Shown piece after piece: positions 1 to 64,000 of a DNA stretch of 64,000 nucleotides. The notes under the pieces were generated by a model. That model saw nothing but the letters and a program-made list of their open reading frames with translations. It was not told the origin of the DNA and did no database searches. The translations under genes were made by a program, and so were the position numbers. Each line of letters starts with the position of its first letter. Position 1 is the first letter of the stretch. The stretch is from Chloroflexi bacterium HGW-Chloroflexi-2 (lineage in GTDB: Bacteria > Chloroflexota > Anaerolineae > Anaerolineales > Anaerolineaceae): NCBI GenBank assembly GCA_002840735.1, contig PHBY01000014.1, forward strand, positions 1 to 64,000. Direction: 5' to 3'.

Positions 1-115
1 CAACATGATGGTCGAACTGATCGTCCCGGTGGCGTTGGAACAGGGTTCAAAATTTGCAATTCGCGAAGGCGGCCTGACCGTAGGCGCTGGCGTGATCACG
101 AAAATTCTTGAGTAA
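1..115 (+). CDS. tuf: Elongation factor Tu, 3' end only
   Basis: Only the last 37 codons are present; the frame opens at base 2 and stops with TAA at 113-115. The translation ends in [17 protein letters not shown], the conserved end of EF-Tu domain 3, the GTPase that brings aminoacyl-tRNA to the ribosome. Its position directly before rpmG, tRNA-Trp, secE and nusG is the classic bacterial order, which supports the call. Confidence 0.93.
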
Positions 116-132
116 TTTATTGTAAAGGAGCT

Positions 133-165
133 AGGCGCAATCGGGTCTTATGGCTGGTTGCGCCT
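133..165 (+). other. Hairpin in the tuf-rpmG spacer
   Basis: AGGCGCAA at 133-140 can pair with TTGCGCCT at 158-165, leaving a 17-base loop. No T-run follows, so it is not an obvious terminator. It could be an RNA-processing or translational element ahead of rpmG. Function is not known. Confidence 0.35.
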
Positions 166-175
166 GTGAAAGACT

Positions 176-343
176 ATGGCATCAAAGAAAGATATCCGCC
201 CAGTAATCACATTTGCGTGTGGTGAATGCAAAGAGAGAAATTACACCTCTCAGAAAAACCGCCGCAATGATCCGGGCCGTATGGAATTAAGTAAATACTG
301 TCCACGTTGTCGGAAGCACACTCTGCATCGCGAGACGAAGTAA
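176..343 (+). CDS. rpmG: Large ribosomal subunit protein bL33
   Basis: A 55-residue protein starting at ATG 176, too short for most ORF filters. It reads [18 protein letters not shown] and continues with [13 protein letters not shown], typical of bL33. Two CxxC pairs (CGEC and CPRC) mark the zinc-binding form of the protein. bL33 sits near the E site of the 50S subunit. The gene lies between tuf and tRNA-Trp, its usual place. Confidence 0.95.
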
Positions 344-401
344 GCTCAATGGCAGTTGGTTGTAGGTTTCTTGAATGAAAATAGCAACTGACGGTCAACC
401 T

Positions 402-474
402 AGGCGAGTAGCTCAATTGGCAGAGCACCGGTCTCCAAAACCGGGGGTTGCGGGTTCAATTCCTGCCTCGCCTG
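402..474 (+). tRNA. tRNA-Trp (anticodon CCA)
   Basis: A full cloverleaf is visible. The acceptor stem AGGCGAG (402-408) pairs with CTCGCCT (467-473), with discriminator G at 474. The anticodon stem CCGGT (428-432) pairs with ACCGG (440-444), and the loop carries CCA at 435-437. The T arm includes GGGTTCAATTC. The 3' CCA end is not encoded. A tRNA-Trp between rpmG and secE is a common bacterial arrangement. Confidence 0.97.
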
Positions 475-490
475 CCTGAAAGCCAGACAG

Positions 491-514
491 CGCCGTCCGA
501 CCAGGCGGCGTTTT
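491..514 (+). terminator. Possible terminator after tRNA-Trp
   Basis: CGCCG (491-495) pairs with CGGCG (506-510), and inner CC/GG pairs extend the stem past a bulge. TTTT follows at 511-514. It is weak and may only attenuate transcription into secE. Confidence 0.4.
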
Positions 515-537
515 GGGTGTAAAAAAAGGAGAGAAAA

Positions 538-804
538 TTGGCAGCTAAGTTTCTGAAACCAAAAGAAAAAGAAGTCACAAAACGTTCAAATAAAGCCTCG
601 AGCTCAGCAAAGAAGAAACAGAATCGACTAGCTCGTTTTTGGCGTACCACGATTGGAGAATTGCGCAAAGTTAGCTGGCCAACTCCACAAGAAGCCTGGA
701 AATTAACGAAGGTTGTGTTGGTTGTGGTTTTTGTTATGGCAGCGATTTTGGGATTATTAGATTTTATATTTTCTCGCTTGATCGCTGCTTTGGTAGCTAT
801 TTAA
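538..804 (+). CDS. secE: Preprotein translocase subunit SecE
   Basis: An 88-residue protein with a TTG start preceded by the ribosome-binding site AAAGGAGAG. SecE is the small essential subunit that clamps the SecY channel in the cytoplasmic membrane. A Lys/Ser-rich cytoplasmic N-terminus (residues 1-35) is followed by the family signature FWRTTIGELRKVSWPT and a single membrane helix at about residues 59-85. Its position directly before nusG is diagnostic of the family. Confidence 0.95.
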   Translation: MAAKFLKPKEKEVTKRSNKASSSAKKKQNRLARFWRTTIGELRKVSWPTPQEAWKLTKVVLVVVFVMAAILGLLDFIFSRLIAALVAI

Positions 805-831
805 CAGCTACAGTAAGTTGAGGAATAACCG

Positions 832-1470
832 ATGGATGATTTTATAAACGATCAGATAAGTCCAGAAGAAGAACCAGAAAAACTGGAACCGGATGAAGTT
901 GTAGAAAAACCAGAATTGGATACGCTGGACTCTGATTTACGTGATGGTGATGCACACTGGTACGTGATCCATTGCTATTCGGGTTATGAGAACAAAGTTC
1001 GCCATAACCTGGAACAACGAATCGATTCCATGGGTATGAAAGACAGAATTTATGATGTTGTTATCCCGACACAGGAAGAAATTGAAGTTAAGGATGGTAA
1101 ACGTCGTACGGTAGAACGACATGTCTTCCCGGGTTATGTTCTGGTTAACATGGTCATGAGTGAAGAATCATGGTATGTAGTGCGCAATACGCCGGGCGTC
1201 ACCGGTTTTGTGGGTATGGGTAACGAACCAACCCCACTCCGCAGTGATGAAGTATCCCAGATTCTACGCCGTATGGAAGCTGAAGCACCCCATGTTAAGG
1301 TGTCTTTCAAAGTTGGTGAACGTGTCCGCATTGTGGATGGTCCCTTCAATGATTTCCGTGGTACTGTGGCAGAGATTGATCTGGATCGTACCAAAGTGCG
1401 TGTGATGGTTAATTTCTTCGGACGTGAAACCCCGGTAGAACTGGACTTTTTGCAAGTAGAAAAATCGTAA
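832..1470 (+). CDS. nusG: Transcription termination/antitermination protein NusG
   Basis: A 212-residue protein that binds RNA polymerase and couples transcription to Rho or the ribosome. Residues 1-40 are a strongly acidic extension. The NGN domain begins at about residue 42 (HWYVIHCYSGYENKVRHNL) and includes VFPGYVLVNM. The KOW motif is near the C-terminus (VGERVRIVDGPFNDFRGTV). It lies 27 bp after secE in the same operon. The acidic N-terminal tail is longer than in E. coli NusG. Confidence 0.96.
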   Translation: MDDFINDQISPEEEPEKLEPDEVVEKPELDTLDSDLRDGDAHWYVIHCYSGYENKVRHNLEQRIDSMGMKDRIYDVVIPTQEEIEVKDGKRRTVERHVFPGYVLVNMVMSEESWYVVRNTPGVTGFVGMGNEPTPLRSDEVSQILRRMEAEAPHVKVSFKVGERVRIVDGPFNDFRGTVAEIDLDRTKVRVMVNFFGRETPVELDFLQVEKS

Positions 1471-1542
1471 ATCTGGCACTTGTTTGAGTGCCTTAATTTA
1501 GTGGGAGGATGAAGAATCCGATAAAACCACGAAGGAGAAATA

Positions 1543-1968
1543 GTGGCAAAGAAATTTAAAGCATTTGTAAAGTTGGTGTTGTCTGCTGGTAAAGCAAACC
1601 CTGCACCTCCCGTTGGTCCTGCGCTTGCAGCGCATGGTGTCAATATTATGGCGTTCTGTAAAGAATATAATGCCCGCACGCAAAACAAAATGGGAGAGAT
1701 TATTCCTGCAGAAATTTCCGTTTATACGGATGGTTCGTTTACATTTATCCTTAAATCGCCACCTACTGCCTTTCTCTTGAAAAAAGCTGCCGGAATCGAA
1801 AAAGGTTCTGCAGTACCGAACAAGGAAAAGGTTGGCAAGGTCACTCGGGACCAGGTGCGTGAGATTGCTGAAACCAAGTTCAAAGATATGAACGCAGTTG
1901 ATATGGAAGATGCAATGGCCCAGATTGAAGGCACCGCCCGCAATATGGGCATTACGGTGGTTGATTAG
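1543..1968 (+). CDS. rplK: Large ribosomal subunit protein uL11
   Basis: A 141-residue protein with a GTG start at 1543 behind AAGGAGAAATA. uL11 forms the stalk base with rRNA helices 43/44, where elongation factors act. The N-terminal domain has [19 protein letters not shown], and the C-terminal RNA-binding domain ends in [10 protein letters not shown]. Length and order (nusG-rplK-rplA) are canonical. Confidence 0.97.
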
Positions 1969-2021
1969 TTAATTGTGGGAGGGTGACCTGTGTTGCCCGC
2001 TGGAACCACAGAGGAGAAAAA

Positions 2022-2741
2022 ATGGCAAAAGTAGGAAAGCAATTTAAAGCAGCGCTGGAAAAAGTGGATCGTCAGAAATACTATGAACCTCGCGAAGCGC
2101 TGGAATTAGCAAAAGAATTATCTTTCACAAAATTTGATGGGACGATTGAAGTCCATTTACGCACCGGTTTGGATCCCCGTCAGGCAGATCAACAGGTACG
2201 TGATGTCGTCGTTCTACCCCATGGTCTGGGTAAAACAGTCCGCGTTTTAGTCTTTGCTCAGGGTGAAGGAGCCGCATTGGCTCGTGAAGCCGGCGCTGAC
2301 TATGTTGCTGATGACGATGAATGGATCAAGAAAATTCAGGATGGTTTCACCGATTTTGATGTCGCGATTTCAACCCCGGATATGATGGGTAAGGCTGGCC
2401 GTTTAGGTCGTGTGTTAGGTCCACGAGGTTTGATGCCGAATCCGAAAGCTGGCACCGTTGTTCAGGCACAGGATTTACCACGTGTTATCGAAGAATCCAA
2501 AGCTGGTCGTGTGGAATTCCGTCTGGATAAAACCGCCAATATTCATGCCCCCATTGGTAAGGTTTCTTTCGATCTGGATAAACTGTATGAAAACTTATCC
2601 GCTTTGATGGAAGCTATTCGCAAAGCCAAACCAGCTGGGGCAAAGGGAAGTTATATCCGACGTGTCACCATTGCCTCCACCATGGGTCCGGGTATCAAAG
2701 TGGATGCCACGGTAGCGCAGGCATTGAAGATTAAAGAGTAA
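2022..2741 (+). CDS. rplA: Large ribosomal subunit protein uL1
   Basis: A 239-residue L1-stalk protein. The ATG at 2022 is chosen because it follows GAGGAGAAAAA and gives the normal length; an upstream in-frame start at 1983 would add 13 atypical residues. Family motifs include the [20 protein letters not shown] signature near residue 130. In many bacteria L1 also represses its own operon through an mRNA site; no such site was identified here. Confidence 0.97.
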
Positions 2742-2764
2742 TTAGCATTTTTAACATTGTGAAT

Positions 2765-2880
2765 ACCCCTGGTTGTGTTACAATTAGGGTTCACCGAAGA
2801 AAGCAGGAGCCTTAGGGCTTAAAATTTCCCGCCGAGGTGGAGACTGAAAGACGAATTACCTGTTTCAGGTTGGATTGTCA
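2765..2880 (+). ncRNA. Ribosomal protein L10 leader (autoregulatory mRNA element)
   Basis: The rplA-rplJ spacer carries the hallmarks of the bacterial L10 leader. TCACCGAAGAAAGCAGGAGCC (2791 onward) and, about 30 bases later, CCCGCCGAGGTGGAGA resemble the conserved kink-turn and loop segments bound by the L10(L12)4 complex. The element lies directly upstream of rplJ and is followed by an intrinsic terminator, which suggests control by transcription attenuation. The match is by eye; ends are approximate. Confidence 0.8.
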
Positions 2881-2886
2881 TGTTTG

Positions 2887-2926
2887 AAGTCTTTACTTTG
2901 GCGAAAAAGTAAAGACTTTTTATTTT
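2887..2926 (+). terminator. Attenuator/terminator between L10 leader and rplJ
   Basis: AGTCTTTAC (2888-2896) pairs with GTAAAGACT (2909-2917) and is followed by TTTTATTTT. It sits between the L10 leader and the rplJ ribosome-binding site. It is best read as a regulated terminator that lowers rplJL transcription when L10 is in excess. Confidence 0.8.
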
Positions 2927-2949
2927 AATTTGAAAGGAAGGAGGTAGGA

Positions 2950-3465
2950 TTGGCATTCACAAAGAAACATAAAGGGAAAATGATGGCTCAATATGAGCAG
3001 TGGCTGCAAGGCAGTGAAGCGGTTTTCTTTCTTGAATATCAGAAAATGAGCATGAAAGAAATCGATGACTTGCGCAAAAAAGTTCGTGAGACTGGCAGTG
3101 AAATTCACGTCGTGAAAAACACATTGTTATCAAAAGCTTTCCAGAACACAGGCATTGACGCTGAGTTTGATATGGAAGGCACCACGATGGCCGGCTTCGC
3201 GTTCAGTGATCCGCCCGCTTTAGCAAAAGTTTTCAAAGAAGTCACTAAAAAATCTGAGGTTTTTGCAGTTAAAAGTGGTTACCTTGGTTCCCGTAAGATC
3301 AGCCAGAAAGACGTTGACTCACTGGCAGAATTACCCGGTTTACCGGTATTACGCGCTACCCTGTTAGGTTTAATCAATTCACCAGCCAGCAAATTGGTAC
3401 GTACCATTGCTGAACCTGCTCGTGGATTGGCAGCTGTTGTAAAAGCTTATTCTGAACAAGGATAA
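2950..3465 (+). CDS. rplJ: Large ribosomal subunit protein uL10
   Basis: A 171-residue protein with a TTG start after GGAAGGAGGTAGGA. uL10 anchors the L7/L12 dimers to the stalk base. Typical segments are FFLEYQKMSMKEIDDLRKKV and VVKNTLLSKAF in the N-terminal rRNA/L11-binding domain; the C-terminal helix for L12 is in the last 40 residues. It is co-transcribed with rplL, 49 bp downstream, and preceded by the leader and attenuator. Confidence 0.96.
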   Translation: MAFTKKHKGKMMAQYEQWLQGSEAVFFLEYQKMSMKEIDDLRKKVRETGSEIHVVKNTLLSKAFQNTGIDAEFDMEGTTMAGFAFSDPPALAKVFKEVTKKSEVFAVKSGYLGSRKISQKDVDSLAELPGLPVLRATLLGLINSPASKLVRTIAEPARGLAAVVKAYSEQG

Positions 3466-3514
3466 GTAAGAAATTAATTATAAATTTATAAATACACTTA
3501 AGGAGTGATTAGAA

Positions 3515-3892
3515 ATGGCTGATTTAGCTAAAATTGTTGATATGTTGAGCGAGCTTTCTGTTTTAGAAGCTGCTGATCTGGTTAAGATGTTGGAAGAAAA
3601 ATGGGGCGTTTCCGCCGCTGCACCTGTCGCTGCCGTCGCTGCTGCTGGTCCTGCCGCTGCTGTTGAAGAAGTTGAAGAACAGACCGAGTTCGATGTTGTT
3701 CTCAAAAATGCTGGTCCCAAGAAAATTGAAACCATCAAGGTTATCCGCCAACTCACCAACCTGGGTCTCGTAGAAGCCAAGAATATGGCCGAAGCTGCTG
3801 ACTCAAAGGTACTCACCGGCGTTTCCAAAGAAGCTGCCGAAGATGCCAAGAAGAAATTGGTTGAAGCAGGCGCTGAAGTAGTAGTTGCCTAA
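3515..3892 (+). CDS. rplL: Large ribosomal subunit protein bL12 (L7/L12)
   Basis: A 125-residue stalk protein. The N-terminal dimerisation helix ([20 protein letters not shown]) is followed by an Ala/Val/Pro-rich hinge (about residues 35-55) and the factor-binding C-terminal domain with [20 protein letters not shown]. The gene ends the operon at a strong terminator; rpoB does not follow, unlike in many bacteria. Confidence 0.97.
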
Positions 3893-3910
3893 TTCAACTC
3901 GGATAAAAAC

Positions 3911-3943
3911 TAAAAAACGGCTGAATAACTCAGCCGTTTTTTG
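3911..3943 (+). terminator. Intrinsic terminator after rplL
   Basis: AACGGCTGA (about 3916-3924) pairs with TCAGCCGTT (3930-3938) around a 5-base loop, followed by TTTTTT. The A-run on the 5' side makes it bidirectional, so it may also end lexA transcripts from the minus strand. Confidence 0.9.
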
Positions 3944-3991
3944 ATACTTATCAATGGCAAGAAAAGGATCTAAGACAGGAGAATGTAAATT

Positions 3992-4723
3992 TTACAAAAT
4001 TTCGCTTTTGTATTGTCGAATCACCATCACAACTTTACCCATGATGCGTAATGCTTCGGGATTATCGATGTAGATTGGATCCATGGTGGGGTTGGCAGGT
4101 TGTAAACGGATACGGTTTTTCTCTTTGTAGAAATATTTCAGGGTGGTTTCGTCTTTGTCATCCAGCCAGACAGCGACCATTTCACCGTTGACAGCCTGAT
4201 TGGACGGGCGGATGATGATCAGATCGCCATCATTGACCATGGCATCGATCATGGAATCACCCTGCACTTCGAGGGCGAAAAGTTCACTGACCCGTTCACG
4301 GGCGGGTAGAAGGCTGCGGGCAATTTCCACGCCACTTTCTGAATCGTAATAATTGAAATCGGAAGTTGGCATGGGAATCGGGGAACTGGCGACAATACGA
4401 CCACGTAACGGGATGTTAACCAGATTATCCACCGCAGTGTTGACTGAGCGGACGGTATCCCGCACTTTGGTGCTGATAGCTTTGCCAGCGGAGCGCATCG
4501 GTTTCAAAACACGGATACTGCGGGAGATGCGTCCTTCACGCGAGATGTACTCTTTTTCTTCCAGCTGGTTGAGGTAATAATCTACCAATGAGGTTGATTT
4601 GACATCGATGGAATCACCGATTTCACGAATAGAGGGGGAATAGCCAAATTCATCGATGAACTCGGTCAGATATTCCATTATCCTGCGATGGCGGTCACTG
4701 AGACCTTCTCTTTTTCTAGCCAT
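3992..4723 (-). CDS. lexA: LexA-type SOS repressor
   Basis: A 243-residue protein starting at ATG 4723, behind AAGGAG; 17 upstream in-frame residues are rejected. The N-terminal winged helix (residues 1-70: LSDRHRRIMEYLTEFIDEFG, SPSIREIGD) binds SOS boxes. A long linker (about 71-104) leads to the S24 autoprotease with catalytic Ser157 (VQGDSM) and Lys196 (ETTLKYFYK). The cleavage region reads PLRGRIVASSP, so the scissile pair would be Ala112-Ser113 instead of the usual Ala-Gly. The promoter holds an SOS-box-like site, consistent with self-repression. Another S24 repressor is possible but LexA fits best. Confidence 0.87.
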   Translation of the reverse strand: MARKREGLSDRHRRIMEYLTEFIDEFGYSPSIREIGDSIDVKSTSLVDYYLNQLEEKEYISREGRISRSIRVLKPMRSAGKAISTKVRDTVRSVNTAVDNLVNIPLRGRIVASSPIPMPTSDFNYYDSESGVEIARSLLPARERVSELFALEVQGDSMIDAMVNDGDLIIIRPSNQAVNGEMVAVWLDDKDETTLKYFYKEKNRIRLQPANPTMDPIYIDNPEALRIMGKVVMVIRQYKSEIL

Positions 4724-4758
4724 TTGAATTCTCCTTAATAATCGAATATTTGTACTAT

Positions 4759-4788
4759 ATAATAACACGAACATGTGTCCTAAGTCAA
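4759..4788 (-). promoter_or_regulatory. lexA promoter
   Basis: On the minus strand, TTGACT (4788-4783) and TATTAT (4764-4759) are separated by 18 bases, about 35 bases before the lexA start. The SOS-box-like palindrome lies inside the spacer, where bound LexA would block RNA polymerase. Confidence 0.7.
4768..4781 (-). promoter_or_regulatory. Candidate LexA-binding SOS box
   Basis: CGAACATGTGTCCT on the plus strand differs at three positions from the Bacillus-type consensus CGAAC-N4-GTTCG. It lies between the -35 and -10 elements of lexA. Position and sequence together support autoregulation. Confidence 0.65.
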
Positions 4789-4800
4789 GTACTATTTTTA

Positions 4801-4849
4801 GCTTAAAGCTGATGGCTGATGGCTGAAAGCTGAAAGCTGAAGGCTGATT
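4801..4849. repeat. Heptanucleotide tandem repeat (GCTGAWR)
   Basis: Six consecutive 7-base units run from 4808 to 4849: GCTGATG twice, GCTGAAA twice, GCTGAAG and GCTGATT. A degenerate unit (GCTTAAA) precedes them. The array lies between the lexA promoter and the next gene and carries no ORF. Confidence 0.9.
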
Positions 4850-4884
4850 GTGAATGGCCCTAAAATCATGAAAAAAGATTTAAG

Positions 4885-4940
4885 CTCAACACCTCAACAC
4901 CTCAACACCTCAACACCTCAACACCTCAACACCTCAACAC
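4885..4940. repeat. Octanucleotide tandem repeat (CTCAACAC x7)
   Basis: Seven perfect head-to-tail copies of CTCAACAC. There are no spacers, so it is not a CRISPR array. It lies 35 bases after the heptanucleotide array, in the same intergenic stretch. Confidence 0.95.
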
Positions 4941-4999
4941 CTTATATATAATTATTATTAAGACCTCTGACAATCAATTTAATGATACAGGAGTAAAGC

Positions 5000-5368
5000 A
5001 TGGAGTCATTTCATGATACGATGATGGAAGAAGCAGCAAATGCAGCGCGGGGTGGTGCCCTGGGTTTATCGGGGCATTATAGAGTATATGCTGGGCTTGT
5101 TTTCATCCATGAAAGCTGTCAATTTGAAGCCTGGTTGTTTGGGGTTAACAAGCAGGTTCAAAAACAATACTGGCAACGGATCAAAGATAGCGGCTGGAAT
5201 CAATATCCATTGGTGGCGACTACGCAAGGGGAGGATGCGATTCTCAAGCACGCATTGACAGAAAATCCGAATTTTGATGATATGGATGCTGTGACCGAAC
5301 AGATTGAAATTGGAGTAGTGAAATTTATTGAGGATGTAGAGAGATTCTTGAAGGCTTATCCGGACTGA
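5000..5368 (+). pseudogene. DUF7000-like protein, frameshifted and internally shortened
   Basis: An open frame of 122 codons exists, but it mixes two reading frames of a family recalled as DUF7000. Residues 35-122 (HESCQFEAWLFGVNKQVQKQ, then YWQRIKDSGWN and EIGVVKFIEDVERFLK) match the family's C-terminal half. The expected N-terminal half appears in the +1 frame at about 5040-5100 (QRGVVPWVYRGIIEYMLGL). The roughly 35 residues that usually join the halves are missing. I infer two frame disruptions plus a deletion. The open frame could still yield a chimeric protein. Family identity is from memory; function is unknown. Confidence 0.55.
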
Positions 5369-5402
5369 TGGTGTTACTGCGCAATCCTGGAAGTTTTATA
5401 TA

Positions 5403-5434
5403 TGAAAAAACTGCCGGAGCTACCTCCGGCAGTT
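5403..5434 (-). terminator. Intrinsic terminator, minus strand
   Basis: AACTGCCGGAG (5409-5419) and CTCCGGCAGTT (5424-5434) form an 11-bp stem with a 4-base loop. On the minus strand the stem is followed by TTTTTT. It lies 170 bases past the Crp/Fnr gene, with no other minus-strand gene in between. Confidence 0.75.
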
Positions 5435-5605
5435 ACTGACTATGATTGTGGGTCACTTACAAATTGTGGATTGACTGTCAATAAGCGATAGGCTTCATTG
5501 ACATCCTGTCCTCATTTCCTCTCGTATTTCTTGCCAACAAGCTTACGCCAACACGAATCGAAAATCTTCGACATAAGTAGGATTTAAAACAGAGTTAACG
5601 CGGAA

Positions 5606-6262
5606 TTATTCTATTTTTGACTTGAGCGCATCTATATCAAGAATTCGAATTTGATGCCGATTTACCTCAATAAGCCCCTCATCTACAAATTTTCGTAACG
5701 CACGGTTCAACACATCCGGTACGGTTCCCAAACGGGAAGCCATTTCATTTTGAGTTGCCCATTTGTGGCGGGTAACAGTTTTCTCTTCCATGCTTTCCAC
5801 CAGAACCCGTGCCAGGCGTGATTCGACACTGCGTAACGACAAATCCTCCACCAGGCTGACGAGATGCAGTATGCGACCAGCCAGATCAGCAATCACCTGT
5901 TTCGCCAGGGCTGGATGGGTTTGTATCAGCTCCAGGATGGTATCCTGATCAATCCACCATACATCGCTGTCTTCGAGTGCGATGACGGTTGCCTGGTTGG
6001 GGTGATCGGTAAAAACGGCAATGGCATTGAACACATCGCCTGGTCCGAGGAAATTGAGAACCTGCTCGCGACCGCTCATAGACATTTTGATCACTTTCAA
6101 CCAGCCGCTTTCAACAACGTATAATCCCCCACTGATATCACCTTCCATCACCACGATCTGTTCGGCGCTGAATGAGCGTTTGTTAGCCTTATTCTGGATA
6201 GCCAAAAAGTCTTCCGTGGAAAGGTGGGAAAAATAGGAGACTTTGGAGAGAATTAAGTTCAT
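5606..6262 (-). CDS. Crp/Fnr-family transcriptional regulator
   Basis: A 218-residue regulator. Residues 1-120 form the cyclic-nucleotide-binding-type beta-roll (EQIVVMEGDISGGLYVVESG, then LNFLGPGDVF). A dimerisation helix follows at about 125-150, and the winged helix (ATQNEMASRLGTVPDVLNRA) occupies about 165-215. No Cys cluster for an Fnr-type iron-sulfur centre is present. The RxS phosphate-binding signature of cAMP-binding Crp is not evident, so the ligand is unknown. A minus-strand TATAAT (6294-6289) lies 27 bases before the start. The gene stands alone. Confidence 0.87.
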   Translation of the reverse strand: MNLILSKVSYFSHLSTEDFLAIQNKANKRSFSAEQIVVMEGDISGGLYVVESGWLKVIKMSMSGREQVLNFLGPGDVFNAIAVFTDHPNQATVIALEDSDVWWIDQDTILELIQTHPALAKQVIADLAGRILHLVSLVEDLSLRSVESRLARVLVESMEEKTVTRHKWATQNEMASRLGTVPDVLNRALRKFVDEGLIEVNRHQIRILDIDALKSKIE

Positions 6263-6360
6263 AAAATGGAATTCCGGATTTATTTTTTATTATAGTTGTT
6301 TATTGGTCGAGGATATCTCATTAATAGATCTCTCATGCCGGTCAGGGTTATGTTGGACAA

Positions 6361-6396
6361 TTCTGTAGGGGTTTTCGGCCGAAAACCCCTACAGAA
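6361..6396. repeat. Perfect 36-bp palindrome, family A
   Basis: The left arm TTCTGTAGGGGTTTTCGG (6361-6378) is exactly mirrored by 6379-6396 with no loop. It shares architecture and the core GTAGGGG...CGGCCG...CCCCTAC with the palindrome at 34173-34206. It lies between divergent genes, so a terminator role is unlikely. It resembles a REP/MITE-type dispersed element. Confidence 0.9.
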
Positions 6397-6485
6397 ATAT
6401 CTATTTGGATCTTAATTTAAATAGAAAAAAATTTCTATTTATAGTACAATGAAATCAACTTATCCAAAAAAATTTAGGAGTTGAT

Positions 6486-7257
6486 ATGTTCCCTTTTTTA
6501 GAGTTTTGCAGGAACACACAGAAATCATTGTCTGAATTTTTTAAGGCTTATTCTAAGCTTCCAGATGATCCTACAAATCATACTTCTTTGAGATTATTTT
6601 TCATCATGAATTTTCTACAAGGATTTACCCTCAAACATTGATATTGCTGCTGGTGAAATCGTCGATTTTACAGGTCGAAAATCATCGAAACAAGACATTG
6701 TTCTGTATCGATCCAATTATCCAGTCTTTAGATCGTCCGATTACCAAAATACCTACTTGCTTGAGAGTGTTATTGCAACGATTGAAATATTACCCAGGAA
6801 TAAATCGAATGAATTAAGACAAGCTTTTATTAGTTGTGCCAGTGTAAAAAATCTGAAACCCACAAAACACAATATTATGGCGAATAATTCCCAGGATTAC
6901 ATGGAACTGAAATTAAGAACCGTCCCAAAGACCTTTATTTTCTCATTTTGTAATTCGGTAGATCAGGATGAATTTGTGAAACTTTATCAAACAGCCAAAA
7001 AGGGAACTTCAGGCGTTGTGCCAGATGGCGTTTTTATTCTGGGTGATCCGGCAATCTATGCACTATATGACATGTTTACACGGAAAACTACTTTTATGAC
7101 AAAAGACCCTTTCATCCACTTTTTTCAACATCTTTTTACGATTTTCATGGCAGAAGTAAGCCCATCCATGCTTCTACCGGATATCAGTGCGTCTATTCGT
7201 TATGATTTTTCGAATTATTTTTCAGATCTCGATAAGCAATTGATTGAGTTTACATAA
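6486..7257 (+). pseudogene. DUF6602-like protein split by a frameshift
   Basis: Frame 0 from ATG 6486 (behind TTAGGAG) gives 51 residues (MFPFLEFCRNTQKS...) and stops at 6639. The +1 frame takes over at about 6610 and runs to 7257. It gives YKDLPSNIDIAAGEIVDFTG, KQDIVLYRSN and LLESVIATIEI, a pattern recalled from DUF6602 proteins, predicted nuclease-like folds. The usual ExK near IIEVK reads EIL here, so a catalytic Lys may be lost as well. A one-base indel between 6600 and 6640 would explain the break; no clear slippery site is seen. Sequencing error is an alternative. Confidence 0.55.
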
Positions 7258-7360
7258 GTTTAAATTTTTTTCGGTGGTGTTGCTGGATTACAAAATTGAT
7301 AAGTTTAGAACCACAAAAAATCCCTATAATGAACTTATCAGTAATTCCCGGGAAAAATGA

Positions 7361-8044
7361 ATGAATAAAAATTTAATCATCATTGGGGCACTAATAAATT
7401 CTCTGGTTTGTTTTACTTTGGCAATTTCCAGCGTTCCTTTTGATCGTCTGGTAACCCCAACCCCTACCGTTCATAAAACGAAAATCATTTTACCTACGCT
7501 TATTCCCACCCAAACACCCATTCCGATTCCGACCGTAAACCCATTCCAGGGAGAGATTTATCAGGAAGGTCTTTTCGATTTTATTTTTGATTATCCTGAA
7601 GCCCAGGCGTTAATACTCGATCAGGAACATACTGATTTAATTACCGATGAAGGCACCAGAATGTTTTATGTTCGTTTCGTTAATCCCGATAAAAATGAAG
7701 GAGAAATTGGTTCTCTACGGTACAGTATTGTTTATTATCCAGAAATTTCGGAAGCCATAACAAAATACGATCAATCATACAACTTATTAACAACTGGCGG
7801 GGAATATGCTTTAATCAGTGAGACTACCATTTTGGATGGTTATCCAATTTCCTTGTTTCTTAAGACGGATGATGAAGGGGGATATGAACTGAGGTTTCTA
7901 ACCAGAACCAATAATAGTAACTTTGATACAACTGGCTCCATAATCATATCTGCTTCATCTGATCGTGAATCAACCGTAGGTGCGTTTATGGAATTAATGA
8001 ATAGCCTTCATTTCCGCGTGGTTGATGAACTATCTCTGTTTTAG
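7361..8044 (+). CDS. Secreted or membrane-anchored protein of unknown function
   Basis: A 227-residue protein. Residues 4-24 form a hydrophobic segment (signal peptide or anchor without a lipobox Cys). A Thr/Pro/Ile-rich linker (residues 30-62, with PTLIPTQTPIPIPTVNPF) follows, then a 160-residue extracytoplasmic domain with alternating beta-like segments. I do not recognise the domain. TP-rich linkers like this recur in exported proteins in this window. The ribosome-binding site is weak. The gene stands alone ahead of convergent gatB. Confidence 0.65.
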   Translation: MNKNLIIIGALINSLVCFTLAISSVPFDRLVTPTPTVHKTKIILPTLIPTQTPIPIPTVNPFQGEIYQEGLFDFIFDYPEAQALILDQEHTDLITDEGTRMFYVRFVNPDKNEGEIGSLRYSIVYYPEISEAITKYDQSYNLLTTGGEYALISETTILDGYPISLFLKTDDEGGYELRFLTRTNNSNFDTTGSIIISASSDRESTVGAFMELMNSLHFRVVDELSLF

Positions 8045-8076
8045 AACTATTGATTTTTTAACAGACCCTGCCCCGA

Positions 8077-9513
8077 TTATTTCTTCAGCAACTCCAACAA
8101 AATCTGTGTCGCCAGCTTGGGATCGGCTTTACCGCGCATCTCACGCATGACCTGTCCAGTAAACCAGCCGATCAGAGTCTCTTTACCTGCACGGAAAGTC
8201 TCAACCTCCTTGGGGCTGGCTGCCACGATCTTCTCAGCCACAGCCCGGATGGCAGAATCATCACTGACCAGACCCAATCCTTCGGTCTCCACAATGCTCT
8301 TAGGGGATCTGCCACTGCTTTCCACTTTCTCCAGCAGGCTCTTGCCGGTGGAGGTGTTGATCTGCCCGGCATCGACCATTTTGAGGATCTCTGCCAGGTA
8401 GGCAGGCGTGAGTTTCAACTGGTTGGCTGTTTTACCGCTCTCGTTGAGCATGCGTAAAACATCATTCATCAGATAGTTGGAGACCTTCTTGGGGTCTCCG
8501 GCATACTGCTGCACGGCGGTCTCGAAATAATCGGAGAGATTGCGTTCGCCCGTCAGGATGTCGGCATCGTATTCGGGTAGTTTGTATTCCGAGATGAAAC
8601 GGGATTTGCGTTCCAGGGGGAGTTCGGGAAAGTCTGCCAGAATTTCATCCAACCATGCCTGTGTCAGATCCAGGGGTAGCAGATCCGGTTCACGGAAGTA
8701 ACGGTAATCGGCTTCGGTCTCCTTGGAGCGCATCTTGCGTAACTCGTTCTTCTCCTCATCCCAATCCAGGGTCCAGGCATGCACACGGTTGCCGGCTTCC
8801 ACCTCGCGAATCTGGCGTTCAACTTCGTGCTCGATGGCGTTTTTCACATTGTCGATCGAGTTGACGTTCTTGATCTCAGTCTTGGTGAAGAGCTGATCCG
8901 AGCCTTTGGGGCGGATGGAGACGTTCGCATCGCAGCGCAGATGACCTTTTTCCATGTCAGCTTCGGAGATGCCCAACCAGCGCAATAGCTGGCGCAGGCG
9001 AATCAGATATTGTGCGGCTTCATTGGCCGAGCGCAAATCCGGCCCGGTGACCATTTCGACCAGTGGGACACCACAGCGATTGAAGTCGATCAGGCGCAGG
9101 TTGCCAGCATTTTTGGTCTTGCCAGCGTCTTCTTCCATGTGCAGTTTGTGGATGCTGACCCGGCGGGTGTAGCCTTCCGGCATGGGGATATCCAGATAGC
9201 CGCCACTAGCCAGCGAGAGGTCATATTGGGAAATCTGGTAACCTTTGGGCAGGTCGGGATAGAAATAGTTTTTACGGTCGAAGAAGGAGCGCATGCGGAT
9301 ATCGGAATGCATGGCTTTCGCCAGCAGGACGCCTTTCTCCACCACCGCTTTGTTCAGCACAGGCAATACGCCAGGCAATCCGGTACAGACCGGGCAGATA
9401 TTGGTGTTGGGTTCATCATCCCAGGAGTCAGCTTTGCAGGCGCAAAAGATCTTGGTTTTGGTATTCAACTGGATATGTGTCTCCAGGCCTATTACAACTT
9501 CGTAATCTGTCAT
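8077..9513 (-). CDS. gatB: Asp-tRNA(Asn)/Glu-tRNA(Gln) amidotransferase subunit B
   Basis: A 478-residue subunit of GatCAB, which phosphorylates and amidates mischarged Glu-tRNA(Gln) or Asp-tRNA(Asn). The N-terminal cradle begins EVVIGLETHIQLNTKTKIFC, with Cys pairs (CAC, CPVC) that usually bind zinc. DRKNYFYPDLPKGYQISQYD and YRYFREPDLLPL are family signatures. The C-terminal helical tRNA-binding (YqeY-like) domain covers the last 150 residues. It is the last gene of gatC-gatA-gatB, 51 bp after gatA. Confidence 0.97.
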   Translation of the reverse strand: MTDYEVVIGLETHIQLNTKTKIFCACKADSWDDEPNTNICPVCTGLPGVLPVLNKAVVEKGVLLAKAMHSDIRMRSFFDRKNYFYPDLPKGYQISQYDLSLASGGYLDIPMPEGYTRRVSIHKLHMEEDAGKTKNAGNLRLIDFNRCGVPLVEMVTGPDLRSANEAAQYLIRLRQLLRWLGISEADMEKGHLRCDANVSIRPKGSDQLFTKTEIKNVNSIDNVKNAIEHEVERQIREVEAGNRVHAWTLDWDEEKNELRKMRSKETEADYRYFREPDLLPLDLTQAWLDEILADFPELPLERKSRFISEYKLPEYDADILTGERNLSDYFETAVQQYAGDPKKVSNYLMNDVLRMLNESGKTANQLKLTPAYLAEILKMVDAGQINTSTGKSLLEKVESSGRSPKSIVETEGLGLVSDDSAIRAVAEKIVAASPKEVETFRAGKETLIGWFTGQVMREMRGKADPKLATQILLELLKK

Positions 9514-9564
9514 GCAATCCTCCTGGAGCTAATTTGAAAGGTAGATCGGTTATCGTTTTTCATG

Positions 9565-11157
9565 TTACCACCTCAGCGTAAGAGCAGGCCTTTGTGAACG
9601 CCAGGCTTCATCCTGCGTACCGATTTCCAAAGATCGCCCCATTTGCAGGAGGGTATGCTCAGAGTAATCCGGACCCAACAACTGGACACCAACGGGAAGA
9701 CCATCAGCAGCGATACCGCCTGGCAGTGAAATTCCGGGGATGCCGGCGTGGTTGGCGGTGACAGTGAACTGATCGGCGTATTGCATCAACACTGAGTCAC
9801 CATAGATCGCACCAATCGGGAAGGCAGTGGTCGGGGTGGTGGGGGTCAGGAGAGCATCCAGCCGGTATTTTCCTAGCGGATCGAAGATCTGATCGAAATC
9901 GCGGCGCAACAAAGCCCGTACTTTGAGGGCACGGTTGTAATACTGTTCGGAGTATTGGGCAGCACTGACGTACATACCCATCAGGATGCGCAATTTGGGT
10001 TGTAAACCAAAGGCCTCGTTACGGGTCTTGCGGTACATGACGCGCAAATCATCTTCGGCGCTGGGGGTACGGTAGCCATATTTGACACCATCATAACGGT
10101 GCAGATTCGAAGCAGCTTCCACCCGGCTGATGACGAAAAATGCCGGGATGCCATAACGGGTGTTGGGCATGGGAACATCCTCGATGATCTCTGCGCCCAT
10201 CCTTTGCAGCACCTCAGCAGCATGATAGACCGCGGCGCGGATATCCTCCTGAACTGGTTTCTGGTGGATCTCGCCACTTTCGGCATCCATATAGCTAATC
10301 TGGAAATAGTCTGGCGATAAGCCGATGCGTTTGCCTTTAACACCCTGCTCGAGAGTTGCCAGATAATCCGGTACGGGCACATTGGCAGCGGTGCTGTCAC
10401 GTGGATCAGCGCCAGCGATGGCTTGCAACATCAAAGCGGCATCGGTGATATCACGGGCGATTGGACCCGGGCAATCGAGCGAGGAGGCAAATGCGATGAT
10501 GCCATAACGTGAGACTCGGCCATAGGTGGGCTTGACACCCACCACGCCACAGAAGGCAGCTGGCTGTCTGATGGAACCTGCAGTATCGGTACCGAGTGAG
10601 AGTGGCACCTCACCAGCAGCTACGGATGCTGTACTGCCACCGGAAGAGCCCCCCGGTACACGACTGGTATCCCAGGGGTTGCGTGGGCAGGGCTGAAAAG
10701 CGGTTGACTCGTTGGAAGAGCCATAGGTGAATTCATCCAAATTGACCTTACCCAGCATGATGGCACCCTGCTTCTGCAGGCGTTCCACGGCAGTAGAGGT
10801 ATAAGGGGCTTTGAAATTTGCCAGGATTTTCGAGGCCGCGGTGGTATAGGTATCTTTGACACAGAAGACATCTTTGGCTGAAAAGGGGATCCCAGCCAGA
10901 AGCCCAACCGGTTCACCTTTTGCCAGTTGCCGGTCAATAGACTTTGCCTGATCCAGCGCCTGTTCGGCTGCAACAGAGATGAAGGCGTGTACTGATTGCC
11001 TGTCCTTTTCGGTTTCTTCCCCTGATTCCAGACTGCCTGGGCGTCCATCTACCGCAGCAATGCGTTGCAGGCTACTTCTTACAATTTCTTCAGCAGATAC
11101 CTGCTTACTGCGCAATAACTCCAATAATTTGTGGGCTGAGCGATCACAAAGTTCCAT
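9565..11157 (-). CDS. gatA: Asp-tRNA(Asn)/Glu-tRNA(Gln) amidotransferase subunit A
   Basis: A 530-residue amidase-signature enzyme that releases ammonia from glutamine for GatB. The Ser-cisSer-Lys triad is visible: Lys95 (SAKD), the GGSSGGS loop (169-175) and Ser195 (DTAGSIRQPA). It is about 40 residues longer than the usual GatA; an acidic insert at residues 38-55 (GRPGSLESGEETEKD) explains part of this. The gene starts 3 bp after gatC ends and is co-transcribed with it. Confidence 0.96.
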   Translation of the reverse strand: MELCDRSAHKLLELLRSKQVSAEEIVRSSLQRIAAVDGRPGSLESGEETEKDRQSVHAFISVAAEQALDQAKSIDRQLAKGEPVGLLAGIPFSAKDVFCVKDTYTTAASKILANFKAPYTSTAVERLQKQGAIMLGKVNLDEFTYGSSNESTAFQPCPRNPWDTSRVPGGSSGGSTASVAAGEVPLSLGTDTAGSIRQPAAFCGVVGVKPTYGRVSRYGIIAFASSLDCPGPIARDITDAALMLQAIAGADPRDSTAANVPVPDYLATLEQGVKGKRIGLSPDYFQISYMDAESGEIHQKPVQEDIRAAVYHAAEVLQRMGAEIIEDVPMPNTRYGIPAFFVISRVEAASNLHRYDGVKYGYRTPSAEDDLRVMYRKTRNEAFGLQPKLRILMGMYVSAAQYSEQYYNRALKVRALLRRDFDQIFDPLGKYRLDALLTPTTPTTAFPIGAIYGDSVLMQYADQFTVTANHAGIPGISLPGGIAADGLPVGVQLLGPDYSEHTLLQMGRSLEIGTQDEAWRSQRPALTLRW

Positions 11158-11160
11158 GGC

Positions 11161-11481
11161 TTAATCCAGTTTCTCGTGTGGGATATCGGGCACGATGATG
11201 TATTGTTCATCCACCTGGGGAGCTTGCGCCAGAATTTCATCCGGGTTAGGATGCGGTAACCAGGTGTCCTCACGTAAAGCCGGGCTGTTTGCCAGATTGT
11301 AGGAGACACCATGGGTAGTGACCTTCAAATCGGCGTCCAGGGGAATGGCTTCCAATTCATGGATGGCTTTCAGTTGCTGGTTCAACTCGCGGCGCAAATA
11401 GGCTGCCTGTTTTTCGTCCAGCTCCAGAGCAGCCAGGGTGACAAGATGATTGAAAATTTCGGGGGTGATTTCTTCACTCAT
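11161..11481 (-). CDS. gatC: Asp-tRNA(Asn)/Glu-tRNA(Gln) amidotransferase subunit C
   Basis: A 106-residue small subunit that wraps around GatA and stabilises the GatCAB complex. The N-terminal helix pair (EIFNHLVTLAALELDEKQAA) and C-terminal PHEKLD are typical, with LREDTWLPHPNPDEILAQAP as the conserved middle segment. It is the first gene of the gatCAB operon. Confidence 0.93.
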   Translation of the reverse strand: MSEEITPEIFNHLVTLAALELDEKQAAYLRRELNQQLKAIHELEAIPLDADLKVTTHGVSYNLANSPALREDTWLPHPNPDEILAQAPQVDEQYIIVPDIPHEKLD

Positions 11482-11614
11482 AATACCTGCTTTTGTTCTC
11501 TTTTTTCATCAATGCTCGTTGAATTGATGTGCCTCTAATTTTACGGCATTTTTGAGGATAATCCCATTTTTCTACCGAACTGATGTGAATCCTTTCAATT
11601 ATTAGTGGCTAGGT

Positions 11615-11646
11615 TTTTTTTGGCGTGCAGCTGCACGCCAAAAAAA
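11615..11646. repeat. Perfect 32-bp palindrome, family B
   Basis: TTTTTTTGGCGTGCAG (11615-11630) is mirrored exactly by CTGCACGCCAAAAAAA (11631-11646). The GGCGTGC core recurs at 32615-32652. It lies between divergent gatC and the glycosyltransferase gene. The T/A tails would make a bidirectional terminator, but nothing obvious needs terminating here. Confidence 0.9.
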
Positions 11647-11709
11647 CCCAATTGCCCCAATAGATCATACACTGATGCCATATGTCAGTGAGTCAGCTTA
11701 AACTCAAAA

Positions 11710-11718
11710 TGCTATAAT
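11710..11718 (+). promoter_or_regulatory. Extended -10 promoter of the membrane glycosyltransferase gene
   Basis: TGCTATAAT ends 8 bases before the ATG at 11727. The implied transcript starts within a few bases of the start codon, so the mRNA would be leaderless or nearly so; no ribosome-binding site is visible. Confidence 0.6.
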
Positions 11719-11726
11719 CAAAATGA

Positions 11727-13976
11727 ATGCAAAATGACACCCAAAATTCACCCAAACCTGATTTGACCACTCAAAAACTGGTGGATAATAAATTGATCAT
11801 TGAAGTCAATCTACCACCCGATCATGAAGTCGAAGTGATTTGCAATCATCTCGATCATGAAGGTCAGGTTCGTTACACCGAGGTGTTGAGACCCACCCGT
11901 AGGCAGAAGCAAAAACTGGCAGGCAAGACATTTCCATTAAAAGGAATGCAGGTATCCAAACTGGGATTTCTGCTGGCATTGCTGGTGTATCTGCTGGTGC
12001 GGTTGGTCGGGATTGAAGATTTTCCAATCAGCTTTTTAGGGGACGAAGCCATTCAAAGTGTGCGCGCAGCCGATCTGATTCGGGATAATTTTTTTGATCA
12101 TCGCGATGAATTTTTACCAACCTTTTTTGAAAATGGCGGCCAGTACAACCTGAGTACCTCGGTCTATTTTCAGGTCTTACCAGTGTGGATATTTGGAAAA
12201 GAAATCTGGGCAACCCGTGGCGCAGCCGCTTTGTTGACGATTCTGGCAGCAATCAGTGTGTCTGTGATGATTGAAAAAGGTTATAAACGTAAATTAGGCT
12301 GGCTGGCGATTTTGGTCCTGTCTCTAATGCCGGCCTGGTTTTTGCATTCCCGTACCGCCTTTGAAACCGCCATGGCAGTCTCCTTTTACGCTGGATTCGT
12401 CGGATGTTATGTGTTGTATCGAAATGGCAATTTGCGTTATTTGTATGCTGCGGCTGTTCTGGCAGCTTTGGCTTTTTACAGCTATAGCCCCATGCGCCTG
12501 GTTTCAGGACTTACTTTATTCGGATTCTTACTGAGTGACTGGCGTTATCACTGGCAACACAAATCCGTTTTTCTGAAGGCAATCGGGATAGGGCTGGTGT
12601 TTCTGATCCCGCTCCTGCGTCATTCCCTGAACTATCCAGGAGAGACTCAACGACATCTGGAAATATTAGGTTCCTATTGGGTGCAGGATATCCCCTTGGG
12701 TGAGAAATGGTTGAACTTCCTGCGTGAATATGTGCGTGGATTGAATCCGCTTTATTGGTATCTGCCAAACGATGTTGATTTGCAACGCCATCTGATGAAA
12801 GATTATGGGAATTTATGGCTGCCCGGGTTGCCATTCGCTCTGATTGGCATCCTGTGGTGTATCCAACACATCAAACAAACCTTTGCCAGGTTGGTCCTGA
12901 TCATGCTGCTGGCAGCTCCCAGTGGTGCTGCACTGGTGCAATTGGGCATCACGCGTGCATTGGTGATGGTCATCCCCGCGACTGTCTTGACCAGCATGGG
13001 ATTGATCACATGCTGGGACTGGTTGGAAAGAAAGATGCGCAGTCGCATCAGTCATTCTGCTCTGAAAGCTCACAGTATTGGGATCGGTGTATTTGTGTTA
13101 TTGAGTATTTTGAATATCAGCATGCTCACAGATGCCTTACGTAACGGACCGACCTGGTTTACGAATTATGGCTTGTACGGTATGCAATATGGCGCCAGAC
13201 AGGTGTTTGGAACCATCGAAGAAGAGTTGCATAACAACCCGGAGAATAAATTCTTTGTGGCATCGACCTGGGCGAACAGCGCGGATGTATTGGCGCGCTA
13301 CTTCTTTGATGATCCTGTTCCGTTTCAAATGGGAAGTATCGATGGATACATCAGCGCGTTCAAACCGATCGATCCGGAAATGGTATTTGTAATGATTCCG
13401 GAAGAAATGCAGAATGTGCAGGATAGCCAGAAGTTTACGAATATTCAGGCAGAAAAAGTGATTCAATTTCCGAACGGAGAGCCAGGTTTTTACTTCACCA
13501 AATTAGCATATGTTGAGAATATCGAGGAAATCTTTGCGACAGAACTGGCTGCCCGACGCATCCTGAACAAAGCCACAGTTTCCTTGCTGGATGGGGAAGC
13601 AATAGAAGTCGAGTATTCCACGCTGGACATGGGAGCGATCCAGGATGTCTTTGATGGGGATCCGTCTTCGCTGGCACGAACCTGGGAAGCAAATCCGTTT
13701 CAGGTGATTGTTCGGTTTTTACAACCGCGCCAGATTTCAAGAATAAATCTGCGGGTGGGAGGAGAACCTACAAAGATTGAAATCGTGGTCTGGCCAGATG
13801 GAGCAGAGGAACCAATCCCCATGCTGATGAATCTAAATGAAGCTTCTGAACTGCGTTTCGTGGAACTGGCCTTGCCGGAATCGATCTCTGTGGCGTGGGT
13901 CGATGTAAGGGTCACCAACCTGAATAATGCAGAACCCGCGCATGTACATTTATGGGAATTACAGTTTGTCCCATGA
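11727..13976 (+). CDS. GT-C membrane glycosyltransferase (ArnT/PMT-like)
   Basis: A 749-residue polytopic protein. A soluble N-terminus (1-75) precedes about ten membrane helices (80-490). The first periplasmic loop has FLGDEAIQ (Asp106-Glu107), the usual metal/catalytic acidic pair of GT-C enzymes that use lipid-linked sugars, and the second has the conserved FENGGQYNLSTS segment. The extracytoplasmic C-terminal third (about 500-749) ends in a beta-rich domain possibly binding carbohydrate. The substrate cannot be told from sequence. It is followed after 89 bp by a small membrane protein gene. Confidence 0.8.
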   Translation: MQNDTQNSPKPDLTTQKLVDNKLIIEVNLPPDHEVEVICNHLDHEGQVRYTEVLRPTRRQKQKLAGKTFPLKGMQVSKLGFLLALLVYLLVRLVGIEDFPISFLGDEAIQSVRAADLIRDNFFDHRDEFLPTFFENGGQYNLSTSVYFQVLPVWIFGKEIWATRGAAALLTILAAISVSVMIEKGYKRKLGWLAILVLSLMPAWFLHSRTAFETAMAVSFYAGFVGCYVLYRNGNLRYLYAAAVLAALAFYSYSPMRLVSGLTLFGFLLSDWRYHWQHKSVFLKAIGIGLVFLIPLLRHSLNYPGETQRHLEILGSYWVQDIPLGEKWLNFLREYVRGLNPLYWYLPNDVDLQRHLMKDYGNLWLPGLPFALIGILWCIQHIKQTFARLVLIMLLAAPSGAALVQLGITRALVMVIPATVLTSMGLITCWDWLERKMRSRISHSALKAHSIGIGVFVLLSILNISMLTDALRNGPTWFTNYGLYGMQYGARQVFGTIEEELHNNPENKFFVASTWANSADVLARYFFDDPVPFQMGSIDGYISAFKPIDPEMVFVMIPEEMQNVQDSQKFTNIQAEKVIQFPNGEPGFYFTKLAYVENIEEIFATELAARRILNKATVSLLDGEAIEVEYSTLDMGAIQDVFDGDPSSLARTWEANPFQVIVRFLQPRQISRINLRVGGEPTKIEIVVWPDGAEEPIPMLMNLNEASELRFVELALPESISVAWVDVRVTNLNNAEPAHVHLWELQFVP

Positions 13977-14065
13977 TCCACGAAGAGTAATAAACAACTG
14001 AGAAAGATGATACGAGTTTTTCTGCCTGACCGGACTTCGAGTACAATTCCTGCAGGACGGAAAGA

Positions 14066-14470
14066 TTGAAAAAGAAACGACCATTCTTACTGAAGCTCAT
14101 CATATTCTCGCTCGCTATCATTGCTGTGATGGGCTGGCTGCGGGTTTACCAGAGCATCTATCAATGGGAAACACTGCTGCGGTTTGGTGTCCAGCCAGGT
14201 CCGTGGTATAGTTTGATCAGTGGTGCGGTGATCGGGGTCGTTAGCACCATCGCTGCGCTCAGCACCTGGCTGCGATTCGCATGGAGCCAGAAATATGTTC
14301 AAATCAGTATTGTGATATTGGCAGCCGGCTGGTGGCTGGATTATTTGATCTTTTCCCGGAGCAGCATTGCTTTTTATAATTTGCCATTTCGGATTTTGGC
14401 AACCAGCATTTATTTAGGTTTTGTATTTGGCTATTTTTACCTCACAAAAAATAAGTTGCCAAAAGGATGA
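14066..14470 (+). CDS. Small four-helix membrane protein, unknown
   Basis: A 134-residue protein with a TTG start behind GGACGGAAAGA. Four hydrophobic stretches (about residues 8-25, 45-63, 78-95, 105-125) predict a polytopic inner-membrane protein with short basic tails. No family is recognised. The gene lies between the glycosyltransferase and the CYTH gene, with only 3 bp to the latter, so the two are probably co-transcribed. TACAAT at 14042-14047 may be its -10 box. Confidence 0.65.
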   Translation: MKKKRPFLLKLIIFSLAIIAVMGWLRVYQSIYQWETLLRFGVQPGPWYSLISGAVIGVVSTIAALSTWLRFAWSQKYVQISIVILAAGWWLDYLIFSRSSIAFYNLPFRILATSIYLGFVFGYFYLTKNKLPKG

Positions 14471-14473
14471 TAA

Positions 14474-15097
14474 ATGAAGAACAACAATGATGTTGAAATT
14501 GAAGTGAAATTTTATGTGCTTTCTTTGCAAGAAATTGAGCAAAAAATTCTGGAATTAGGCGGTACACTGCTACAGGAACGTTGTTTCGAGTCTAATTTAC
14601 GCTTTGATACAGCCGATGGACGTTTACGCAATTTGCATCAGGTATTACGGTTGCGAAAAGATACAGAAAATATCCTGACATTCAAAGGTGCAGCCGAATC
14701 TGGTAAAACAGTCAGCATTCGCCAGGAAATTGAAGTGCTGGTGGATGATTTTGATACTGCCCGGACATTACTGGAAGGACTGGGATTTGAAGTGGTGATG
14801 GCATATGAAAAATATCGTACCACTTATTCACTGCTGGATACCCTGGTGGTGCTGGATGAATTGCCTTATGGGAATTTCATCGAGATTGAAGGTCCTGATG
14901 GGAGTAGCATTCAAAAGGTGGCCCGCAACCTGAACCTGAACTGGAAAGTCCGGGTGATGACCAGTTATACCTATTTATATGAAGCGTTGAAAAAAGAACG
15001 ACCTGAATTGGAAGGCAAGTACCTGACCTTTGAAGAGCTCAAAGGTATGCGCTTCATGCCGGATGAATTAGGTGTCAGCCCGGCAGATTTGCCTTAA
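14474..15097 (+). CDS. CYTH-domain protein (class IV adenylate cyclase-like)
   Basis: A 207-residue protein of the CYTH triphosphate-tunnel superfamily. The signature ExExK is Glu8-Ile-Glu10-Val-Lys12. Further tunnel residues appear as RLRKD, LTFKG and IRQEIEV on the inner beta strands, and the core ends near residue 160 with IEIEGP. Such proteins are CyaB-like adenylate cyclases, thiamine triphosphatases or tripolyphosphatases; sequence alone does not decide which. The C-terminal 45 residues (KKERPELEGKYLTFEELKG) are an extra tail. Confidence 0.85.
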   Translation: MKNNNDVEIEVKFYVLSLQEIEQKILELGGTLLQERCFESNLRFDTADGRLRNLHQVLRLRKDTENILTFKGAAESGKTVSIRQEIEVLVDDFDTARTLLEGLGFEVVMAYEKYRTTYSLLDTLVVLDELPYGNFIEIEGPDGSSIQKVARNLNLNWKVRVMTSYTYLYEALKKERPELEGKYLTFEELKGMRFMPDELGVSPADLP

Positions 15098-15281
15098 AAG
15101 ACACAAGCTAAAACTAGAAAAAAAGAATAATTGTCTTTTCTCAAAATAATTATAATAAATTTATTCGTAAAAAATATCTTATTAAATATGTTCCATATAA
15201 TATTATGGGCTGACACCATCCAAAAGAATATATAATAAAAAAAGATTTTTAAAATCCTAACCATTTTATTAGAGAGGGTGA

Positions 15282-18200
15282 ATGGCAGTAATGGATTTAA
15301 CAACTGTTATTACAAAAATACTTGATATTGGTATAAAACAAGTGATTGCAACAGGGAAAAGATCAGAATCGATATTACGAATATTGAAGGATTTAGGATT
15401 TAATCCAAATAATTTTCCATCAGATTTTGATGGTTTATATGTGTATTCTTTGGTTGAATATGGTGTTGGTAAACCTCGACCAGTTCTTGAATTTTTTAGG
15501 AATGAACACATAAAGAATTCTTTTAAGAAATCATTTGACGAAGATGATATTTCGTATTTGATAGAAGAAACTGACCATTTATTGGAATGGCACAAAGTTG
15601 GTGGAGAATTTCAAAAGATGGACGTTGATATAAGATCAGAATTTGATAATTTCAGAGAAATTTTTGAAAAATTATTAAAAAAATCAAGAACACCTATCCA
15701 GGTTGTTCAAGATAAAAAAATTACATATGTACAGTCAAATATTGAGGAACTCCGTAAATCTTTGGATCCAATCATCAATCAATATAAGGAATTCAATCTA
15801 AAAGAAACTCAAGGTGACCAATTATCCGTTCTACCATGTTTGCCAGATTTTTATGTTGAACGAAATCAAATATTAGAAAAATTGCGTAATTATGTTGGAT
15901 TGACTGAGACAATAAATGGAGATTTACCTAGATTAACTGCAATTACCGGAATGCCAGGATCGGGAAAATCAATATTAGCGATAGCATTGGTTAATCAAAA
16001 AGACATTAAAAGACATTTCCCTTTAGGAGTTATTTGGTCTACTTTAGGTTCCTCGATATGTAGTATAGAAGATACCGAACATATTTTGGTTGATTGGATG
16101 AATATTTTTAATATTATTCCAGAAGATTATCCAAGTGTTGAAATGAAAGTAAGAATATTGAAACAATTATTCTTTGAAAAAGAATTTCTAATCGTATTGG
16201 ATGATGTTTGGGAAATTAATTCCGCAAAATTATTAATTTCATTATTAGGAAAGCGAAGCAGGGTAATAATTACCACTCGGAGCAAAGAGTTAGCTAGCAA
16301 ATTATCTGTCACTAATATTCTTGAAACCCCATGTTTTTCAGAAAAAGAAGCCAAAGAATTAATCGAGAAAAAGACAAAAAAAGTTATTTCAGATAAAGAA
16401 TGGAGGATCAAAATCAAACCATTCCTCGAAAATATAAGATTTCATCCATTAGCGACATCCATTTCAGCTGCTTTGGTTGGGATTGGTGAACAAAATTGGG
16501 AAGAGATTAATTTAAAACTAATGGATAAAAATTCAAAATTTCCAATAAATTTCACTGAACCAAATTCTAAGGATGAAAGTGTTTCTTTCTCAATAGATTT
16601 GAGTTTGCAACAATTAAATGAAGAAGATTTAGAAAAGTTCCTTAGATTAGGGGTGTTAGCTAAAAACGAATATTTTTATGAAGAAGATGTTGCAATGTTG
16701 TGGGCAAGTCTTTATGATTTTGGCCCAAAAAATGAAAGTGAATCAATAAAGGATTATTTAAAAAGAAGTTTTGAACACAATAATATTGTAAGGAAAGAAT
16801 CTAAGTTAATTCTAGACAGGTTATACAATTTAGGACTTATTGAAAGATATAACCAGGAAGATGGTGTTAGAAAATATAGACTTCATAACTTGATTCATGA
16901 ATATATTTTTAAATTATTAAATGAAAGTAAATTTAAGGAGGACGCATTTCTCCAACATTTAAATGTATATTTTTCTTTATTGTTATCTTGTTCACCTAAT
17001 CAAAATGATGATATTTTTCCTTTTATCGAAAAACAAGTAATTAATATACTTGACAGAGTATGGAATACATACCAAGGTGAAAATGGATTAATAATCTCCG
17101 ATAAAGAAATTGCTAAGATAGTTATTCTTAATTCAATATATGTACTTGAAATTTATTGGAAATATGGTGGAAAAATTAATGACTTGATTAGCTTAACTAA
17201 AAAAGCATTGATTATCAGTCGTAATGAAAATAAAATGGAGTCAGAAAAATATTGTTTAAGTTCATTGGCTTTTTGCTTTTCAAGACTAGGAGATTATAAA
17301 AAGGCAATAGAGTTTGAATCAGACTCACTTGTTATTTCTAATGAATTGAAAGACAGATTAGGGATTGCAGAAAACTTTTCTTCGTTAGGGGGTTATTTTC
17401 TTGGTTTAGACGATTATGAAACCAGTTTAGAATATTCTGAAAAAGCATTAAAAATTTTTGAAGAATTGAATCATGAAGAAGGTCGAGGAAAAGTATTTGG
17501 AAATATTGGCAATGCTTACATTGAACTGAAAAACCCAGATAAAGCCATCGAATATTTAGAAAAAGCATTATCCATAGCTGAAAGTAATAATGATTTTGTA
17601 AATATTGGACAAAGATCAGGAAACTTAGGTAATGCTTATCGAGAGAAAATGATTCAATTATCATTAATTTCAATATTTCATTTTCGTAAAAGTATTCGAT
17701 TGGCGAAATTAACTGGTAACAAAGAAAGTGAAGGAAATCATAAAGCCAACCTTGCGCTTTTGTATTATTCATTAGGTAATAAATCAATTGCGAAAATTTA
17801 TTTAGATTCATCATTAAAGATCCTAAAGGAAATTAACTCAGTAAATTACCAAAAAATAAATATATGGAGCCAAATAATTAATGAGGAAAAGCAAATATTC
17901 AAGATGTTTTTTACAGAAGATCAGATGTGTGAAATGACTTATGATATTTGTATGGGGGATGAAATTTCTAAATTAGAATTAATTCCGTTTCTGGAAAATT
18001 TAAAAGAATCGCCTTCAAAAGGCCACGAAAATCTTCTAGCCTCATGTTTATTAGATATTATTAATGGGAAAAGAGAAATAAATGAATTAGTTAAAAAATT
18101 ACCAGATTATTTATCTATAAATATTCAATCAATGATTGTGTCATTGAAGGATCCTGAGAAAGGTATGTTTTTAAACTACATTATGAGATTATTTTCAAGC

Positions 18201-18461
18201 GTAGATGATCCAAAACAAAAAAATATCATAGATGATTTCATAAACAAAGTCGATATAAATGATCATAGTGATATTGGACAAATTATTAATGATGTTTCGG
18301 TCTGTTTAAGCAAATTTGCGTCTGGTAACCAAAATATTGATAAATTAATAAGTGAAATTAACGATGAAGAAATAAAAATATTCATTCAAACCTTATTAAG
18401 GGACATAATAAGAAAAAAGAATTCGGACGTGTATGAAAAAAAGGAAAATAAATTAAATTAA
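15282..18461 (+). CDS. STAND ATPase: NB-ARC with TPR repeats
   Basis: A 1059-residue AP-ATPase-type protein. Residues 1-145 are a helical N-terminal domain with LVEYGVGKPRPVLEFFRNE, a motif I recall from N-termini of other bacterial NACHT/NB-ARC proteins. The NB-ARC follows: Walker A GMPGSGKS (223-230), Walker B LIVLDDVW (303-310), sensor SRVIITTRS (326-334) and HPLA (388-391), then a winged-helix-like stretch to about 560. TPR repeats lie at about 650-855; the last 200 residues are unrecognised and helical. No TIR, nuclease or protease effector is seen. Strong A+T richness suggests transfer. A role in phage defence or signalling is inferred. Confidence 0.85.
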   Translation: MAVMDLTTVITKILDIGIKQVIATGKRSESILRILKDLGFNPNNFPSDFDGLYVYSLVEYGVGKPRPVLEFFRNEHIKNSFKKSFDEDDISYLIEETDHLLEWHKVGGEFQKMDVDIRSEFDNFREIFEKLLKKSRTPIQVVQDKKITYVQSNIEELRKSLDPIINQYKEFNLKETQGDQLSVLPCLPDFYVERNQILEKLRNYVGLTETINGDLPRLTAITGMPGSGKSILAIALVNQKDIKRHFPLGVIWSTLGSSICSIEDTEHILVDWMNIFNIIPEDYPSVEMKVRILKQLFFEKEFLIVLDDVWEINSAKLLISLLGKRSRVIITTRSKELASKLSVTNILETPCFSEKEAKELIEKKTKKVISDKEWRIKIKPFLENIRFHPLATSISAALVGIGEQNWEEINLKLMDKNSKFPINFTEPNSKDESVSFSIDLSLQQLNEEDLEKFLRLGVLAKNEYFYEEDVAMLWASLYDFGPKNESESIKDYLKRSFEHNNIVRKESKLILDRLYNLGLIERYNQEDGVRKYRLHNLIHEYIFKLLNESKFKEDAFLQHLNVYFSLLLSCSPNQNDDIFPFIEKQVINILDRVWNTYQGENGLIISDKEIAKIVILNSIYVLEIYWKYGGKINDLISLTKKALIISRNENKMESEKYCLSSLAFCFSRLGDYKKAIEFESDSLVISNELKDRLGIAENFSSLGGYFLGLDDYETSLEYSEKALKIFEELNHEEGRGKVFGNIGNAYIELKNPDKAIEYLEKALSIAESNNDFVNIGQRSGNLGNAYREKMIQLSLISIFHFRKSIRLAKLTGNKESEGNHKANLALLYYSLGNKSIAKIYLDSSLKILKEINSVNYQKINIWSQIINEEKQIFKMFFTEDQMCEMTYDICMGDEISKLELIPFLENLKESPSKGHENLLASCLLDIINGKREINELVKKLPDYLSINIQSMIVSLKDPEKGMFLNYIMRLFSSVDDPKQKNIIDDFINKVDINDHSDIGQIINDVSVCLSKFASGNQNIDKLISEINDEEIKIFIQTLLRDIIRKKNSDVYEKKENKLN

Positions 18462-18857
18462 TTCGTACGAAGTGCTGATTTCTGCAGTAGCACGTACCGT
18501 AGCGGAGACAGAACAATATTTCTCTTCCGAGAGTTGAATGGCCTTTTCAACCGCTTTGTCGGTTAATTCTGCGCCTTGTAATATGTAATGGATGTGAATC
18601 TTCCGGAAGGTCCAGGGTGGATCAGCGTCCTGCTCTGCGCTGACCTGGATTTCAAGCCGATTCAATTGAAAGCGTTTCTTTTCCAGAATATTGACTACAT
18701 CCACGGCCGTACAGGATCCAACTGCCACCAGTAACAATTCGGATGGCTTCATGCCAATCCCTACATCGGGTGTGGATAACACTACAGAGTGATTGGTTGA
18801 ATCAATGCCAATAAAGGTCTTTCCACCCGGTTGCCAGATTATTTTTGCATTTGCCAT
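18453..18857 (-). CDS. OsmC/Ohr-family protein
   Basis: A 134-residue OsmC-like thiol protein. The two conserved Cys are Cys49 (VAVGSCTAVD) and Cys115 (EKYCSVSA), the pair that reduces organic hydroperoxides or handles reactive sulfur in this superfamily. The divergence from Ohr and OsmC proper suggests the YhfA-like branch. It is the last gene of fmdB-like/CsoR-like/osmC on the minus strand and overlaps the 3' end of the convergent NB-ARC gene by 9 bp. Confidence 0.88.
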   Translation of the reverse strand: MANAKIIWQPGGKTFIGIDSTNHSVVLSTPDVGIGMKPSELLLVAVGSCTAVDVVNILEKKRFQLNRLEIQVSAEQDADPPWTFRKIHIHYILQGAELTDKAVEKAIQLSEEKYCSVSATVRATAEISTSYELI

Positions 18858-18869
18858 AATTTCCCTCCC

Positions 18870-19172
18870 TCAGGGGGTCTTCCCCAGCATTTGAATAAGA
18901 TCTTTTAATAGTTCATCCCGCTCCTGGGGATTTTTCTCCTCCAGGTTCACAAAACAATCCGACATGTAATCTTCGAGCAGAAGTAAGCTTACTCCCTGTA
19001 CGGCTGAACGGATGGCGCTTAACTGCTGTAAGATATCACGGCAATTACGTTCATCAGCTATCATCGCTTGAACGCCGCGCACCTGACCTTCAATGCGGTG
19101 TAAGCGGTTGATTAAATTGTCTTTAGCCTGGTTATCGGTGAGTTGCATATGATTTCGATTTCTGCCTGACAC
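18870..19172 (-). CDS. CsoR/RcnR/CstR-family repressor lacking the ligand His
   Basis: A 100-residue all-helical DUF156 repressor (NRLHRIEGQVRGVQAMI). CsoR senses Cu(I) through a Cys-His-Cys set; here the matching positions are Cys44, Tyr69 and Cys73 (spacing 25 and 29, exactly as in CsoR). A Cys-X-Cys set without His is the pattern of persulfide-sensing CstR, so a sulfur signal is more likely than copper (inference). GTG 19172 is used as the start; ATG 19148 is possible. The neighbouring OsmC gene and the operator upstream of the operon fit this role. Confidence 0.85.
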   Translation of the reverse strand: MSGRNRNHMQLTDNQAKDNLINRLHRIEGQVRGVQAMIADERNCRDILQQLSAIRSAVQGVSLLLLEDYMSDCFVNLEEKNPQERDELLKDLIQMLGKTP

Positions 19173-19190
19173 GCAGGCGATTTATCCCCC

Positions 19191-19397
19191 TCAGCGAAAG
19201 CGGCTGGTGGGGCTGCTGCCGCAACTGGAGGAACTCGATGAGGAGGACGAACCTGAACTGGCAAATAATGAGATCTGTTTACTGGTATTGTTTCCAGCGC
19301 AGGTTGGGCAACTGGGGGATTGATTTAACTCGCTAAAGCGCATCATTTTTTCGAAGGGCTGTCCACAATCATTACAAACATACTCATATAATGGCAT
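19191..19397 (-). CDS. FmdB-like zinc-ribbon protein
   Basis: A 68-residue protein beginning MPLYEYVCNDCGQPFEKMM. Cys8, Cys11, Cys30 and Cys33 form the putative zinc ribbon of the FmdB family, whose molecular role is poorly defined. The tail is a low-complexity Gly/Ser run with one more Cys. It is the first gene of the three-gene operon, about 30 bp downstream of the inverted-repeat operator. Confidence 0.85.
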   Translation of the reverse strand: MPLYEYVCNDCGQPFEKMMRFSELNQSPSCPTCAGNNTSKQISLFASSGSSSSSSSSSCGSSPTSRFR

Positions 19398-19426
19398 TCA
19401 TTCACCTCAATTTCAAGATTTACCAA

Positions 19427-19445
19427 TATACCCCCACGGAGTATA
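19427..19445 (-). promoter_or_regulatory. CsoR-family operator-like inverted repeat
   Basis: TATACCCCCACGGAGTATA is an imperfect palindrome (TATACCCC against GGAGTATA around a 3-base centre) of the TAC-C-tract/G-tract-GTA type bound by CsoR/CstR repressors. It lies 30 bp upstream of the first gene of the operon that encodes such a repressor. Confidence 0.7.
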
Positions 19446-19782
19446 TTGATCTGGATTATACATGCAGGGCGGAACACTGTCAAGATGGGGCTGGATGAGG
19501 TTTCCTCTCCTTAAGACCAGGTCATAATCACCCTGCTGAAGGATTGACTGCGTTTGGAGTAAGTACTTGAATTAAAAAGATAAAAACAAAAACTTATCTT
19601 CAAGACCTTTCTGGATGTTTATCCTGCCCAAGTATTGACAAATGTCATATAAAATGGTTGAATCTATTAACTAATTTTCCAGATATTTTAAAATTTAATA
19701 GGAGGTGAAGTTAGCTTAGTATTTTGATCCTTTATCTACATGTACCCAAATCATAATAATTACAATTTTTAGGAGGAAGAAG
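19446..19782 (+). other. 337-bp intergenic region before the first peptide importer
   Basis: No gene is seen. A possible promoter is TTGACA (19635-19640), 17 bases, then TTGAAT (19658-19663), leaving a leader of about 110 nt that contains AGGAGGTGAAG near 19701 and ends in the AGGAGGAAGAAG ribosome-binding site of the binding-protein gene. Confidence 0.4.
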
Positions 19783-21519
19783 ATGAGATCCAAATCGCTT
19801 TTTAGCGTAGTATTTATGTTATTGGTTGTCAGTATGCTGGTGGTTGCCTGTCAACCTGCAGCGCCAGCCGAACCAGCCGAACCAGCCGCACCTGCCGAAC
19901 CAGCTGCGCCAGCTGAACCAGCCGCACCCGCTGAACCCGCTGAACCTGCTGCACCTGTAGAACCTTCAGTAGACTTTGAACCAATGTCTTTAGCAGCTCC
20001 CGATTGTGAATACGGCGGATTGATTAAAGAAATTGCTGCGGTGGATGAATTCACTGTTCAATTTAGCATGTGTGCTCCAGACCCGGCATTTCCATCCAAA
20101 GTCGCATTCTCTGCATTCTCCATTCAACCAAAAGAGTGGATCGAAACTGCAATGGAATCCCGAGAAATCCTTGAAAAACCCGTTGGAACCGGCCCCTATG
20201 TTCTCGATTCCTGGAATCGTGGTGACAGCATGGTCTTCAAGAAATTTGCTGATTATTGGGGAACACCAGCTGTCACGGATACACTTGTGTTCAGATGGAC
20301 ATCCGAAGGTGCTGCTCGTTTGCTTGAACTCCAATCCGGCACGGTTGATGGTATTGATAACCCATCGCCAGATGATTTTGAAGTTATTGAAGCCGACTCT
20401 AACCTGGCACTTTACGAACGTGAAGCTTTGAACATTTTCTATGTCGGTTTCACCAATTTCTTTCCACCATTCGATGATGTGCGTGTTCGCCAGGCAGTTG
20501 CCATGGCTTTGGACCGTGATCGTATTGTTGATAATTTCTACCCGGCTGGTTCTGAAGTCGCCAGCCACTTCACCCCTTGCGCCATTCCGAATGGTTGTGT
20601 TGGTGATGTATGGTACGAATATGATTTGGAAGCTGCCAAAGCTTTATTAGCTGATGCCGGATATCCGGATGGCTTCGATACCAAGATTTTCTATCGTGAT
20701 GTAGTCCGCGGTTACCTGCCAGAACCTGGTCTGGTTGCTACCGATCTCCAGGCGCAATTAAAAGACCTGGGTATCAATGCAGAAATCGTTGTGATGGAAT
20801 CTGGTGCTTTTCTGGAAGAATCGTCTGCTGGTCGTCTGGATGGTATCCACCTCTTAGGTTGGGGTGCTGATTACCCGCATGTGACCAATTTCCTGGATTA
20901 CCATTTTGCTGCCAACAACCTGCAATTTGGCCAGCCATTCCCGGAAATCTATGAAACATTAATGGCTGCCTCTCAGGTGGCTGATCCTGATGAAGCTGAA
21001 CCGCTGTATGTGGAAGCCAACAATGCGATCAAAGAATTGGTTCCAATGGTACCCATCGCCCATGGTGGTTCTGCTACCGCTTTCAAAGCTGAAGTTGCTG
21101 GTGCACATTCCAGCCCATTAAGCAATGAATATATGGCTGTTATGGATCCCGCTGGACGTGACACATTGGTCTGGATGCAGAATGCCGAGCCAATTTCACT
21201 GTACTGCAATGACGAAACTGATGGTGAATCACTGCGTGCCTGCGAACAGGTTTTGGAATCCTTACTTTCCTATGAAGTAGGAGCCACGGCTGTCAATCCT
21301 GGTCTGGCTACCTCCTGTGATCCAAATGAAGATTTGACCGTCTGGACCTGTAATTTACGCCAGGGTGTCAAATTCCATGATGGTTCCAGCCTGGATGCCA
21401 ATGACGTGGTTATGTCCTGGGTAGTTGCCTGGGATGCTTCCAACCCGTTGCATGTTGGCAACACCGGTGCTTTCGAATACTTCACCTATCTGTGGTGGAA
21501 TCTGTTGAATGCTGATTAA
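19783..21519 (+). CDS. Peptide ABC transporter binding lipoprotein, permuted domain order
   Basis: A 578-residue SBP family 5 lipoprotein. Cys23 (LVVAC) is the lipidation site, followed by a Pro-Ala-Glu repeat linker (24-62). The mature part starts with what is normally the middle of the family ([47 protein letters not shown]). The canonical N-terminal part ([40 protein letters not shown]) lies at the end, from about residue 456. The fold elements are complete but circularly permuted. It is the first gene of a five-gene importer operon; the RBS is AGGAGGAAG. Substrate is probably peptides. Confidence 0.9.
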
Positions 21520-21543
21520 TCAGCAGCCTATTGGTTAGTCCGC

Positions 21544-21572
21544 GGGGTGGCACGGGAAACTGCGTCCACCCC
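21544..21572 (+). other. Intercistronic hairpin between binding protein and permease
   Basis: GGGGTGG (21544-21550) pairs with CCACCCC (21566-21572) around a 15-base loop, followed by CTTTAATTT. It may act as a partial terminator or mRNA-stabilising stem that keeps the binding protein in excess. A similar stem occupies the same place in the second importer (59007-59036). Confidence 0.6.
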
Positions 21573-21605
21573 CTTTAATTTCCATAATCCATAGAAGAGT
21601 AGCTT

Positions 21606-22685
21606 ATGATTCAGTACACTATCCGCCGTTTAATTCTGGTTATTCCGGTTTTATTGGGCATCTTAATCGTTACATTTGCATTGGCGCGTATGATCCCGGG
21701 TGAACCGTGTAAAGCCATGCTTGGGGAAAAAGCTACACCAGAGGTCTGTGAGCGCTTTAATGTCCGATATGGGTTTGATAAGCCCATCACGACCCAATTT
21801 GGCATTTATCTGCGAGACATTCTGAGTGGTGATTTTGGACAATCGATCCGGTTCAGTCGCCCGGTAACGATTATATTGATTGAAAGACTACCACTGACTT
21901 TAGAGTTAGGCTCGATTGCTTTACTCATTGCAATCTCCATTGGTATCCCTGCGGGCATCTTATCCGCCGTGAAAAGAAACTCTTTCTGGGATGTTTTTAC
22001 GATGATTGGGGCGAATATTGGTGTTTCCATGCCAGTTTACTGGCTGGGTTTAATGTTACAGTTTGCTTTTGCTATTTTATTAAAAGATACTTTTTTACAA
22101 TTACCACCTTCTGGAAGATTGGCACCAGGTCTGGCCGCAATTCCCTTTTATGAAGTTTGGGGTTGGGAATTTGCTAAGGAAACCTTTGGATACCACTTCC
22201 TTGAATTCTTCTCTAATTTTTACATTTTTAATTCGCTTATAACTGGGGATTGGAAATTGTTTGGTGACGCGATTAAACATATGATTATGCCAGCAATGGC
22301 TTTGAGCACCATTCCCCTGGCTATTATTGCCCGTATGACCCGTTCGAGTATGCTGGAAGTGATGAAACAGGATTACATTCGCACAGCTCGCTCAAAGGGG
22401 CTCAAACAAAATAAAGTAATTTTTAAACACGCATTCCGTAACGCTTTACTTCCGGTTGTTACGATTATCGGCTTACAAGTAGGCACGATTTTCGCCGGAG
22501 CTGTCTTAACAGAATCTATTTTTGGTCTGGCAGGGGTTGGCAGAATCCTGTTTGAGGCCATCACTGCCCGAGATTATCCCATCATTCAGGCATTTACTGT
22601 CGTGATCGCTGCAGGTTATGTGTTTATCAACCTGATTGTTGATTTATCCTATGTGTTTATTGATCCACGGATTCGATTGGAGTAG
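21606..22685 (+). CDS. Peptide ABC transporter permease, DppB type
   Basis: A 359-residue inner-membrane permease. The N-terminal TM1 segment (YTIRRLILVIPVLLGILIV) and the FGQSIRFSRPV periplasmic segment are typical. The cytoplasmic EAA loop that docks the ATPases reads YIRTARSKGLKQNKVIFKHA. About six membrane helices are present, plus an insert around residues 155-220. It is translated 86 bp after the binding-protein gene and 2 bp before the partner permease. Confidence 0.93.
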   Translation: MIQYTIRRLILVIPVLLGILIVTFALARMIPGEPCKAMLGEKATPEVCERFNVRYGFDKPITTQFGIYLRDILSGDFGQSIRFSRPVTIILIERLPLTLELGSIALLIAISIGIPAGILSAVKRNSFWDVFTMIGANIGVSMPVYWLGLMLQFAFAILLKDTFLQLPPSGRLAPGLAAIPFYEVWGWEFAKETFGYHFLEFFSNFYIFNSLITGDWKLFGDAIKHMIMPAMALSTIPLAIIARMTRSSMLEVMKQDYIRTARSKGLKQNKVIFKHAFRNALLPVVTIIGLQVGTIFAGAVLTESIFGLAGVGRILFEAITARDYPIIQAFTVVIAAGYVFINLIVDLSYVFIDPRIRLE

Positions 22686-22687
22686 CC

Positions 22688-23629
22688 ATGCCACCCGTAT
22701 CACTTTCCAATGAAAAACAAAAAGACTACCGCTCGAATAGCCTGTGGCGGTTGACACTCCGCAGGATCTTACGCCAACGCAATGCTGTATTAGGTTTGAT
22801 TATTTTAACCTTCCTGTTATTGATGGCGGTTTTTGCCGATGTGATTGCTCCTTATGCCCCAGAGCAGGTGTTGATTGGTCTGGAAGAGGGCATTAAAAAA
22901 CGTCAGGATCCCTGTATCCATCTTTTCGGATGCCCGAAAGATCAACCTCAACACTTGATGGGAATTGACGGAAATGTTCGTGATCAATTCAGTCGCGTGG
23001 TGCATGGTTCGCGTATTTCTTTAATGATAGGTTTCACCACCATCGGATTTGCGATTATCATGGGTACGATTTTAGGTGCTATCTCTGGATTTTTTGGAGG
23101 TTGGGTAGATAATCTCATCATGCGTATTCTGGATGTTTTGATGGCATTTCCCAGTTTATTGCTGGCAATTACGATTGTTTCCGTTCTGGGTCCGGGTCTG
23201 CAAAATGCTTTACTGGCAATTGCGATTGTTACCATCCCGGTGTATGCCAGGGTGGTGCGTGGAAGTGTGTTATCAATAAAGGAAATGCCGTATGTGGCAG
23301 CTTCACGCGCTTTGGGAGGGAATTCCTTCCATATCCTGATCAACCGGGTATTACCAAATGCTATACCACCTTTGATTGTCACTGGAACATTGGGTATTGG
23401 TACGGCTATTCTGGATGCTGCTGCGCTGTCCTTCCTTGGACTGGGGGCGCAGCCACCCATGCCTGAATGGGGAACTATGTTGGGCAGTGAGCGAAATCAG
23501 GTATTTACAGCACCTCATCTGGTTTTTTACCCTGGTATAGCCATCATGCTGACGGTATTATCCTTCAACCTGTTGGGGGATGGATTGCGCGATGCGATTG
23601 ATCCACGCCTGGGTCAGTCCCAAAATTAG
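22688..23629 (+). CDS. Peptide ABC transporter permease, DppC type
   Basis: A 313-residue permease that pairs with the preceding DppB-type subunit. After TM1 (LGLIILTFLLLMAVFADVIA) comes a periplasmic loop with Cys pairs (DPCIHLFGCP) and then the core with MGTILGAISGFFGGWVDNLI. The EAA loop is VAASRALGGNSFHILINRVL, and LGLGAQPPMPEWGTML is the DppC signature near the end. Confidence 0.93.
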   Translation: MPPVSLSNEKQKDYRSNSLWRLTLRRILRQRNAVLGLIILTFLLLMAVFADVIAPYAPEQVLIGLEEGIKKRQDPCIHLFGCPKDQPQHLMGIDGNVRDQFSRVVHGSRISLMIGFTTIGFAIIMGTILGAISGFFGGWVDNLIMRILDVLMAFPSLLLAITIVSVLGPGLQNALLAIAIVTIPVYARVVRGSVLSIKEMPYVAASRALGGNSFHILINRVLPNAIPPLIVTGTLGIGTAILDAAALSFLGLGAQPPMPEWGTMLGSERNQVFTAPHLVFYPGIAIMLTVLSFNLLGDGLRDAIDPRLGQSQN

Positions 23630-23642
23630 GTTGGAGAGAACA

Positions 23643-24668
23643 ATGATGCAAAATGATACAAATCCCATTCTTGAGATAAAAGGTCTGCAGACCTATTTTT
23701 ACACGGATGATGGCGTTGTTAAAGCAGTGGATGGTGTTGACCTGCAGTTACATGCTGGAGAGGTGCTCGGATTGGTTGGTGAATCAGGCTGTGGCAAGAG
23801 CGTTACTTCATTTTCTGTTATGCGCCTGGTGGATTCACCCGGAAAAATTGTGGGAGGTGAGATCCTTTTTGAAGGTCGCGATTTATTGAAACTTGACGAT
23901 GAAGGTATGCAGGCTGTACGCGGCAATCATATTTCAATGATTTTTCAACAACCACAAACCAGCCTTAACCCGGTTTTCACAGTCGGTGATCAAATTGTAG
24001 AAATCCTGCAAATTCACACCAATTTTGACAAAAAACAAGCCTGGGATCGGACGGTTGAGTTATTATCTCTGGTCGGGATCCCGGATGCAGCCAGTAAAGC
24101 AAAAGCCTATCCGCATGAAATGTCGGGTGGGCAGGCGCAACGTGTGATGATCGCCATGGCGCTGGCGTTGAACCCCCAGATTCTGATAGCTGATGAGCCC
24201 ACAACCGCACTGGATGTAACCATTCAGGCGCAAATCCTGGATTTGATGCGTGGTCTACGCACAAAAATCAACACAGCTGTGGTGCTGATTACGCATGATC
24301 TGGGTGTGATTGCCGAGATGGCGGATCGGGTTGCAGTCATGTATGCCGGGCAGATTGTTGAGGAGAGTGATGTTATCACCATCTTTGAAAATCCTATGCA
24401 TCCTTATACCGTTGGTTTGATCGCTTCGGTCCCGGTTCTTGGCCAGGTGAAAGAAGCACTGGATACCATTCCCGGCAACGTACCAAATCTGATAAATTTG
24501 CCGTCGGGATGCCGCTTTGCATCGCGCTGTAAAGCCAGAGAGGAACATCATCTGGAAGAAATCTGTGATCATAAAAATCCGGATTTAATCCCGATCGGAA
24601 AAGCTCACACAGTTCGTTGCTGGTTATATCAAAATACTGATGGTCATCAAGCACCAATTCAGATGTAG
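23643..24668 (+). CDS. Peptide ABC transporter ATPase, DppD type
   Basis: A 341-residue ATP-binding subunit. ATG 23643 (behind GGAGAG) is chosen over an upstream start overlapping the permease gene. Walker A is GESGCGKS, the signature MSGGQAQRV, and Walker [13 protein letters not shown]. The C-terminal oligopeptide-transporter tail has a Cys cluster (CRFASRC...EEIC) that in some DppD proteins holds an iron-sulfur cluster. It pairs with the next gene to energise the importer. Confidence 0.94.
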
Positions 24669-24687
24669 AGAAGCGGAAGAGATAAAC

Positions 24688-25689
24688 ATGATAGAACAAA
24701 CAAAAACAGTATCCGAAAATCTGATTGATGTAAAAAATCTGGTGAAATATTACCCGGTTCACGGCGGTATTTTTAAACGTGTCGTTGCCAATGTCAAAGC
24801 GGTGGACGATGTCAGTTTTTCGATTCGAACAGGTGAAACATTGGGTCTGGTGGGTGAATCGGGTTGTGGTAAAACAACGGTTGGCCATACCATGTTAGGT
24901 CTATTGAAACACACCAGTGGATCAGTGATCTACAACAACACCAATGTTTTTGAATTAAATGCGCAGGAATCCAAACAGATGCGCCGGTATATGCAGATCG
25001 TATTCCAGGATCCGTACGCATCTCTGGATCCACGCTTGCCGATTGGAGACTCAATTGCAGAAGGCTTAAAAATTCATAAAATTGGGAACAGTCAGGAACG
25101 CTTTGAGATGGTACTGGATGCATTGAAAAACGTGGGTCTGGAAGATTACCATGCCATGCGTTATCCCCATGAATTCTCTGGTGGTCAACGACAACGGATT
25201 GGAATTGCACGTGCGCTGGTCATGAAGCCAAAATTCATCGTCCTGGATGAGCCTGTTTCCGCGTTGGACGTATCCATTCAAGCGCAGGTGCTGAACATTT
25301 TGCGCGATTTGCAGAAAAATTTTGGTCTGACCTACCTGTTTGTGGCGCATAACCTGGCAGTGGTCGAGCATATTTCGGACCGGGTGGCAGTCATGTATCT
25401 GGGGAAGATCGTGGAACTGGCTGACCGGAATGAGTTGTTTCTGCGTCCAACACATCCTTACACCAATGCGCTTATGTCAGCGATCCCGATTCCAAATCCA
25501 AAGCTAAAACGCGAACGGGTTATTCTGGAGGGGGATGTGCCCAGCCCGCTGAATCCACCCAAAGGCTGCCGCTTCCACCCGCGTTGCCCGTTTGCCAAAC
25601 CGGATTGTTCTGAAACAGAACCCGAATTAAGAGAGGTTCTGCCCAATCACTTTGTGGCCTGTCACTATGCGGAAGATTTTATAAAGTAA
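24688..25689 (+). CDS. Peptide ABC transporter ATPase, DppF type
   Basis: A 333-residue ATP-binding subunit. ATG 24688, after GGAAGAGA, is preferred to an upstream start inside dppD. Motifs are Walker A GESGCGKT, signature [15 protein letters not shown] and Walker [13 protein letters not shown]; the C-terminal [14 protein letters not shown] cluster is present. It is the last gene of the operon and is followed by a strong terminator. Confidence 0.94.
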
Positions 25690-25703
25690 ATGATTTTTAA
25701 AGC

Positions 25704-25734
25704 AAACCTGAGTAACCAATGCTCAGGTTTTTTT
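25704..25734 (+). terminator. Intrinsic terminator of the first peptide importer operon
   Basis: AAACCTGAG (25704-25712) pairs with CTCAGGTTT (25722-25730), followed by TTTTA. Confidence 0.9.
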
Positions 25735-25773
25735 ATGTAGAACCTCGTTTGTTTTTTGATGTCAAAACTTGCT

Positions 25774-25779
25774 TATAAT
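25774..25779 (+). promoter_or_regulatory. -10 box of the acetyltransferase gene
   Basis: TATAAT lies 15 bases before the ATG at 25795, so the leader would be under 10 nt with no ribosome-binding site. The -35 region is poor. Confidence 0.5.
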
Positions 25780-25794
25780 GCTAATTAGAAGAAT

Positions 25795-26250
25795 ATGAGC
25801 ACAGCGAGTTATATCATTCGAAAAGCAACCAGAGAGGACGCTGCCTTCATCCGGCGATTAATCTGGCGGGTGGGGATCAATCCGCTTGGGCTGGATTGGC
25901 AACGATTTGTGGTAGCTGTGCATGAACATGGGGTCAGGATTGGTTGTGCGCAGGTAAAGAGCCACAAGGATGGATCTTTGGAACTGGCATCTGTGGCAGT
26001 GGTGCCCCTGTATCGTCATCAGGGGGTGGCAGAAATGATGATCCGCGAGATCTTAAAAAATCAGAATCCACCCATTTATCTCACCTGCCGCAGCTCGCTG
26101 GTTTCTTTCTACGAGCGCTTTGGGTTTACTGAATTATTGGAATTAGAAACAATGCCAGCTTATTTTCGCAAGGTGAAAAGAGTCTTCAATTGGTTGGAAA
26201 AGCGCAAACGGGTGGAACGACTTGCAGTCATGTCGTGGAACTGTGAATGA
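25795..26250 (+). CDS. GNAT-family N-acetyltransferase
   Basis: A 151-residue acetyltransferase. Beta strand 4 and motif A are visible as LELASVAVVPLYRHQGVAEM, where RHQGVA is the acetyl-CoA pyrophosphate loop. Motif B appears as LVSFYERFGFTEL. The basic C-terminus (FNWLEKRKRVERL) is unusual for a minimal GNAT. Its substrate is unknown. It is a single-gene unit between a terminator and a riboswitch-controlled gene. Confidence 0.85.
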   Translation: MSTASYIIRKATREDAAFIRRLIWRVGINPLGLDWQRFVVAVHEHGVRIGCAQVKSHKDGSLELASVAVVPLYRHQGVAEMMIREILKNQNPPIYLTCRSSLVSFYERFGFTELLELETMPAYFRKVKRVFNWLEKRKRVERLAVMSWNCE

Positions 26251-26299
26251 GTAATTCCTAAATTCATACATATTTTAAGATAAGAATCAAAAAATTCTA

Positions 26300-26328
26300 T
26301 TGAATTTGACATCAAAATTTGGTATAAG
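26300..26328 (+). promoter_or_regulatory. Promoter of the riboswitch-protease transcript
   Basis: TTGAAT (26300-26305), a 17-base spacer and TATAAG (26323-26328) predict transcription starting near 26335, just ahead of the riboswitch. Confidence 0.6.
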
Positions 26329-26370
26329 ATTCATAAATCCAAATTTTCCATTACACCTATCATTCATTTC

Positions 26371-26457
26371 GAAAAAGGCACTCCCATTGTGAAATGGGGT
26401 CGCAAAGTCATGGGTCTATTTTTCTAAATAAATGAAGAATAGACAGCCAGACCGCCG
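26371..26457 (+). ncRNA. Cyclic di-GMP-I (GEMM) riboswitch
   Basis: The leader has the GEMM-I order of elements: GGCA, a stem CCCATT/AATGGG capped by the GNRA-type loop GTGA (26389-26392), the highly conserved GTCGCAAAGTCATGGGTCTA, and the partner strand TAGACAGCCAG. TGG-GTCTA and TAGAC-A-GCCA form the second stem, which carries the tetraloop-receptor side. The 3' end overlaps the 5' arm of a strong terminator. Assigned by eye; a covariance-model search would settle it. Confidence 0.78.
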
Positions 26458-26477
26458 ATTTTCTCCGGCGGTTTTTT
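26451..26477 (+). terminator. Riboswitch expression platform terminator
   Basis: ACCGCCG (26451-26457) pairs with CGGCGGT (26466-26472), followed by a run of T. It begins within the 3' end of the c-di-GMP aptamer and lies 70 bp before the protease gene, so it is probably a ligand-controlled terminator. Confidence 0.85.
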
Positions 26478-26544
26478 TAAAGCATAAAGGAGGTTATCTG
26501 AAAAAGTCAATCCTGGGTTGAAAAAAATTAAATGGAGGGACGTA

Positions 26545-29151
26545 ATGAAAGGAAAATTTTCGAAAGTGCTTGGTATTGTGTTGTTGTTGGGGGTTTTCAT
26601 AACTTCTTCGGTATTTGCCAGTGATGTTGGCCCTGTTGAACCATTATCACCAGTGCCTGTCATCGAGAGTTATGAAATGGTTGATGAAACACCGTCAGCC
26701 TGGTTTGTGGAATTTCGTAGTTTACCGTTGGCTGCAGGTGGAAACATAAAACAAATCAAGGCTGAGAAAGATAATTTCACGAAAGCAGCTGCCAAAGAAA
26801 AGATTGAATTTACACAACGTTATGAATTCATTACATTATGGAATGGGATTTCTATTGAAATAAAACCATCTCAATTAAATAGATTGTTCGCTCTTCCAGG
26901 GGTGGTTGGGGTTTTCCCGGTTGAGGTCATCTCCATCCCGGAGAATTTTGAGAGCCCTGCTCCGGATCTTTACACAGCTCTGGCGATGACTGGAGCGGAT
27001 ATTGCCCAGAGTGAATTGGGCTACACAGGAAAAGGTAAGAAAGTAGCCATCATGGATACTGGTATCGACTATGATCATCCAGATTTAGGTGGTTGTTTTG
27101 GACCTGGATGCCGGGTTTATACCGGTTGGGACTTTGTGGGGGATGCCTTTAACGCGGATCCCACATCACCATCCTATAACCCGGTACCGAATCCCGATCC
27201 GTATCCGGATGATTGCAACGGGCATGGTACGCATGTTTCTGGCATCGTGGGTGCCAATGGAACCGTTGTAGGTGTGGCACCGGAGGTTAGTTTTGGCGCT
27301 TACCGTGTGTTTGGATGCGAGGGATCCACTACCGCTGAGATCATGATGATGGCCATGGAACAGGCTTTGAAAGACAAGATGGACATCCTCAATATGAGCA
27401 TCGGTTCTGCTTTTCAATGGCCGCAATATCCAACTGCCAAAGCAGCCGACCTGCTGGTTGAAAAAGGCATGGTAGTGGTGGCATCCATCGGGAATAGTGG
27501 CGCGAATGGCCTGTATTCCGCTGGTGCCCCCGGCTTGGGTGAGAAAGTGATTGGGGTAGCATCTTTTGATAATTCGCATGTCTTCTTAAACTACTTTGAG
27601 GTGAATGATCAGAAAATTGGCTACATACCAATGACCTTCTCAGGACCAGTGCCAACATTTGGGACAGAAGAAATCGTCTACATAGGGCAAGCCTGTAACA
27701 CGGACACTTTATTGGCTGACCCATATCGTAAAGTTGCACTGGCAGTGCGAGGAACATGCGTTTTCGGTGAAAAAGCATTGAACGCATTTAAAGCCGGTGC
27801 AATTGGGGTAGTGATTCATAATAATGCTGCTGGCGTTTTTAATGGGACACTGGGTGCACCAATTCCAGGTTATGAAGATCTACCAGTTGTGGGAATTTCC
27901 CAGGCTGATGGCTTGTTCATTCGAGCACAGGCAGCACCCATAACAATGACATGGACTGACCAGTTGGATTCATTTATAAGTCCAACCGGTGGGTTGATTT
28001 CCTCCTTCTCCTCCTACGGACTTGCGCCTGATCTAACCCTCAAGCCTGACATTGGAGCCCCAGGTGGCAATATTTATTCAACCTATCCGCTGGAGAAAGG
28101 TGGTTATGCCACACTGGGTGGCACATCCATGTCTTCTCCGCATGTGGCTGGTGCAGTGGCTTTGTTGTTGCAGGCAAAACCCAAGCTCAAAGCATATGAA
28201 GTCAGGGATATTCTGCAGAACAGCGCTGACCCGAAAGTCTGGGGGGGAAATCCCGGGTTAGGATTCCTGGATAATGTCCATCGTCAGGGAGCGGGTATGC
28301 TGGATATTGATGATGCGATTCTGGCAACCACTCAGATCCTACCTGGCAAAATAGCCGCTGGAGAGGGAGAAGCCGGACCATTCACACAAACCTTGCTGAT
28401 CACCAATAACAGCAAAGAGAATGTGACCTATGATCTTACTTATGTGAATGCTTTGTCAACCGGTGGTGTGATGGTACCAGGATTTACCACATCGAACGCT
28501 TACGTGGAATTTGAGTCATCCAGTATTACAGTACGGGCTAATAAGACCGTCAAACTGAACCTGACCATTACTCCTGCTACAGGTCCGATTAATGGACAAT
28601 ATGGCGGTTATATTATTTTGACCCCACAAGGAGGAGGACAGGTGTATCGGGTTCCATTTGCAGGTTTTGTGGGTGATTATCAGGGAATTCAAGCTCTGAC
28701 ACCTACTGCCAATGGGTTCCCATGGTTGGGTATTTTATATGCCGGTTCGTTTTATAATTTTGCTGAAAATGACTTCTGGGTTTACTCCATGCAAGGTGAT
28801 GATGTGCCTTACTTGCTGGTTCATTTTGACCATCAGATTGAGGTATTCAGAGTGGAAATTATTCAGGCAAAAAGTGGACAGTTGATCCATCCAGTCTTCA
28901 ATGCAGCTATCTATGAAGAATATTTACCGCGTAATTCAACGGCTGGTGGATTCTTTGCCTTTGCCTGGGATGGAACCCGAATCCAGAGCAATGGTTACAA
29001 TGGGGTGGGTAACACGCAGGATTTGACCATCCCCGTGCCAGATGGCATGTATAAATTGGTGATCAAAGCATTGAAAGCCAATGGCGATGCTAACAATCCG
29101 GCTCATTGGGAAATCTGGGAATCTCCAGAATTTGAGATTGACAGACCGTAA
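26545..29151 (+). CDS. Secreted S8 subtilisin-like serine protease with PA domain
   Basis: An 868-residue exported protease. ATG 26545 is chosen because GGAGGG precedes it and the signal peptide (residues 1-28, ending near VFASD) then has a normal length. An inhibitor-I9-like prodomain (about 45-135) is followed by the catalytic domain with Asp171 (MDTGIDYDHPDLG), His227 (NGHGTHVSG) and Ser528 (GGTSMSSPHVAGA). A protease-associated domain is inserted at about 350-470, and beta-sandwich domains follow Ser528. The leader contains a predicted c-di-GMP riboswitch, so expression likely tracks c-di-GMP. No cell-wall anchor is seen. Confidence 0.93.
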   Translation: MKGKFSKVLGIVLLLGVFITSSVFASDVGPVEPLSPVPVIESYEMVDETPSAWFVEFRSLPLAAGGNIKQIKAEKDNFTKAAAKEKIEFTQRYEFITLWNGISIEIKPSQLNRLFALPGVVGVFPVEVISIPENFESPAPDLYTALAMTGADIAQSELGYTGKGKKVAIMDTGIDYDHPDLGGCFGPGCRVYTGWDFVGDAFNADPTSPSYNPVPNPDPYPDDCNGHGTHVSGIVGANGTVVGVAPEVSFGAYRVFGCEGSTTAEIMMMAMEQALKDKMDILNMSIGSAFQWPQYPTAKAADLLVEKGMVVVASIGNSGANGLYSAGAPGLGEKVIGVASFDNSHVFLNYFEVNDQKIGYIPMTFSGPVPTFGTEEIVYIGQACNTDTLLADPYRKVALAVRGTCVFGEKALNAFKAGAIGVVIHNNAAGVFNGTLGAPIPGYEDLPVVGISQADGLFIRAQAAPITMTWTDQLDSFISPTGGLISSFSSYGLAPDLTLKPDIGAPGGNIYSTYPLEKGGYATLGGTSMSSPHVAGAVALLLQAKPKLKAYEVRDILQNSADPKVWGGNPGLGFLDNVHRQGAGMLDIDDAILATTQILPGKIAAGEGEAGPFTQTLLITNNSKENVTYDLTYVNALSTGGVMVPGFTTSNAYVEFESSSITVRANKTVKLNLTITPATGPINGQYGGYIILTPQGGGQVYRVPFAGFVGDYQGIQALTPTANGFPWLGILYAGSFYNFAENDFWVYSMQGDDVPYLLVHFDHQIEVFRVEIIQAKSGQLIHPVFNAAIYEEYLPRNSTAGGFFAFAWDGTRIQSNGYNGVGNTQDLTIPVPDGMYKLVIKALKANGDANNPAHWEIWESPEFEIDRP

Positions 29152-29170
29152 ATTTTAGCTTAAGATGCAA

Positions 29171-29203
29171 AAAAGGAGCAGGTAGAAATATCTGCTCCTT
29201 TAA
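29171..29203. terminator. Bidirectional terminator between convergent genes
   Basis: AAAGGAGCAG and CTGCTCCTTT pair around an 8- to 10-base loop. T follows on the plus strand and a run of six T on the minus strand. It serves the protease gene and the convergent lipoprotein gene. Confidence 0.85.
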
Positions 29204-29211
29204 ATTACTTA

Positions 29212-29751
29212 CTACCGATCGACAGCTCCTTCGGAATAGGGAGGATTTGGATTTTCGCAGAGGAGGCCATAGCCTCTTTGATTGGCATGATAATAATAGG
29301 CTTCATCGTCGACAACCAGAACCACACGATAGCCATCCGTAAGCACCATCAGGTAATTCATATCCGGTTGCGGACATCCCAGGCTGGAATCGGACCAGAC
29401 CACCGATTGGACGCTGATCAATGCAATCTGATCTTTCTGGATGGATAATTTTTCCGCCAGTGCAGTCATAGCTTGTTCAGCTATATCCTGGAAAATCAAG
29501 GGGAGATCAGTGGGAGAAATGGGTGTCATATCAATTGGCTCTTTTCCTATGGGAGCGATGGGGGTGAGTTTATCAAATTTATCCGGTAATTCTCTGGTAA
29601 CAACCTCGCCGGTGGGATTTACGGGAATCTCAGTATTCTGCGGTGGCATTGTGGCTGCAGGAACAGGTTCCTGGTAGGTAGTGCAGGCTGCAAAAACAAT
29701 GGATACCAGAGAGAACATCAGTACAATTTTAGGTAAAATTTTCGTTTTCAT
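29212..29751 (-). CDS. Lipoprotein of unknown function
   Basis: A 179-residue lipoprotein. Starting at ATG 29751 gives a normal signal peptide ending in FAACTT, with lipidated Cys at about residue 23; the upstream 18 residues are rejected. A Pro/Thr-rich linker is followed by a small domain with VVWSDSSLGCPQPDMNYLMV and GYRVVLVVDDEAYYYHAN. I recall this SLGCP-GY motif in many exported proteins of Anaerolineae and Cyanobacteria, with no known function. The two Cys (SLGC and LLC) may form a disulfide. Confidence 0.8.
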   Translation of the reverse strand: MKTKILPKIVLMFSLVSIVFAACTTYQEPVPAATMPPQNTEIPVNPTGEVVTRELPDKFDKLTPIAPIGKEPIDMTPISPTDLPLIFQDIAEQAMTALAEKLSIQKDQIALISVQSVVWSDSSLGCPQPDMNYLMVLTDGYRVVLVVDDEAYYYHANQRGYGLLCENPNPPYSEGAVDR

Positions 29752-29855
29752 ATGATTAAGACGTCCAAACCCCTCAATTTTGTTCCCATTATGCACAAAG
29801 ATCAATTCTTCTTCGAAAACCCAATTTAACTAGTAAACCTATTTCAGGACAACAG

Positions 29856-29929
29856 ACTCAACCCTCAACCCTCAACCCTCAATACTCAATACTCAATACT
29901 AACCCCTAATCCCTAACACCTAATCCCTA
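29856..29929. repeat. Mixed heptanucleotide repeats (CTCAACC, CTCAATA, CCCTAAY)
   Basis: Successive 7-base units: CTCAACC about three times, CTCAATA three times, then variants of CCCTAAT and CCCTAAC. The last unit contains the stop codon of the HIT gene (minus strand, 29927-29929). Unit length and base content resemble the arrays at 4801-4940. Confidence 0.85.
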
Positions 29930-30406
29930 AAACCATGCTTTCTTCAACCTCTGATAGCTGACCTGCAAATCTTCCGGCAGCACACGGGTATTGGAGGTGA
30001 CCGACATGAAGTTACTATCCCCCCGCCAGCGCGGCACAATGTGGAAATGAAAATGGGGGGCAATCCCGGCGCCGGCGTCCTCGCCGATATTGGCACCCAG
30101 GTTGAAGGCGTTCGGGTTGTATACTTTCCGCAATACTTTTGTGGCTGTATTGATCAACTCCATCATCTCAGCGCGGGTTTCAGCGGTCAGATCCTCGTAG
30201 GATGGCTGGTGTTCATAGGGAAGCACCATCAGGTGTCCGCTGGTGTAGGGGAAGCGGTTGAGCATCACGAAGGCATTCTTACCACGATGCAAAATAAGAT
30301 ATTCCGCTTCCTGTGTTTGATCTACTGCATAACAGAACACACATTGTGGTTCTTCCGCTTTATTATTGATGTAATGCATACGCCATGGTGACCAGAGATG
30401 ATCCAT
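29927..30406 (-). CDS. HIT-family nucleotide hydrolase/phosphorylase
   Basis: A 159-residue HIT protein. The histidine triad is His118-Phe-His120-Phe-His122 (HFHFHIVPRW). An upstream CxxC (Cys22, Cys25) and His118 region resemble the zinc site of Ap4A-phosphorylase-like HIT proteins; SGHLMVLPYEH and NLGANIGEDAGAGI are family segments. Likely substrates are dinucleoside polyphosphates or adenylated compounds; the exact one is unknown. The stop codon lies in a heptanucleotide repeat, so repeat length changes could alter the tail. Confidence 0.93.
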   Translation of the reverse strand: MDHLWSPWRMHYINNKAEEPQCVFCYAVDQTQEAEYLILHRGKNAFVMLNRFPYTSGHLMVLPYEHQPSYEDLTAETRAEMMELINTATKVLRKVYNPNAFNLGANIGEDAGAGIAPHFHFHIVPRWRGDSNFMSVTSNTRVLPEDLQVSYQRLKKAWF

Positions 30407-30551
30407 TCCTTACCTGCCATTGTAAACTAATTTGATTGTAGCAGAAAATTAATGTGCTAATGGAATAATTTAAAAAAATCATTCGGTCACACAAAAGTTC
30501 AACGAAATTTATCTGACAGGTAGGCATGATTTTTGATTGACACAGGACAAC

Positions 30552-31805
30552 ATGTTCGGTATTCTTAATTCGATGGCAGAGCAAATGAGTTTATTTGGAC
30601 CCAGGGTATTAACCGTCAGTGGTATGACGCAGTACCTGCGCGCTTTATTGGAAAGTGACGATATTTTACGGGATGTTTGGGTGGCTGGTGAGATTTCTAC
30701 ACTCTCCAAACCCAGTTCCGGACATGTTTATTTCAATCTGAAGGACAGTTCTGCAACGCTGAAATGTGTGATCTGGAAGCAAAATGCCATGCGTTTGCGA
30801 ACAAGCCTGGAAACGGGTATGGCTGTGGAAGTGCATGGCTATGTGAGTGTCTATGAAGCTGGTGGACAGTATCAGCTGTATGTAGATACGCTGCGCATGG
30901 CCGGCGAAGGGTTGTTATTCCAGGAATTCATGCGTCTGAAAGCCCTGCTGGAAGCGGAGGGATTGTTCGATGCGGAGCGAAAACGAGCCATCCCGGCTTT
31001 TCCCAAAAAAATTGGAATTGTGACCTCCCCCACCGGTGCAGCTTTGCAGGATATGCTCAACACACTGAAAGGACGTTTTCCCCTGGTGGAAGTCATTCTT
31101 GCGCCCACGATGGTGCAGGGCGAAGAAGCACCTCTAAAAATTGTGCAGGCCATCCGGGACCTCAATCAGCTGTTGGATGTGGATGTGATCATCGTCGCAC
31201 GCGGCGGCGGTTCCATGGAGGACCTGTGGGCATTCAACGATGAACGTGTGGTGCGTGCGATTGCAGTATCCAGAATCCCGGTGGTGACTGGCATCGGTCA
31301 TGAGACTGACACCACCCTCTCGGATTATGCCGCTGATTTACGGGCACCTACCCCCACCGGGGCGGCTGTATTGGTGACACCCAATAAAGATGATTTATTG
31401 GCTGATCTGGTGGGGTTGCAGGCTGAATTGGACGACGTTTTTGACCGAAAAACCAGACAATATCACCAGAATCTATCATCCCTGCAATCTCAGCTTAACT
31501 TTCTATCCCCACTCAACCGTATTCGCAATCATCAGCAACGCTTGGATGAAGTAATCATGCGGTTGGAACGGGGTTTTGATCACAGGACCAGCCTGTACCA
31601 GTCACGTCTGACAGGTCTGGATGCCCGCTTGAAATCCCTCAACCCATTACAGGTTCTGCAGCGCGGGTATGCGATTGTCAGTGATGAGAATGGAAAAATT
31701 ATCAGTTCTGTCACTGAGGTGCAGCCAGGCAATCAGGTTGCTGTTCGATTAATGGATGGCATCCTGGAATCTGAAGTAAAGAAAATTAGCCAGGATAATC
31801 AATAA
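30552..31805 (+). CDS. xseA: Exodeoxyribonuclease VII large subunit
   Basis: A 417-residue subunit of the processive single-strand exonuclease Exo VII. ATG 30552 follows AGGACAAC; a TTG at 30537 and ATGs at 30573 and 30588 are alternatives. The N-terminal OB fold contains VWVAGEISTLSKPSSGHVYF; the catalytic part has GIVTSPTGAALQDML, IIVARGGGSMEDLWAFNDE and GIGHETDTTLSDYAADLRAP. A coiled-coil region (about 280-370) binds XseB. The small-subunit gene follows after 56 bp. Confidence 0.96.
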   Translation: MFGILNSMAEQMSLFGPRVLTVSGMTQYLRALLESDDILRDVWVAGEISTLSKPSSGHVYFNLKDSSATLKCVIWKQNAMRLRTSLETGMAVEVHGYVSVYEAGGQYQLYVDTLRMAGEGLLFQEFMRLKALLEAEGLFDAERKRAIPAFPKKIGIVTSPTGAALQDMLNTLKGRFPLVEVILAPTMVQGEEAPLKIVQAIRDLNQLLDVDVIIVARGGGSMEDLWAFNDERVVRAIAVSRIPVVTGIGHETDTTLSDYAADLRAPTPTGAAVLVTPNKDDLLADLVGLQAELDDVFDRKTRQYHQNLSSLQSQLNFLSPLNRIRNHQQRLDEVIMRLERGFDHRTSLYQSRLTGLDARLKSLNPLQVLQRGYAIVSDENGKIISSVTEVQPGNQVAVRLMDGILESEVKKISQDNQ

Positions 31806-31861
31806 TAGGTTAAAATTACCAGCCTGCCATCCGGAATAATTTTAAGTGAATGGAGTGAATA

Positions 31862-32092
31862 ATGGAAAAATCTTCGGTTGATGAATTAAGTTACGAACAG
31901 GCATTTGCCGAATTAGAACAGATTGTTAACCGCCTGGAATCGGAGACGCTTAATCTGGATGAGTCATTAACTTTATACGAACGTGGTCAGGCGCTGTCTG
32001 CCCATTGCGCAACTTTATTAGAGTCAGCCGAATTAAGGGTACAAAAATTACGATTGGAGAGTCAGCTCCCTGAAGATGAGCAAGATGATTAA
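31862..32092 (+). CDS. xseB: Exodeoxyribonuclease VII small subunit
   Basis: A 76-residue helical protein with the family signature SYEQAFAELEQIVNRLESE followed by LNLDESLTLYERGQAL. XseB coats the coiled coils of XseA. The start follows TGGAGTGAATA, and the stop codon overlaps the next start (TAATG). Confidence 0.95.
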   Translation: MEKSSVDELSYEQAFAELEQIVNRLESETLNLDESLTLYERGQALSAHCATLLESAELRVQKLRLESQLPEDEQDD

Positions 32093-32538
32093 TGGGTGAA
32101 GAGTTATTACGAAATCAGGTATTGTTTGCCGGTCTGATCGGCTGGTTTTTTGGCCAGTTTTTGAAAGTGCCGATGGAATATTTACTCAACCGCCGCATCA
32201 ATTGGGGGTTGTGGTTCAGCAGCGGCGGAATGCCGAGTACCCATTCCTCGTTAATGGTATCCGTAACCCTATCGACGGGGTTAAATTATGGCTTTGATAC
32301 TGCGCTTTTTGCGGTAGCATTTGCCATCACCATGATTGTGGTGTATGACGCTTCTGGAGTGCGCCGACAAGCAGGCATCCATGCCCAGAAGATCAATCAA
32401 TTATTTGAAGAATTTCTGAATGGTGAACCGATTGAAATTGAGAAGCTGAAAGAGGTCTTGGGGCATACACCCTTGCAGGTGGTAGTGGGTGTTCTGCTGG
32501 GTACTGCGGTCGCTCTGACAGTCTGGTATATGTGGTAA
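32092..32538 (+). CDS. Divergent PAP2-family membrane protein (DUF212)
   Basis: A 148-residue membrane protein. Signature motifs are SSGGMPSTHSSLM and VVYDASGVRRQAG, which correspond to parts of the acid-phosphatase (PAP2) active site; homologues are YuiD and plant DUF212 proteins, role uncertain. About four membrane helices. Its start overlaps the xseB stop by one base, so it is translationally coupled to xseAB. Confidence 0.9.
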   Translation: MGEELLRNQVLFAGLIGWFFGQFLKVPMEYLLNRRINWGLWFSSGGMPSTHSSLMVSVTLSTGLNYGFDTALFAVAFAITMIVVYDASGVRRQAGIHAQKINQLFEEFLNGEPIEIEKLKEVLGHTPLQVVVGVLLGTAVALTVWYMW

Positions 32539-32540
32539 AT

Positions 32541-32575
32541 CAAAAGGTTGTCCTCATTGTTGGGACAGCCTTTTT
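32541..32575 (+). terminator. Intrinsic terminator after the DUF212 gene
   Basis: AAGGTTGTCC pairs with GGGACAGCCTT (one G-T pair and a small bulge), followed by TTTT. It ends the xseA-xseB-DUF212 transcript. Confidence 0.8.
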
Positions 32576-32614
32576 TATCAAAAAATTGTATCATGTCAAT
32601 AAATCGGGGCAAGC

Positions 32615-32652
32615 GGGTGTTTTTGGCGTGCAGACGCACGCCAAAAACACCC
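32615..32652. repeat. 17-bp inverted repeat, palindrome family B
   Basis: GGGTGTTTTTGGCGTGC (32615-32631) is exactly complementary to 32636-32652 with the 4-base loop AGAC. The core TTTTTGGCGTGC matches the palindrome at 11615-11646. It lies between convergent genes, just past a separate terminator. Confidence 0.9.
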
Positions 32653-32688
32653 TGTCCGCTAATGATTGAAAGGACACCAAAAATTTCA

Positions 32689-34101
32689 TTACGGGCTGAC
32701 AAAATCGTATATCGGATTGCTCAATCCCGAACCCAGATTGGCAATTTCGATGCTGGGAGTGGATAAAGTTCCCATCCTGAGCTGGTAATTTATTCCCGAT
32801 TGATAAATAAACACAAACTGGTCGGAGGTAATCCAGGAGAAATTCATGACAGTGCTCACGTCCAGGGCGATTACCCCTGGCGCACCTACCTGACCGATGA
32901 AGATCTCGCGCGGATTCCAGTTAATGAAATAAAAATGGCTTGAATCTGGAGCCCAGGCACCAAAACCCAGTGAACCAGTGGTGAATTCAATCGGGGTACC
33001 CCCAGAGAGGTCTGAAAATTTAAGCGAGAACAGATTTTCGGCTGGTTCCCCTAATTGTTCCTTAAAGGCATAATGATGCAAGTCTGGGGCAAGAAAGGCG
33101 TTTTCCAACGGGGCAACCACCAGGGACGCCAGTAAAGTGGCTGGAGATCCATCGATGGGTAAGTGGTATATGTTGACCGGAGCGCTTGCATCACCCAATG
33201 GGTCCTGAGGTGGGATGCTGACCCGCAGGTAGCTGCTATCCTGCGACCAGATCGGGTTGGCGTGATAGGTATATTCACTGTAAGTATAGACGAAGGGGTA
33301 GGTCAGAACGCCAATCCTGCGGTTACTACCATCCGTATTGAGCAAATCAATGCGTTCCGGAGTTACCAATGCCATCTGTGTACCGTCCGGACTGAAGTAG
33401 AAATTCCCAGCCTGCCCTTGGGATAAGAACGAGCGCTTTTCGGCCGTATCAAGGTTGATGAACCACATGTCATTATTAAGGAGCAGACCTGGTGCATTGA
33501 ATCGAGGATAGGTGTTGAAGGCTATCGTGTGAGTGCCGGGGATGAAGTCCAGCATGTTGGGAGAAATCGTGACAATTTCATACACATCTATGACCTCAGG
33601 ATTCACTGACATAGCCATAAAATCCGCATGGCTGACCAGCAGTTTCTGATCGCTGCCATCAAAACGGATCGCCCACAGGCTGATGTCAACCCCATCCGTA
33701 GCGCTGCGTGTGTAAACAATCCACTCTCCATCGGGAGACAGCACGGCTTTGGTTACATCACCAGTGTTGAGGAGTAAATTCAGTCCACTTTCTTCCTGCC
33801 AGGAGGAAAGGTTGTTGACGGAATCAATGATCACCATGCGTAATTGATCCGGGCTGGTTTTGATGATTGGGGTTGGATCTGCTTCGGGAATGGGCTGGGT
33901 GTCTGGTTCTTGCGTTGGGTTCTCGGCGGGGGGCAAAACAGGAGGAGCCAGCGCTGTCAGAGTGGCAGATACGGCTGCCTCCGCGGTTGCGGATATCTCC
34001 TCGGGTGAAGGTGCGTTGTTACCGAAGGGTAATGAACATGCCAATGACGTGAGGAGAATCACCACCAAAGCAAAAAGGATTTGTTTTTTTCCGTGCATCA
34101 T
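32689..34101 (-). CDS. Lipoprotein with a TolB/WD40-like beta-propeller
   Basis: A 470-residue exported lipoprotein (lipobox LLTSLACS, Cys at about residue 22). Residues 30-85 are a Pro/Glu/Thr-rich linker. The rest shows repeated blade motifs such as AVLSPDGEWIVYTRS, LWAIRFDGSDQKLL and YFSPDGTQMALVTPE, typical of TolB-like propellers. It probably binds a cell-envelope partner. No enzyme motif is seen. It is not part of an operon. Confidence 0.82.
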   Translation of the reverse strand: MMHGKKQILFALVVILLTSLACSLPFGNNAPSPEEISATAEAAVSATLTALAPPVLPPAENPTQEPDTQPIPEADPTPIIKTSPDQLRMVIIDSVNNLSSWQEESGLNLLLNTGDVTKAVLSPDGEWIVYTRSATDGVDISLWAIRFDGSDQKLLVSHADFMAMSVNPEVIDVYEIVTISPNMLDFIPGTHTIAFNTYPRFNAPGLLLNNDMWFINLDTAEKRSFLSQGQAGNFYFSPDGTQMALVTPERIDLLNTDGSNRRIGVLTYPFVYTYSEYTYHANPIWSQDSSYLRVSIPPQDPLGDASAPVNIYHLPIDGSPATLLASLVVAPLENAFLAPDLHHYAFKEQLGEPAENLFSLKFSDLSGGTPIEFTTGSLGFGAWAPDSSHFYFINWNPREIFIGQVGAPGVIALDVSTVMNFSWITSDQFVFIYQSGINYQLRMGTLSTPSIEIANLGSGLSNPIYDFVSP

Positions 34102-34172
34102 TCTCTCCTGGTGAGGGATTGGTAATTTATTATGATTGTATATAAGTTTTATATAGAATACAAATAATTAGA

Positions 34173-34206
34173 TTCGTAGGGGCGTTCGGCCGAACGCCCC
34201 TACGAA
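34173..34206. repeat. Perfect 34-bp palindrome, family A
   Basis: TTCGTAGGGGCGTTCGG (34173-34189) is mirrored exactly by 34190-34206. It shares GTAGGGG, CGGCCG and CCCCTAC with the palindrome at 6361-6396. It lies 7 bp past the herA stop codon. Confidence 0.92.
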
Positions 34207-34212
34207 ATGGTA

Positions 34213-35925
34213 TCATGCATCGAAGCCTAATGATTTGATCAGGTCGTCGGTGGATCTGGTTGTGACATCTGCCTTGCCGAGCAATTCATCCCAGAATTTT
34301 TGATCATAACGGCGCGAGCGCAGGGGAATGGGCATGGGGACTCCCCAGCCGAGCATCAGGACTTCCTCTTTGGGTTGCAAACGGGAAAGCATGCCCCGCA
34401 AGGCATCCCGGCCAGCCAGACCGGAGAGCACGGAGGAGATGTCGTCTTCATCTCCCAGCCAGCCACTGATACGGGTACCTAATTGCGACATGACTTCGTC
34501 GTAGATTTGCGAGGGGCGCTGGTCGATAATCAACAGGGTGACGTAATACTTGCGCATCTCTCGGGCGATGGTGCTGAAGGTGGTCTGAGCAGACATTTCG
34601 CGATTGAGGAGTTTGTGGGCTTCCTCCACGACGATCACCAGCGGACGCGGCGCCTGGCTGTTTTTGCCACCACGGAAGTCGTTGGTTTTTTCCTCCCAGG
34701 ATTTACGAATTTTTCTTGTCAGCAGATTGGTGACCAGCAAATAGTCCAGATCGCGTTCGAAATCTCCAAAGGAGAGAATGATGTGTTTGCCCTGTTCCAG
34801 GTAGCGGATGATGTCCTGCAAGGGTTGTCCGGGAGGGTTCTGGCTGATGTACGGCAGGTTGAAAATGCGGTTCATTTTGGTGTGTAATGCCTCGGCAGCC
34901 ATGGCGTTCATTCCATTTTGATTGGCCCAAAAAGCGACACTGTCCGGGGCAGGCACTTTTTTACCATCATCATTTTCGATCATGGCACCATTTTTCAGTT
35001 GTTTGAATTCATGAAACCAGTGTTTTTCCCCGAAGTGGTGCACAAGGGCATCCAGGGTGGCAGCGGTGGTCTCGCGCAGGTTTAATTCACGGGAAAGCAT
35101 CAGCACATCTTCGGGTAAAATATCCGATTCAGCCAGCTGGAGATTGAAATCTGCACTTTTGCCACGGATGGTAGCACCAGCACCCAGGCCAACCACTTTG
35201 ACCTTGAGTGGGAATTTGGTGCGCAAACCGGCTACTTTCAGGTTGGTATCCGAAGATGTATCGTCATAACCATACTCGTTGTGCATATCGAAGACAAGCA
35301 GGGATGCCAGGTCGTGGTGGATCAATCCGGAGAGGATGATGCGGGTCAGGAAAGATTTGCCGGTACCGGTGGCACCGAAGATCCCGGAGGAACGCTGCAC
35401 GAATTTCTCCAGGTTAAGAACAACCGGATGATTTTGTTCGCGGGTGCTGCCAACTACAAAATTGCCCTTCTTCTGCGGATCACCGAAGATCTGCGCCACG
35501 TCCCCGGCATGTGCTGCCCGGGCAATGGCGTGATGAGCCGGGATGGTTTTGACTGGTTTGGCGCGGGTTTCATCATCGGGATTCTGTGCGCGCCAGGCCG
35601 GGTATTCGGGCGAACCGGGATCGGGTCCGCGATCGAGCATCAACATGGGCATGACCTCGAGATTGGTGAAGAGCGTCTGCCCGTGTAGCAGGCTGGATAA
35701 ATGGGCAGGCAGTCGGTTTTCGCTCTGCTCATCGGCAAAGCGCGGATCGGTGCTGCCGAGCTGCAGGTCGGTGATCAGTCCGTAAAAATTGTCGTTGCCA
35801 GCTTCAATGACCACAAAGCTGCCCTCCTGTACTTCATGCGCGGGAACGGTCAGCCGGACATTGAGATTATTTTTAAGCCCACCGCCAACCACATAGCCGA
35901 TGTTTTTACCAGGATCAATTGCCAT
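34213..35925 (-). CDS. herA: HerA-type DNA translocase ATPase
   Basis: A 570-residue ATPase of the HerA/FtsK superfamily. An N-terminal HAS barrel (1-60, with DNFYGLITDLQL at 45-56) is followed by Walker A GATGTGKS (184-191), Walker B LLVFDMHNEYG (209-219) and a second conserved motif, LVIVVEEAHKLL, near residue 450. The hexamer pumps DNA and activates NurA during end resection. It is the third gene of nurA-HAS-herA, starting 1 bp after the middle gene stops. Use in repair is the default reading. Confidence 0.9.
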   Translation of the reverse strand: MAIDPGKNIGYVVGGGLKNNLNVRLTVPAHEVQEGSFVVIEAGNDNFYGLITDLQLGSTDPRFADEQSENRLPAHLSSLLHGQTLFTNLEVMPMLMLDRGPDPGSPEYPAWRAQNPDDETRAKPVKTIPAHHAIARAAHAGDVAQIFGDPQKKGNFVVGSTREQNHPVVLNLEKFVQRSSGIFGATGTGKSFLTRIILSGLIHHDLASLLVFDMHNEYGYDDTSSDTNLKVAGLRTKFPLKVKVVGLGAGATIRGKSADFNLQLAESDILPEDVLMLSRELNLRETTAATLDALVHHFGEKHWFHEFKQLKNGAMIENDDGKKVPAPDSVAFWANQNGMNAMAAEALHTKMNRIFNLPYISQNPPGQPLQDIIRYLEQGKHIILSFGDFERDLDYLLVTNLLTRKIRKSWEEKTNDFRGGKNSQAPRPLVIVVEEAHKLLNREMSAQTTFSTIAREMRKYYVTLLIIDQRPSQIYDEVMSQLGTRISGWLGDEDDISSVLSGLAGRDALRGMLSRLQPKEEVLMLGWGVPMPIPLRSRRYDQKFWDELLGKADVTTRSTDDLIKSLGFDA

Positions 35926-35926
35926 A

Positions 35927-36544
35927 TCAACCCTCCTCGTGTGTCAATTTTGCATCCGCCAGCGCACCCAGGACATTCATCAGGGTGGCGTAATCATCCC
36001 GTAAAAGCACGATCAATTCCTGAATGGCAGTGTTGATCCAGTCTGGTTCGTTCTGTGCCTGATGAGCCTGGGCAGTCAGTTTCAAATGGCTGACCAGAAT
36101 TTCGGCTACCGGGTAATCCTGCCCTCTGAGAATGTGCCGGAAATAACCAAAGCGAGCCGCAGAGGTAAAGGTACACAGTTGTTGATCATTACAAACATAG
36201 ACTTCATCCAGTGTCAGGGGTGGACGGGGTGGCAGAAGATGAAAGACCTGGTCATTGTGTTGGTAACCGCAAAAGACGATACTGATTTCCACCGGGACGG
36301 TGCGATTGTTGCGGTTATCGGCGATGACTTCCGGTTTGATATGTTCGGTGGTGACGAGTTGCCTTACCAGTCCATCATCATCGATGTGCAGATCATAAAT
36401 CAAGCCGAAGATCTGTAGGTCTCTGGATGGCTGTATGGTCACCATCCCACCGAGCTGTGGTAAATCCAGTGATGCCACCCGGCAGCCTGCGATACAACCG
36501 CTGGTGCTGGCGCGCAGCAGAAATCCAATCTGATTGGTGTTCAT
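35927..36544 (-). CDS. Stand-alone HAS-barrel-like protein between nurA and herA
   Basis: A 205-residue protein with no known role. Residues 43-54 (LQIFGLIYDLHI) match, in the same register, the HAS-barrel strand of the adjacent HerA (residues 45-56, DNFYGLITDLQL). The first 60 residues therefore look like a free HAS barrel, the module HerA uses to dock NurA. The C-terminal half is helical (PDWINTAIQELIVLLRDDYA). It overlaps nurA by 4 bp and precedes herA by 1 bp, so all three are translationally coupled. I infer a third component of the complex. Confidence 0.7.
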   Translation of the reverse strand: MNTNQIGFLLRASTSGCIAGCRVASLDLPQLGGMVTIQPSRDLQIFGLIYDLHIDDDGLVRQLVTTEHIKPEVIADNRNNRTVPVEISIVFCGYQHNDQVFHLLPPRPPLTLDEVYVCNDQQLCTFTSAARFGYFRHILRGQDYPVAEILVSHLKLTAQAHQAQNEPDWINTAIQELIVLLRDDYATLMNVLGALADAKLTHEEG

Positions 36545-37713
36545 GAACGATACCTCGTCTTTCCACTTAAGTCTTTATGATACTGTTTGGAGGATTTATC
36601 CCCGGGTTCCAGACCCTGACTGAGTAAGGTTTGCTGCAACAATCCCAGTAAATGCTGGCGCTCCTGATAGCTGACCAGGGCGATCTCATGTGCGCGGTGC
36701 AAAATATACGGGTAGGCTTTCACGCCCATGATCTGGCACTGATCCAGCAGGTGATGATGAATGAGATCGATGTTTTCTGGCTTTATAAGCACCCAGGATG
36801 GGATCTCCACACGAGCGATTTGCGGTTTGTTTTCACGACCGATATTGAGGTAGAAAAAGTGAATTGCCAATGGCCCATGGAAGCGTTTGGCACTGCTGGA
36901 ATTCAAGCGGAAGATGGCAGACCGCTGCTGGGGTTGTAATACCCGGCTGAACAGATCCGCATCGGTGATGCCAGGTAACTGCCGGACGCGTCCTGCTTCG
37001 GAGAGACGATCTTCTGGCAACAAGGTTAATTCCAGGCTGCGAATGAGCAGGTCACTGCGTGGTTTATCAACGTAACCAGCTGTCAGTACTGCCAGCTGCG
37101 CCATTTCTGCCAGGATGTTGAGATAATCTGCCAGCAGGTTCTGATATTCTGCTGTTTCTCGTCCCTCGCGGAACAATTCCAATGGCCCATCGGTCAGCGT
37201 CAGGACGGTCTGGCTTTCCTGTAAGGCTGCCTGCAGGAGATGACTGCGCTCTTTATGATCCCGTCGCAAGGCGATCAGTTCTTCCCCAACCAAAAAACCT
37301 TGTTCGTTATAAATATCCTGCGCGTAGAGAAGATCGCTTTCAATGTTTTCGCGGGGTGTTGTATCTGGTTGCATGCGCATCAAGCCGACATTAATGACCC
37401 CAAATTGAATGGCCAGGTGTTGATCGGGGATGATTTGCGATCCATCCGCCGCCAGCAGGACGATGGGTTCAGAGGAAGGAGTAGTCGCGTGAGTGAAATC
37501 CAAAGGTTCACTGGTGGGGAGGGCACAACGTAAATCCGGATTGGCAATCAATGTCGAATGAATGCGCTCCTGGAGTTGTTCACTTTCCTGGCTAGATTGT
37601 CTGAGGATTGAAAGAGCAGTTTCCAGGTTTTGTTCCCGTAATTTTGCCTGAACCGGGGCTTCCTGGCCGAATTTCTGGATGGCAGAACGGATTTGCTGGA
37701 AATTAATGGGCAT
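36541..37713 (-). CDS. nurA: NurA-type 5'-3' nuclease
   Basis: A 390-residue NurA-domain nuclease. The first catalytic Asp motif is IVLLAADGSQIIPDQH (about 84-99) and the second acidic strand is TLTDGPLEL (about 173). An N-terminal helical region includes a coiled coil (about 20-55). NurA degrades DNA ends when driven by HerA. The start follows AAAGGGG. First gene of the operon, under an extended -10 promoter. Confidence 0.87.
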   Translation of the reverse strand: MPINFQQIRSAIQKFGQEAPVQAKLREQNLETALSILRQSSQESEQLQERIHSTLIANPDLRCALPTSEPLDFTHATTPSSEPIVLLAADGSQIIPDQHLAIQFGVINVGLMRMQPDTTPRENIESDLLYAQDIYNEQGFLVGEELIALRRDHKERSHLLQAALQESQTVLTLTDGPLELFREGRETAEYQNLLADYLNILAEMAQLAVLTAGYVDKPRSDLLIRSLELTLLPEDRLSEAGRVRQLPGITDADLFSRVLQPQQRSAIFRLNSSSAKRFHGPLAIHFFYLNIGRENKPQIARVEIPSWVLIKPENIDLIHHHLLDQCQIMGVKAYPYILHRAHEIALVSYQERQHLLGLLQQTLLSQGLEPGDKSSKQYHKDLSGKTRYRS

Positions 37714-37744
37714 GCTGACCCCTTTGTTGCTTGATCATTGATGA

Positions 37745-37753
37745 ATTATAGCA
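37745..37753 (-). promoter_or_regulatory. Extended -10 promoter of nurA-HAS-herA
   Basis: On the minus strand TGCTATAAT lies 32 bp upstream of nurA. The same nonamer occurs before the genes at 11727 and 63896. Confidence 0.6.
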
Positions 37754-37941
37754 GAAAGGCATCTGTCCACGAATGGGTCTCTTGCCTGGATTTTTGGATT
37801 TGTTTAGACTCGTGCTTGACTCTGATCCATTGCGGGGTTACAAATTTGTTAAGTAATTCCGACAAAAAATGTCATAAAATTAGATTAAAAGATGAGCATT
37901 ACCTTTACATCGTTGTTTATTGGTAAGTTGGAGAATTAGAA

Positions 37942-39174
37942 ATGAAAAAGATTGTCATCGGATTGATTGTATTGAGTTTCCTGGCCGGGTTCATAGCATA
38001 TGTGCCAGTATCCGTCGCAGGCTCAGCAGCCCTGGCGGTAACCAGCACAAATGTCCCCACGCAAGCGACAAAGACCAGTACAGCTGAGACAACTAATGAT
38101 ACGGATACATTTCCAACAGGCATTAATCCCTTAACAGGTTTACCCGTGACGAATCCCGAGAATTTATTGCTGCCACCCGCCATGGTTTCGATCACCAATT
38201 TCCCGGTCAGTTCACGACCCCAGGCTGGGTTATCCTTCTCTCCCTTTGTATTTGAGATTTATATTGGTGAAGGCATGACTCGTTTTCTGGCTATGTTTTA
38301 TGGAGATTTTCCACAAATCCCAGAAGACTCTGAAAATGCTGGTAGTGGGACAAGCGTTGGATCGGTAACGGATAATATGATGGTTGGTCCCATTCGTTCC
38401 GGCCGCTTGCCGTATGAAAGCATGCGCAAGTTATACAATGGTTTTCTGGTGATGGCTTCGGGCTCTTCCCAGGTAGTGGCGAATTTAAGTCAATACGCCA
38501 ATATCTATGGATCGGATGCCGATAACATCAATTCCGCCATGATTGATGTGACCAAACTGGAAGAGATCGCCGAAAAGAATCAAAATCGATTGGGAGAAGC
38601 CAGCCTGAGTGGTTTGAGTTTTCAACAGGAACCTCCGGCTGGGGGCAAGGCTGCTGAACGCATCTGGTTAAAATATGCTTACCTGAACCAGATCAACTGG
38701 CGTTATGATGAAGAATCAGGAGCCTACTTACGCTTTCAGGATCGCGCCGATGCCACTACCTTCGAATTGATGACCGATCGTCTGACGGGTGAACCCCTGG
38801 CATTTGAAAATGTCGTGATCCTGTTTGCCAACCATGAAGTGGTCACACCGACCATCATTGATATTGATCTGCTTTATATGCGCAAAATGCCTGCCCTTTT
38901 ATTTCGGGATGGTCAGATGTATGAAATATTCTGGACCACGAAAAGTGGTGCATACGAGGTGCAGACTGGCAAGCTGCGCCCCATTCGCTTCATAGATGCA
39001 GAAGGTAAAGAATTTCCACTGAAGCCCGGGCAAACCTGGGTACAGGTGGTTCAGCCCTTTACTCCTTATTATGAAGTACCGGATAGCGAGGTGTATTACG
39101 ACCTGCTCAATAAAAAGGAACCCGGTTCAGGGGTCTGGGCAGTCAGATGGTACCCACCGGCCGGTGCCCGCTAA
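37942..39174 (+). CDS. DUF3048 (YerB-like) exported protein
   Basis: A 410-residue protein with an N-terminal signal/anchor (residues 4-28) and a Thr/Ser-rich linker to about 60. The DUF3048 region includes NPLTGLPV, SRPQAGLSFSPFVFEIYIGE, FLAMFYGDF and GPIRSGRLPY, and the C-terminal half has VVILFANHEV and GQTWVQVV. YerB-type proteins are exported and of unknown function. ATG follows TTGGAGAATTAGAA. A terminator follows. Confidence 0.88.
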   Translation: MKKIVIGLIVLSFLAGFIAYVPVSVAGSAALAVTSTNVPTQATKTSTAETTNDTDTFPTGINPLTGLPVTNPENLLLPPAMVSITNFPVSSRPQAGLSFSPFVFEIYIGEGMTRFLAMFYGDFPQIPEDSENAGSGTSVGSVTDNMMVGPIRSGRLPYESMRKLYNGFLVMASGSSQVVANLSQYANIYGSDADNINSAMIDVTKLEEIAEKNQNRLGEASLSGLSFQQEPPAGGKAAERIWLKYAYLNQINWRYDEESGAYLRFQDRADATTFELMTDRLTGEPLAFENVVILFANHEVVTPTIIDIDLLYMRKMPALLFRDGQMYEIFWTTKSGAYEVQTGKLRPIRFIDAEGKEFPLKPGQTWVQVVQPFTPYYEVPDSEVYYDLLNKKEPGSGVWAVRWYPPAGAR

Positions 39175-39181
39175 AATTACA

Positions 39182-39210
39182 GAAAGGGATCCCTGAAGGG
39201 TCCCTTTTTA
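39182..39210 (+). terminator. Terminator after the DUF3048 gene
   Basis: AAAGGGA (39183-39189) pairs with TCCCTTT (39201-39207), followed by TTA. Confidence 0.8.
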
Positions 39211-39287
39211 TTCGCTTTATACACGCTAAAACCCCACCTGGAATCATTGATACAATTATTTTCCAGGTATTTCAGGTGGAGGATCGT

Positions 39288-39807
39288 ATGGATAGAAGCG
39301 TGTTTCAAGGCATTTACAGTCAACAAAAAGCATATTTCAACCATCAGATGACAAAATCATATGAACAGCGGGTTGAAGTCCTCAAGGATTTAAGAGCACA
39401 GATCCTGAAATATGAATCGCGCATCATCCAGACCATGCAGGCTGATATGGCAAAACCGGAAACGGAAGCAACCGGCCGAGAGATCTGGTACGTCCTGGAG
39501 GAGATTGGATATACCTTACGACAATTGAAAAGTTGGATGAAGCCCCAAAGAAAGCGAACACCACTTTTGCATTTCAGGGCGTCCAGTGCAATTTACCCCG
39601 AACCGTATGGACAGGTATTGATCATGGCACCCTGGAATTATCCTTTCCATTTATTGTTTTCTCCGCTGGTGGGAGCTCTGGCAGCAGGGAATACAGCCAT
39701 ATTGAAACTCTCAGAACTGGCCGGATATCGCCCTGCGCTACCCGCCTTATAAAATCAAAAACAAAACCATGAGAAAACTATTTAAGATTGCCAGCTGGCT
39801 GGTATAG
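39288..39807 (+). pseudogene. Aldehyde dehydrogenase gene with a large internal deletion
   Basis: From ATG 39288 (behind GGTGGAGGATCGT) the frame encodes the N-terminal 145 residues of a class-3-type aldehyde dehydrogenase, with EPYGQVLIMAPWNYPFHLLF and LVGALAAGNTAILKLSE. It then breaks at about 39718. In another frame the DNA continues as DIALRYPPYKIKNKTMRKLF to a TAG at 39807, the usual extreme C-terminus of the same family. The catalytic Cys region and about 280 residues are missing. The parts are joined by deletion, so no active enzyme is expected. Confidence 0.85.
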
Positions 39808-39937
39808 AAAACAACTAAACTGGTTTTAATTTTCTATGTTTTATTACATTTTTTTTGGAGGAGAATGTAATCTCTTTTGATTCGTTTTTAGGGGTACACT
39901 TAATACAGGATGGATGGTATTAAGGAAGGGTTGTAAC

Positions 39938-41731
39938 ATGTCTGTTCATCAAACCAGTACACAAAACCCTTTTGTCCTGAAGAAATCGGCCTCTTTATGG
40001 CAATTATTAATACGGGTCTATGGGTATTTAAGACCATATTGGAAACGCACTGCCGCTTCTTATCTCTCCTTGCTGGGGATAATAGCGCTGAGTGCATCCA
40101 TTCCGCAGTTTATCCGCTGGATTATTGATACGGGGATCGGGATGAACCAACCTGGTGTGCTTACCTGGTCGGTGCTGGCATTATTAGGTTTAACCCTGGT
40201 CAAAGGGGTGTTGAATTATTTTCAAGGTATTTTAAGTGAAACAGCCTCGCAAAATGTGGCCTATGATCTGCGTAATGAAATTCAGAAAAAGCTGACACAG
40301 CTTTCCTTTTCATTTCATGACACGTCCGAGGCAGGAGAATTACTATCCCGTGCCATTCAGGATGTAGAGCGATTACGCTTTCTAACGGGTAGAGCAACCA
40401 TTCGCATTCTGGATGGCATTTTGATGATCATCGTTACCATGATCATTTTAATTGTTATGGATTATCGCCTGGGTTTATTCGTTCTGGTCAGCATGCCGAT
40501 TCTTATCCACAGAGCCTATTATTTTGGTTCGCGTTTTCGGCCACTTTCCCTGATGGTACAGAAACAGGTGGCACGGCTCACCACTGCCGTGGAGCAAAAT
40601 TTACGCGGCAGCCGGGTGGTCAAAGCCTATGCACAGGAACCAAAGGAAATCGAACGCTTTGAAGAAGAAAATCAACGCTGGTTTGACCTGACAAGAAGCG
40701 CTGCCCGTTTGCAGGCTGTGAATGTCCCGTTGATGTTTCTGTTATCCAATATCGGTATGGTGGTGATTGTCCTGTTTGGTGGGTATCTGGTCATTCAACA
40801 GGAATTGACCTTTGGTGTCTTGATTGCTTTCATCACCTATATGGGGCAACTGGTCGAACCTGTGCGTCGGCTGGGGATCATCATTCCGGCTGTTGCCATT
40901 GCCGGTTCGTCTGCAGAGCGCATTTTTGATATCCTGGATACTGTGCCGGATGTTCAGGACGAGCCGGATGCACAACCCATGGCAATTCTGGAAGGCCATG
41001 TGAAATTTGAGCAGGTTTCCTTCAGTTATGGACGACAAACTGTTCTGCATGATATAGATTTCGAAGCCCTACCCGGCCAGATTGTCGCATTGCTGGGAGC
41101 CACCGGATCAGGCAAATCGACCATTATCAGCTTGATTCCCAGATTTTATGATCCAACGGCCGGGAAAATCCTGGTGGATGGAAAAGATATTCGCCAGGCA
41201 ACCCTGAACTCTTTACGCAGCCAGATTGGGATTGTCTTGCAGGAAACAACATTGTTTGCTGCCAGTATTCGGGAGAATATTGCCTTTGGGCAGAGCAACG
41301 CAACCGAAGAAGACATCATTGCTGCAGCAAAAGCAGCCCAGGGGCACGAATTCATTGTTCGCAGCCCAAAAGGATATGACACCTATGTGGGTGAACGCGG
41401 GATCACGCTTTCGGGAGGTCAGAAACAGCGCATTGCCATCGCCCGGGTCTTATTGATGAACCCAAGATTACTGATTTTGGATGATGCCACGGCTTCGGTC
41501 GATACTGAAACGGAGCATCTCATTCAAACCGCCTTTGAGAACCTGATCAAAGGACGTACCACCTTTGTGATTGCCCATAGGTTGAGCACCGTGCGCAACG
41601 CCGATCTGATCCTGGTGCTGGATCACGGCCAGATTGTGGCGCGCGGAACTCATGAGAGTCTGTTGAAAACCTCCAAACAATATCTGGAAATCTACAATCG
41701 CCAGCTCAAGCATCAGGAGGTGGCGGCATGA
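39938..41731 (+). CDS. ABC exporter half-transporter with a degenerate ATPase site
   Basis: A 597-residue fusion of six membrane helices (about 40-320) and an ATPase domain. ATG 39938 follows AAGGAAGGG; an earlier ATG at 39914 is less likely. Motifs are Walker A GATGSGKS (387-394), signature LSGGQKQRIAIAR and Walker B LLILDDATASVD. Asp516 replaces the catalytic Glu, as in the degenerate subunit of heterodimeric exporters (TM287 type). It overlaps the next gene by 4 bp (ATGA), and the two are expected to form one transporter. Substrate (drug or lipid) is unknown. Confidence 0.92.
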   Translation: MSVHQTSTQNPFVLKKSASLWQLLIRVYGYLRPYWKRTAASYLSLLGIIALSASIPQFIRWIIDTGIGMNQPGVLTWSVLALLGLTLVKGVLNYFQGILSETASQNVAYDLRNEIQKKLTQLSFSFHDTSEAGELLSRAIQDVERLRFLTGRATIRILDGILMIIVTMIILIVMDYRLGLFVLVSMPILIHRAYYFGSRFRPLSLMVQKQVARLTTAVEQNLRGSRVVKAYAQEPKEIERFEEENQRWFDLTRSAARLQAVNVPLMFLLSNIGMVVIVLFGGYLVIQQELTFGVLIAFITYMGQLVEPVRRLGIIIPAVAIAGSSAERIFDILDTVPDVQDEPDAQPMAILEGHVKFEQVSFSYGRQTVLHDIDFEALPGQIVALLGATGSGKSTIISLIPRFYDPTAGKILVDGKDIRQATLNSLRSQIGIVLQETTLFAASIRENIAFGQSNATEEDIIAAAKAAQGHEFIVRSPKGYDTYVGERGITLSGGQKQRIAIARVLLMNPRLLILDDATASVDTETEHLIQTAFENLIKGRTTFVIAHRLSTVRNADLILVLDHGQIVARGTHESLLKTSKQYLEIYNRQLKHQEVAA

Positions 41732-43551
41732 GTTTCTCCATCGGATCATCATCAGCTGGCATGGGACCACGCTCGGTTCTGGAGCATTTCGGCAGCAATC
41801 AACGCGAAGGCGAGATGTTCAACCGCGAGGTGGTGACTCGTATGCTTCAATACTTGAAACCGTATCGCTGGCGCATGGTACTGGCATTGTTCCTGACCAT
41901 CGTGGAATCCGGATTAACACTCCTGTCTCCCTATTTATTGAAGGAAGCGACAGATAACCATATCCTGACGGGTGACTTCCCTGGATTGGTGCGGATTGCG
42001 ATTTACCTGGGTCTCACGTTTATCGGTCTTTATTTTGTGAGTGCCGCCCAACGCTATGTGGTCTCCTGGGTAGGTCAACGCATGCTGGCGAAATTACGCA
42101 GCGATTTGTTCCGGCACTTGCAACGCTTACAGCAGGGCTATCATGACCGCAATATCGTAGGGGTGACAGTCTCACGGGTGATTAATGATGTAGCCGAGAT
42201 CAATGAATTGTTCTCGCAGGGTGTGATCACCCTGATTGGCGATCTGTTGGTCTTGATCGGTATCATTGTGGTGATGTTGACGATGAGCCCCAAACTGGCA
42301 TTATTAACCTTCATTGTGATTCCATTGATGCTGTTGGCCACCTGGATTTTCTCACGGCAGGCCAAGAAAGCCTTCCGGGAAACACGCTCCAAAGTGGCGG
42401 CTGTGGTGGGTGATCTGGCGGAGGATATCAGTGGCATGCGTGTGATTCAGGCCTTTGCGCAAGAGAAAGCCTCCCAGGAACGCTTCGATAAAGTCAATGT
42501 GGAAAATCGTAATGCCTATATCAATGCAATGTCGCTTTCCTTCGTATTCTTGCCTGCCATTGAATTCCTGGGGATGCTGGCGACCGGTATTGTGTTGTGG
42601 TTTGGTGGTCGTTTTGTGATTTCAGAAGAGGTAACTCTGGGTGTGATGGTGGCATTTTTATCGTACGTTACCCGCTTCTTCAACCCCATACAGGAATTAA
42701 GCCGCATGTATACCACCCTGCAATCCGCCATGGCTGGGGGTGAGCAGGTATTGAAATTACTGGATACACCCATCGAGGTGGCAGATGATCCGGACGCCAT
42801 CGAACTGGAAGAAGTCGTTGGCAAGATCGATTTTGAGCATGTGACTTTCCAATACCGGCAGGATACACCGACTGTGCTGGATGACATCATTCTGACGATT
42901 CCACCCCGCAAAATGGTAGCGATTGTCGGTCCGACAGGTGCCGGAAAGACGACCGTAGCCAACCTGGTAGCCCGATTTTATGATGTCACAGAAGGCGCGG
43001 TGCTGTTGGATGGAGTCGATTTACGCAAGATCAAACAACGCTCGCTGCGCCAGTTTGTGCGCATTGTCTCACAGGATCCGTTCCTGTTTTCGCGAACCAT
43101 CGAGGAGAATATCCGTTATGGAAAACCGGATGCCAGTGAAGAAGAAATCATTAATGCCGCAAAAATGGGCAATGCGCATGGGTTCATCAGCAACTTGCCG
43201 GATGGATACCAGACCAGAATTCATGAAGGTGGCGTCAATTTATCGGTGGGACAACGCCAGCTGTTGGCTATAGCCCGGGCGATTTTGACAAATCCGAGGG
43301 TATTGATTCTGGACGAAGCAACCGCCAACATCGATACGATCACGGAGGTACTGATTCAGCAAGCGCTGGAGAGGTTGTTGTTTGAGCGCACTGCCATCGT
43401 GATTGCCCATCGACTCAGTACCGTGCGCAAAGCGGATTGGATTTATGTGATTGACCAGGGTCGTATTCGCGAGCAGGGCACCCATGCCGATCTATTGGCA
43501 CAGCAAGGCATGTATTACGATCTGCATGAGCGCCAGTTTATGGGAGAGTGA
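41728..43551 (+). CDS. ABC exporter half-transporter with the catalytic ATPase site
   Basis: A 607-residue partner of the preceding subunit. Residues 1-340 carry the transmembrane domain (GVTVSRVINDVAEINELFSQ). The ATPase has Walker A GPTGAGKT (401-408), a deviant signature LSVGQRQLLAIARAIL and Walker B VLILDEATANID with catalytic Glu530. The second, intact site plus the deviant signature is the complement of subunit one, as in TM288. Start overlaps the upstream stop. Confidence 0.93.
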   Translation: MSFSIGSSSAGMGPRSVLEHFGSNQREGEMFNREVVTRMLQYLKPYRWRMVLALFLTIVESGLTLLSPYLLKEATDNHILTGDFPGLVRIAIYLGLTFIGLYFVSAAQRYVVSWVGQRMLAKLRSDLFRHLQRLQQGYHDRNIVGVTVSRVINDVAEINELFSQGVITLIGDLLVLIGIIVVMLTMSPKLALLTFIVIPLMLLATWIFSRQAKKAFRETRSKVAAVVGDLAEDISGMRVIQAFAQEKASQERFDKVNVENRNAYINAMSLSFVFLPAIEFLGMLATGIVLWFGGRFVISEEVTLGVMVAFLSYVTRFFNPIQELSRMYTTLQSAMAGGEQVLKLLDTPIEVADDPDAIELEEVVGKIDFEHVTFQYRQDTPTVLDDIILTIPPRKMVAIVGPTGAGKTTVANLVARFYDVTEGAVLLDGVDLRKIKQRSLRQFVRIVSQDPFLFSRTIEENIRYGKPDASEEEIINAAKMGNAHGFISNLPDGYQTRIHEGGVNLSVGQRQLLAIARAILTNPRVLILDEATANIDTITEVLIQQALERLLFERTAIVIAHRLSTVRKADWIYVIDQGRIREQGTHADLLAQQGMYYDLHERQFMGE

Positions 43552-43562
43552 GTGGTCTGTTC

Positions 43563-43862
43563 TTATTGACCAGAGATCCAATCCTGCAGGAATGCCTGGT
43601 ACATGACCGGATTAAATTCCACAAATTTGTAGGTTGCAGCTTGATGTTGGTGATAGGGATCATTAAAGAAGAACGCCTGGATTTCCTGCATGGAAGGCGC
43701 GCGTGCGATCACGATCCCTCCCGTTTTCGGTTGCCTGGGTCCGGACATTAACAGCCAACCCTGGTCATAACCCGTTTGTAGAAATTTACGGTGTTCGCTG
43801 ACGATCACATCAATGATTTCAAGGGGGGCGGTATATTCGATATCAATCAGAAAATGTTTCAT
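43563..43862 (-). CDS. YCII-related domain protein
   Basis: A 99-residue protein (MKHFLIDIEYTAPLEIIDVI, then GWLLMSGPRQPKTGGIVIA and the FFFNDPYH segment). It matches the YciI fold, a ferredoxin-like barrel with a conserved His/Asp pair, here DPYHQ. ATG 43862 is behind AAAGGTG; a 20-residue upstream extension is rejected. Proteins of this family have varied or unknown roles. The convergent ABC exporter gene ends 11 bp away. Confidence 0.8.
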   Translation of the reverse strand: MKHFLIDIEYTAPLEIIDVIVSEHRKFLQTGYDQGWLLMSGPRQPKTGGIVIARAPSMQEIQAFFFNDPYHQHQAATYKFVEFNPVMYQAFLQDWISGQ

Positions 43863-44166
43863 ATGTACACCTTTTAGATGATTGTTCTTTATAGATGTTA
43901 ATGCTGTATTAATGATAACCATTTTTTAGAAAAACAAAATTAGTAACAATGCTATTAATAAAAATACGAACCGCCAATGATTGGAAAGGAAAATTTGTTC
44001 ATAATTTTGGTTTGATGTTAATCGAATATCCTGTACAATTATTGTGAATTACGATACAAAATGTTTCCGACGTTCGTCTAATTTGAAAACAACACAGCCC
44101 GTGTTGGCTCAAAACCGTTGCCGCATCGAAGTTCTCGATGCGGCAAGAAGTTTACTCTTGATTTGC
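43863..44166. other. 304-bp intergenic region
   Basis: It separates the YCII gene from the end of the minus-strand membrane protein gene. No ORF is credible. The only structure seen is the hairpin at 44118-44146; the remainder is A+T-rich, including AATTACGATACAAAATG-type sequence. Confidence 0.6.
44118..44146 (-). terminator. Strong hairpin past the minus-strand membrane protein gene
   Basis: TTGCCGCATCGA (44118-44129) and TCGATGCGGCAA (44135-44146) form a perfect 12-bp stem with a 5-base loop. On the minus strand CGGTTTT follows. It is 20 bp past the stop codon, so it probably terminates or stabilises that transcript. Confidence 0.65.
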
Positions 44167-46170
44167 TCAATCACAAAAGGTATCTGCCAGGTATTGATTA
44201 CCTGTAAGAATAGCTGGGTTCGGGTCATATTCTTTCTGGGAGAAAATCTGGCAGGCTTGATAGCGATAAAAGGGTGTTTCGTTGATGATGGGAGCTAATT
44301 GATTCACTCCATCCTCCATCCCTAAATACGCATAAGCCTGCAGGAAAGGAAACCACTCGATATGATCATAGGGTCTGAGATCTTGTTCGCGCGCTTTTGC
44401 GTGTAGATTTGCTATTTCCTGCCAATCACCGAATTGACGCGCCAGAGACGCTTTTTCATAGATATAACACCAGGTGAGGTCTGGTTCCCCAACACCAAAT
44501 AGTTTTGTAAACATTTCCTGATTCAGCGTGCTTGTTTCAGTGATTTTTTCGATATTTGAATAGGGTGCCACCAGCGAAATGAGTGGGTCATCAAACTTTG
44601 AGATTTCGATTTGATTCTTATCGATAAATCGCAGACAAGATTTAGTAGTTTCTTTTGAAAAAACCAGGGTATCTGAATAACTAAGATCAAAGGAAAATGA
44701 GCGATGATTTTTCTCAATTGTTCTGCTCATTATGATTTCTTGATAGGTGTCATAGTTCAACACCTCTGCTCCAAGATGTATCTCTGGTGATGAGAATTGA
44801 TAGATTAAGTTCACTGGAGCCCAAACAAAAAAACCTTCCTGAATAGGAGCGGTATAGAAACCTGTCAGCATCGAACCATTTTCTATCCCTGGAACACGCC
44901 ATACCCATTCCTGCCAGAAATTTTGTGTTTCAACCCAACGTTTTGCAAAGTAGTCATTATTGGTATAGTGGGTGATGATCGCAGTAAAAATGAGTAATGA
45001 ATAGAGAACGGTTTGATATTTTTGTTTTAAAAGGAACGAAATAATTGCTATGGTAGTCATGGAAACGCCGATGGCAGAAGGGAATGAAAAGCGGTTGAAG
45101 GTGGGGAAAGAAACATCTCTTTCCGCAATGTTAATAGGAATTAAACAGATCACTGCGCCTAGAAAACCAATGATGGCAGCCTCAAGAGCCCAATTCTTAT
45201 CTGATTTGTCTGGATTTACCCTGGATTGCTGGGTTTTCCAAAAAAATAAGAGAAGTCCCACTCCTATAGTTGCTAACAGAATTGCATAGACGAAATCAGA
45301 GCTTCTCAAATCCGAGAGTTTATTATAAGCAGGTTCAGTCCAGATTGACACGAAAATATCGCTCACATCCATAAACCACCGTCGCAATATATTTAAGAGA
45401 CTTAATAGTGGAGATTCGAAAATTTCTGATTTGATTCTGTCAATATCGGTGGTGTAGCGCGACCCTTGAAACAGATAAATTCTCCAGAAAAGGAATAATG
45501 ACATTGGAAGGCTGAAGGGGAGAATCTTGAGGAAATATTTACCAATATTCTGTTTAAGCTTGGCAGGATTGGCTTTGATTTGCAAGTAGCCTAATATTAA
45601 CCAGCGGTATGCTTCCATTCCGAGATAATAATCCATCAGAAAAAATGTGATCAACGAAAATAATGATGAGAAAAGAAAATATACAATTCTGAGGGTTGAA
45701 GATTTTTCCTGGATAAATTTCACACTTAAACCAAGAGAGAAAATCATAAAAGTCATCGCAAATTGATGGGAAATATAATCAAATGCATTGGGTTGCTCTA
45801 AAAATCCTGGATAGATAAGAAAAAGTAAGCTCATCAGGAAAATTTCCTTTCGCTGGTTTTTCCAAATGAGTGATAATGTCCACAATAATCCCACTGCTCC
45901 TAACCAACGAATTCCCAGTCCGACCAATTGGTAAGGAAAAATCTCACTTCCGAACAAGGAAAATAATGGTGCATGCAAGTACATGCGTGCTGGACGATCC
46001 GCACTGTACATAGCTTCAAATCTCTGTGTCCCAAAATTTTCTGCCCCATAAATTTGCCACCAATCATCATTGTAATACCCCATGTGATTGATTTTTGGCA
46101 GGTATGTGATACACAAAAATACAAGCAAGAAAAGAATTGCGATCCAGGTAGAACGATTTGATTTTTGCAT
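44167..46170 (-). CDS. GT-C-like multi-pass membrane protein (paralog 1)
   Basis: A 667-residue protein. ATG 46170 (after GGGAG) is chosen over a TTG seven codons upstream. After TM1, the first periplasmic loop has HMGYYNDDWW (Asp35, Asp36) and SADRPARMY, resembling the acidic catalytic loop of GT-C glycosyltransferases. YPGFLEQPNAFDYISHQ follows; about 11 membrane helices end near residue 420. The extracytoplasmic C-terminal part ends in TPR-like helices (LTWCYIYEKASLARQFGDWQ). It is a paralog of the divergent gene at 46694. Substrate unknown; glycosyl transfer is inferred. Confidence 0.7.
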   Translation of the reverse strand: MQKSNRSTWIAILFLLVFLCITYLPKINHMGYYNDDWWQIYGAENFGTQRFEAMYSADRPARMYLHAPLFSLFGSEIFPYQLVGLGIRWLGAVGLLWTLSLIWKNQRKEIFLMSLLFLIYPGFLEQPNAFDYISHQFAMTFMIFSLGLSVKFIQEKSSTLRIVYFLFSSLFSLITFFLMDYYLGMEAYRWLILGYLQIKANPAKLKQNIGKYFLKILPFSLPMSLFLFWRIYLFQGSRYTTDIDRIKSEIFESPLLSLLNILRRWFMDVSDIFVSIWTEPAYNKLSDLRSSDFVYAILLATIGVGLLLFFWKTQQSRVNPDKSDKNWALEAAIIGFLGAVICLIPINIAERDVSFPTFNRFSFPSAIGVSMTTIAIISFLLKQKYQTVLYSLLIFTAIITHYTNNDYFAKRWVETQNFWQEWVWRVPGIENGSMLTGFYTAPIQEGFFVWAPVNLIYQFSSPEIHLGAEVLNYDTYQEIIMSRTIEKNHRSFSFDLSYSDTLVFSKETTKSCLRFIDKNQIEISKFDDPLISLVAPYSNIEKITETSTLNQEMFTKLFGVGEPDLTWCYIYEKASLARQFGDWQEIANLHAKAREQDLRPYDHIEWFPFLQAYAYLGMEDGVNQLAPIINETPFYRYQACQIFSQKEYDPNPAILTGNQYLADTFCD

Positions 46171-46288
46171 GTAAAACTCCCGATAAAACAAAAACTTGCT
46201 TAAATTGTAACCCTTTAAGAAGAGCAGATTTCATGGAATTTTATTCCTCTTGATAACACCTGCTTCCTTTAAGTGTTGGAAAAACAAG

Positions 46289-46351
46289 ATCCTGTTTGTG
46301 TTAGAATCACTGAATGATGGATCAGTCTTGGATTTTGGCTTCGAATTCACC
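46289..46351 (+). repeat. Direct repeat, upstream copy of the maf promoter and 5' end
   Basis: The first 36 bases (ATCCTGTTTGTGTTAGAATC...) are identical to 48970-49005. The next 27 bases differ at about five positions, and similarity ends after TCGAATTCACC. The two copies flank 2.6 kb containing the second paralog. Confidence 0.93.
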
Positions 46352-46367
46352 GGTTGCAATTAATTAA
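46314..46367 (+). pseudogene. Truncated maf start (17 codons)
   Basis: The repeat copy keeps the ATG and reads MMDQSWILASNSPVAIN before TAA. The first 13 codons match maf (MMDQPWILASNSP) except for one residue. The extended -10 TGTTAGAAT is also kept (46299-46307), so a short useless transcript may start here. Confidence 0.8.
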
Positions 46368-46693
46368 TCTATCTGAATGATACCCGTGTCAAGAGACCCA
46401 TGAAATAACTATCTTGTAAAAAACAATCTTTTTCATGTCTCAACCCATTATTTGTATTTATGTCAGACCGAGAAAAATCATTTCCAATGTTCGATTTTGG
46501 TAGATGAAATGCTAATAAGAATATTAAATGGAGGAAATTATCCTAAAAATAGGTGACCTCAACCACAATCACCATCCCTTTGGGATGGAAATGTTGGTAA
46601 AATTTATACGGTAAGGAATCCGGAAATTGGATTTTCTTAAGTAGATTTTCAATTTTTTCCAATTATCTCATTATTGCCAGGAGATGATCAAAA

Positions 46694-48721
46694 ATGATCA
46701 AATTATTCAAAAGTATTAAGGGTCAATTTTCAGAAGGTCCTTTGCTAGCCATCATTATGATCAGCTTGACGGCAATATTGACCTACGGAATCATGATCCC
46801 AAACCTGGGTTATTACTATGATGATTGGTACACAATTTGGTCAGGCGTTTCACGTGGTGCGGAAAGCTTGATTTCTCTTTTCAGCCTGGATCGCCCTTTT
46901 ATGGGAATCATTTATTCGTTCTTCTTTCGAATCATAGGCGAGAATGTCGCAGGGTGGCATATTTTTGCATTAATTTTCCGGATAAGCGGCGCATTTGCAT
47001 TTTATTGGATTCTGAAACTTGTCTGGCCAAAACAAAGAGAACTCCCCATTTTAGCTGCCATGTTATTCGTGGTCTTTCCAGGTTTCCTTGCCCAACCCAA
47101 CGCAGCTACCAAGATCAACCACTTGATCGGCTTCGCCAGCGCACTTTTTTCGATTGGGCTAAGTCTTTTGGCATTGCGAACTCGGGACCGTCTCCGGCGA
47201 TATTTCTTGATTCTCCTTTCTGCGTTTTTGTTGATGTTCTATGTCTGGATTTATGAATATATGATCGGGCTAGAAGTAATGCGAGTAACACTACTTTTCT
47301 TTGTACAATGGCAGCTCCATCCAGAAAAGGCTCTTCAAATTGTTAAGAAATTGATCAGATTTTATCTGCCCCTGGCAGTGGGAATTGGAATTTTTTTAAT
47401 CTGGCGCGTCTTTATATTTGAAAGTTCTCGCAATGCCACCGATCTTTACGGTCTGGTGAGCTCCTACCGTAGCGATTTTGTAACCATGGTCTTAAGGCTG
47501 ATCTTTCAGACTGTAAAGGATTTTCTCTCCGCATCCGTATTCGCCTGGTTTGTTCAACCTTATAAACTTCTCTCGATTTCGGGATTCAGCCAAATACTGA
47601 AAGCTTTTTTAGTCGGAGCGGCTGGCGTTGTTCTTGGCCTTATTTATCTTTACCTTATTAAACATCCAATAAATGAAGAAGAAGAAAGTGAAAAACCGTG
47701 GATTTGGGTTTTGATCGGCAGTATCATCGTACTGGGTGCTGTTTTACCCGTTGTGCTTTCAAATCGCTTCTTAAACCTTAATGATTCCTATAAAGCTTAT
47801 GCCTTGCATCCTTCTGCTGGTACGATCATCATCCTGCTGGGTATTTTACTGGTGATGAAACCTAACTATCGGAAAATTGGTATGGTGACTTTGATAGGCT
47901 TTTCGGTCATGGTTCAAACGCTTAATGGCCAGACCTGGAATGGTTATTGGGAAAGCCAACGAAATTTCTGGTGGCAATTAAGCTGGAGAGCTCCTGCCAT
48001 TCAGGAAAATACACTTGTCATGGGTTACTTGCCGTCTGATTTCTCATTTCATGAGGATTATGAAATCTGGGGGCCAATTAACTTAATCTACTTTCCTGAA
48101 CCACTATCTTCTCTAGCTATACAGGCGCAGATCCTTAACCTCGAAAACGTTGGATACGTAGTAGAAAATGAAATACGTGAAGGAAGAGTCAGAGATATCT
48201 ACATGCTCCGAAATTACGCCAACTTAATATTAATTGGACAACCTTTTGCTGGAGCATGTCTGCATGCCTTTGACGGAGATATGCCGGTTTACTCTTCCAA
48301 CGAGAGACAATACGTTAATATAGTTGCAAACTTCTCAGATCTCAGCCGAATTGTTACCAACAGCCCGGCACCTGTACCGCCGAAGAACATTTTCGGAGAA
48401 GAACCAGATCACCTCTGGTGTTATTACTTCCAGAAAGCATCTCTGGCTAGGCAGGAAGGTAATTGGCAGGAAATTGTCAATATCTACGATACGGTGGTCG
48501 CAGCTGGATACAAACCAGTTGATGATTCAGAGTATTTTGTTTTTGTTGAGGGGTTGGTTAACAGCGGACAAAGCGAAAAAGCCTTGCAAATCGTCCAAAA
48601 TCAGATAGGAAGCGATAACGCTTTAAGATATTCATTATGTCGGACTTTACAATCTGCACCCGACTATCCGTCTGGTTTTGGGTATGATAAAAAGACGATC
48701 ACTGATTTAATTTGCCAGTGA
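46694..48721 (+). CDS. GT-C-like multi-pass membrane protein (paralog 2)
   Basis: A 675-residue protein with the same plan as the minus-strand neighbour. The first loop has LGYYYDDWY (Asp43, Asp44) and SLDRPFMGI; FPGFLAQPNA follows; about 11 membrane helices end near residue 420. The C-terminal part has NIFGEEPDHLWCYYFQKASL and ARQEGNWQEIVNIYD, closely matching FGVGEPDLTWCYIYEKASLA in paralog 1. Functional prediction as a lipid-linked glycosyl transferase is inferred from the acidic first loop. The gene lies on the 2.6-kb segment bounded by the direct repeat. Confidence 0.7.
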   Translation: MIKLFKSIKGQFSEGPLLAIIMISLTAILTYGIMIPNLGYYYDDWYTIWSGVSRGAESLISLFSLDRPFMGIIYSFFFRIIGENVAGWHIFALIFRISGAFAFYWILKLVWPKQRELPILAAMLFVVFPGFLAQPNAATKINHLIGFASALFSIGLSLLALRTRDRLRRYFLILLSAFLLMFYVWIYEYMIGLEVMRVTLLFFVQWQLHPEKALQIVKKLIRFYLPLAVGIGIFLIWRVFIFESSRNATDLYGLVSSYRSDFVTMVLRLIFQTVKDFLSASVFAWFVQPYKLLSISGFSQILKAFLVGAAGVVLGLIYLYLIKHPINEEEESEKPWIWVLIGSIIVLGAVLPVVLSNRFLNLNDSYKAYALHPSAGTIIILLGILLVMKPNYRKIGMVTLIGFSVMVQTLNGQTWNGYWESQRNFWWQLSWRAPAIQENTLVMGYLPSDFSFHEDYEIWGPINLIYFPEPLSSLAIQAQILNLENVGYVVENEIREGRVRDIYMLRNYANLILIGQPFAGACLHAFDGDMPVYSSNERQYVNIVANFSDLSRIVTNSPAPVPPKNIFGEEPDHLWCYYFQKASLARQEGNWQEIVNIYDTVVAAGYKPVDDSEYFVFVEGLVNSGQSEKALQIVQNQIGSDNALRYSLCRTLQSAPDYPSGFGYDKKTITDLICQ

Positions 48722-48969
48722 TAAAACCAACTTCTGATGATGCAGGAATAAACGCCACCAGTTAGAATAGAATAAGTTTTGAGCTGTTTCAAAATTTTGA
48801 TAAAAAAAGTTAAAAGTTATTTACCCCTTGGAAGAAAATCCATCTAAAAAATAACCATCCATAAATCTCCAGACCCACATAATATTCCACAAAGAAAAAG
48901 CAACCATGGAAAAAATGGAAGAAATTAATTTGAAAAACTATCTCAAAAATGACCTATTGAAAGTGCAGC

Positions 48970-49032
48970 ATCCTGTTTGTGTTAGAATCACTGAATGATG
49001 GATCAACCATGGATTTTGGCGTCGAATTCACC
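48970..49032 (+). repeat. Direct repeat, maf copy
   Basis: The functional member of the pair: it spans the extended -10 box and first 12 codons of maf. The other copy is 2681 bp upstream. Confidence 0.93.
48980..48988 (+). promoter_or_regulatory. Extended -10 promoter of maf
   Basis: TGTTAGAAT ends 6 bases before the ATG at 48995. The expected start of transcription coincides with the A of the start codon, which implies a leaderless mRNA; no ribosome-binding site is present. Confidence 0.6.
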
Positions 49033-49663
49033 ACGCAGAAGAGCGTTGCTGGGCTTATTCCAGCAGCCATTTCTGGTGGTTCCGGCTGATATTGATGAAA
49101 CAGAATATACCGGGGAAGCACCCGGTGATTATGTGTCCCGTCTGGCAACAACAAAGGCGCAAGTGGTTGGCCTGCAATTTCCAAATGCCGGGTTAATCAT
49201 TGCTGCGGACACAACGGTAGCGGATGGCAATGAAATTCTGGGGAAACCTGTTGACCAGGCAGACGCCAGCCGCATGCTTCAGCAATTACGCGGCCGCAAT
49301 CACCAGGTGTACACCGCCATTGCTTTAATAGTGCCGGAAAAAGGTATTTTGGCACAGGAATTATGCCTTTCCCGGGTTCCCATGCGCAATTATTCGAATG
49401 AAGAAATAGAGACTTATGTGCAAACAGACGATCCAATGGATAAAGCCGGCGCGTACGCTATTCAACATCGAGGTTTTCACCCTGTTGAGGATTTTCAAGG
49501 GTGTTTTGCCAGTGTCATGGGTTTCCCTGCCTGCCATCTGGCACGCAGCCTGAAGAAAATTGGGTTAATGCCAGACCTCAAAATTGATTCCGCATGTCAA
49601 CAATATTTAGATTATGATTGCCACATAGCCGAATTGGTCTTGACGGGAGTCAACATAGGATGA
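48995..49663 (+). CDS. maf: Maf-family nucleoside triphosphate pyrophosphatase
   Basis: A 222-residue Maf/YhdE-type protein that hydrolyses non-canonical or m-type NTPs. The family start ILASNSPRRRALLGLFQQPF is clear, followed by PADIDETEY, IIAADTTVADGNEILGKP and the DPMDKAGAYAIQ segment. MM at 48995/48998 leaves the exact start open. The C-terminal tail beyond residue 190 is longer than usual. Upstream lies a partial duplicate of its promoter and start. Confidence 0.92.
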   Translation: MMDQPWILASNSPRRRALLGLFQQPFLVVPADIDETEYTGEAPGDYVSRLATTKAQVVGLQFPNAGLIIAADTTVADGNEILGKPVDQADASRMLQQLRGRNHQVYTAIALIVPEKGILAQELCLSRVPMRNYSNEEIETYVQTDDPMDKAGAYAIQHRGFHPVEDFQGCFASVMGFPACHLARSLKKIGLMPDLKIDSACQQYLDYDCHIAELVLTGVNIG

Positions 49664-49700
49664 GAATAATAAACTGGGGTAATCACCCCGGGAGGATTGC

Positions 49701-51926
49701 ATGAAAAGGTTGATGAGCCTGATCTTATTTCTGGTGGTACTGGTCAGTGCCTGTACACCTACGACTGCAGATTTACCAACTGCGACTGTTCCGTTTTCGA
49801 CGGCAACCTTACCTGGTCCTCAAATCAATACGACGCGTCCACCGGATGTAAAACAATCTGCACAAACGTACTTGAACATGTGGGCGGATGAAAATTATGA
49901 AGGTATGTACGCGATGCTCAGCCGCTTGAGCCAGGATGCATTCACCAAAGAGGATTTTATCAAGCGCTATCAGGATACGACCAATGCCCTGACCCTGATT
50001 GAATTGACCAGTGAAGTAACCTCTGCGCTGACCAATCCACGCGATGCGCAAGTTGGATACACCGTGAATTTTGAGACAGCCCTGGTGGGCACCATCAGCA
50101 GAAATATGGTGATGAACCTGACCATGGAAGACAATCTCTGGAAGGTGCAATGGGAAGAGGGAATGATACTGCCCGAATTAAAAGGCGGTAATTACCTTTC
50201 CATGGATATTAGCGCACCTGCGCGTGGCAATATTTATGACAGGGATGGAAATGCACTGGTGGCGCAATCCGAAATTGTGGCATTAGGCATCACCCCGGGG
50301 GGTATTGGCGATGAACAACATGGCGCATTGGTCAGCTATCTGTCTGAATTAACCGGATTGAACCCGGATTACATTCGTTCTTTGTATGAATATGCAGGGC
50401 CGGATTGGTACATTCCCATCGGAGAAACAGCCCGATCCAATGTAGATCGCTACTACAGCACATTATCAACCCTGGGTGGCTTGAACATGAATTACTATAC
50501 TTCACGCTACTATTTCAATGGTGGTGTGGCTGCCCATATCACCGGATATGTACAATCCATCTTCCCTGAGGAACTGGATGAATACAAACGCATGGGCTAC
50601 CGCGGCGATGAAAAGGTTGGCCGCACTGGTTTGGAAGCCTGGGGAGAAGAAGTGCTGATCGGTAAAAAAGGTGCCTCATTGTATGTGGTTCGCCCGGATG
50701 GTACGATTGAAACCAGAATCGGTTATTCCGATTCGCAGTTATCGCAATCCATCTATACCACCATTGAGCAGGATTTTCAGGCGGAAGTGGAACTGGCGAT
50801 TAATGGATTCCGCGGAGCCATCGTGGTGCTGGAACGGGATACTGGCCGTGTGTTGGCGATGGCTTCCTCCCCAACGTACGACCCCAATCTGTTTGACCCC
50901 AACAACTTCAACAGTGGCTGGATGTTAGCAGATACGTTAAATCCGAATGAAAACCGCTTGCTGAACCGGGCTGCTCAAAGCGCTTATCCTTTGGGGTCTG
51001 TGTTCAAAATCATTACCATGGCAGCAGCGTTAGAGACCGATACATTTAAAGCCGATGATGTCTATTATTGTGGGCACACCTTTACCGATCTGGAAGGGTT
51101 GACCCTATACGATTGGACTTACGAGAAGGAATTGCCACCCAGCGGTGATTTAACACTTTCAGAAGGTTTGATGCGCTCTTGCAACCCCTGGTTTTATCAC
51201 ATTGGATTAACCATGTACCAACGTGGTCTGACCAATAGTCTGGCAGAAATGGCACGTGACTTTGGGCTGGGTTCCCCAACCGGAATTGGACAGATCCAGG
51301 AAGTTGCCGGCAATATTCCTGACACGGTCACGGAAGGCGATAACGTTCAGCTGGCAATCGGTCAGGCCAGTATGCTGGTTACGCCGCTTCAGGTAGCGAC
51401 GTTTATTGCAGCTGTGGGAAATGGGGGCACGCTATACCAACCCCAACTGGTGGAAAAAATCGCACCTGCCAATGGTGATCCTACTTATGAATTTGAACCC
51501 ATCGAAACAGGAACTTTGCCTGTTTCAGAAGAAAACCTGGCGATCATCCAGGCTGCGATGCGCAGTGTGGTGGCGAATGCAAGAGGAACAGCCCGCAACC
51601 CGATGTTAGGGTTACAAATCCCGATTTATGGGAAAACCGGCACCGCGCAGAATCCTCCTCTGCGCCCACACGCCTGGTTTGCCGGTTATACCGATTTAGG
51701 AAATCCTGATCGACCGGATATTGCTGTTGTTGTACTGGCTGAAAATGCCGGGGAAGGATCGGAGATTGCTGCACCGATATTCCGGCGCGTGATCGAACTG
51801 TACTTTTATGGAAGACCCTCCCGGATTTACCCATGGGAATCATCTTTATATGTAACCCGTACACCTACATCACTGTACACGAACACGCCTGCACCAGAGC
51901 AAACAGAAGAAACACCGGAGCCATAA
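49701..51926 (+). CDS. Penicillin-binding protein, MecA-like lipoprotein
   Basis: A 741-residue class B PBP (D,D-transpeptidase) that cross-links peptidoglycan. It has a lipoprotein signal (VLVSACTP, Cys at about 18) instead of a transmembrane anchor. Residues 50-160 form an NTF2-like MecA_N domain (LWKVQWEEGMILPEL), followed by a dimerisation domain (ISAPARGNIYDRDGNALVAQ). The transpeptidase has Ser433-Val-Phe-Lys436, Ser493-Cys-Asn495 and Lys645-Thr-Gly. A Thr/Pro tail ends the protein. The RBS is GGGAGGATT. The next gene (rsgA) starts directly at the stop codon. Confidence 0.93.
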   Translation: MKRLMSLILFLVVLVSACTPTTADLPTATVPFSTATLPGPQINTTRPPDVKQSAQTYLNMWADENYEGMYAMLSRLSQDAFTKEDFIKRYQDTTNALTLIELTSEVTSALTNPRDAQVGYTVNFETALVGTISRNMVMNLTMEDNLWKVQWEEGMILPELKGGNYLSMDISAPARGNIYDRDGNALVAQSEIVALGITPGGIGDEQHGALVSYLSELTGLNPDYIRSLYEYAGPDWYIPIGETARSNVDRYYSTLSTLGGLNMNYYTSRYYFNGGVAAHITGYVQSIFPEELDEYKRMGYRGDEKVGRTGLEAWGEEVLIGKKGASLYVVRPDGTIETRIGYSDSQLSQSIYTTIEQDFQAEVELAINGFRGAIVVLERDTGRVLAMASSPTYDPNLFDPNNFNSGWMLADTLNPNENRLLNRAAQSAYPLGSVFKIITMAAALETDTFKADDVYYCGHTFTDLEGLTLYDWTYEKELPPSGDLTLSEGLMRSCNPWFYHIGLTMYQRGLTNSLAEMARDFGLGSPTGIGQIQEVAGNIPDTVTEGDNVQLAIGQASMLVTPLQVATFIAAVGNGGTLYQPQLVEKIAPANGDPTYEFEPIETGTLPVSEENLAIIQAAMRSVVANARGTARNPMLGLQIPIYGKTGTAQNPPLRPHAWFAGYTDLGNPDRPDIAVVVLAENAGEGSEIAAPIFRRVIELYFYGRPSRIYPWESSLYVTRTPTSLYTNTPAPEQTEETPEP

Positions 51927-52883
51927 TTGGAAAATAACCCATTCATCCAGGGACGGGTGATGAGCCTGCAATCAGGTTTCTATCATGTTTTCCTGGAAGA
52001 TGGCCGCGAGGTGGTTTGTCATCCCAGAGGCAAGTTAAAGAAACGCCGGCGTGATGCAATACGGGAAGATATCATCGCCATGGGTGATTTGGTGCAGGTT
52101 GCCATGCAATCGGATGGCACAGGTGCCATTGAAGAAGTGCTGCCGCGTAAACAGGCTTTGATTCGTTCTGCACCAGATGCACGCGGTGAATATAAACAGG
52201 TTTTCCTGGCAAACCCGGATCAGATTGTGCTGGTATTCGCCTGCGCGCAACCCGAGCCACACTTGCGAATGTTAGATCGCTTTCTGGTGATTTGCGAACA
52301 GCAAGGGATTGATGTGTTGATTGCCGCGAACAAAGTCGATCTGGTGGGTGAGGAGACCGCCCACGATCTATTTGGCATGTATCAACACATCGGATATAAG
52401 GTGGTGTATACATCCAGCATCACGGGTCTGGGTGTGGACATCTTACGGGAGCACTTGCAGAACAGGTTATCCGGGCTGGTTGGACCTTCCGGTGTAGGTA
52501 AATCGAGCCTGTTGAATGCCATTCAGCCTTCCTTAGGATTAGCCATCAGTCATGTGAGCGAATCCACCTTCAAAGGCACCCATACCACCGTGGTACGACG
52601 CTTATTTCCTTTGGATGTGGGTGGTTTTGTGGCCGATTTGCCAGGGATTCGCATGCTTTCTCTTTGGGATATTGAGCCGGAGGAATTGGATGGATATTTC
52701 CCCGAATTAAGCAAACGAGTGGCGGATTGTCAATTCAGCGATTGTTCGCATGTCAACGAACCAGGTTGTGCCATCAAAGCGGCAGTGACCAGTGGAGAAA
52801 TTCATTATGAACGCTATAAGTCATATTTACGCATGCGTTATGGTGACGTTGATGAATGGATTAATGAAATAGATCTAATTTGA
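51927..52883 (+). CDS. rsgA: Ribosome small-subunit GTPase RsgA
   Basis: A 318-residue assembly GTPase that checks the 30S subunit. A TTG start directly follows the PBP stop codon (TAATTG). An OB fold (1-70) precedes the circularly permuted GTPase: G4 (AANKVDL) comes before G1 (GPSGVGKSSLLN). The C-terminal zinc motif is CQFSDCSHVNEPGCAI. All family features are present. Confidence 0.95.
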   Translation: MENNPFIQGRVMSLQSGFYHVFLEDGREVVCHPRGKLKKRRRDAIREDIIAMGDLVQVAMQSDGTGAIEEVLPRKQALIRSAPDARGEYKQVFLANPDQIVLVFACAQPEPHLRMLDRFLVICEQQGIDVLIAANKVDLVGEETAHDLFGMYQHIGYKVVYTSSITGLGVDILREHLQNRLSGLVGPSGVGKSSLLNAIQPSLGLAISHVSESTFKGTHTTVVRRLFPLDVGGFVADLPGIRMLSLWDIEPEELDGYFPELSKRVADCQFSDCSHVNEPGCAIKAAVTSGEIHYERYKSYLRMRYGDVDEWINEIDLI

Positions 52884-52939
52884 GGTTCTTGCATTTATTC
52901 GCTTCTTAAGCTAGGATTTTTAAATGAAAAAGGCTGCCA

Positions 52940-53959
52940 GTGAATAAACAACGCTTCGTTTGGGAAAAGATAACGCTGGAATTAAAAAATCCTAATCGCA
53001 TTGCCTATGGGAAGAGTAGCAAATTCCTTATTTATTGGATCCGCCTGGCAGGTGATAATGGTTGGGGAGAGGCTGCTATCCCCTCCGACGGTGGAAATTC
53101 TGATAAAGAGATGCTGGTCTTCTGGGCAAATGCAGCCCGGTCGCATGTACACTTCCCGGTATCCATTCACCAGGTGCAGGGGTGGATTGGTGAAGGTGGA
53201 CCTGCCCCGGCGCGCTGTGCACTGGAATTGGCATTGTTAGATCGCATCGGGCGCATTGAAGGCAAGCCACTTTACCAGGTTCTGGATCTGCCGGAACCAG
53301 AACCACTGCCCACATCCTTTACGATCGCCTTGGACACACCACAAAAAATGGCAGAAATTGCCAGAAATGAAAAAGCTTACCCTATTCTCAAGTTAAAACT
53401 GGGCGGCGAAGATGATGAGGATTGCATAGCCGCGATTCGGGAAGTACGACCGGATGCAAAATTACGGGTGGATGTGAACGCCGCCTGGGATTTGCCGAAG
53501 GCAATCAAAATGGTCCGGCAACTATCCGTTTACAATCTGGAACTGATCGAACAGCCACTGGGGCGTGACCAGATTACAGAAATGGGAATATTGCAATCGA
53601 CCACCCATATACCGATTGTCGCGGATGAATCCGTTCAAAACATTGAAGATGTGCATGCATTGGGTCTGGCAGGGGTGGCAGGCATCAATTTGAAATTAAT
53701 GAAAACAGGTGGCATCCTGCCTGCCCTGGAGATGATCAGGATTGCCCGGGATTACAATATGCGCATCATGCTGGGATGTGTGATCGAGACTTCTCTCGGC
53801 GTTACCGCGATGGCGCATCTCAGTGGGTTGGCTGAATGGATTGACCTCGATGCTCCTTTGCTGATAAAAAATGATCCGTTCACTGGCTTAAATTATGACA
53901 GGCATCTAAAAATAAAGCTCTCCCATCAGCCTGGTATTGGCGTTCAATTACAATCTTAA
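52940..53959 (+). CDS. Dipeptide epimerase-like enolase-superfamily enzyme
   Basis: A 339-residue member of the mandelate racemase/muconate lactonising group. The catalytic KxK is at ILKLKLGG; metal ligands lie at RVDVNAAWD, LIEQPL and VADESV; the second base Lys is in INLKLMKTGG. The pattern fits L-Ala-D/L-Glu (dipeptide) epimerases, which process murein peptides, but specificity cannot be proven by eye. GTG start at 52940 with a poor ribosome-binding site. It lies just before peptide-binding-protein genes, consistent with use of imported dipeptides. Confidence 0.82.
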   Translation: MNKQRFVWEKITLELKNPNRIAYGKSSKFLIYWIRLAGDNGWGEAAIPSDGGNSDKEMLVFWANAARSHVHFPVSIHQVQGWIGEGGPAPARCALELALLDRIGRIEGKPLYQVLDLPEPEPLPTSFTIALDTPQKMAEIARNEKAYPILKLKLGGEDDEDCIAAIREVRPDAKLRVDVNAAWDLPKAIKMVRQLSVYNLELIEQPLGRDQITEMGILQSTTHIPIVADESVQNIEDVHALGLAGVAGINLKLMKTGGILPALEMIRIARDYNMRIMLGCVIETSLGVTAMAHLSGLAEWIDLDAPLLIKNDPFTGLNYDRHLKIKLSHQPGIGVQLQS

Positions 53960-54127
53960 CTGTATCCTGGGGGGTTTGAAACTATTTCAATCATTTCTGG
54001 AAGAATTTATTGAAAGCCAGGAGGATCTTTGTTGGGGAATGGTAATATGATGTTGAAGTTTGCCAGTGGGCATGGCAATGATTATAATGAAGGGGATATG
54101 TGGAACAATCATCTCAAGGAGGAACCT

Positions 54128-56074
54128 TTGAACCTTTCCCGCTTACAACGGTTTTCATTTTTAATGGTAATTTGTATCATGCTATTAAGTGCCTGCCAAC
54201 CGCAGGTAGCGCCTACATCTGATGTTCAAACCGAACCAGAACCGCCAGCAGTGGTTCTACCGACAACGGAACCGACGCCTGAGCCACCCAGTAGCCTGGT
54301 GATCTGTATTGGTGAAGAGCCACAGACATTGTATCCTTATGGTGGCAATAGCAAAGGCATGTGGTCGATTTTAGAAGCCATTTATGATGGACCCATCGAT
54401 ACGGTCAACTTTATGCCCGAACCAGTGATCCTGGAAAAGATACCGGATTTTGAGAGCGGTGATGCGCGCATCGAGACGGTGACGGTGGCTGCTGGCGAAC
54501 GTATTGTGGATGCGAACGGCTCGGTGGTCGTGCTTCTGGCAGGAGTTCGTTACTTACCGACTGGCTGCTCCGATACGAGTTGCGCTGTTGAGTGGGATGG
54601 ACAGAATGAAGTACTGATGGATCAGCAAAGCCTGCGTTACCAACTGAAACCAGGGTTGTTATGGTCAGATGGGCAGGCATTAACCGCCAACGATTCCTTT
54701 TACTCCTTCCAGATTGCCTCTGACCCGGCTTCCCCGGTTCATACCTATTATGTGGACAGAACTTTCAGTTACACCGCCGGCGATGATTTGCAGACCGAAT
54801 GGAAAGGTCTACCCGGATTTACATCACCGCACCTGGGCGATTTCTTCTGGATGCCGATGCCGCAGCACGCCTGGGGGGCATTCAGCGCAGAAGAATTATT
54901 GACCGCAGTGGAATCAACCCAAAAACCATTGGGTTGGGGACCTTATCAGATTGATAACTGGGTGAGTGGCAGCCATTTGGAACTGAGCAGGAACCCGAAT
55001 TATTTCCGGGCGCAGGAAGGTCTGCCAAAATTTGAAAAACTCGTATTCCGCTTCTTAGGTCCGAATGCGGATAGCAATCTGAAAGCATTGGAAATCAATG
55101 AGTGCGATTTTGTGGATGCCACGGTGGAATTAGATCAACAGTTAACCGATGTGGTCGAGCTAAGCAATCTGGGTGAGATCAAAGCCTATTTTGCACAGGG
55201 ACCGGAGTGGGAGCATCTGGATTTCGGCATTGTGCCCTCCAGTTATGATGATGGTTACCAGTTTGATTCGGACCGGCCAGACTGGTTTGGCGATGTGCGC
55301 ATGCGCACAGCCATGGCTTACTGTACTGATCGTTTTGCGATTGCCAGCCGCTATTTTGTCAACCGTTCTTCCGTGCCGATCAGTTTCTATCCGCCTTCCC
55401 ATCCAGCCTATAACCCGAGTCTCAACAGTATTCCCTATGATGTTGAAATGGGCAGCATGCTGCTGGATCAAATTGGCTGGCGCGATGATGATAATAATCC
55501 CAACACCCCGCGTATTTCGCAGGGCGTGGACAATGTTCCGGATGGGACAGCGCTGGTGCTGGATTACATCACCTCCCAATCCACGTTGAGACAACTGGTA
55601 TCGGCGGATATTGCCAGCTCTTTGATCACCTGTGGCATCGAAGTTGTGGTGCAAAATGTTTATCCAACTGAAATGTATGCACCGGGTCCGGAAGGCGTTT
55701 TATTCGGGCGAAACTTCGACCTGGCTCAATTTACCTGGCAGGCAGGGCGAACGAACCCTTGCTTCCTGTATAGCAGCAATCAAATACCCAATGCAGACAA
55801 TCTCTGGGTAGGCGCTAATATCACCGGGTATGCCAACCCACAATATGATCTGGCTTGCCAGCAAGCGCAAACTACAGCTTTGGATGACGCCGAAGCACAG
55901 GCGGAGATTCAAAGCCTGTTTAATGAAGCCTTACCCGTGCTGCCGTTGTATTATCAGCTAAAAATTGCTGCCAGCCGCACAGATTTTTGCGGTTTTGAAG
56001 CCGTGGATGTCAGCAATCGCAGTATTCTTTTTGAAATTGAGGGTTTTGGATACGCAGATTTTTGTAAAAATTAA
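54128..56074 (+). CDS. Peptide-binding lipoprotein (SBP family 5), canonical order
   Basis: A 648-residue lipoprotein. TTG 54128 is chosen because AAGGAGG lies 5 bases upstream and it gives a standard signal peptide (MLLSACQP); an in-frame start at 54029 would add 33 residues. The order of family segments is canonical: VICIGEEPQTLYPYGG first, then YQLKPGLLWSDGQALTANDS, LGWGPYQIDNW and FGDVRMRTAMAYCTD. No permease follows directly; it probably works with the importer 3 kb downstream. It is separate from the permuted proteins in this window. Confidence 0.87.
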   Translation: MNLSRLQRFSFLMVICIMLLSACQPQVAPTSDVQTEPEPPAVVLPTTEPTPEPPSSLVICIGEEPQTLYPYGGNSKGMWSILEAIYDGPIDTVNFMPEPVILEKIPDFESGDARIETVTVAAGERIVDANGSVVVLLAGVRYLPTGCSDTSCAVEWDGQNEVLMDQQSLRYQLKPGLLWSDGQALTANDSFYSFQIASDPASPVHTYYVDRTFSYTAGDDLQTEWKGLPGFTSPHLGDFFWMPMPQHAWGAFSAEELLTAVESTQKPLGWGPYQIDNWVSGSHLELSRNPNYFRAQEGLPKFEKLVFRFLGPNADSNLKALEINECDFVDATVELDQQLTDVVELSNLGEIKAYFAQGPEWEHLDFGIVPSSYDDGYQFDSDRPDWFGDVRMRTAMAYCTDRFAIASRYFVNRSSVPISFYPPSHPAYNPSLNSIPYDVEMGSMLLDQIGWRDDDNNPNTPRISQGVDNVPDGTALVLDYITSQSTLRQLVSADIASSLITCGIEVVVQNVYPTEMYAPGPEGVLFGRNFDLAQFTWQAGRTNPCFLYSSNQIPNADNLWVGANITGYANPQYDLACQQAQTTALDDAEAQAEIQSLFNEALPVLPLYYQLKIAASRTDFCGFEAVDVSNRSILFEIEGFGYADFCKN

Positions 56075-56160
56075 CATTTGAACACGTTGGTTTGTAATGA
56101 TTTTGCCTTACAAAATACCTGATTTTCCTCTTAAATAATCATAAAAATCCGTATGATCTG

Positions 56161-56189
56161 TTGACTATATGGGCACCTTATGCTATATT
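56161..56189 (+). promoter_or_regulatory. Promoter of the second peptide importer operon
   Basis: TTGACT (56161-56166), 17 bases, TATATT (56184-56189) with an extended TGC. The leader is about 140 nt and contains the stem GCCAATAA/TTATTGGC (56246-56268). Confidence 0.75.
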
Positions 56190-56338
56190 TACAGCACAAA
56201 ATTGTGTTGATGAAATTGAAAGTTGAGGGATGACGCCATGTTTTAGCCAATAAAAAGCGGTTATTGGCGATTTATGGTATTTCATTGGCACAAAAAAATC
56301 ATATCGTTCGATCCAAATTTATTAAGGAGGAGAATAGA

Positions 56339-58957
56339 ATGAAACGAAATACCCTTATGTTGTTAGTAGGTATGGTCATCATTGCCAGTATGGTATTGGC
56401 AGCCTGCCAACCTACACCGGCTCCAGTGGTTGAAGAACCCGCACCTGCCGAGCCAGTCGTTGAGGAACCAACCGCGGTTCCTGAAGAACCAGTTGTTGTC
56501 GAGGAACCAACTGCCGAACCGACTCCAGAACCAGTTCGCACCACCCGCAAAGGTGGATGGTTGGACGAAATCGTGGTATCTGTAGTTGACAATTCATCAG
56601 CCATTACACAAATTCAGGCTGGCGCTGTTGACATTTATGCCGCTGGTATGTCATCCGATGCACTGCCCGAAATCGAAGCCGCTGGTTTGGATTATGCACA
56701 AAGCAATGGACTGTATTATGAATTAACCTTCAATACTTACGGACCATTCTTTGATCAATCCACCGGTAAAGTAAACCCCTTCGTGTATGCAAAAGCACGC
56801 GAAGCCATGAACTGGTTAATTGACCGCGATTACATCAATCGTGAGGTTTACAATGGCGGTGCACTGCCCAAGTTCTGGAGCATTATCACCAACATGCCCG
56901 ATTACACCAAAATGGCAGAAACTGTTCGCCGTTTGGAAGCAAAATATGCTTACAATCCCGAATTAGCCAAAGCTCAGATGGATGAGGTTATGCTCGGTAT
57001 TGAAGGCGTGACCATTGAAGATGGCAAATACATGTTCAATGGCGAGCAAGTCCAATTGATCTTCTTGATCCGCAATGACTCCGATGGCACCCGCGTTCCG
57101 ATTGGTGATTATGTTGCCAATCAGCTCGAGAGCATTGGTTTCGCTGTTGATCGTCAATACAAACGTTCATCCGAAGCCTCCCCGATCTGGGTGGGTGGTA
57201 ATGTTGCTGATGGTCTCTGGCATCTTTACACCGGTGCCTGGTCTGCCACAGTTATTGATCGTGACGAGGGTGACAACTTCGAATTCTTCGATACCCCACA
57301 ATCCGCTTATGGTTTCTCATCTACCTGGCAGGCATTCACATCCACCGCTTTAGGTACCCCCTATGGCGATCTGGCTGATAAATTAGCCTATAACAAATTC
57401 ACATCCATCGAAGAACGTGATGCGGCTATGGCAGAAATGCTTGAACTGTCTTTGGAAGAATCCATTCATATATGGTTAATCGATGGTAAAAACTTCACAC
57501 CTTATGCCCAGGGTCTGGCAGTAACCTATGACCTGGCTGCTGGTGTGGACGGCTCCATGATCTGGCCATACACCATTCGTTGGGAAGGCGAAGAAGGTGG
57601 TATGCTCAAGTGGGGTCAGCCAGACCTGTTTGTTGATCCCTGGAACCCGATTGCCGGCTCCAACTGGGCATTTGACCAGGCTATTGGCCGCGCCACCTGG
57701 GGTGAAGCTTACATGATTGATCCTCACACTGGTCTCCTGTGGCCACAGCGCTTTGACCGCGCTGAAATCACCATTCAGGAAGGTTTGCCCGTTGGTAAGA
57801 CGCTGGATTGGGTTGACCTGTCCTTTGAAGATGAAATCGTAGTACCAGAAGACGCCATCGTTGACTGGGATGCTGAAAATCAGGCCTTCATCACTGCTGC
57901 CGAGAAATTCCCCGAAGGTACAACTGCCCGTGTCAAGAGTGTGGTTTACTATCCAGCCGACCTGTTTGACACCGTAAAATGGCACGATGGTACACCGCTT
58001 GATCTGGGTGACTTTATCTACGGTTGGATCATTGGTCTTGATATGGGTAAAGAAGCATCTGCCATTTATGATGAAGCTTATGCAGCCAATGCCGAAGCAG
58101 TCCTGGCTAACTTCAAAGGCTTCAAAATTCTATCTGAAAGCCCTCTGACAATTGAAGCCTACAGCGATGCCTATCAGACCGATGCTGAATGGAATATCAC
58201 CACCATGTGGCCATCCTTCAGTTATGGTGAAGCCCCATGGCATGTCTTAGCGATGGGTGCCCGCGGTGACGAAGCTGGAGAACTTGCATTCTCAGGCGAT
58301 AAAGCCGATGCAAAATCTACTGAGACCACGACCGTTGAATGGTTCAGCGTGATTGGTGGACCCAGCCTGGAAATTGTTTCTAAATGGCTTGATACCAGCA
58401 TTGAAGAGACTTACATTCCTTACGCCAACGTGCTGACTGCTTTCATCACCCCCGAAGAAGCTTTAGCCCGCTATGAAAACGCCAAAGCTTTCTTTGCCAA
58501 ATACGGTCATTACAATATCGGTACCGGCCCCTACATTCTCGATGAAGTTTATCTGACCGAGAAAGTAGCCACCTTGGTTCAAAATCCTGACTTCCCGGAT
58601 CTTTCAGACAAATGGTCACAATTTGGTGATCCAAAAGTAGCTGAAATTGAACTGGATGGTGACGGTAGCGTAGTTCTGGGTGGTGAGTTCGCCTTCGATG
58701 TCTTCGTGACCTTCCAGGGTGAACCCTATGAAGCTGACGAGATCAAACAGGTTATTGGTTTGCTCTACGATGCTACCGGTCAAATCGTCAAAGTGCTTGA
58801 TGGTGTACTGGTTGAAGATGGTTATTACACCATCACCGTTCCTGCTGATGTTTCAGCAGCCATGGAAGCTGGCGCCAGCAAGTTAGAAGCTGTTGTGGTT
58901 CCGTTCACTGTAGCTATTCCGTCCTTCGTTTCATTTGAATTTGTGACCGTCAAGTAA
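56339..58957 (+). CDS. Peptide-binding lipoprotein, differently permuted, with extra C-terminal domain
   Basis: An 872-residue lipoprotein; ATG 56339 (AAGGAGG) gives the signal peptide MVLAACQP and a Pro/Glu/Val linker (24-68). The mature part starts with segments that normally come late (ITQIQAGAVDIYAAGM, AREAMNWLIDRDYINREVY). The canonical start (GMLKWGQPDLFVDPWNPIAG) is near residue 420, VKWHDGTPLDLGDFIYGW near 545, and IGTGPYILDEVYLTEKVATL near 725. The last 105 residues are a beta-rich domain (VFVTFQGEPYEADEIKQVIG). First gene of the second importer operon. Confidence 0.87.
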   Translation: MKRNTLMLLVGMVIIASMVLAACQPTPAPVVEEPAPAEPVVEEPTAVPEEPVVVEEPTAEPTPEPVRTTRKGGWLDEIVVSVVDNSSAITQIQAGAVDIYAAGMSSDALPEIEAAGLDYAQSNGLYYELTFNTYGPFFDQSTGKVNPFVYAKAREAMNWLIDRDYINREVYNGGALPKFWSIITNMPDYTKMAETVRRLEAKYAYNPELAKAQMDEVMLGIEGVTIEDGKYMFNGEQVQLIFLIRNDSDGTRVPIGDYVANQLESIGFAVDRQYKRSSEASPIWVGGNVADGLWHLYTGAWSATVIDRDEGDNFEFFDTPQSAYGFSSTWQAFTSTALGTPYGDLADKLAYNKFTSIEERDAAMAEMLELSLEESIHIWLIDGKNFTPYAQGLAVTYDLAAGVDGSMIWPYTIRWEGEEGGMLKWGQPDLFVDPWNPIAGSNWAFDQAIGRATWGEAYMIDPHTGLLWPQRFDRAEITIQEGLPVGKTLDWVDLSFEDEIVVPEDAIVDWDAENQAFITAAEKFPEGTTARVKSVVYYPADLFDTVKWHDGTPLDLGDFIYGWIIGLDMGKEASAIYDEAYAANAEAVLANFKGFKILSESPLTIEAYSDAYQTDAEWNITTMWPSFSYGEAPWHVLAMGARGDEAGELAFSGDKADAKSTETTTVEWFSVIGGPSLEIVSKWLDTSIEETYIPYANVLTAFITPEEALARYENAKAFFAKYGHYNIGTGPYILDEVYLTEKVATLVQNPDFPDLSDKWSQFGDPKVAEIELDGDGSVVLGGEFAFDVFVTFQGEPYEADEIKQVIGLLYDATGQIVKVLDGVLVEDGYYTITVPADVSAAMEAGASKLEAVVVPFTVAIPSFVSFEFVTVK

Positions 58958-59006
58958 GAAGCTTAATCACAAATTCTCACAACAGTTAAATTAAGTTACT
59001 AAAGGT

Positions 59007-59036
59007 AGGGGCAAGGCGATCAAACTCCTTGCCCCT
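59007..59036 (+). other. Intercistronic hairpin between binding protein and permease
   Basis: AGGGGCAAGG (59007-59016) pairs with CCTTGCCCCT (59027-59036) around a 10-base loop. It occupies the same position as the stem in the first importer operon and may protect the upstream message or attenuate the downstream one. Confidence 0.65.
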
Positions 59037-59065
59037 TCCCAATCAATAATAGGAGGTAAATTCCT

Positions 59066-60202
59066 ATGGGGTCGGATGTTGAAATTACAACGCCCAAAGA
59101 AAAAAAACAAAAATCCGGGTTTGTAACCACCCTCACCAGGGTTTTGAAGTATTCGGGTGTCAGGTTACTTTCACTTTTTATCACTGTCGTCATCGGTATT
59201 TACCTGACGATTATGATCGCCAACATGGGTGGTTATGTGGACCAAATGATGAAGTCCGAGATCCAGGAACGCATCACCATGCAGATTCAGATGAACCCTG
59301 CATTTAAAACTATGGATCCAGCCACCAGGAGTCAGTTAACGCAGGAAAGAATTCAGAGCGAAATTGATCGTTTGGGACTCGAACGTCCATTGGTGATCCG
59401 CAGTATGGGTTTCTTAAAAAATGCATTAACATTAAATCTGGGCCGCGCTCAAAATATGTCAAGCGATAGTGGCTCACGCAATGTGAAAGCGATCATTTTA
59501 GAAAGAATACCCTATACCCTGTTGTTAATGGGGACTGCCAACTTAATCTTATTCTTCAGCACACTCTTCTTAGCCCTGGCATTATCACGCAAATATGGTA
59601 GTTTTTGGGATAAGTTTGTCATCACACTCTCGCCTACATCGTCGGTACCACCCTGGTTTTATGGTATTTTCTTAATTCTTATTTTTGCTGCCGTGCTGAA
59701 AGTTCTACCGTTTGGCGGTGTCATTGATGCGCCAGTGCCCAAGGATTTCCTGGGCCGGGCATTAAGCGTCGGCAGACATTTAATTTTACCAGCCAGTTCA
59801 CTGATCTTATCCTCATTCTTTTTGAGCATTTTCAACTGGCGCACCTTCTTTTTAATTTATTCCAGTGAAGATTACGTGGAGACAGCCAAAGCCAAAGGCT
59901 TACCTTCCCGCGATATTGAACGTCGTTATATTTTGCGCCCAACGTTACCCACCATCATCACCGCCTTTGCCTTATTGTTGATCGGTTTATGGGCTGGTGC
60001 TATCATTACCGAAACCGTGTTTCAGTGGCCTGGATTGGGTCGGGTTACCTTCCGGGCGATTAATCTGTATGATACGCCTGTGATTGTGGGCACCACCATC
60101 ATTTACGCTTATTTATTGGCAATCACTGTTTTCCTGTTGGATTTTGTGTATGCTCTGGTAGATCCCAGGGTGAAAATTGGTAGTGGAGGTGGACCCCAAT
60201 GA
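59066..60202 (+). CDS. Peptide ABC transporter permease, DppB type (second system)
   Basis: A 378-residue permease with a long cytoplasmic N-terminus (1-30). TM1 (LLSLFITVVIGIYLTIMIAN) is followed by an extended periplasmic segment (residues 55-125, helical, rich in Gln and Met). The EAA loop reads YVETAKAKGLPSRDIERRYI, and AGAIITETVFQWPGLGRVTF is the signature near the end. The RBS is AGGAGG. The stop overlaps the next start by 4 bp. Confidence 0.92.
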   Translation: MGSDVEITTPKEKKQKSGFVTTLTRVLKYSGVRLLSLFITVVIGIYLTIMIANMGGYVDQMMKSEIQERITMQIQMNPAFKTMDPATRSQLTQERIQSEIDRLGLERPLVIRSMGFLKNALTLNLGRAQNMSSDSGSRNVKAIILERIPYTLLLMGTANLILFFSTLFLALALSRKYGSFWDKFVITLSPTSSVPPWFYGIFLILIFAAVLKVLPFGGVIDAPVPKDFLGRALSVGRHLILPASSLILSSFFLSIFNWRTFFLIYSSEDYVETAKAKGLPSRDIERRYILRPTLPTIITAFALLLIGLWAGAIITETVFQWPGLGRVTFRAINLYDTPVIVGTTIIYAYLLAITVFLLDFVYALVDPRVKIGSGGGPQ

Positions 60203-61542
60203 AACAGCTAAAAAATAATTTCCGGGAATTACTTAAATATCCCTCCGCCATTTTTGGCTCAATCATTGTGTTGACGTTGATCATCGCAGCTATCGTTGTT
60301 ATCATCAAAATCCCCTACAATGATGCCATTGACACCTGGCGTGGTGGGGAAGCAGTTGTCGGAAAGAACCCCAGAAATGTTCCTCCTAAATGGTTTAACT
60401 GGTTTCGGCAGGATAAGTTGGTGGAATCTCTCGATCTAATCGAAGGCGACGAAGGAGTAACCGTTACGGAAGAAACCACGGAAGGTGGCACACTGATTAA
60501 AACCACCACCTTTGCCTTCGATTATGAATACAAAAGTTTTCCCACTGAATTAACCATGTACTTTACCTCAGAATTCGAGGAAAAACAACCATTTGTTTCG
60601 TTAAAATGGATCACCCCGGATGGGACTGAAATAAAAATTAATAATTTTGCCATCGGTAAAACACATACCTATCCAATCAACCAGGAAGAAAAATTAAAGA
60701 AACGCCTGGGAAATGTACCCCCGGTTATAGGTTTGTTTCTGGATCCGGAATCTGAATCCAGGCTTCCCGTAAAGGGCACCTATCAACTGGTGGTTGAACA
60801 AATTTCTTTTGAGCCTGAATCGACCGTTCAGGCTGAATTTGTTTTGTTAGGAGAGGTCTTCGGTTGGGCAGGCACTGATCATATGCGCCGTGATTTACTC
60901 CTACCAATTTTGTGGGGCATACCCATCGCGCTGGCTTTTGGTTTGATAGCAGCATTAGGGACCTCCGTATTGACCATGACGATTGCTGCCATTGGCACCT
61001 GGTATGCCGGTATTGTGGATGGCATCATCCAGCGCATCACCGAGATTAACCTGGTGCTACCATTCCTCTCGATTCTGATCATGATCGGTACCTTTTATTC
61101 CCGGAGCATTTGGACTATTCTGGGTGCTACTGTGGCATTAAGTATTTTCACGGGTGGCATCAAACAATATCGCGCAATTTTCATGCAGGTAAAAGAATCA
61201 ACCTACATTGAAGCAGCCCGGGCATATGGCGCCAGTGACAAACGCATCATTTTCCGCTACCTGATTCCAAGAATCATCCCGTTGCTGATTCCTGGTCTTG
61301 TCTCGGCGGTCCCGGCTTTCGTCTTCCTGGAAGCTTCGCTGGCGTTGTTAGGTCTGGGTGACCCGGTTCTACCCACCTGGGGTAAGACCATCAACGAAGC
61401 CTACGCCAATGCTGCTCTGTATCGCGGCTGGTATTACTGGATTGTTCAACCAGCTGTATTATTGATGATTACCGGTCTGGGATTTGCCTCATTAGGTTTT
61501 GCGCTTGACCGAATCTTTAATCCACGTTTGCGAGGTATGTAA
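60199..61542 (+). CDS. Peptide ABC transporter permease, DppC type, with large extracytoplasmic insert
   Basis: A 447-residue permease, well above the usual 280-320. The extra length is between TM1 (residues 17-37) and FGWAGTDHMRRDLLLPILWG at about 225. Residues 75-220 form a beta-rich extracytoplasmic domain of unknown type (LIKTTTFAFDYEYKSFPTEL). The core then has the EAA loop YIEAARAYGASDKRIIFRYL and LALLGLGDPVLPTWGKTINE. The insert may contact the unusual binding protein of this system (inference). Confidence 0.9.
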   Translation: MKQLKNNFRELLKYPSAIFGSIIVLTLIIAAIVVIIKIPYNDAIDTWRGGEAVVGKNPRNVPPKWFNWFRQDKLVESLDLIEGDEGVTVTEETTEGGTLIKTTTFAFDYEYKSFPTELTMYFTSEFEEKQPFVSLKWITPDGTEIKINNFAIGKTHTYPINQEEKLKKRLGNVPPVIGLFLDPESESRLPVKGTYQLVVEQISFEPESTVQAEFVLLGEVFGWAGTDHMRRDLLLPILWGIPIALAFGLIAALGTSVLTMTIAAIGTWYAGIVDGIIQRITEINLVLPFLSILIMIGTFYSRSIWTILGATVALSIFTGGIKQYRAIFMQVKESTYIEAARAYGASDKRIIFRYLIPRIIPLLIPGLVSAVPAFVFLEASLALLGLGDPVLPTWGKTINEAYANAALYRGWYYWIVQPAVLLMITGLGFASLGFALDRIFNPRLRGM

Positions 61543-61545
61543 AAA

Positions 61546-62505
61546 ATGAAAGATAATAATACATTATTGCATGTGGAAAATCTCAAACTCTACTTCAAAG
61601 CCTCGAAGGGAATTGTCCAGGCTGTTGATGGCGTTGATTTTAACTTACCCAATAATAAAGCCGTGGTCATCATTGGTGAATCAGGTTGTGGTAAGACTTC
61701 CATGGCAAAAGCATTGTTACGTCTTTTACCGAAAAATGTAGCTGAGTATTCCGGTAAAATTCTTCTCAATGGCGTTGATACCATGCCGATGAGCGATGAG
61801 AAATATCGCACGGATGTGCGTTGGGTGCGCATGTCCATGGTACCTCAGGCAGCGATGAACTCTCTCAACCCGGTATTAAAGGTTGGTGATCAGGTTGCTG
61901 AACCGATCATTGTTCATCACAGTGTGCCTAAAGAACAAGCTCTGGATCAGGCTAAGACCATGTTCCAGAGGGTAGGCGTTCCGGTTGATTTTCTGCATCG
62001 TTATGCATTTGAGTTGAGCGGTGGTATGCGCCAGCGTGTGGCCATTGCCATGTCTCTGGTGACTGTACCCGATCTGGTTATTCTGGATGAACCCACCTCA
62101 GCGCTGGATGTGTTAACCCAGGCAAACATCATGAACCTGTTAAAACGCATCAAGAAGGAAATTGCCACCAGTTTCATCCTGATCACACACGATATTTCCA
62201 CTTCGAGTGAGTTGGCCGATGATGTAGTGGTCATGTACGCCGGGCAGATCGTTGAGGTTAGTGATAACCGTCGCTTTTTCACGGCCCCATTACATCCGTA
62301 TTCTGCCAAGTTGATGGCATCGGTTCCGCGCTTGAGAGGTAAAGAACAACCTGACTTCATTACCGGTCAACCACCCAGTCTGATCAATCCGCCAACGGGT
62401 TGCCGCTTTGAAGAACGTTGTCACAAACGCTTCAGCAAATGTTCAGAAGAACCACCGACCGTCAATGTGGATGGTATCCTGGTAAAGTGCTGGTTATACA
62501 CATAA
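61546..62505 (+). CDS. Peptide ABC transporter ATPase, DppD type (second system)
   Basis: A 319-residue ATPase starting 3 bp after the permease gene. Walker A is GESGCGKT, the signature [15 protein letters not shown] and Walker [13 protein letters not shown]. The oligopeptide C-terminal tail has the Cys set [14 protein letters not shown]. Confidence 0.94.
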
Positions 62506-62519
62506 GACAGGGAGAAGAA

Positions 62520-63545
62520 ATGGCTGCAAAAAAAGATAAAACACAAAAGAAAGAATACCGACCTATCAGCCCGGATACTTTACTCTCCATTCAGGACCTA
62601 CATGTCTGGTTTGAGCTTAGAAAGTTTGGTTTTGGTCATGCTGGTTACGTACGCGCTGTCGATAACGTCAGTTTTGATCTAAGACGCAAAGAAACGATCG
62701 CTTTGGTGGGTGAAAGTGGCTGTGGTAAGTCCAGCCTGATGAAAACAATCCTCGGCATTAATATTCCAACCAAAGGTGATGTTCTTTATGAAGGTAAACC
62801 GATGACCGGTTTCTCCAGGAAAGAATTAAACTGGTACCGTTCTAAGGTTGGCTATGTTCAACAGGATCCCTACGGAGCGCTGGCACCCTTCATGAATATC
62901 AAGTCGGTCATGGAAGAACCTTTAATCATTCATGGCGTCAAAGATAAAAAAGAGCGTTTAGAGCGCATTCATAAAGCCTTCGAAGAAGTAAAATTAACCC
63001 CGGTAGATGAATTTCTGCCAAAATTCCCGCACATGCTCAGCGGTGGTCAACAACAACGTGTTGTCATCGCGCGTGCAATGATCTTGAATCCAACACTGCT
63101 GGTGGCGGATGAACCCGTTTCCATGCTGGATGCTTCCGTGCGTGTTGAGATTTTGAAACTGTTGCGTGGATTGCAGGAAGCGCATGACCTGGCAGTAATT
63201 TACATCACCCATGACCTTTCGACGGTCCGTTATTTCTCAGAACGTATCTTTGTGATGTATGCTGGCAAGGTGATCGAAAAAGCCAATGTGGACGAGATTG
63301 TTATGAATGCACAGCATCCATACACACATGCTCTATTGGCTGCAACTTCTGATCCGGATGCTAAAAATGTGGACGAATACCAGGATGTGCCACCTGGTGA
63401 ACCGCCCAGTCTGGTGAAACCGCCCGCGGGTTGCCGTTTCCATCCGCGTTGTTCCAAAATGATCCAGGGTGTTTGTGATGTCAAGGAACCCCCGGAATTT
63501 GAACAAGTCAAAGATCACTTTGTGCATTGCTGGTTGTACGAATGA
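62520..63545 (+). CDS. Peptide ABC transporter ATPase, DppF type (second system)
   Basis: A 341-residue ATPase; ATG 62520 follows GGGAGAAGA, and an upstream start inside the previous gene is rejected. Walker A GESGCGKS, signature LSGGQQQRVVIARAM, Walker B LLVADEPVSMLD. The C-terminal CRFHPRCSKMIQGVC cluster is present. The next small gene overlaps its stop by 4 bp. Confidence 0.94.
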   Translation: MAAKKDKTQKKEYRPISPDTLLSIQDLHVWFELRKFGFGHAGYVRAVDNVSFDLRRKETIALVGESGCGKSSLMKTILGINIPTKGDVLYEGKPMTGFSRKELNWYRSKVGYVQQDPYGALAPFMNIKSVMEEPLIIHGVKDKKERLERIHKAFEEVKLTPVDEFLPKFPHMLSGGQQQRVVIARAMILNPTLLVADEPVSMLDASVRVEILKLLRGLQEAHDLAVIYITHDLSTVRYFSERIFVMYAGKVIEKANVDEIVMNAQHPYTHALLAATSDPDAKNVDEYQDVPPGEPPSLVKPPAGCRFHPRCSKMIQGVCDVKEPPEFEQVKDHFVHCWLYE

Positions 63546-63748
63546 AATATATTACCCCGAAACGGTTAATGTTTACTGGCTTCCTATGTGTATTGATGGG
63601 TGTTGTATTCCCATTTTTAATGGTCATGCAGGTATTAGAGTCAACATTTTTTCTTAATTTTTTCTCTTTTACCATCTCACTCATCGGTATTATCATCGGT
63701 GTCATTGGATCGGCTTACTACTTCCGCATTAACCGTCGAGATCGGTGA
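63542..63748 (+). CDS. Small two-helix membrane protein ending the importer operon
   Basis: A 68-residue protein with two hydrophobic helices (about residues 8-30 and 36-58) and basic ends (KYITPKR, RINRRDR). Its ATG overlaps the dppF stop (ATGA), so it is translationally coupled to the importer. No family is recognised; it may assist or tune the transporter (inference). Confidence 0.72.
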   Translation: MKYITPKRLMFTGFLCVLMGVVFPFLMVMQVLESTFFLNFFSFTISLIGIIIGVIGSAYYFRINRRDR

Positions 63749-63773
63749 TTTTCAACTCAAATAAATATAAAAA

Positions 63774-63804
63774 CTTTCCAGGTCATACACTGGAATGTTT
63801 TTTA
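63774..63804 (+). terminator. Terminator of the second peptide importer operon
   Basis: TTCCAG (63776-63781) pairs with CTGGAA (63790-63795), followed by TGTTTTTTATT. The stem is short. Confidence 0.65.
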
Positions 63805-63818
63805 TTCAGTGCTGCTTC

Positions 63819-63827
63819 TGCTATAAT
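63819..63827 (+). promoter_or_regulatory. Extended -10 promoter of the response regulator gene
   Basis: TGCTATAAT lies 68 bp before the response regulator start. It matches the nonamer at 11710-11718 and at 37745-37753 (minus). Confidence 0.65.
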
Positions 63828-63895
63828 CAATATTAATTTCACTGCTCAAAATCCTCATTTAATCAACTTCCAAAAGACTGGAAGGAGTGCAGAAA

Positions 63896-64000
63896 ATGGC
63901 AAAAAGAAAAGTATTAATCATTGATGATTCGTTTGATATTACCAGGGTCTTGAAATCCGCTATCTTTACACTTGATCCTGACATTGATGTGATGGTCACC
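63896..64000 (+). CDS. Response regulator receiver protein, 5' end only
   Basis: The first 35 codons of a CheY-like receiver domain: MAKRKVLIIDDSFDITRVLK, with the acidic pair Asp10-Asp11 that binds magnesium next to the phospho-acceptor. The phosphorylated Asp and any output domain lie beyond the window. The start follows GGAAGGAG. Confidence 0.88.
   Translation, partial: MAKRKVLIIDDSFDITRVLKSAIFTLDPDIDVMVT

Follow-up and report, generated by a model that had tools for sequence, protein, structure and literature searches.

What is encoded between nurA and herA in Chloroflexi bacterium HGW-Chloroflexi-2, and what could this product do beside a nuclease and a DNA-translocating ATPase? The described HerA–NurA complexes are two-protein assemblies of six HerA and two NurA subunits (PMC9960219, PMC12977600). 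In Deinococcus radiodurans, Thermococcus kodakarensis, and Thermus, NurA and HerA are encoded side by side, as they are here, and the nurA stop of Thermus overlaps the start of hepA (PMC5448004). The difference is that a third conserved gene, the middle gene, lies between nurA and herA in the window, that is, the whole stretch of 64,000 nucleotides analyzed (contig PHBY01000014.1). The features are as follows.

36541..37713, minus strand: nurA, nuclease, 390 aa (Pfam NurA PF09376, E = 1.5e-20)
36541..36544, minus strand: 4 bp shared by the nurA stop and the middle-gene start (ORF coordinates)
35927..36544, minus strand: middle gene, stand-alone HAS-barrel protein, 205 aa (ORF; relatives; codon differences)
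36191..36544, minus strand: HAS barrel of the middle protein, residues 1–118 (hhalign to HerA 5–149; AlphaFold2 model; PDB matches)
36296..36382, minus strand: barrel insert of the middle protein, residues 55–83 (model and alignments; helices 59–65 and 71–80)
36218..36235, minus strand: LPPRPP motif of the middle protein, residues 104–109 (in 77 sequences, every position is invariant or conserved to at least 90%)
35930..36190, minus strand: C-terminal helical part of the middle protein, residues 119–205 (structure models)
34213..35925, minus strand: herA, DNA-translocating ATPase, 570 aa (DUF87 PF01935, E = 9.4e-25; Walker A GATGTGKS)
35476..35925, minus strand: HAS-barrel region of HerA itself, residues 1–150 (PF09378, E = 2.5e-7 at residues 9–69; hhalign)

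The initial annotation had described the middle gene as locked into the operon by a 4-bp overlap with nurA and a 1-bp gap to herA, and both distances were confirmed by the ORF coordinates (the gap is base 35926). In the whole genome, nurA alone matches PF09376 at E ≤ 0.001, and the NurA domain protein and the DUF87 HerA are encoded in one gene cluster, which is the arrangement of a HerA–NurA system. Among 101 genomes from the genus, family, and order of the window genome, 88 contained a match to the middle protein, whose nearest named relative, on a Chloroflexi MAG contig, is 94% identical. The middle gene and that of the nearest relative (L003) differ by 51 synonymous and 12 nonsynonymous codons, and 95 silent and 32 residue-changing differences were counted against another relative.

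A distant relative of the HerA HAS barrel

The 12-residue resemblance from which the initial annotation started, between residues 43–54 of the middle protein (LQIFGLIYDLHI) and residues 45–56 of HerA (DNFYGLITDLQL), was quoted correctly, but the match alone is not significant. A two-sequence BLASTP gave no alignment at this place and a best E value of 1.5 elsewhere; the match is at chance level and was rejected as stand-alone evidence for a HAS barrel. Searched alone, the middle protein of the window had no match at E ≤ 1 to any family of Pfam, NCBIfam, PADLOC, or PHROGs, did not reach the Pfam gathering score for HAS-barrel (25.2 bits), and gave one unrelated match (E = 1.3) in a phmmer search against PDB sequences.

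The similarity to HerA rises beyond chance once relatives are added, and shuffled profiles scored far below. A profile of 171 proteins plus that of the window (103 left after the hhalign filter) was aligned with a profile of 121 HerAs plus that of the window. In the whole-profile comparison, residues 2–129 of the middle protein aligned with HerA 5–149 at a probability of 86% (E = 5.5e-6 for one comparison). Residues 1–70 against HerA 1–95 gave a probability of 91% (E = 1.2e-6), and residues 1–112 against HerA 1–160 gave 81% (E = 1.2e-5) with a score of 35.1; when the columns were shuffled 100 times on each side of the last pair, the maximum scores were 17.5 and 18.5. The hhalign controls (NurA, the HerA motor, and reversed HerA) all had probabilities under 1%, and a relationship of the middle protein with NurA was rejected at 0.7%. 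Pfam HAS-barrel was matched weakly at E ≤ 1 by HMMER in 22 of 45 and 33 of 85 relatives of the middle protein (best E = 3.4e-8), and no other Pfam family matched more than one member. Searches of 85 members against NCBIfam returned seven families with one member each (best E = 0.012), and a weak match to a DUF4297 profile (E = 0.11) was treated as chance.

An AlphaFold2 model of the middle protein, built from 77 sequences, had a mean pLDDT of 90 and a pTM of 0.84. Its strands are at residues 5–12, 16–22, 34–40, 43–54, 84–96, 99–101, and 114–117; two helices (59–65 and 71–80) lie within the barrel, and helices alone follow the barrel up to residue 197. The barrel expected by the initial annotation was thus seen in the model, but not its confinement to residues 1–70, as it extends to about residue 118. 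Among the best 50 of 453 Foldseek matches, 41 were HerA or HerA complexes, five were TdpAB, three belonged to an anti-phage defence complex, and the remaining one was an unnamed bacterial protein (best E = 7.7e-6). A second structural alignment gave a best match with a Z score of 11.4 and an rmsd of 3.2 over 108 residues, and its first 24 rows (Z = 11.4 to 9.5) were of the same kinds. The N-terminal barrel of F1-ATPase subunits shares the barrel fold (Z up to 8.8), but these matches come after the HerA-type ones, with lower Z scores and shorter alignments than HerA, and no operon link to them was seen.

The C-terminal helices were predicted with a pLDDT of 86 when folded alone. The earlier statement that this half has no recognized match was borne out: no match to PDB folds was found at E ≤ 0.001, and the fold matches, none better than E = 2.0 and Z = 5.4, were treated as noise, as were PDB sequence matches to designed repeat proteins (E = 0.047 and worse). 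Profile comparison of this half with HerA or NurA by hhalign gave probabilities under 2%. A missing match is not proof of a new fold.

The middle protein matches no P-loop family in Pfam, NCBIfam, or PADLOC, contains no GK[ST] sequence, and has no RecA-like motor with Walker A and B motifs. It is a distant relative of the N-terminal HAS barrel of HerA, in which a helical part replaces the motor. The profiles, the weak Pfam matches, the AlphaFold2 model, and the PDB matches agree on this point, and the initial annotation as a HAS-barrel protein devoid of a motor is upheld. It shares with PF09378 of HerA the fold, the sequence profile, and a helical insert after the fourth strand; unlike the HerA domain, it stands alone and carries unmatched helices in place of the RecA-like motor. 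The HerA or TdpAB chains of DUF4297–HerA, SIR2–HerA, and TdpAB are among its top structural matches. In DUF4297–HerA, the effector docks onto the HAS domain, and the excerpted text of the same article mentions no free HAS-barrel subunit in these systems, unlike the case here (PMC11291478). We found no description of a free HAS-barrel protein with NurA or HerA in the PubMed Central texts searched, as far as their excerpts go; a 2004 comparative paper on FtsK and HerA, outside this search, is a possible exception. The HAS-like barrel of a BREX protein is not the same case, as the excerpts place it inside a helicase (PMC12839542).

Association with nurA and herA in Chloroflexota and haloarchaeal plasmids

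The order nurA–middle gene–herA, whose conservation the initial annotation had proposed to survey, is widespread in Chloroflexota and was found in close relatives, named loci, and diverged loci. Among the 88 loci of the same genus, family, and order, a nurA ORF was present in 86 and herA in 74; herA was not found in the other 14, some of which end early (30 of the 88 loci have a flank of at most 1.5 kb). Of 80 named loci from a genome contig collection, which share genomes with this set, 77 had nurA at most 1 kb away, 66 had herA at most 1.5 kb away, and 64 had both. The spacing between nurA and the middle gene was exactly −4 in 28 of the 77. For 40 diverged loci of the phylum, nurA was found in 32, herA in 29, and at least one of them in 37.

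A first profile detected the middle protein in 157 of 400 Chloroflexota genomes. In 19 chosen nurA loci, 17 of them from genomes unmatched by this profile, a broader profile revealed the middle gene in 11, with herA also present in 10; the other eight had neither. With profile A4, the middle protein was found in 219 of the 400 genomes and PF09376 NurA in 236, and the two occurred together in 216 (Fisher p = 2e-84, phylogeny ignored). Co-occurrence with NurA is thus near-obligate. The linkage to herA was seen in 20 chosen genomes: 18 had the middle protein, and herA directly adjoined its gene in 17. In 13 of these 17, nurA was more than 200 kb distant or on a different contig, whereas two of the remaining four had no NurA match and the place of nurA was not listed for two. 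The distant nurA with an adjoining herA, together with the co-occurrence, indicates that the middle protein tracks NurA across genomes and herA on the chromosome. Over 146 loci, with some genomes represented twice, the pairwise distances of the middle protein correlated with those of NurA (r = 0.83) and HerA (r = 0.86), and the third correlation among the three proteins was 0.91, values that shared ancestry alone could give. No natural fusion of the middle protein with NurA or HerA was present among 655 ORFs with a match.

Exceptions were found on both sides. NurA occurred without a middle-protein match in 20 of the 236 genomes, and the NurA scores were weak in several of them. HerA was searched in 12 of these 20. 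In four of the 12 (G233, G271, G197, and G327), herA is cut at its start by the contig end, and the expected place of the middle gene was therefore not assembled. A HerA match was absent in two and weak in one, and five (G189, G342, G343, G384, and G112) had a diverged HerA-like gene with no recognizable copy adjoining it. The middle protein was present in the absence of a NurA match in three of the 219 genomes (G108, G238, and G349). As a separate observation, a second, diverged type of HerA-like protein occurs with no adjoining HAS-only gene in some Chloroflexota (G189, G343, and G384), and the middle-protein profile weakly touches the N-terminal part of the diverged HerA in the G343 and G384 loci (E about 0.06).

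Searches were made in Chloroflexota genomes, in the genome contig collection scanned with two patterns, and in plasmid, phage, and viral-contig sets. A tblastn search of the plasmids with a diverged Chloroflexota copy (L246) matched four haloarchaeal plasmid records (E = 7e-18 to 6e-9), and a second diverged copy matched the same four; the window copy and another diverged copy matched none. Megaplasmids of Halobaculum marinum, Natrinema zhouii, and halophilic archaeon DL31 carry genes annotated, in this order, as metallophosphoesterase, SMC ATPase, NurA, ‘hypothetical protein’ (the middle gene), and ATP-binding protein or DUF87 protein. In the fourth plasmid, from Halorussus salilacus, herA comes after the middle gene, and the matches to nurA are located where the circular record begins. 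The four plasmid records that match the haloarchaeal NurA are the same four that carry the middle gene, and they alone of 167 plasmid records matched HerA along 80% or more of its length. The four haloarchaeal middle proteins had no Pfam match at E ≤ 0.01. These loci resemble those of thermophilic archaea in having a metallophosphoesterase and an SMC ATPase upstream, comparable to mre11 and rad50 (PMC7776575). The models of the Rad50 zinc hook and of SbcC Walker B matched the SMC protein weakly, below their cut-offs, and from the annotation and these matches the pair may correspond to Mre11 and Rad50. In Halorussus, a ‘DES-1 beta-lactamase’ predicted by PLSDB (L288:2710-2871) partly coincides with the 3′ end of herA and is probably spurious.

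No relative of the middle protein was found in the phage set, and none of 22 pattern matches in viral contigs was a relative, with patterns suited to close relatives. In the control genomes, Synechococcus elongatus had a NurA match, and Haloferax volcanii had a PF09376 match over the cut-off, against a review whose excerpt reports HerA and NurA as absent from this species (PMC7776575). The UCYN-A1 group has orthogroups for a ‘HAS barrel domain protein’ and for NurA (excerpt of PMC12234771), and cyanobacteria may therefore have a relative of the middle protein. In Chloroflexota and on haloarchaeal plasmids, HerA and NurA are thus accompanied by a HAS-only protein that is conserved but unannotated.

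Proposed role at the HerA–NurA collar

The same gene arrangement across much of the phylum and on haloarchaeal plasmids suggests that the machine has a third part there. Our favored reading is that the HerA–NurA DNA-end-processing machine has the middle protein as a third subunit, one that is not an ATPase and serves as an adaptor at the collar; we give this a probability of about 0.55. The protein would form part of the HAS-barrel collar or lie on it, between a HerA ring of six-fold and a NurA dimer of two-fold symmetry, and would contact NurA through its insert (residues 55–83), which follows the same barrel strand as the insert of HerA. As an adaptor, it may fix the coupling of the nuclease to the motor, and the C-terminal helices could provide an extra contact or a regulatory surface. 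We infer the binding to NurA and HerA from the homology and the genomic association.

The insert of the middle protein comes after the fourth strand, and that of HerA likewise follows its GLITDLQL strand; from this topology, the former is probably equivalent to the NurA-docking helix of HerA. NurA binding by the HerA of D. radiodurans requires three acidic residues (78, 80, and 81), and every NurA touches four HAS domains (PMC9960219), and in T. kodakarensis, the contacts are made by all HAS α1 helices and the preceding loops (PMC12977600). In 62 named loci, the inserts of both proteins are as conserved as the barrel strands and differ in sequence, being GaTDPRFADEQSExRLP in HerA and DDDGLVRQLVT...DNRxNR in the middle protein, whose DDGLVRQL and DNRxNR are conserved in Anaerolineae. 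In 35 phylum-wide loci, the inserts are less conserved than the strands, at 2.02 versus 2.24 bits for the middle protein and 2.01 versus 2.37 bits for HerA. The insert of the middle protein has a mean net charge of −3.0 in the 77-sequence alignment; acidity is not special to the insert, because residues 146–205 average −4.4 in the same alignment. The idea that the middle protein stands in for a decayed dock of HerA was set aside, as the HerA insert is conserved in the 62 named loci, if less so phylum-wide: HerA retains its own insert, and a substitute dock is therefore not needed. The insert data would fit, and do not prove, a subunit that supplies the collar with a docking face of a second kind instead of making up for a lost one.

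The initial annotation had also considered a competitor or a cap. As such a regulator, a free HAS barrel might compete with HerA for NurA or cap the HerA exit, holding the nuclease inactive until the machine engages a DNA end. A docking module that lacks a motor would suit this function, the start of the middle gene overlaps the nurA stop in many genomes, and the insert is acidic like the docking patch of HerA in D. radiodurans (PMC9960219). However, NurA is kept in 216 of the 219 genomes with the middle protein and herA adjoins when nurA has moved, an association probably stricter than expected of an inhibitor, and the differing inserts of the middle protein and HerA, both kept in Anaerolineae, fit distinct sites as well as they fit competition. 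We consider a regulator unlikely. The persistent linkage to herA with nurA elsewhere also suits an assembly or loading factor, a transient partner that aids ring closure or selects the hexamer and then leaves; archaeal HerA forms a heptamer and a hexamer, and NurA selects the hexamer (PMC5715905). Against this, the middle protein is near-obligate with NurA too, and the stop/start overlap seen in many genomes suggests that it is produced together with NurA. A role in HerA assembly or loading is improbable.

A different kind of explanation assigns the middle gene to an anti-phage HerA system and not to housekeeping DNA repair. HerA pairs with other nucleases in defence (PMC11291478), the PADLOC HerA models match the ATPase of the window, the haloarchaeal copies are on megaplasmids (the sole archaeal records searched), and an antiviral role for HerA–NurA was suggested by the authors of the T. 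kodakarensis study (PMC12977600). The distribution speaks against this: the protein is widespread in Chloroflexota, with one match in nearly every genome having any, no relative was found in the phage set or, with patterns suited to close relatives, in the viral contigs, and the plasmid copies are haloarchaeal only. Moreover, HerA scored 66.9 of 800 and 57.5 of 850 bits, below the NCBIfam cut-offs for anti-phage HerA. A dedicated defence function is accordingly very doubtful.

The adaptor reading can be extended, more tentatively, to an obligate three-protein form of HerA–NurA in Chloroflexota and on haloarchaeal plasmids. A HAS-only ring or a mixed HAS collar between motor and nuclease would ease the six-to-two symmetry mismatch and might set the path and timing of DNA delivery to the nuclease, a design that would then be common to bacteria and archaea. 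A third protein that copies the docking module, retained in much of a phylum and found in archaeal operons of like kind, would change the view of motor–nuclease coupling, as HerA–NurA has so far been described as a two-protein system. The middle gene is unannotated and directly testable, and it occurs in cultured strains, among them Levilinea saccharolytica KIBI-1, Longilinea arvoryzae KOME-1, and Anaerolinea thermolimosa IMO-1.

Cell context and neighboring genes

SbcD is present on another contig of the window genome, and PDDEXK_1 matches were found in nearby frames of 1018 and 1088 residues, which we read as a putative AddAB-like pair. HerA–NurA as the sole resection route of this genome was rejected, as SbcD and the AddAB-like pair are present.

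Several observations concern the genes around the operon. In diverged Chloroflexota (L213, L218, L219, L220, L225, and L234), an extra gene lies between nurA and the middle gene; it encodes a TPR protein in L219 and appears, by reading, lipoprotein-like or methyltransferase-like in others, and that of L218 had no Pfam match. At the junction between herA and the middle gene, relatives repeatedly carry small genes of two unrelated kinds (for example, L012:1019-1468, L064:3643-4062, L042:3614-4084, and L135:5618-6025), encoding a 23S rRNA intervening-sequence-type protein (PF05635) and a PDDEXK_3 protein (PF13366), with two examples of each checked by Pfam. By similarity to one example each, 11 matches of each gene were located at the junction in 182 loci, a count in which L120 enters twice and some genomes are represented by two loci, and all fetched loci, which are centered on the operon, gave 11 and 13 matches to the two genes. 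This junction looks like an insertion hot spot; that of the window has no insert. The 116-kb contig NZ_DF967970.1 of Anaerolinea thermolimosa carries the locus twice (L143 and L147) with equal match scores, which is either a recent duplication or an assembly artefact. At positions 39147–39752 of the window, the translation of a 201-residue ORF resembles the N-terminal part of an aldehyde dehydrogenase and ends early, and this ORF is possibly a decayed gene.
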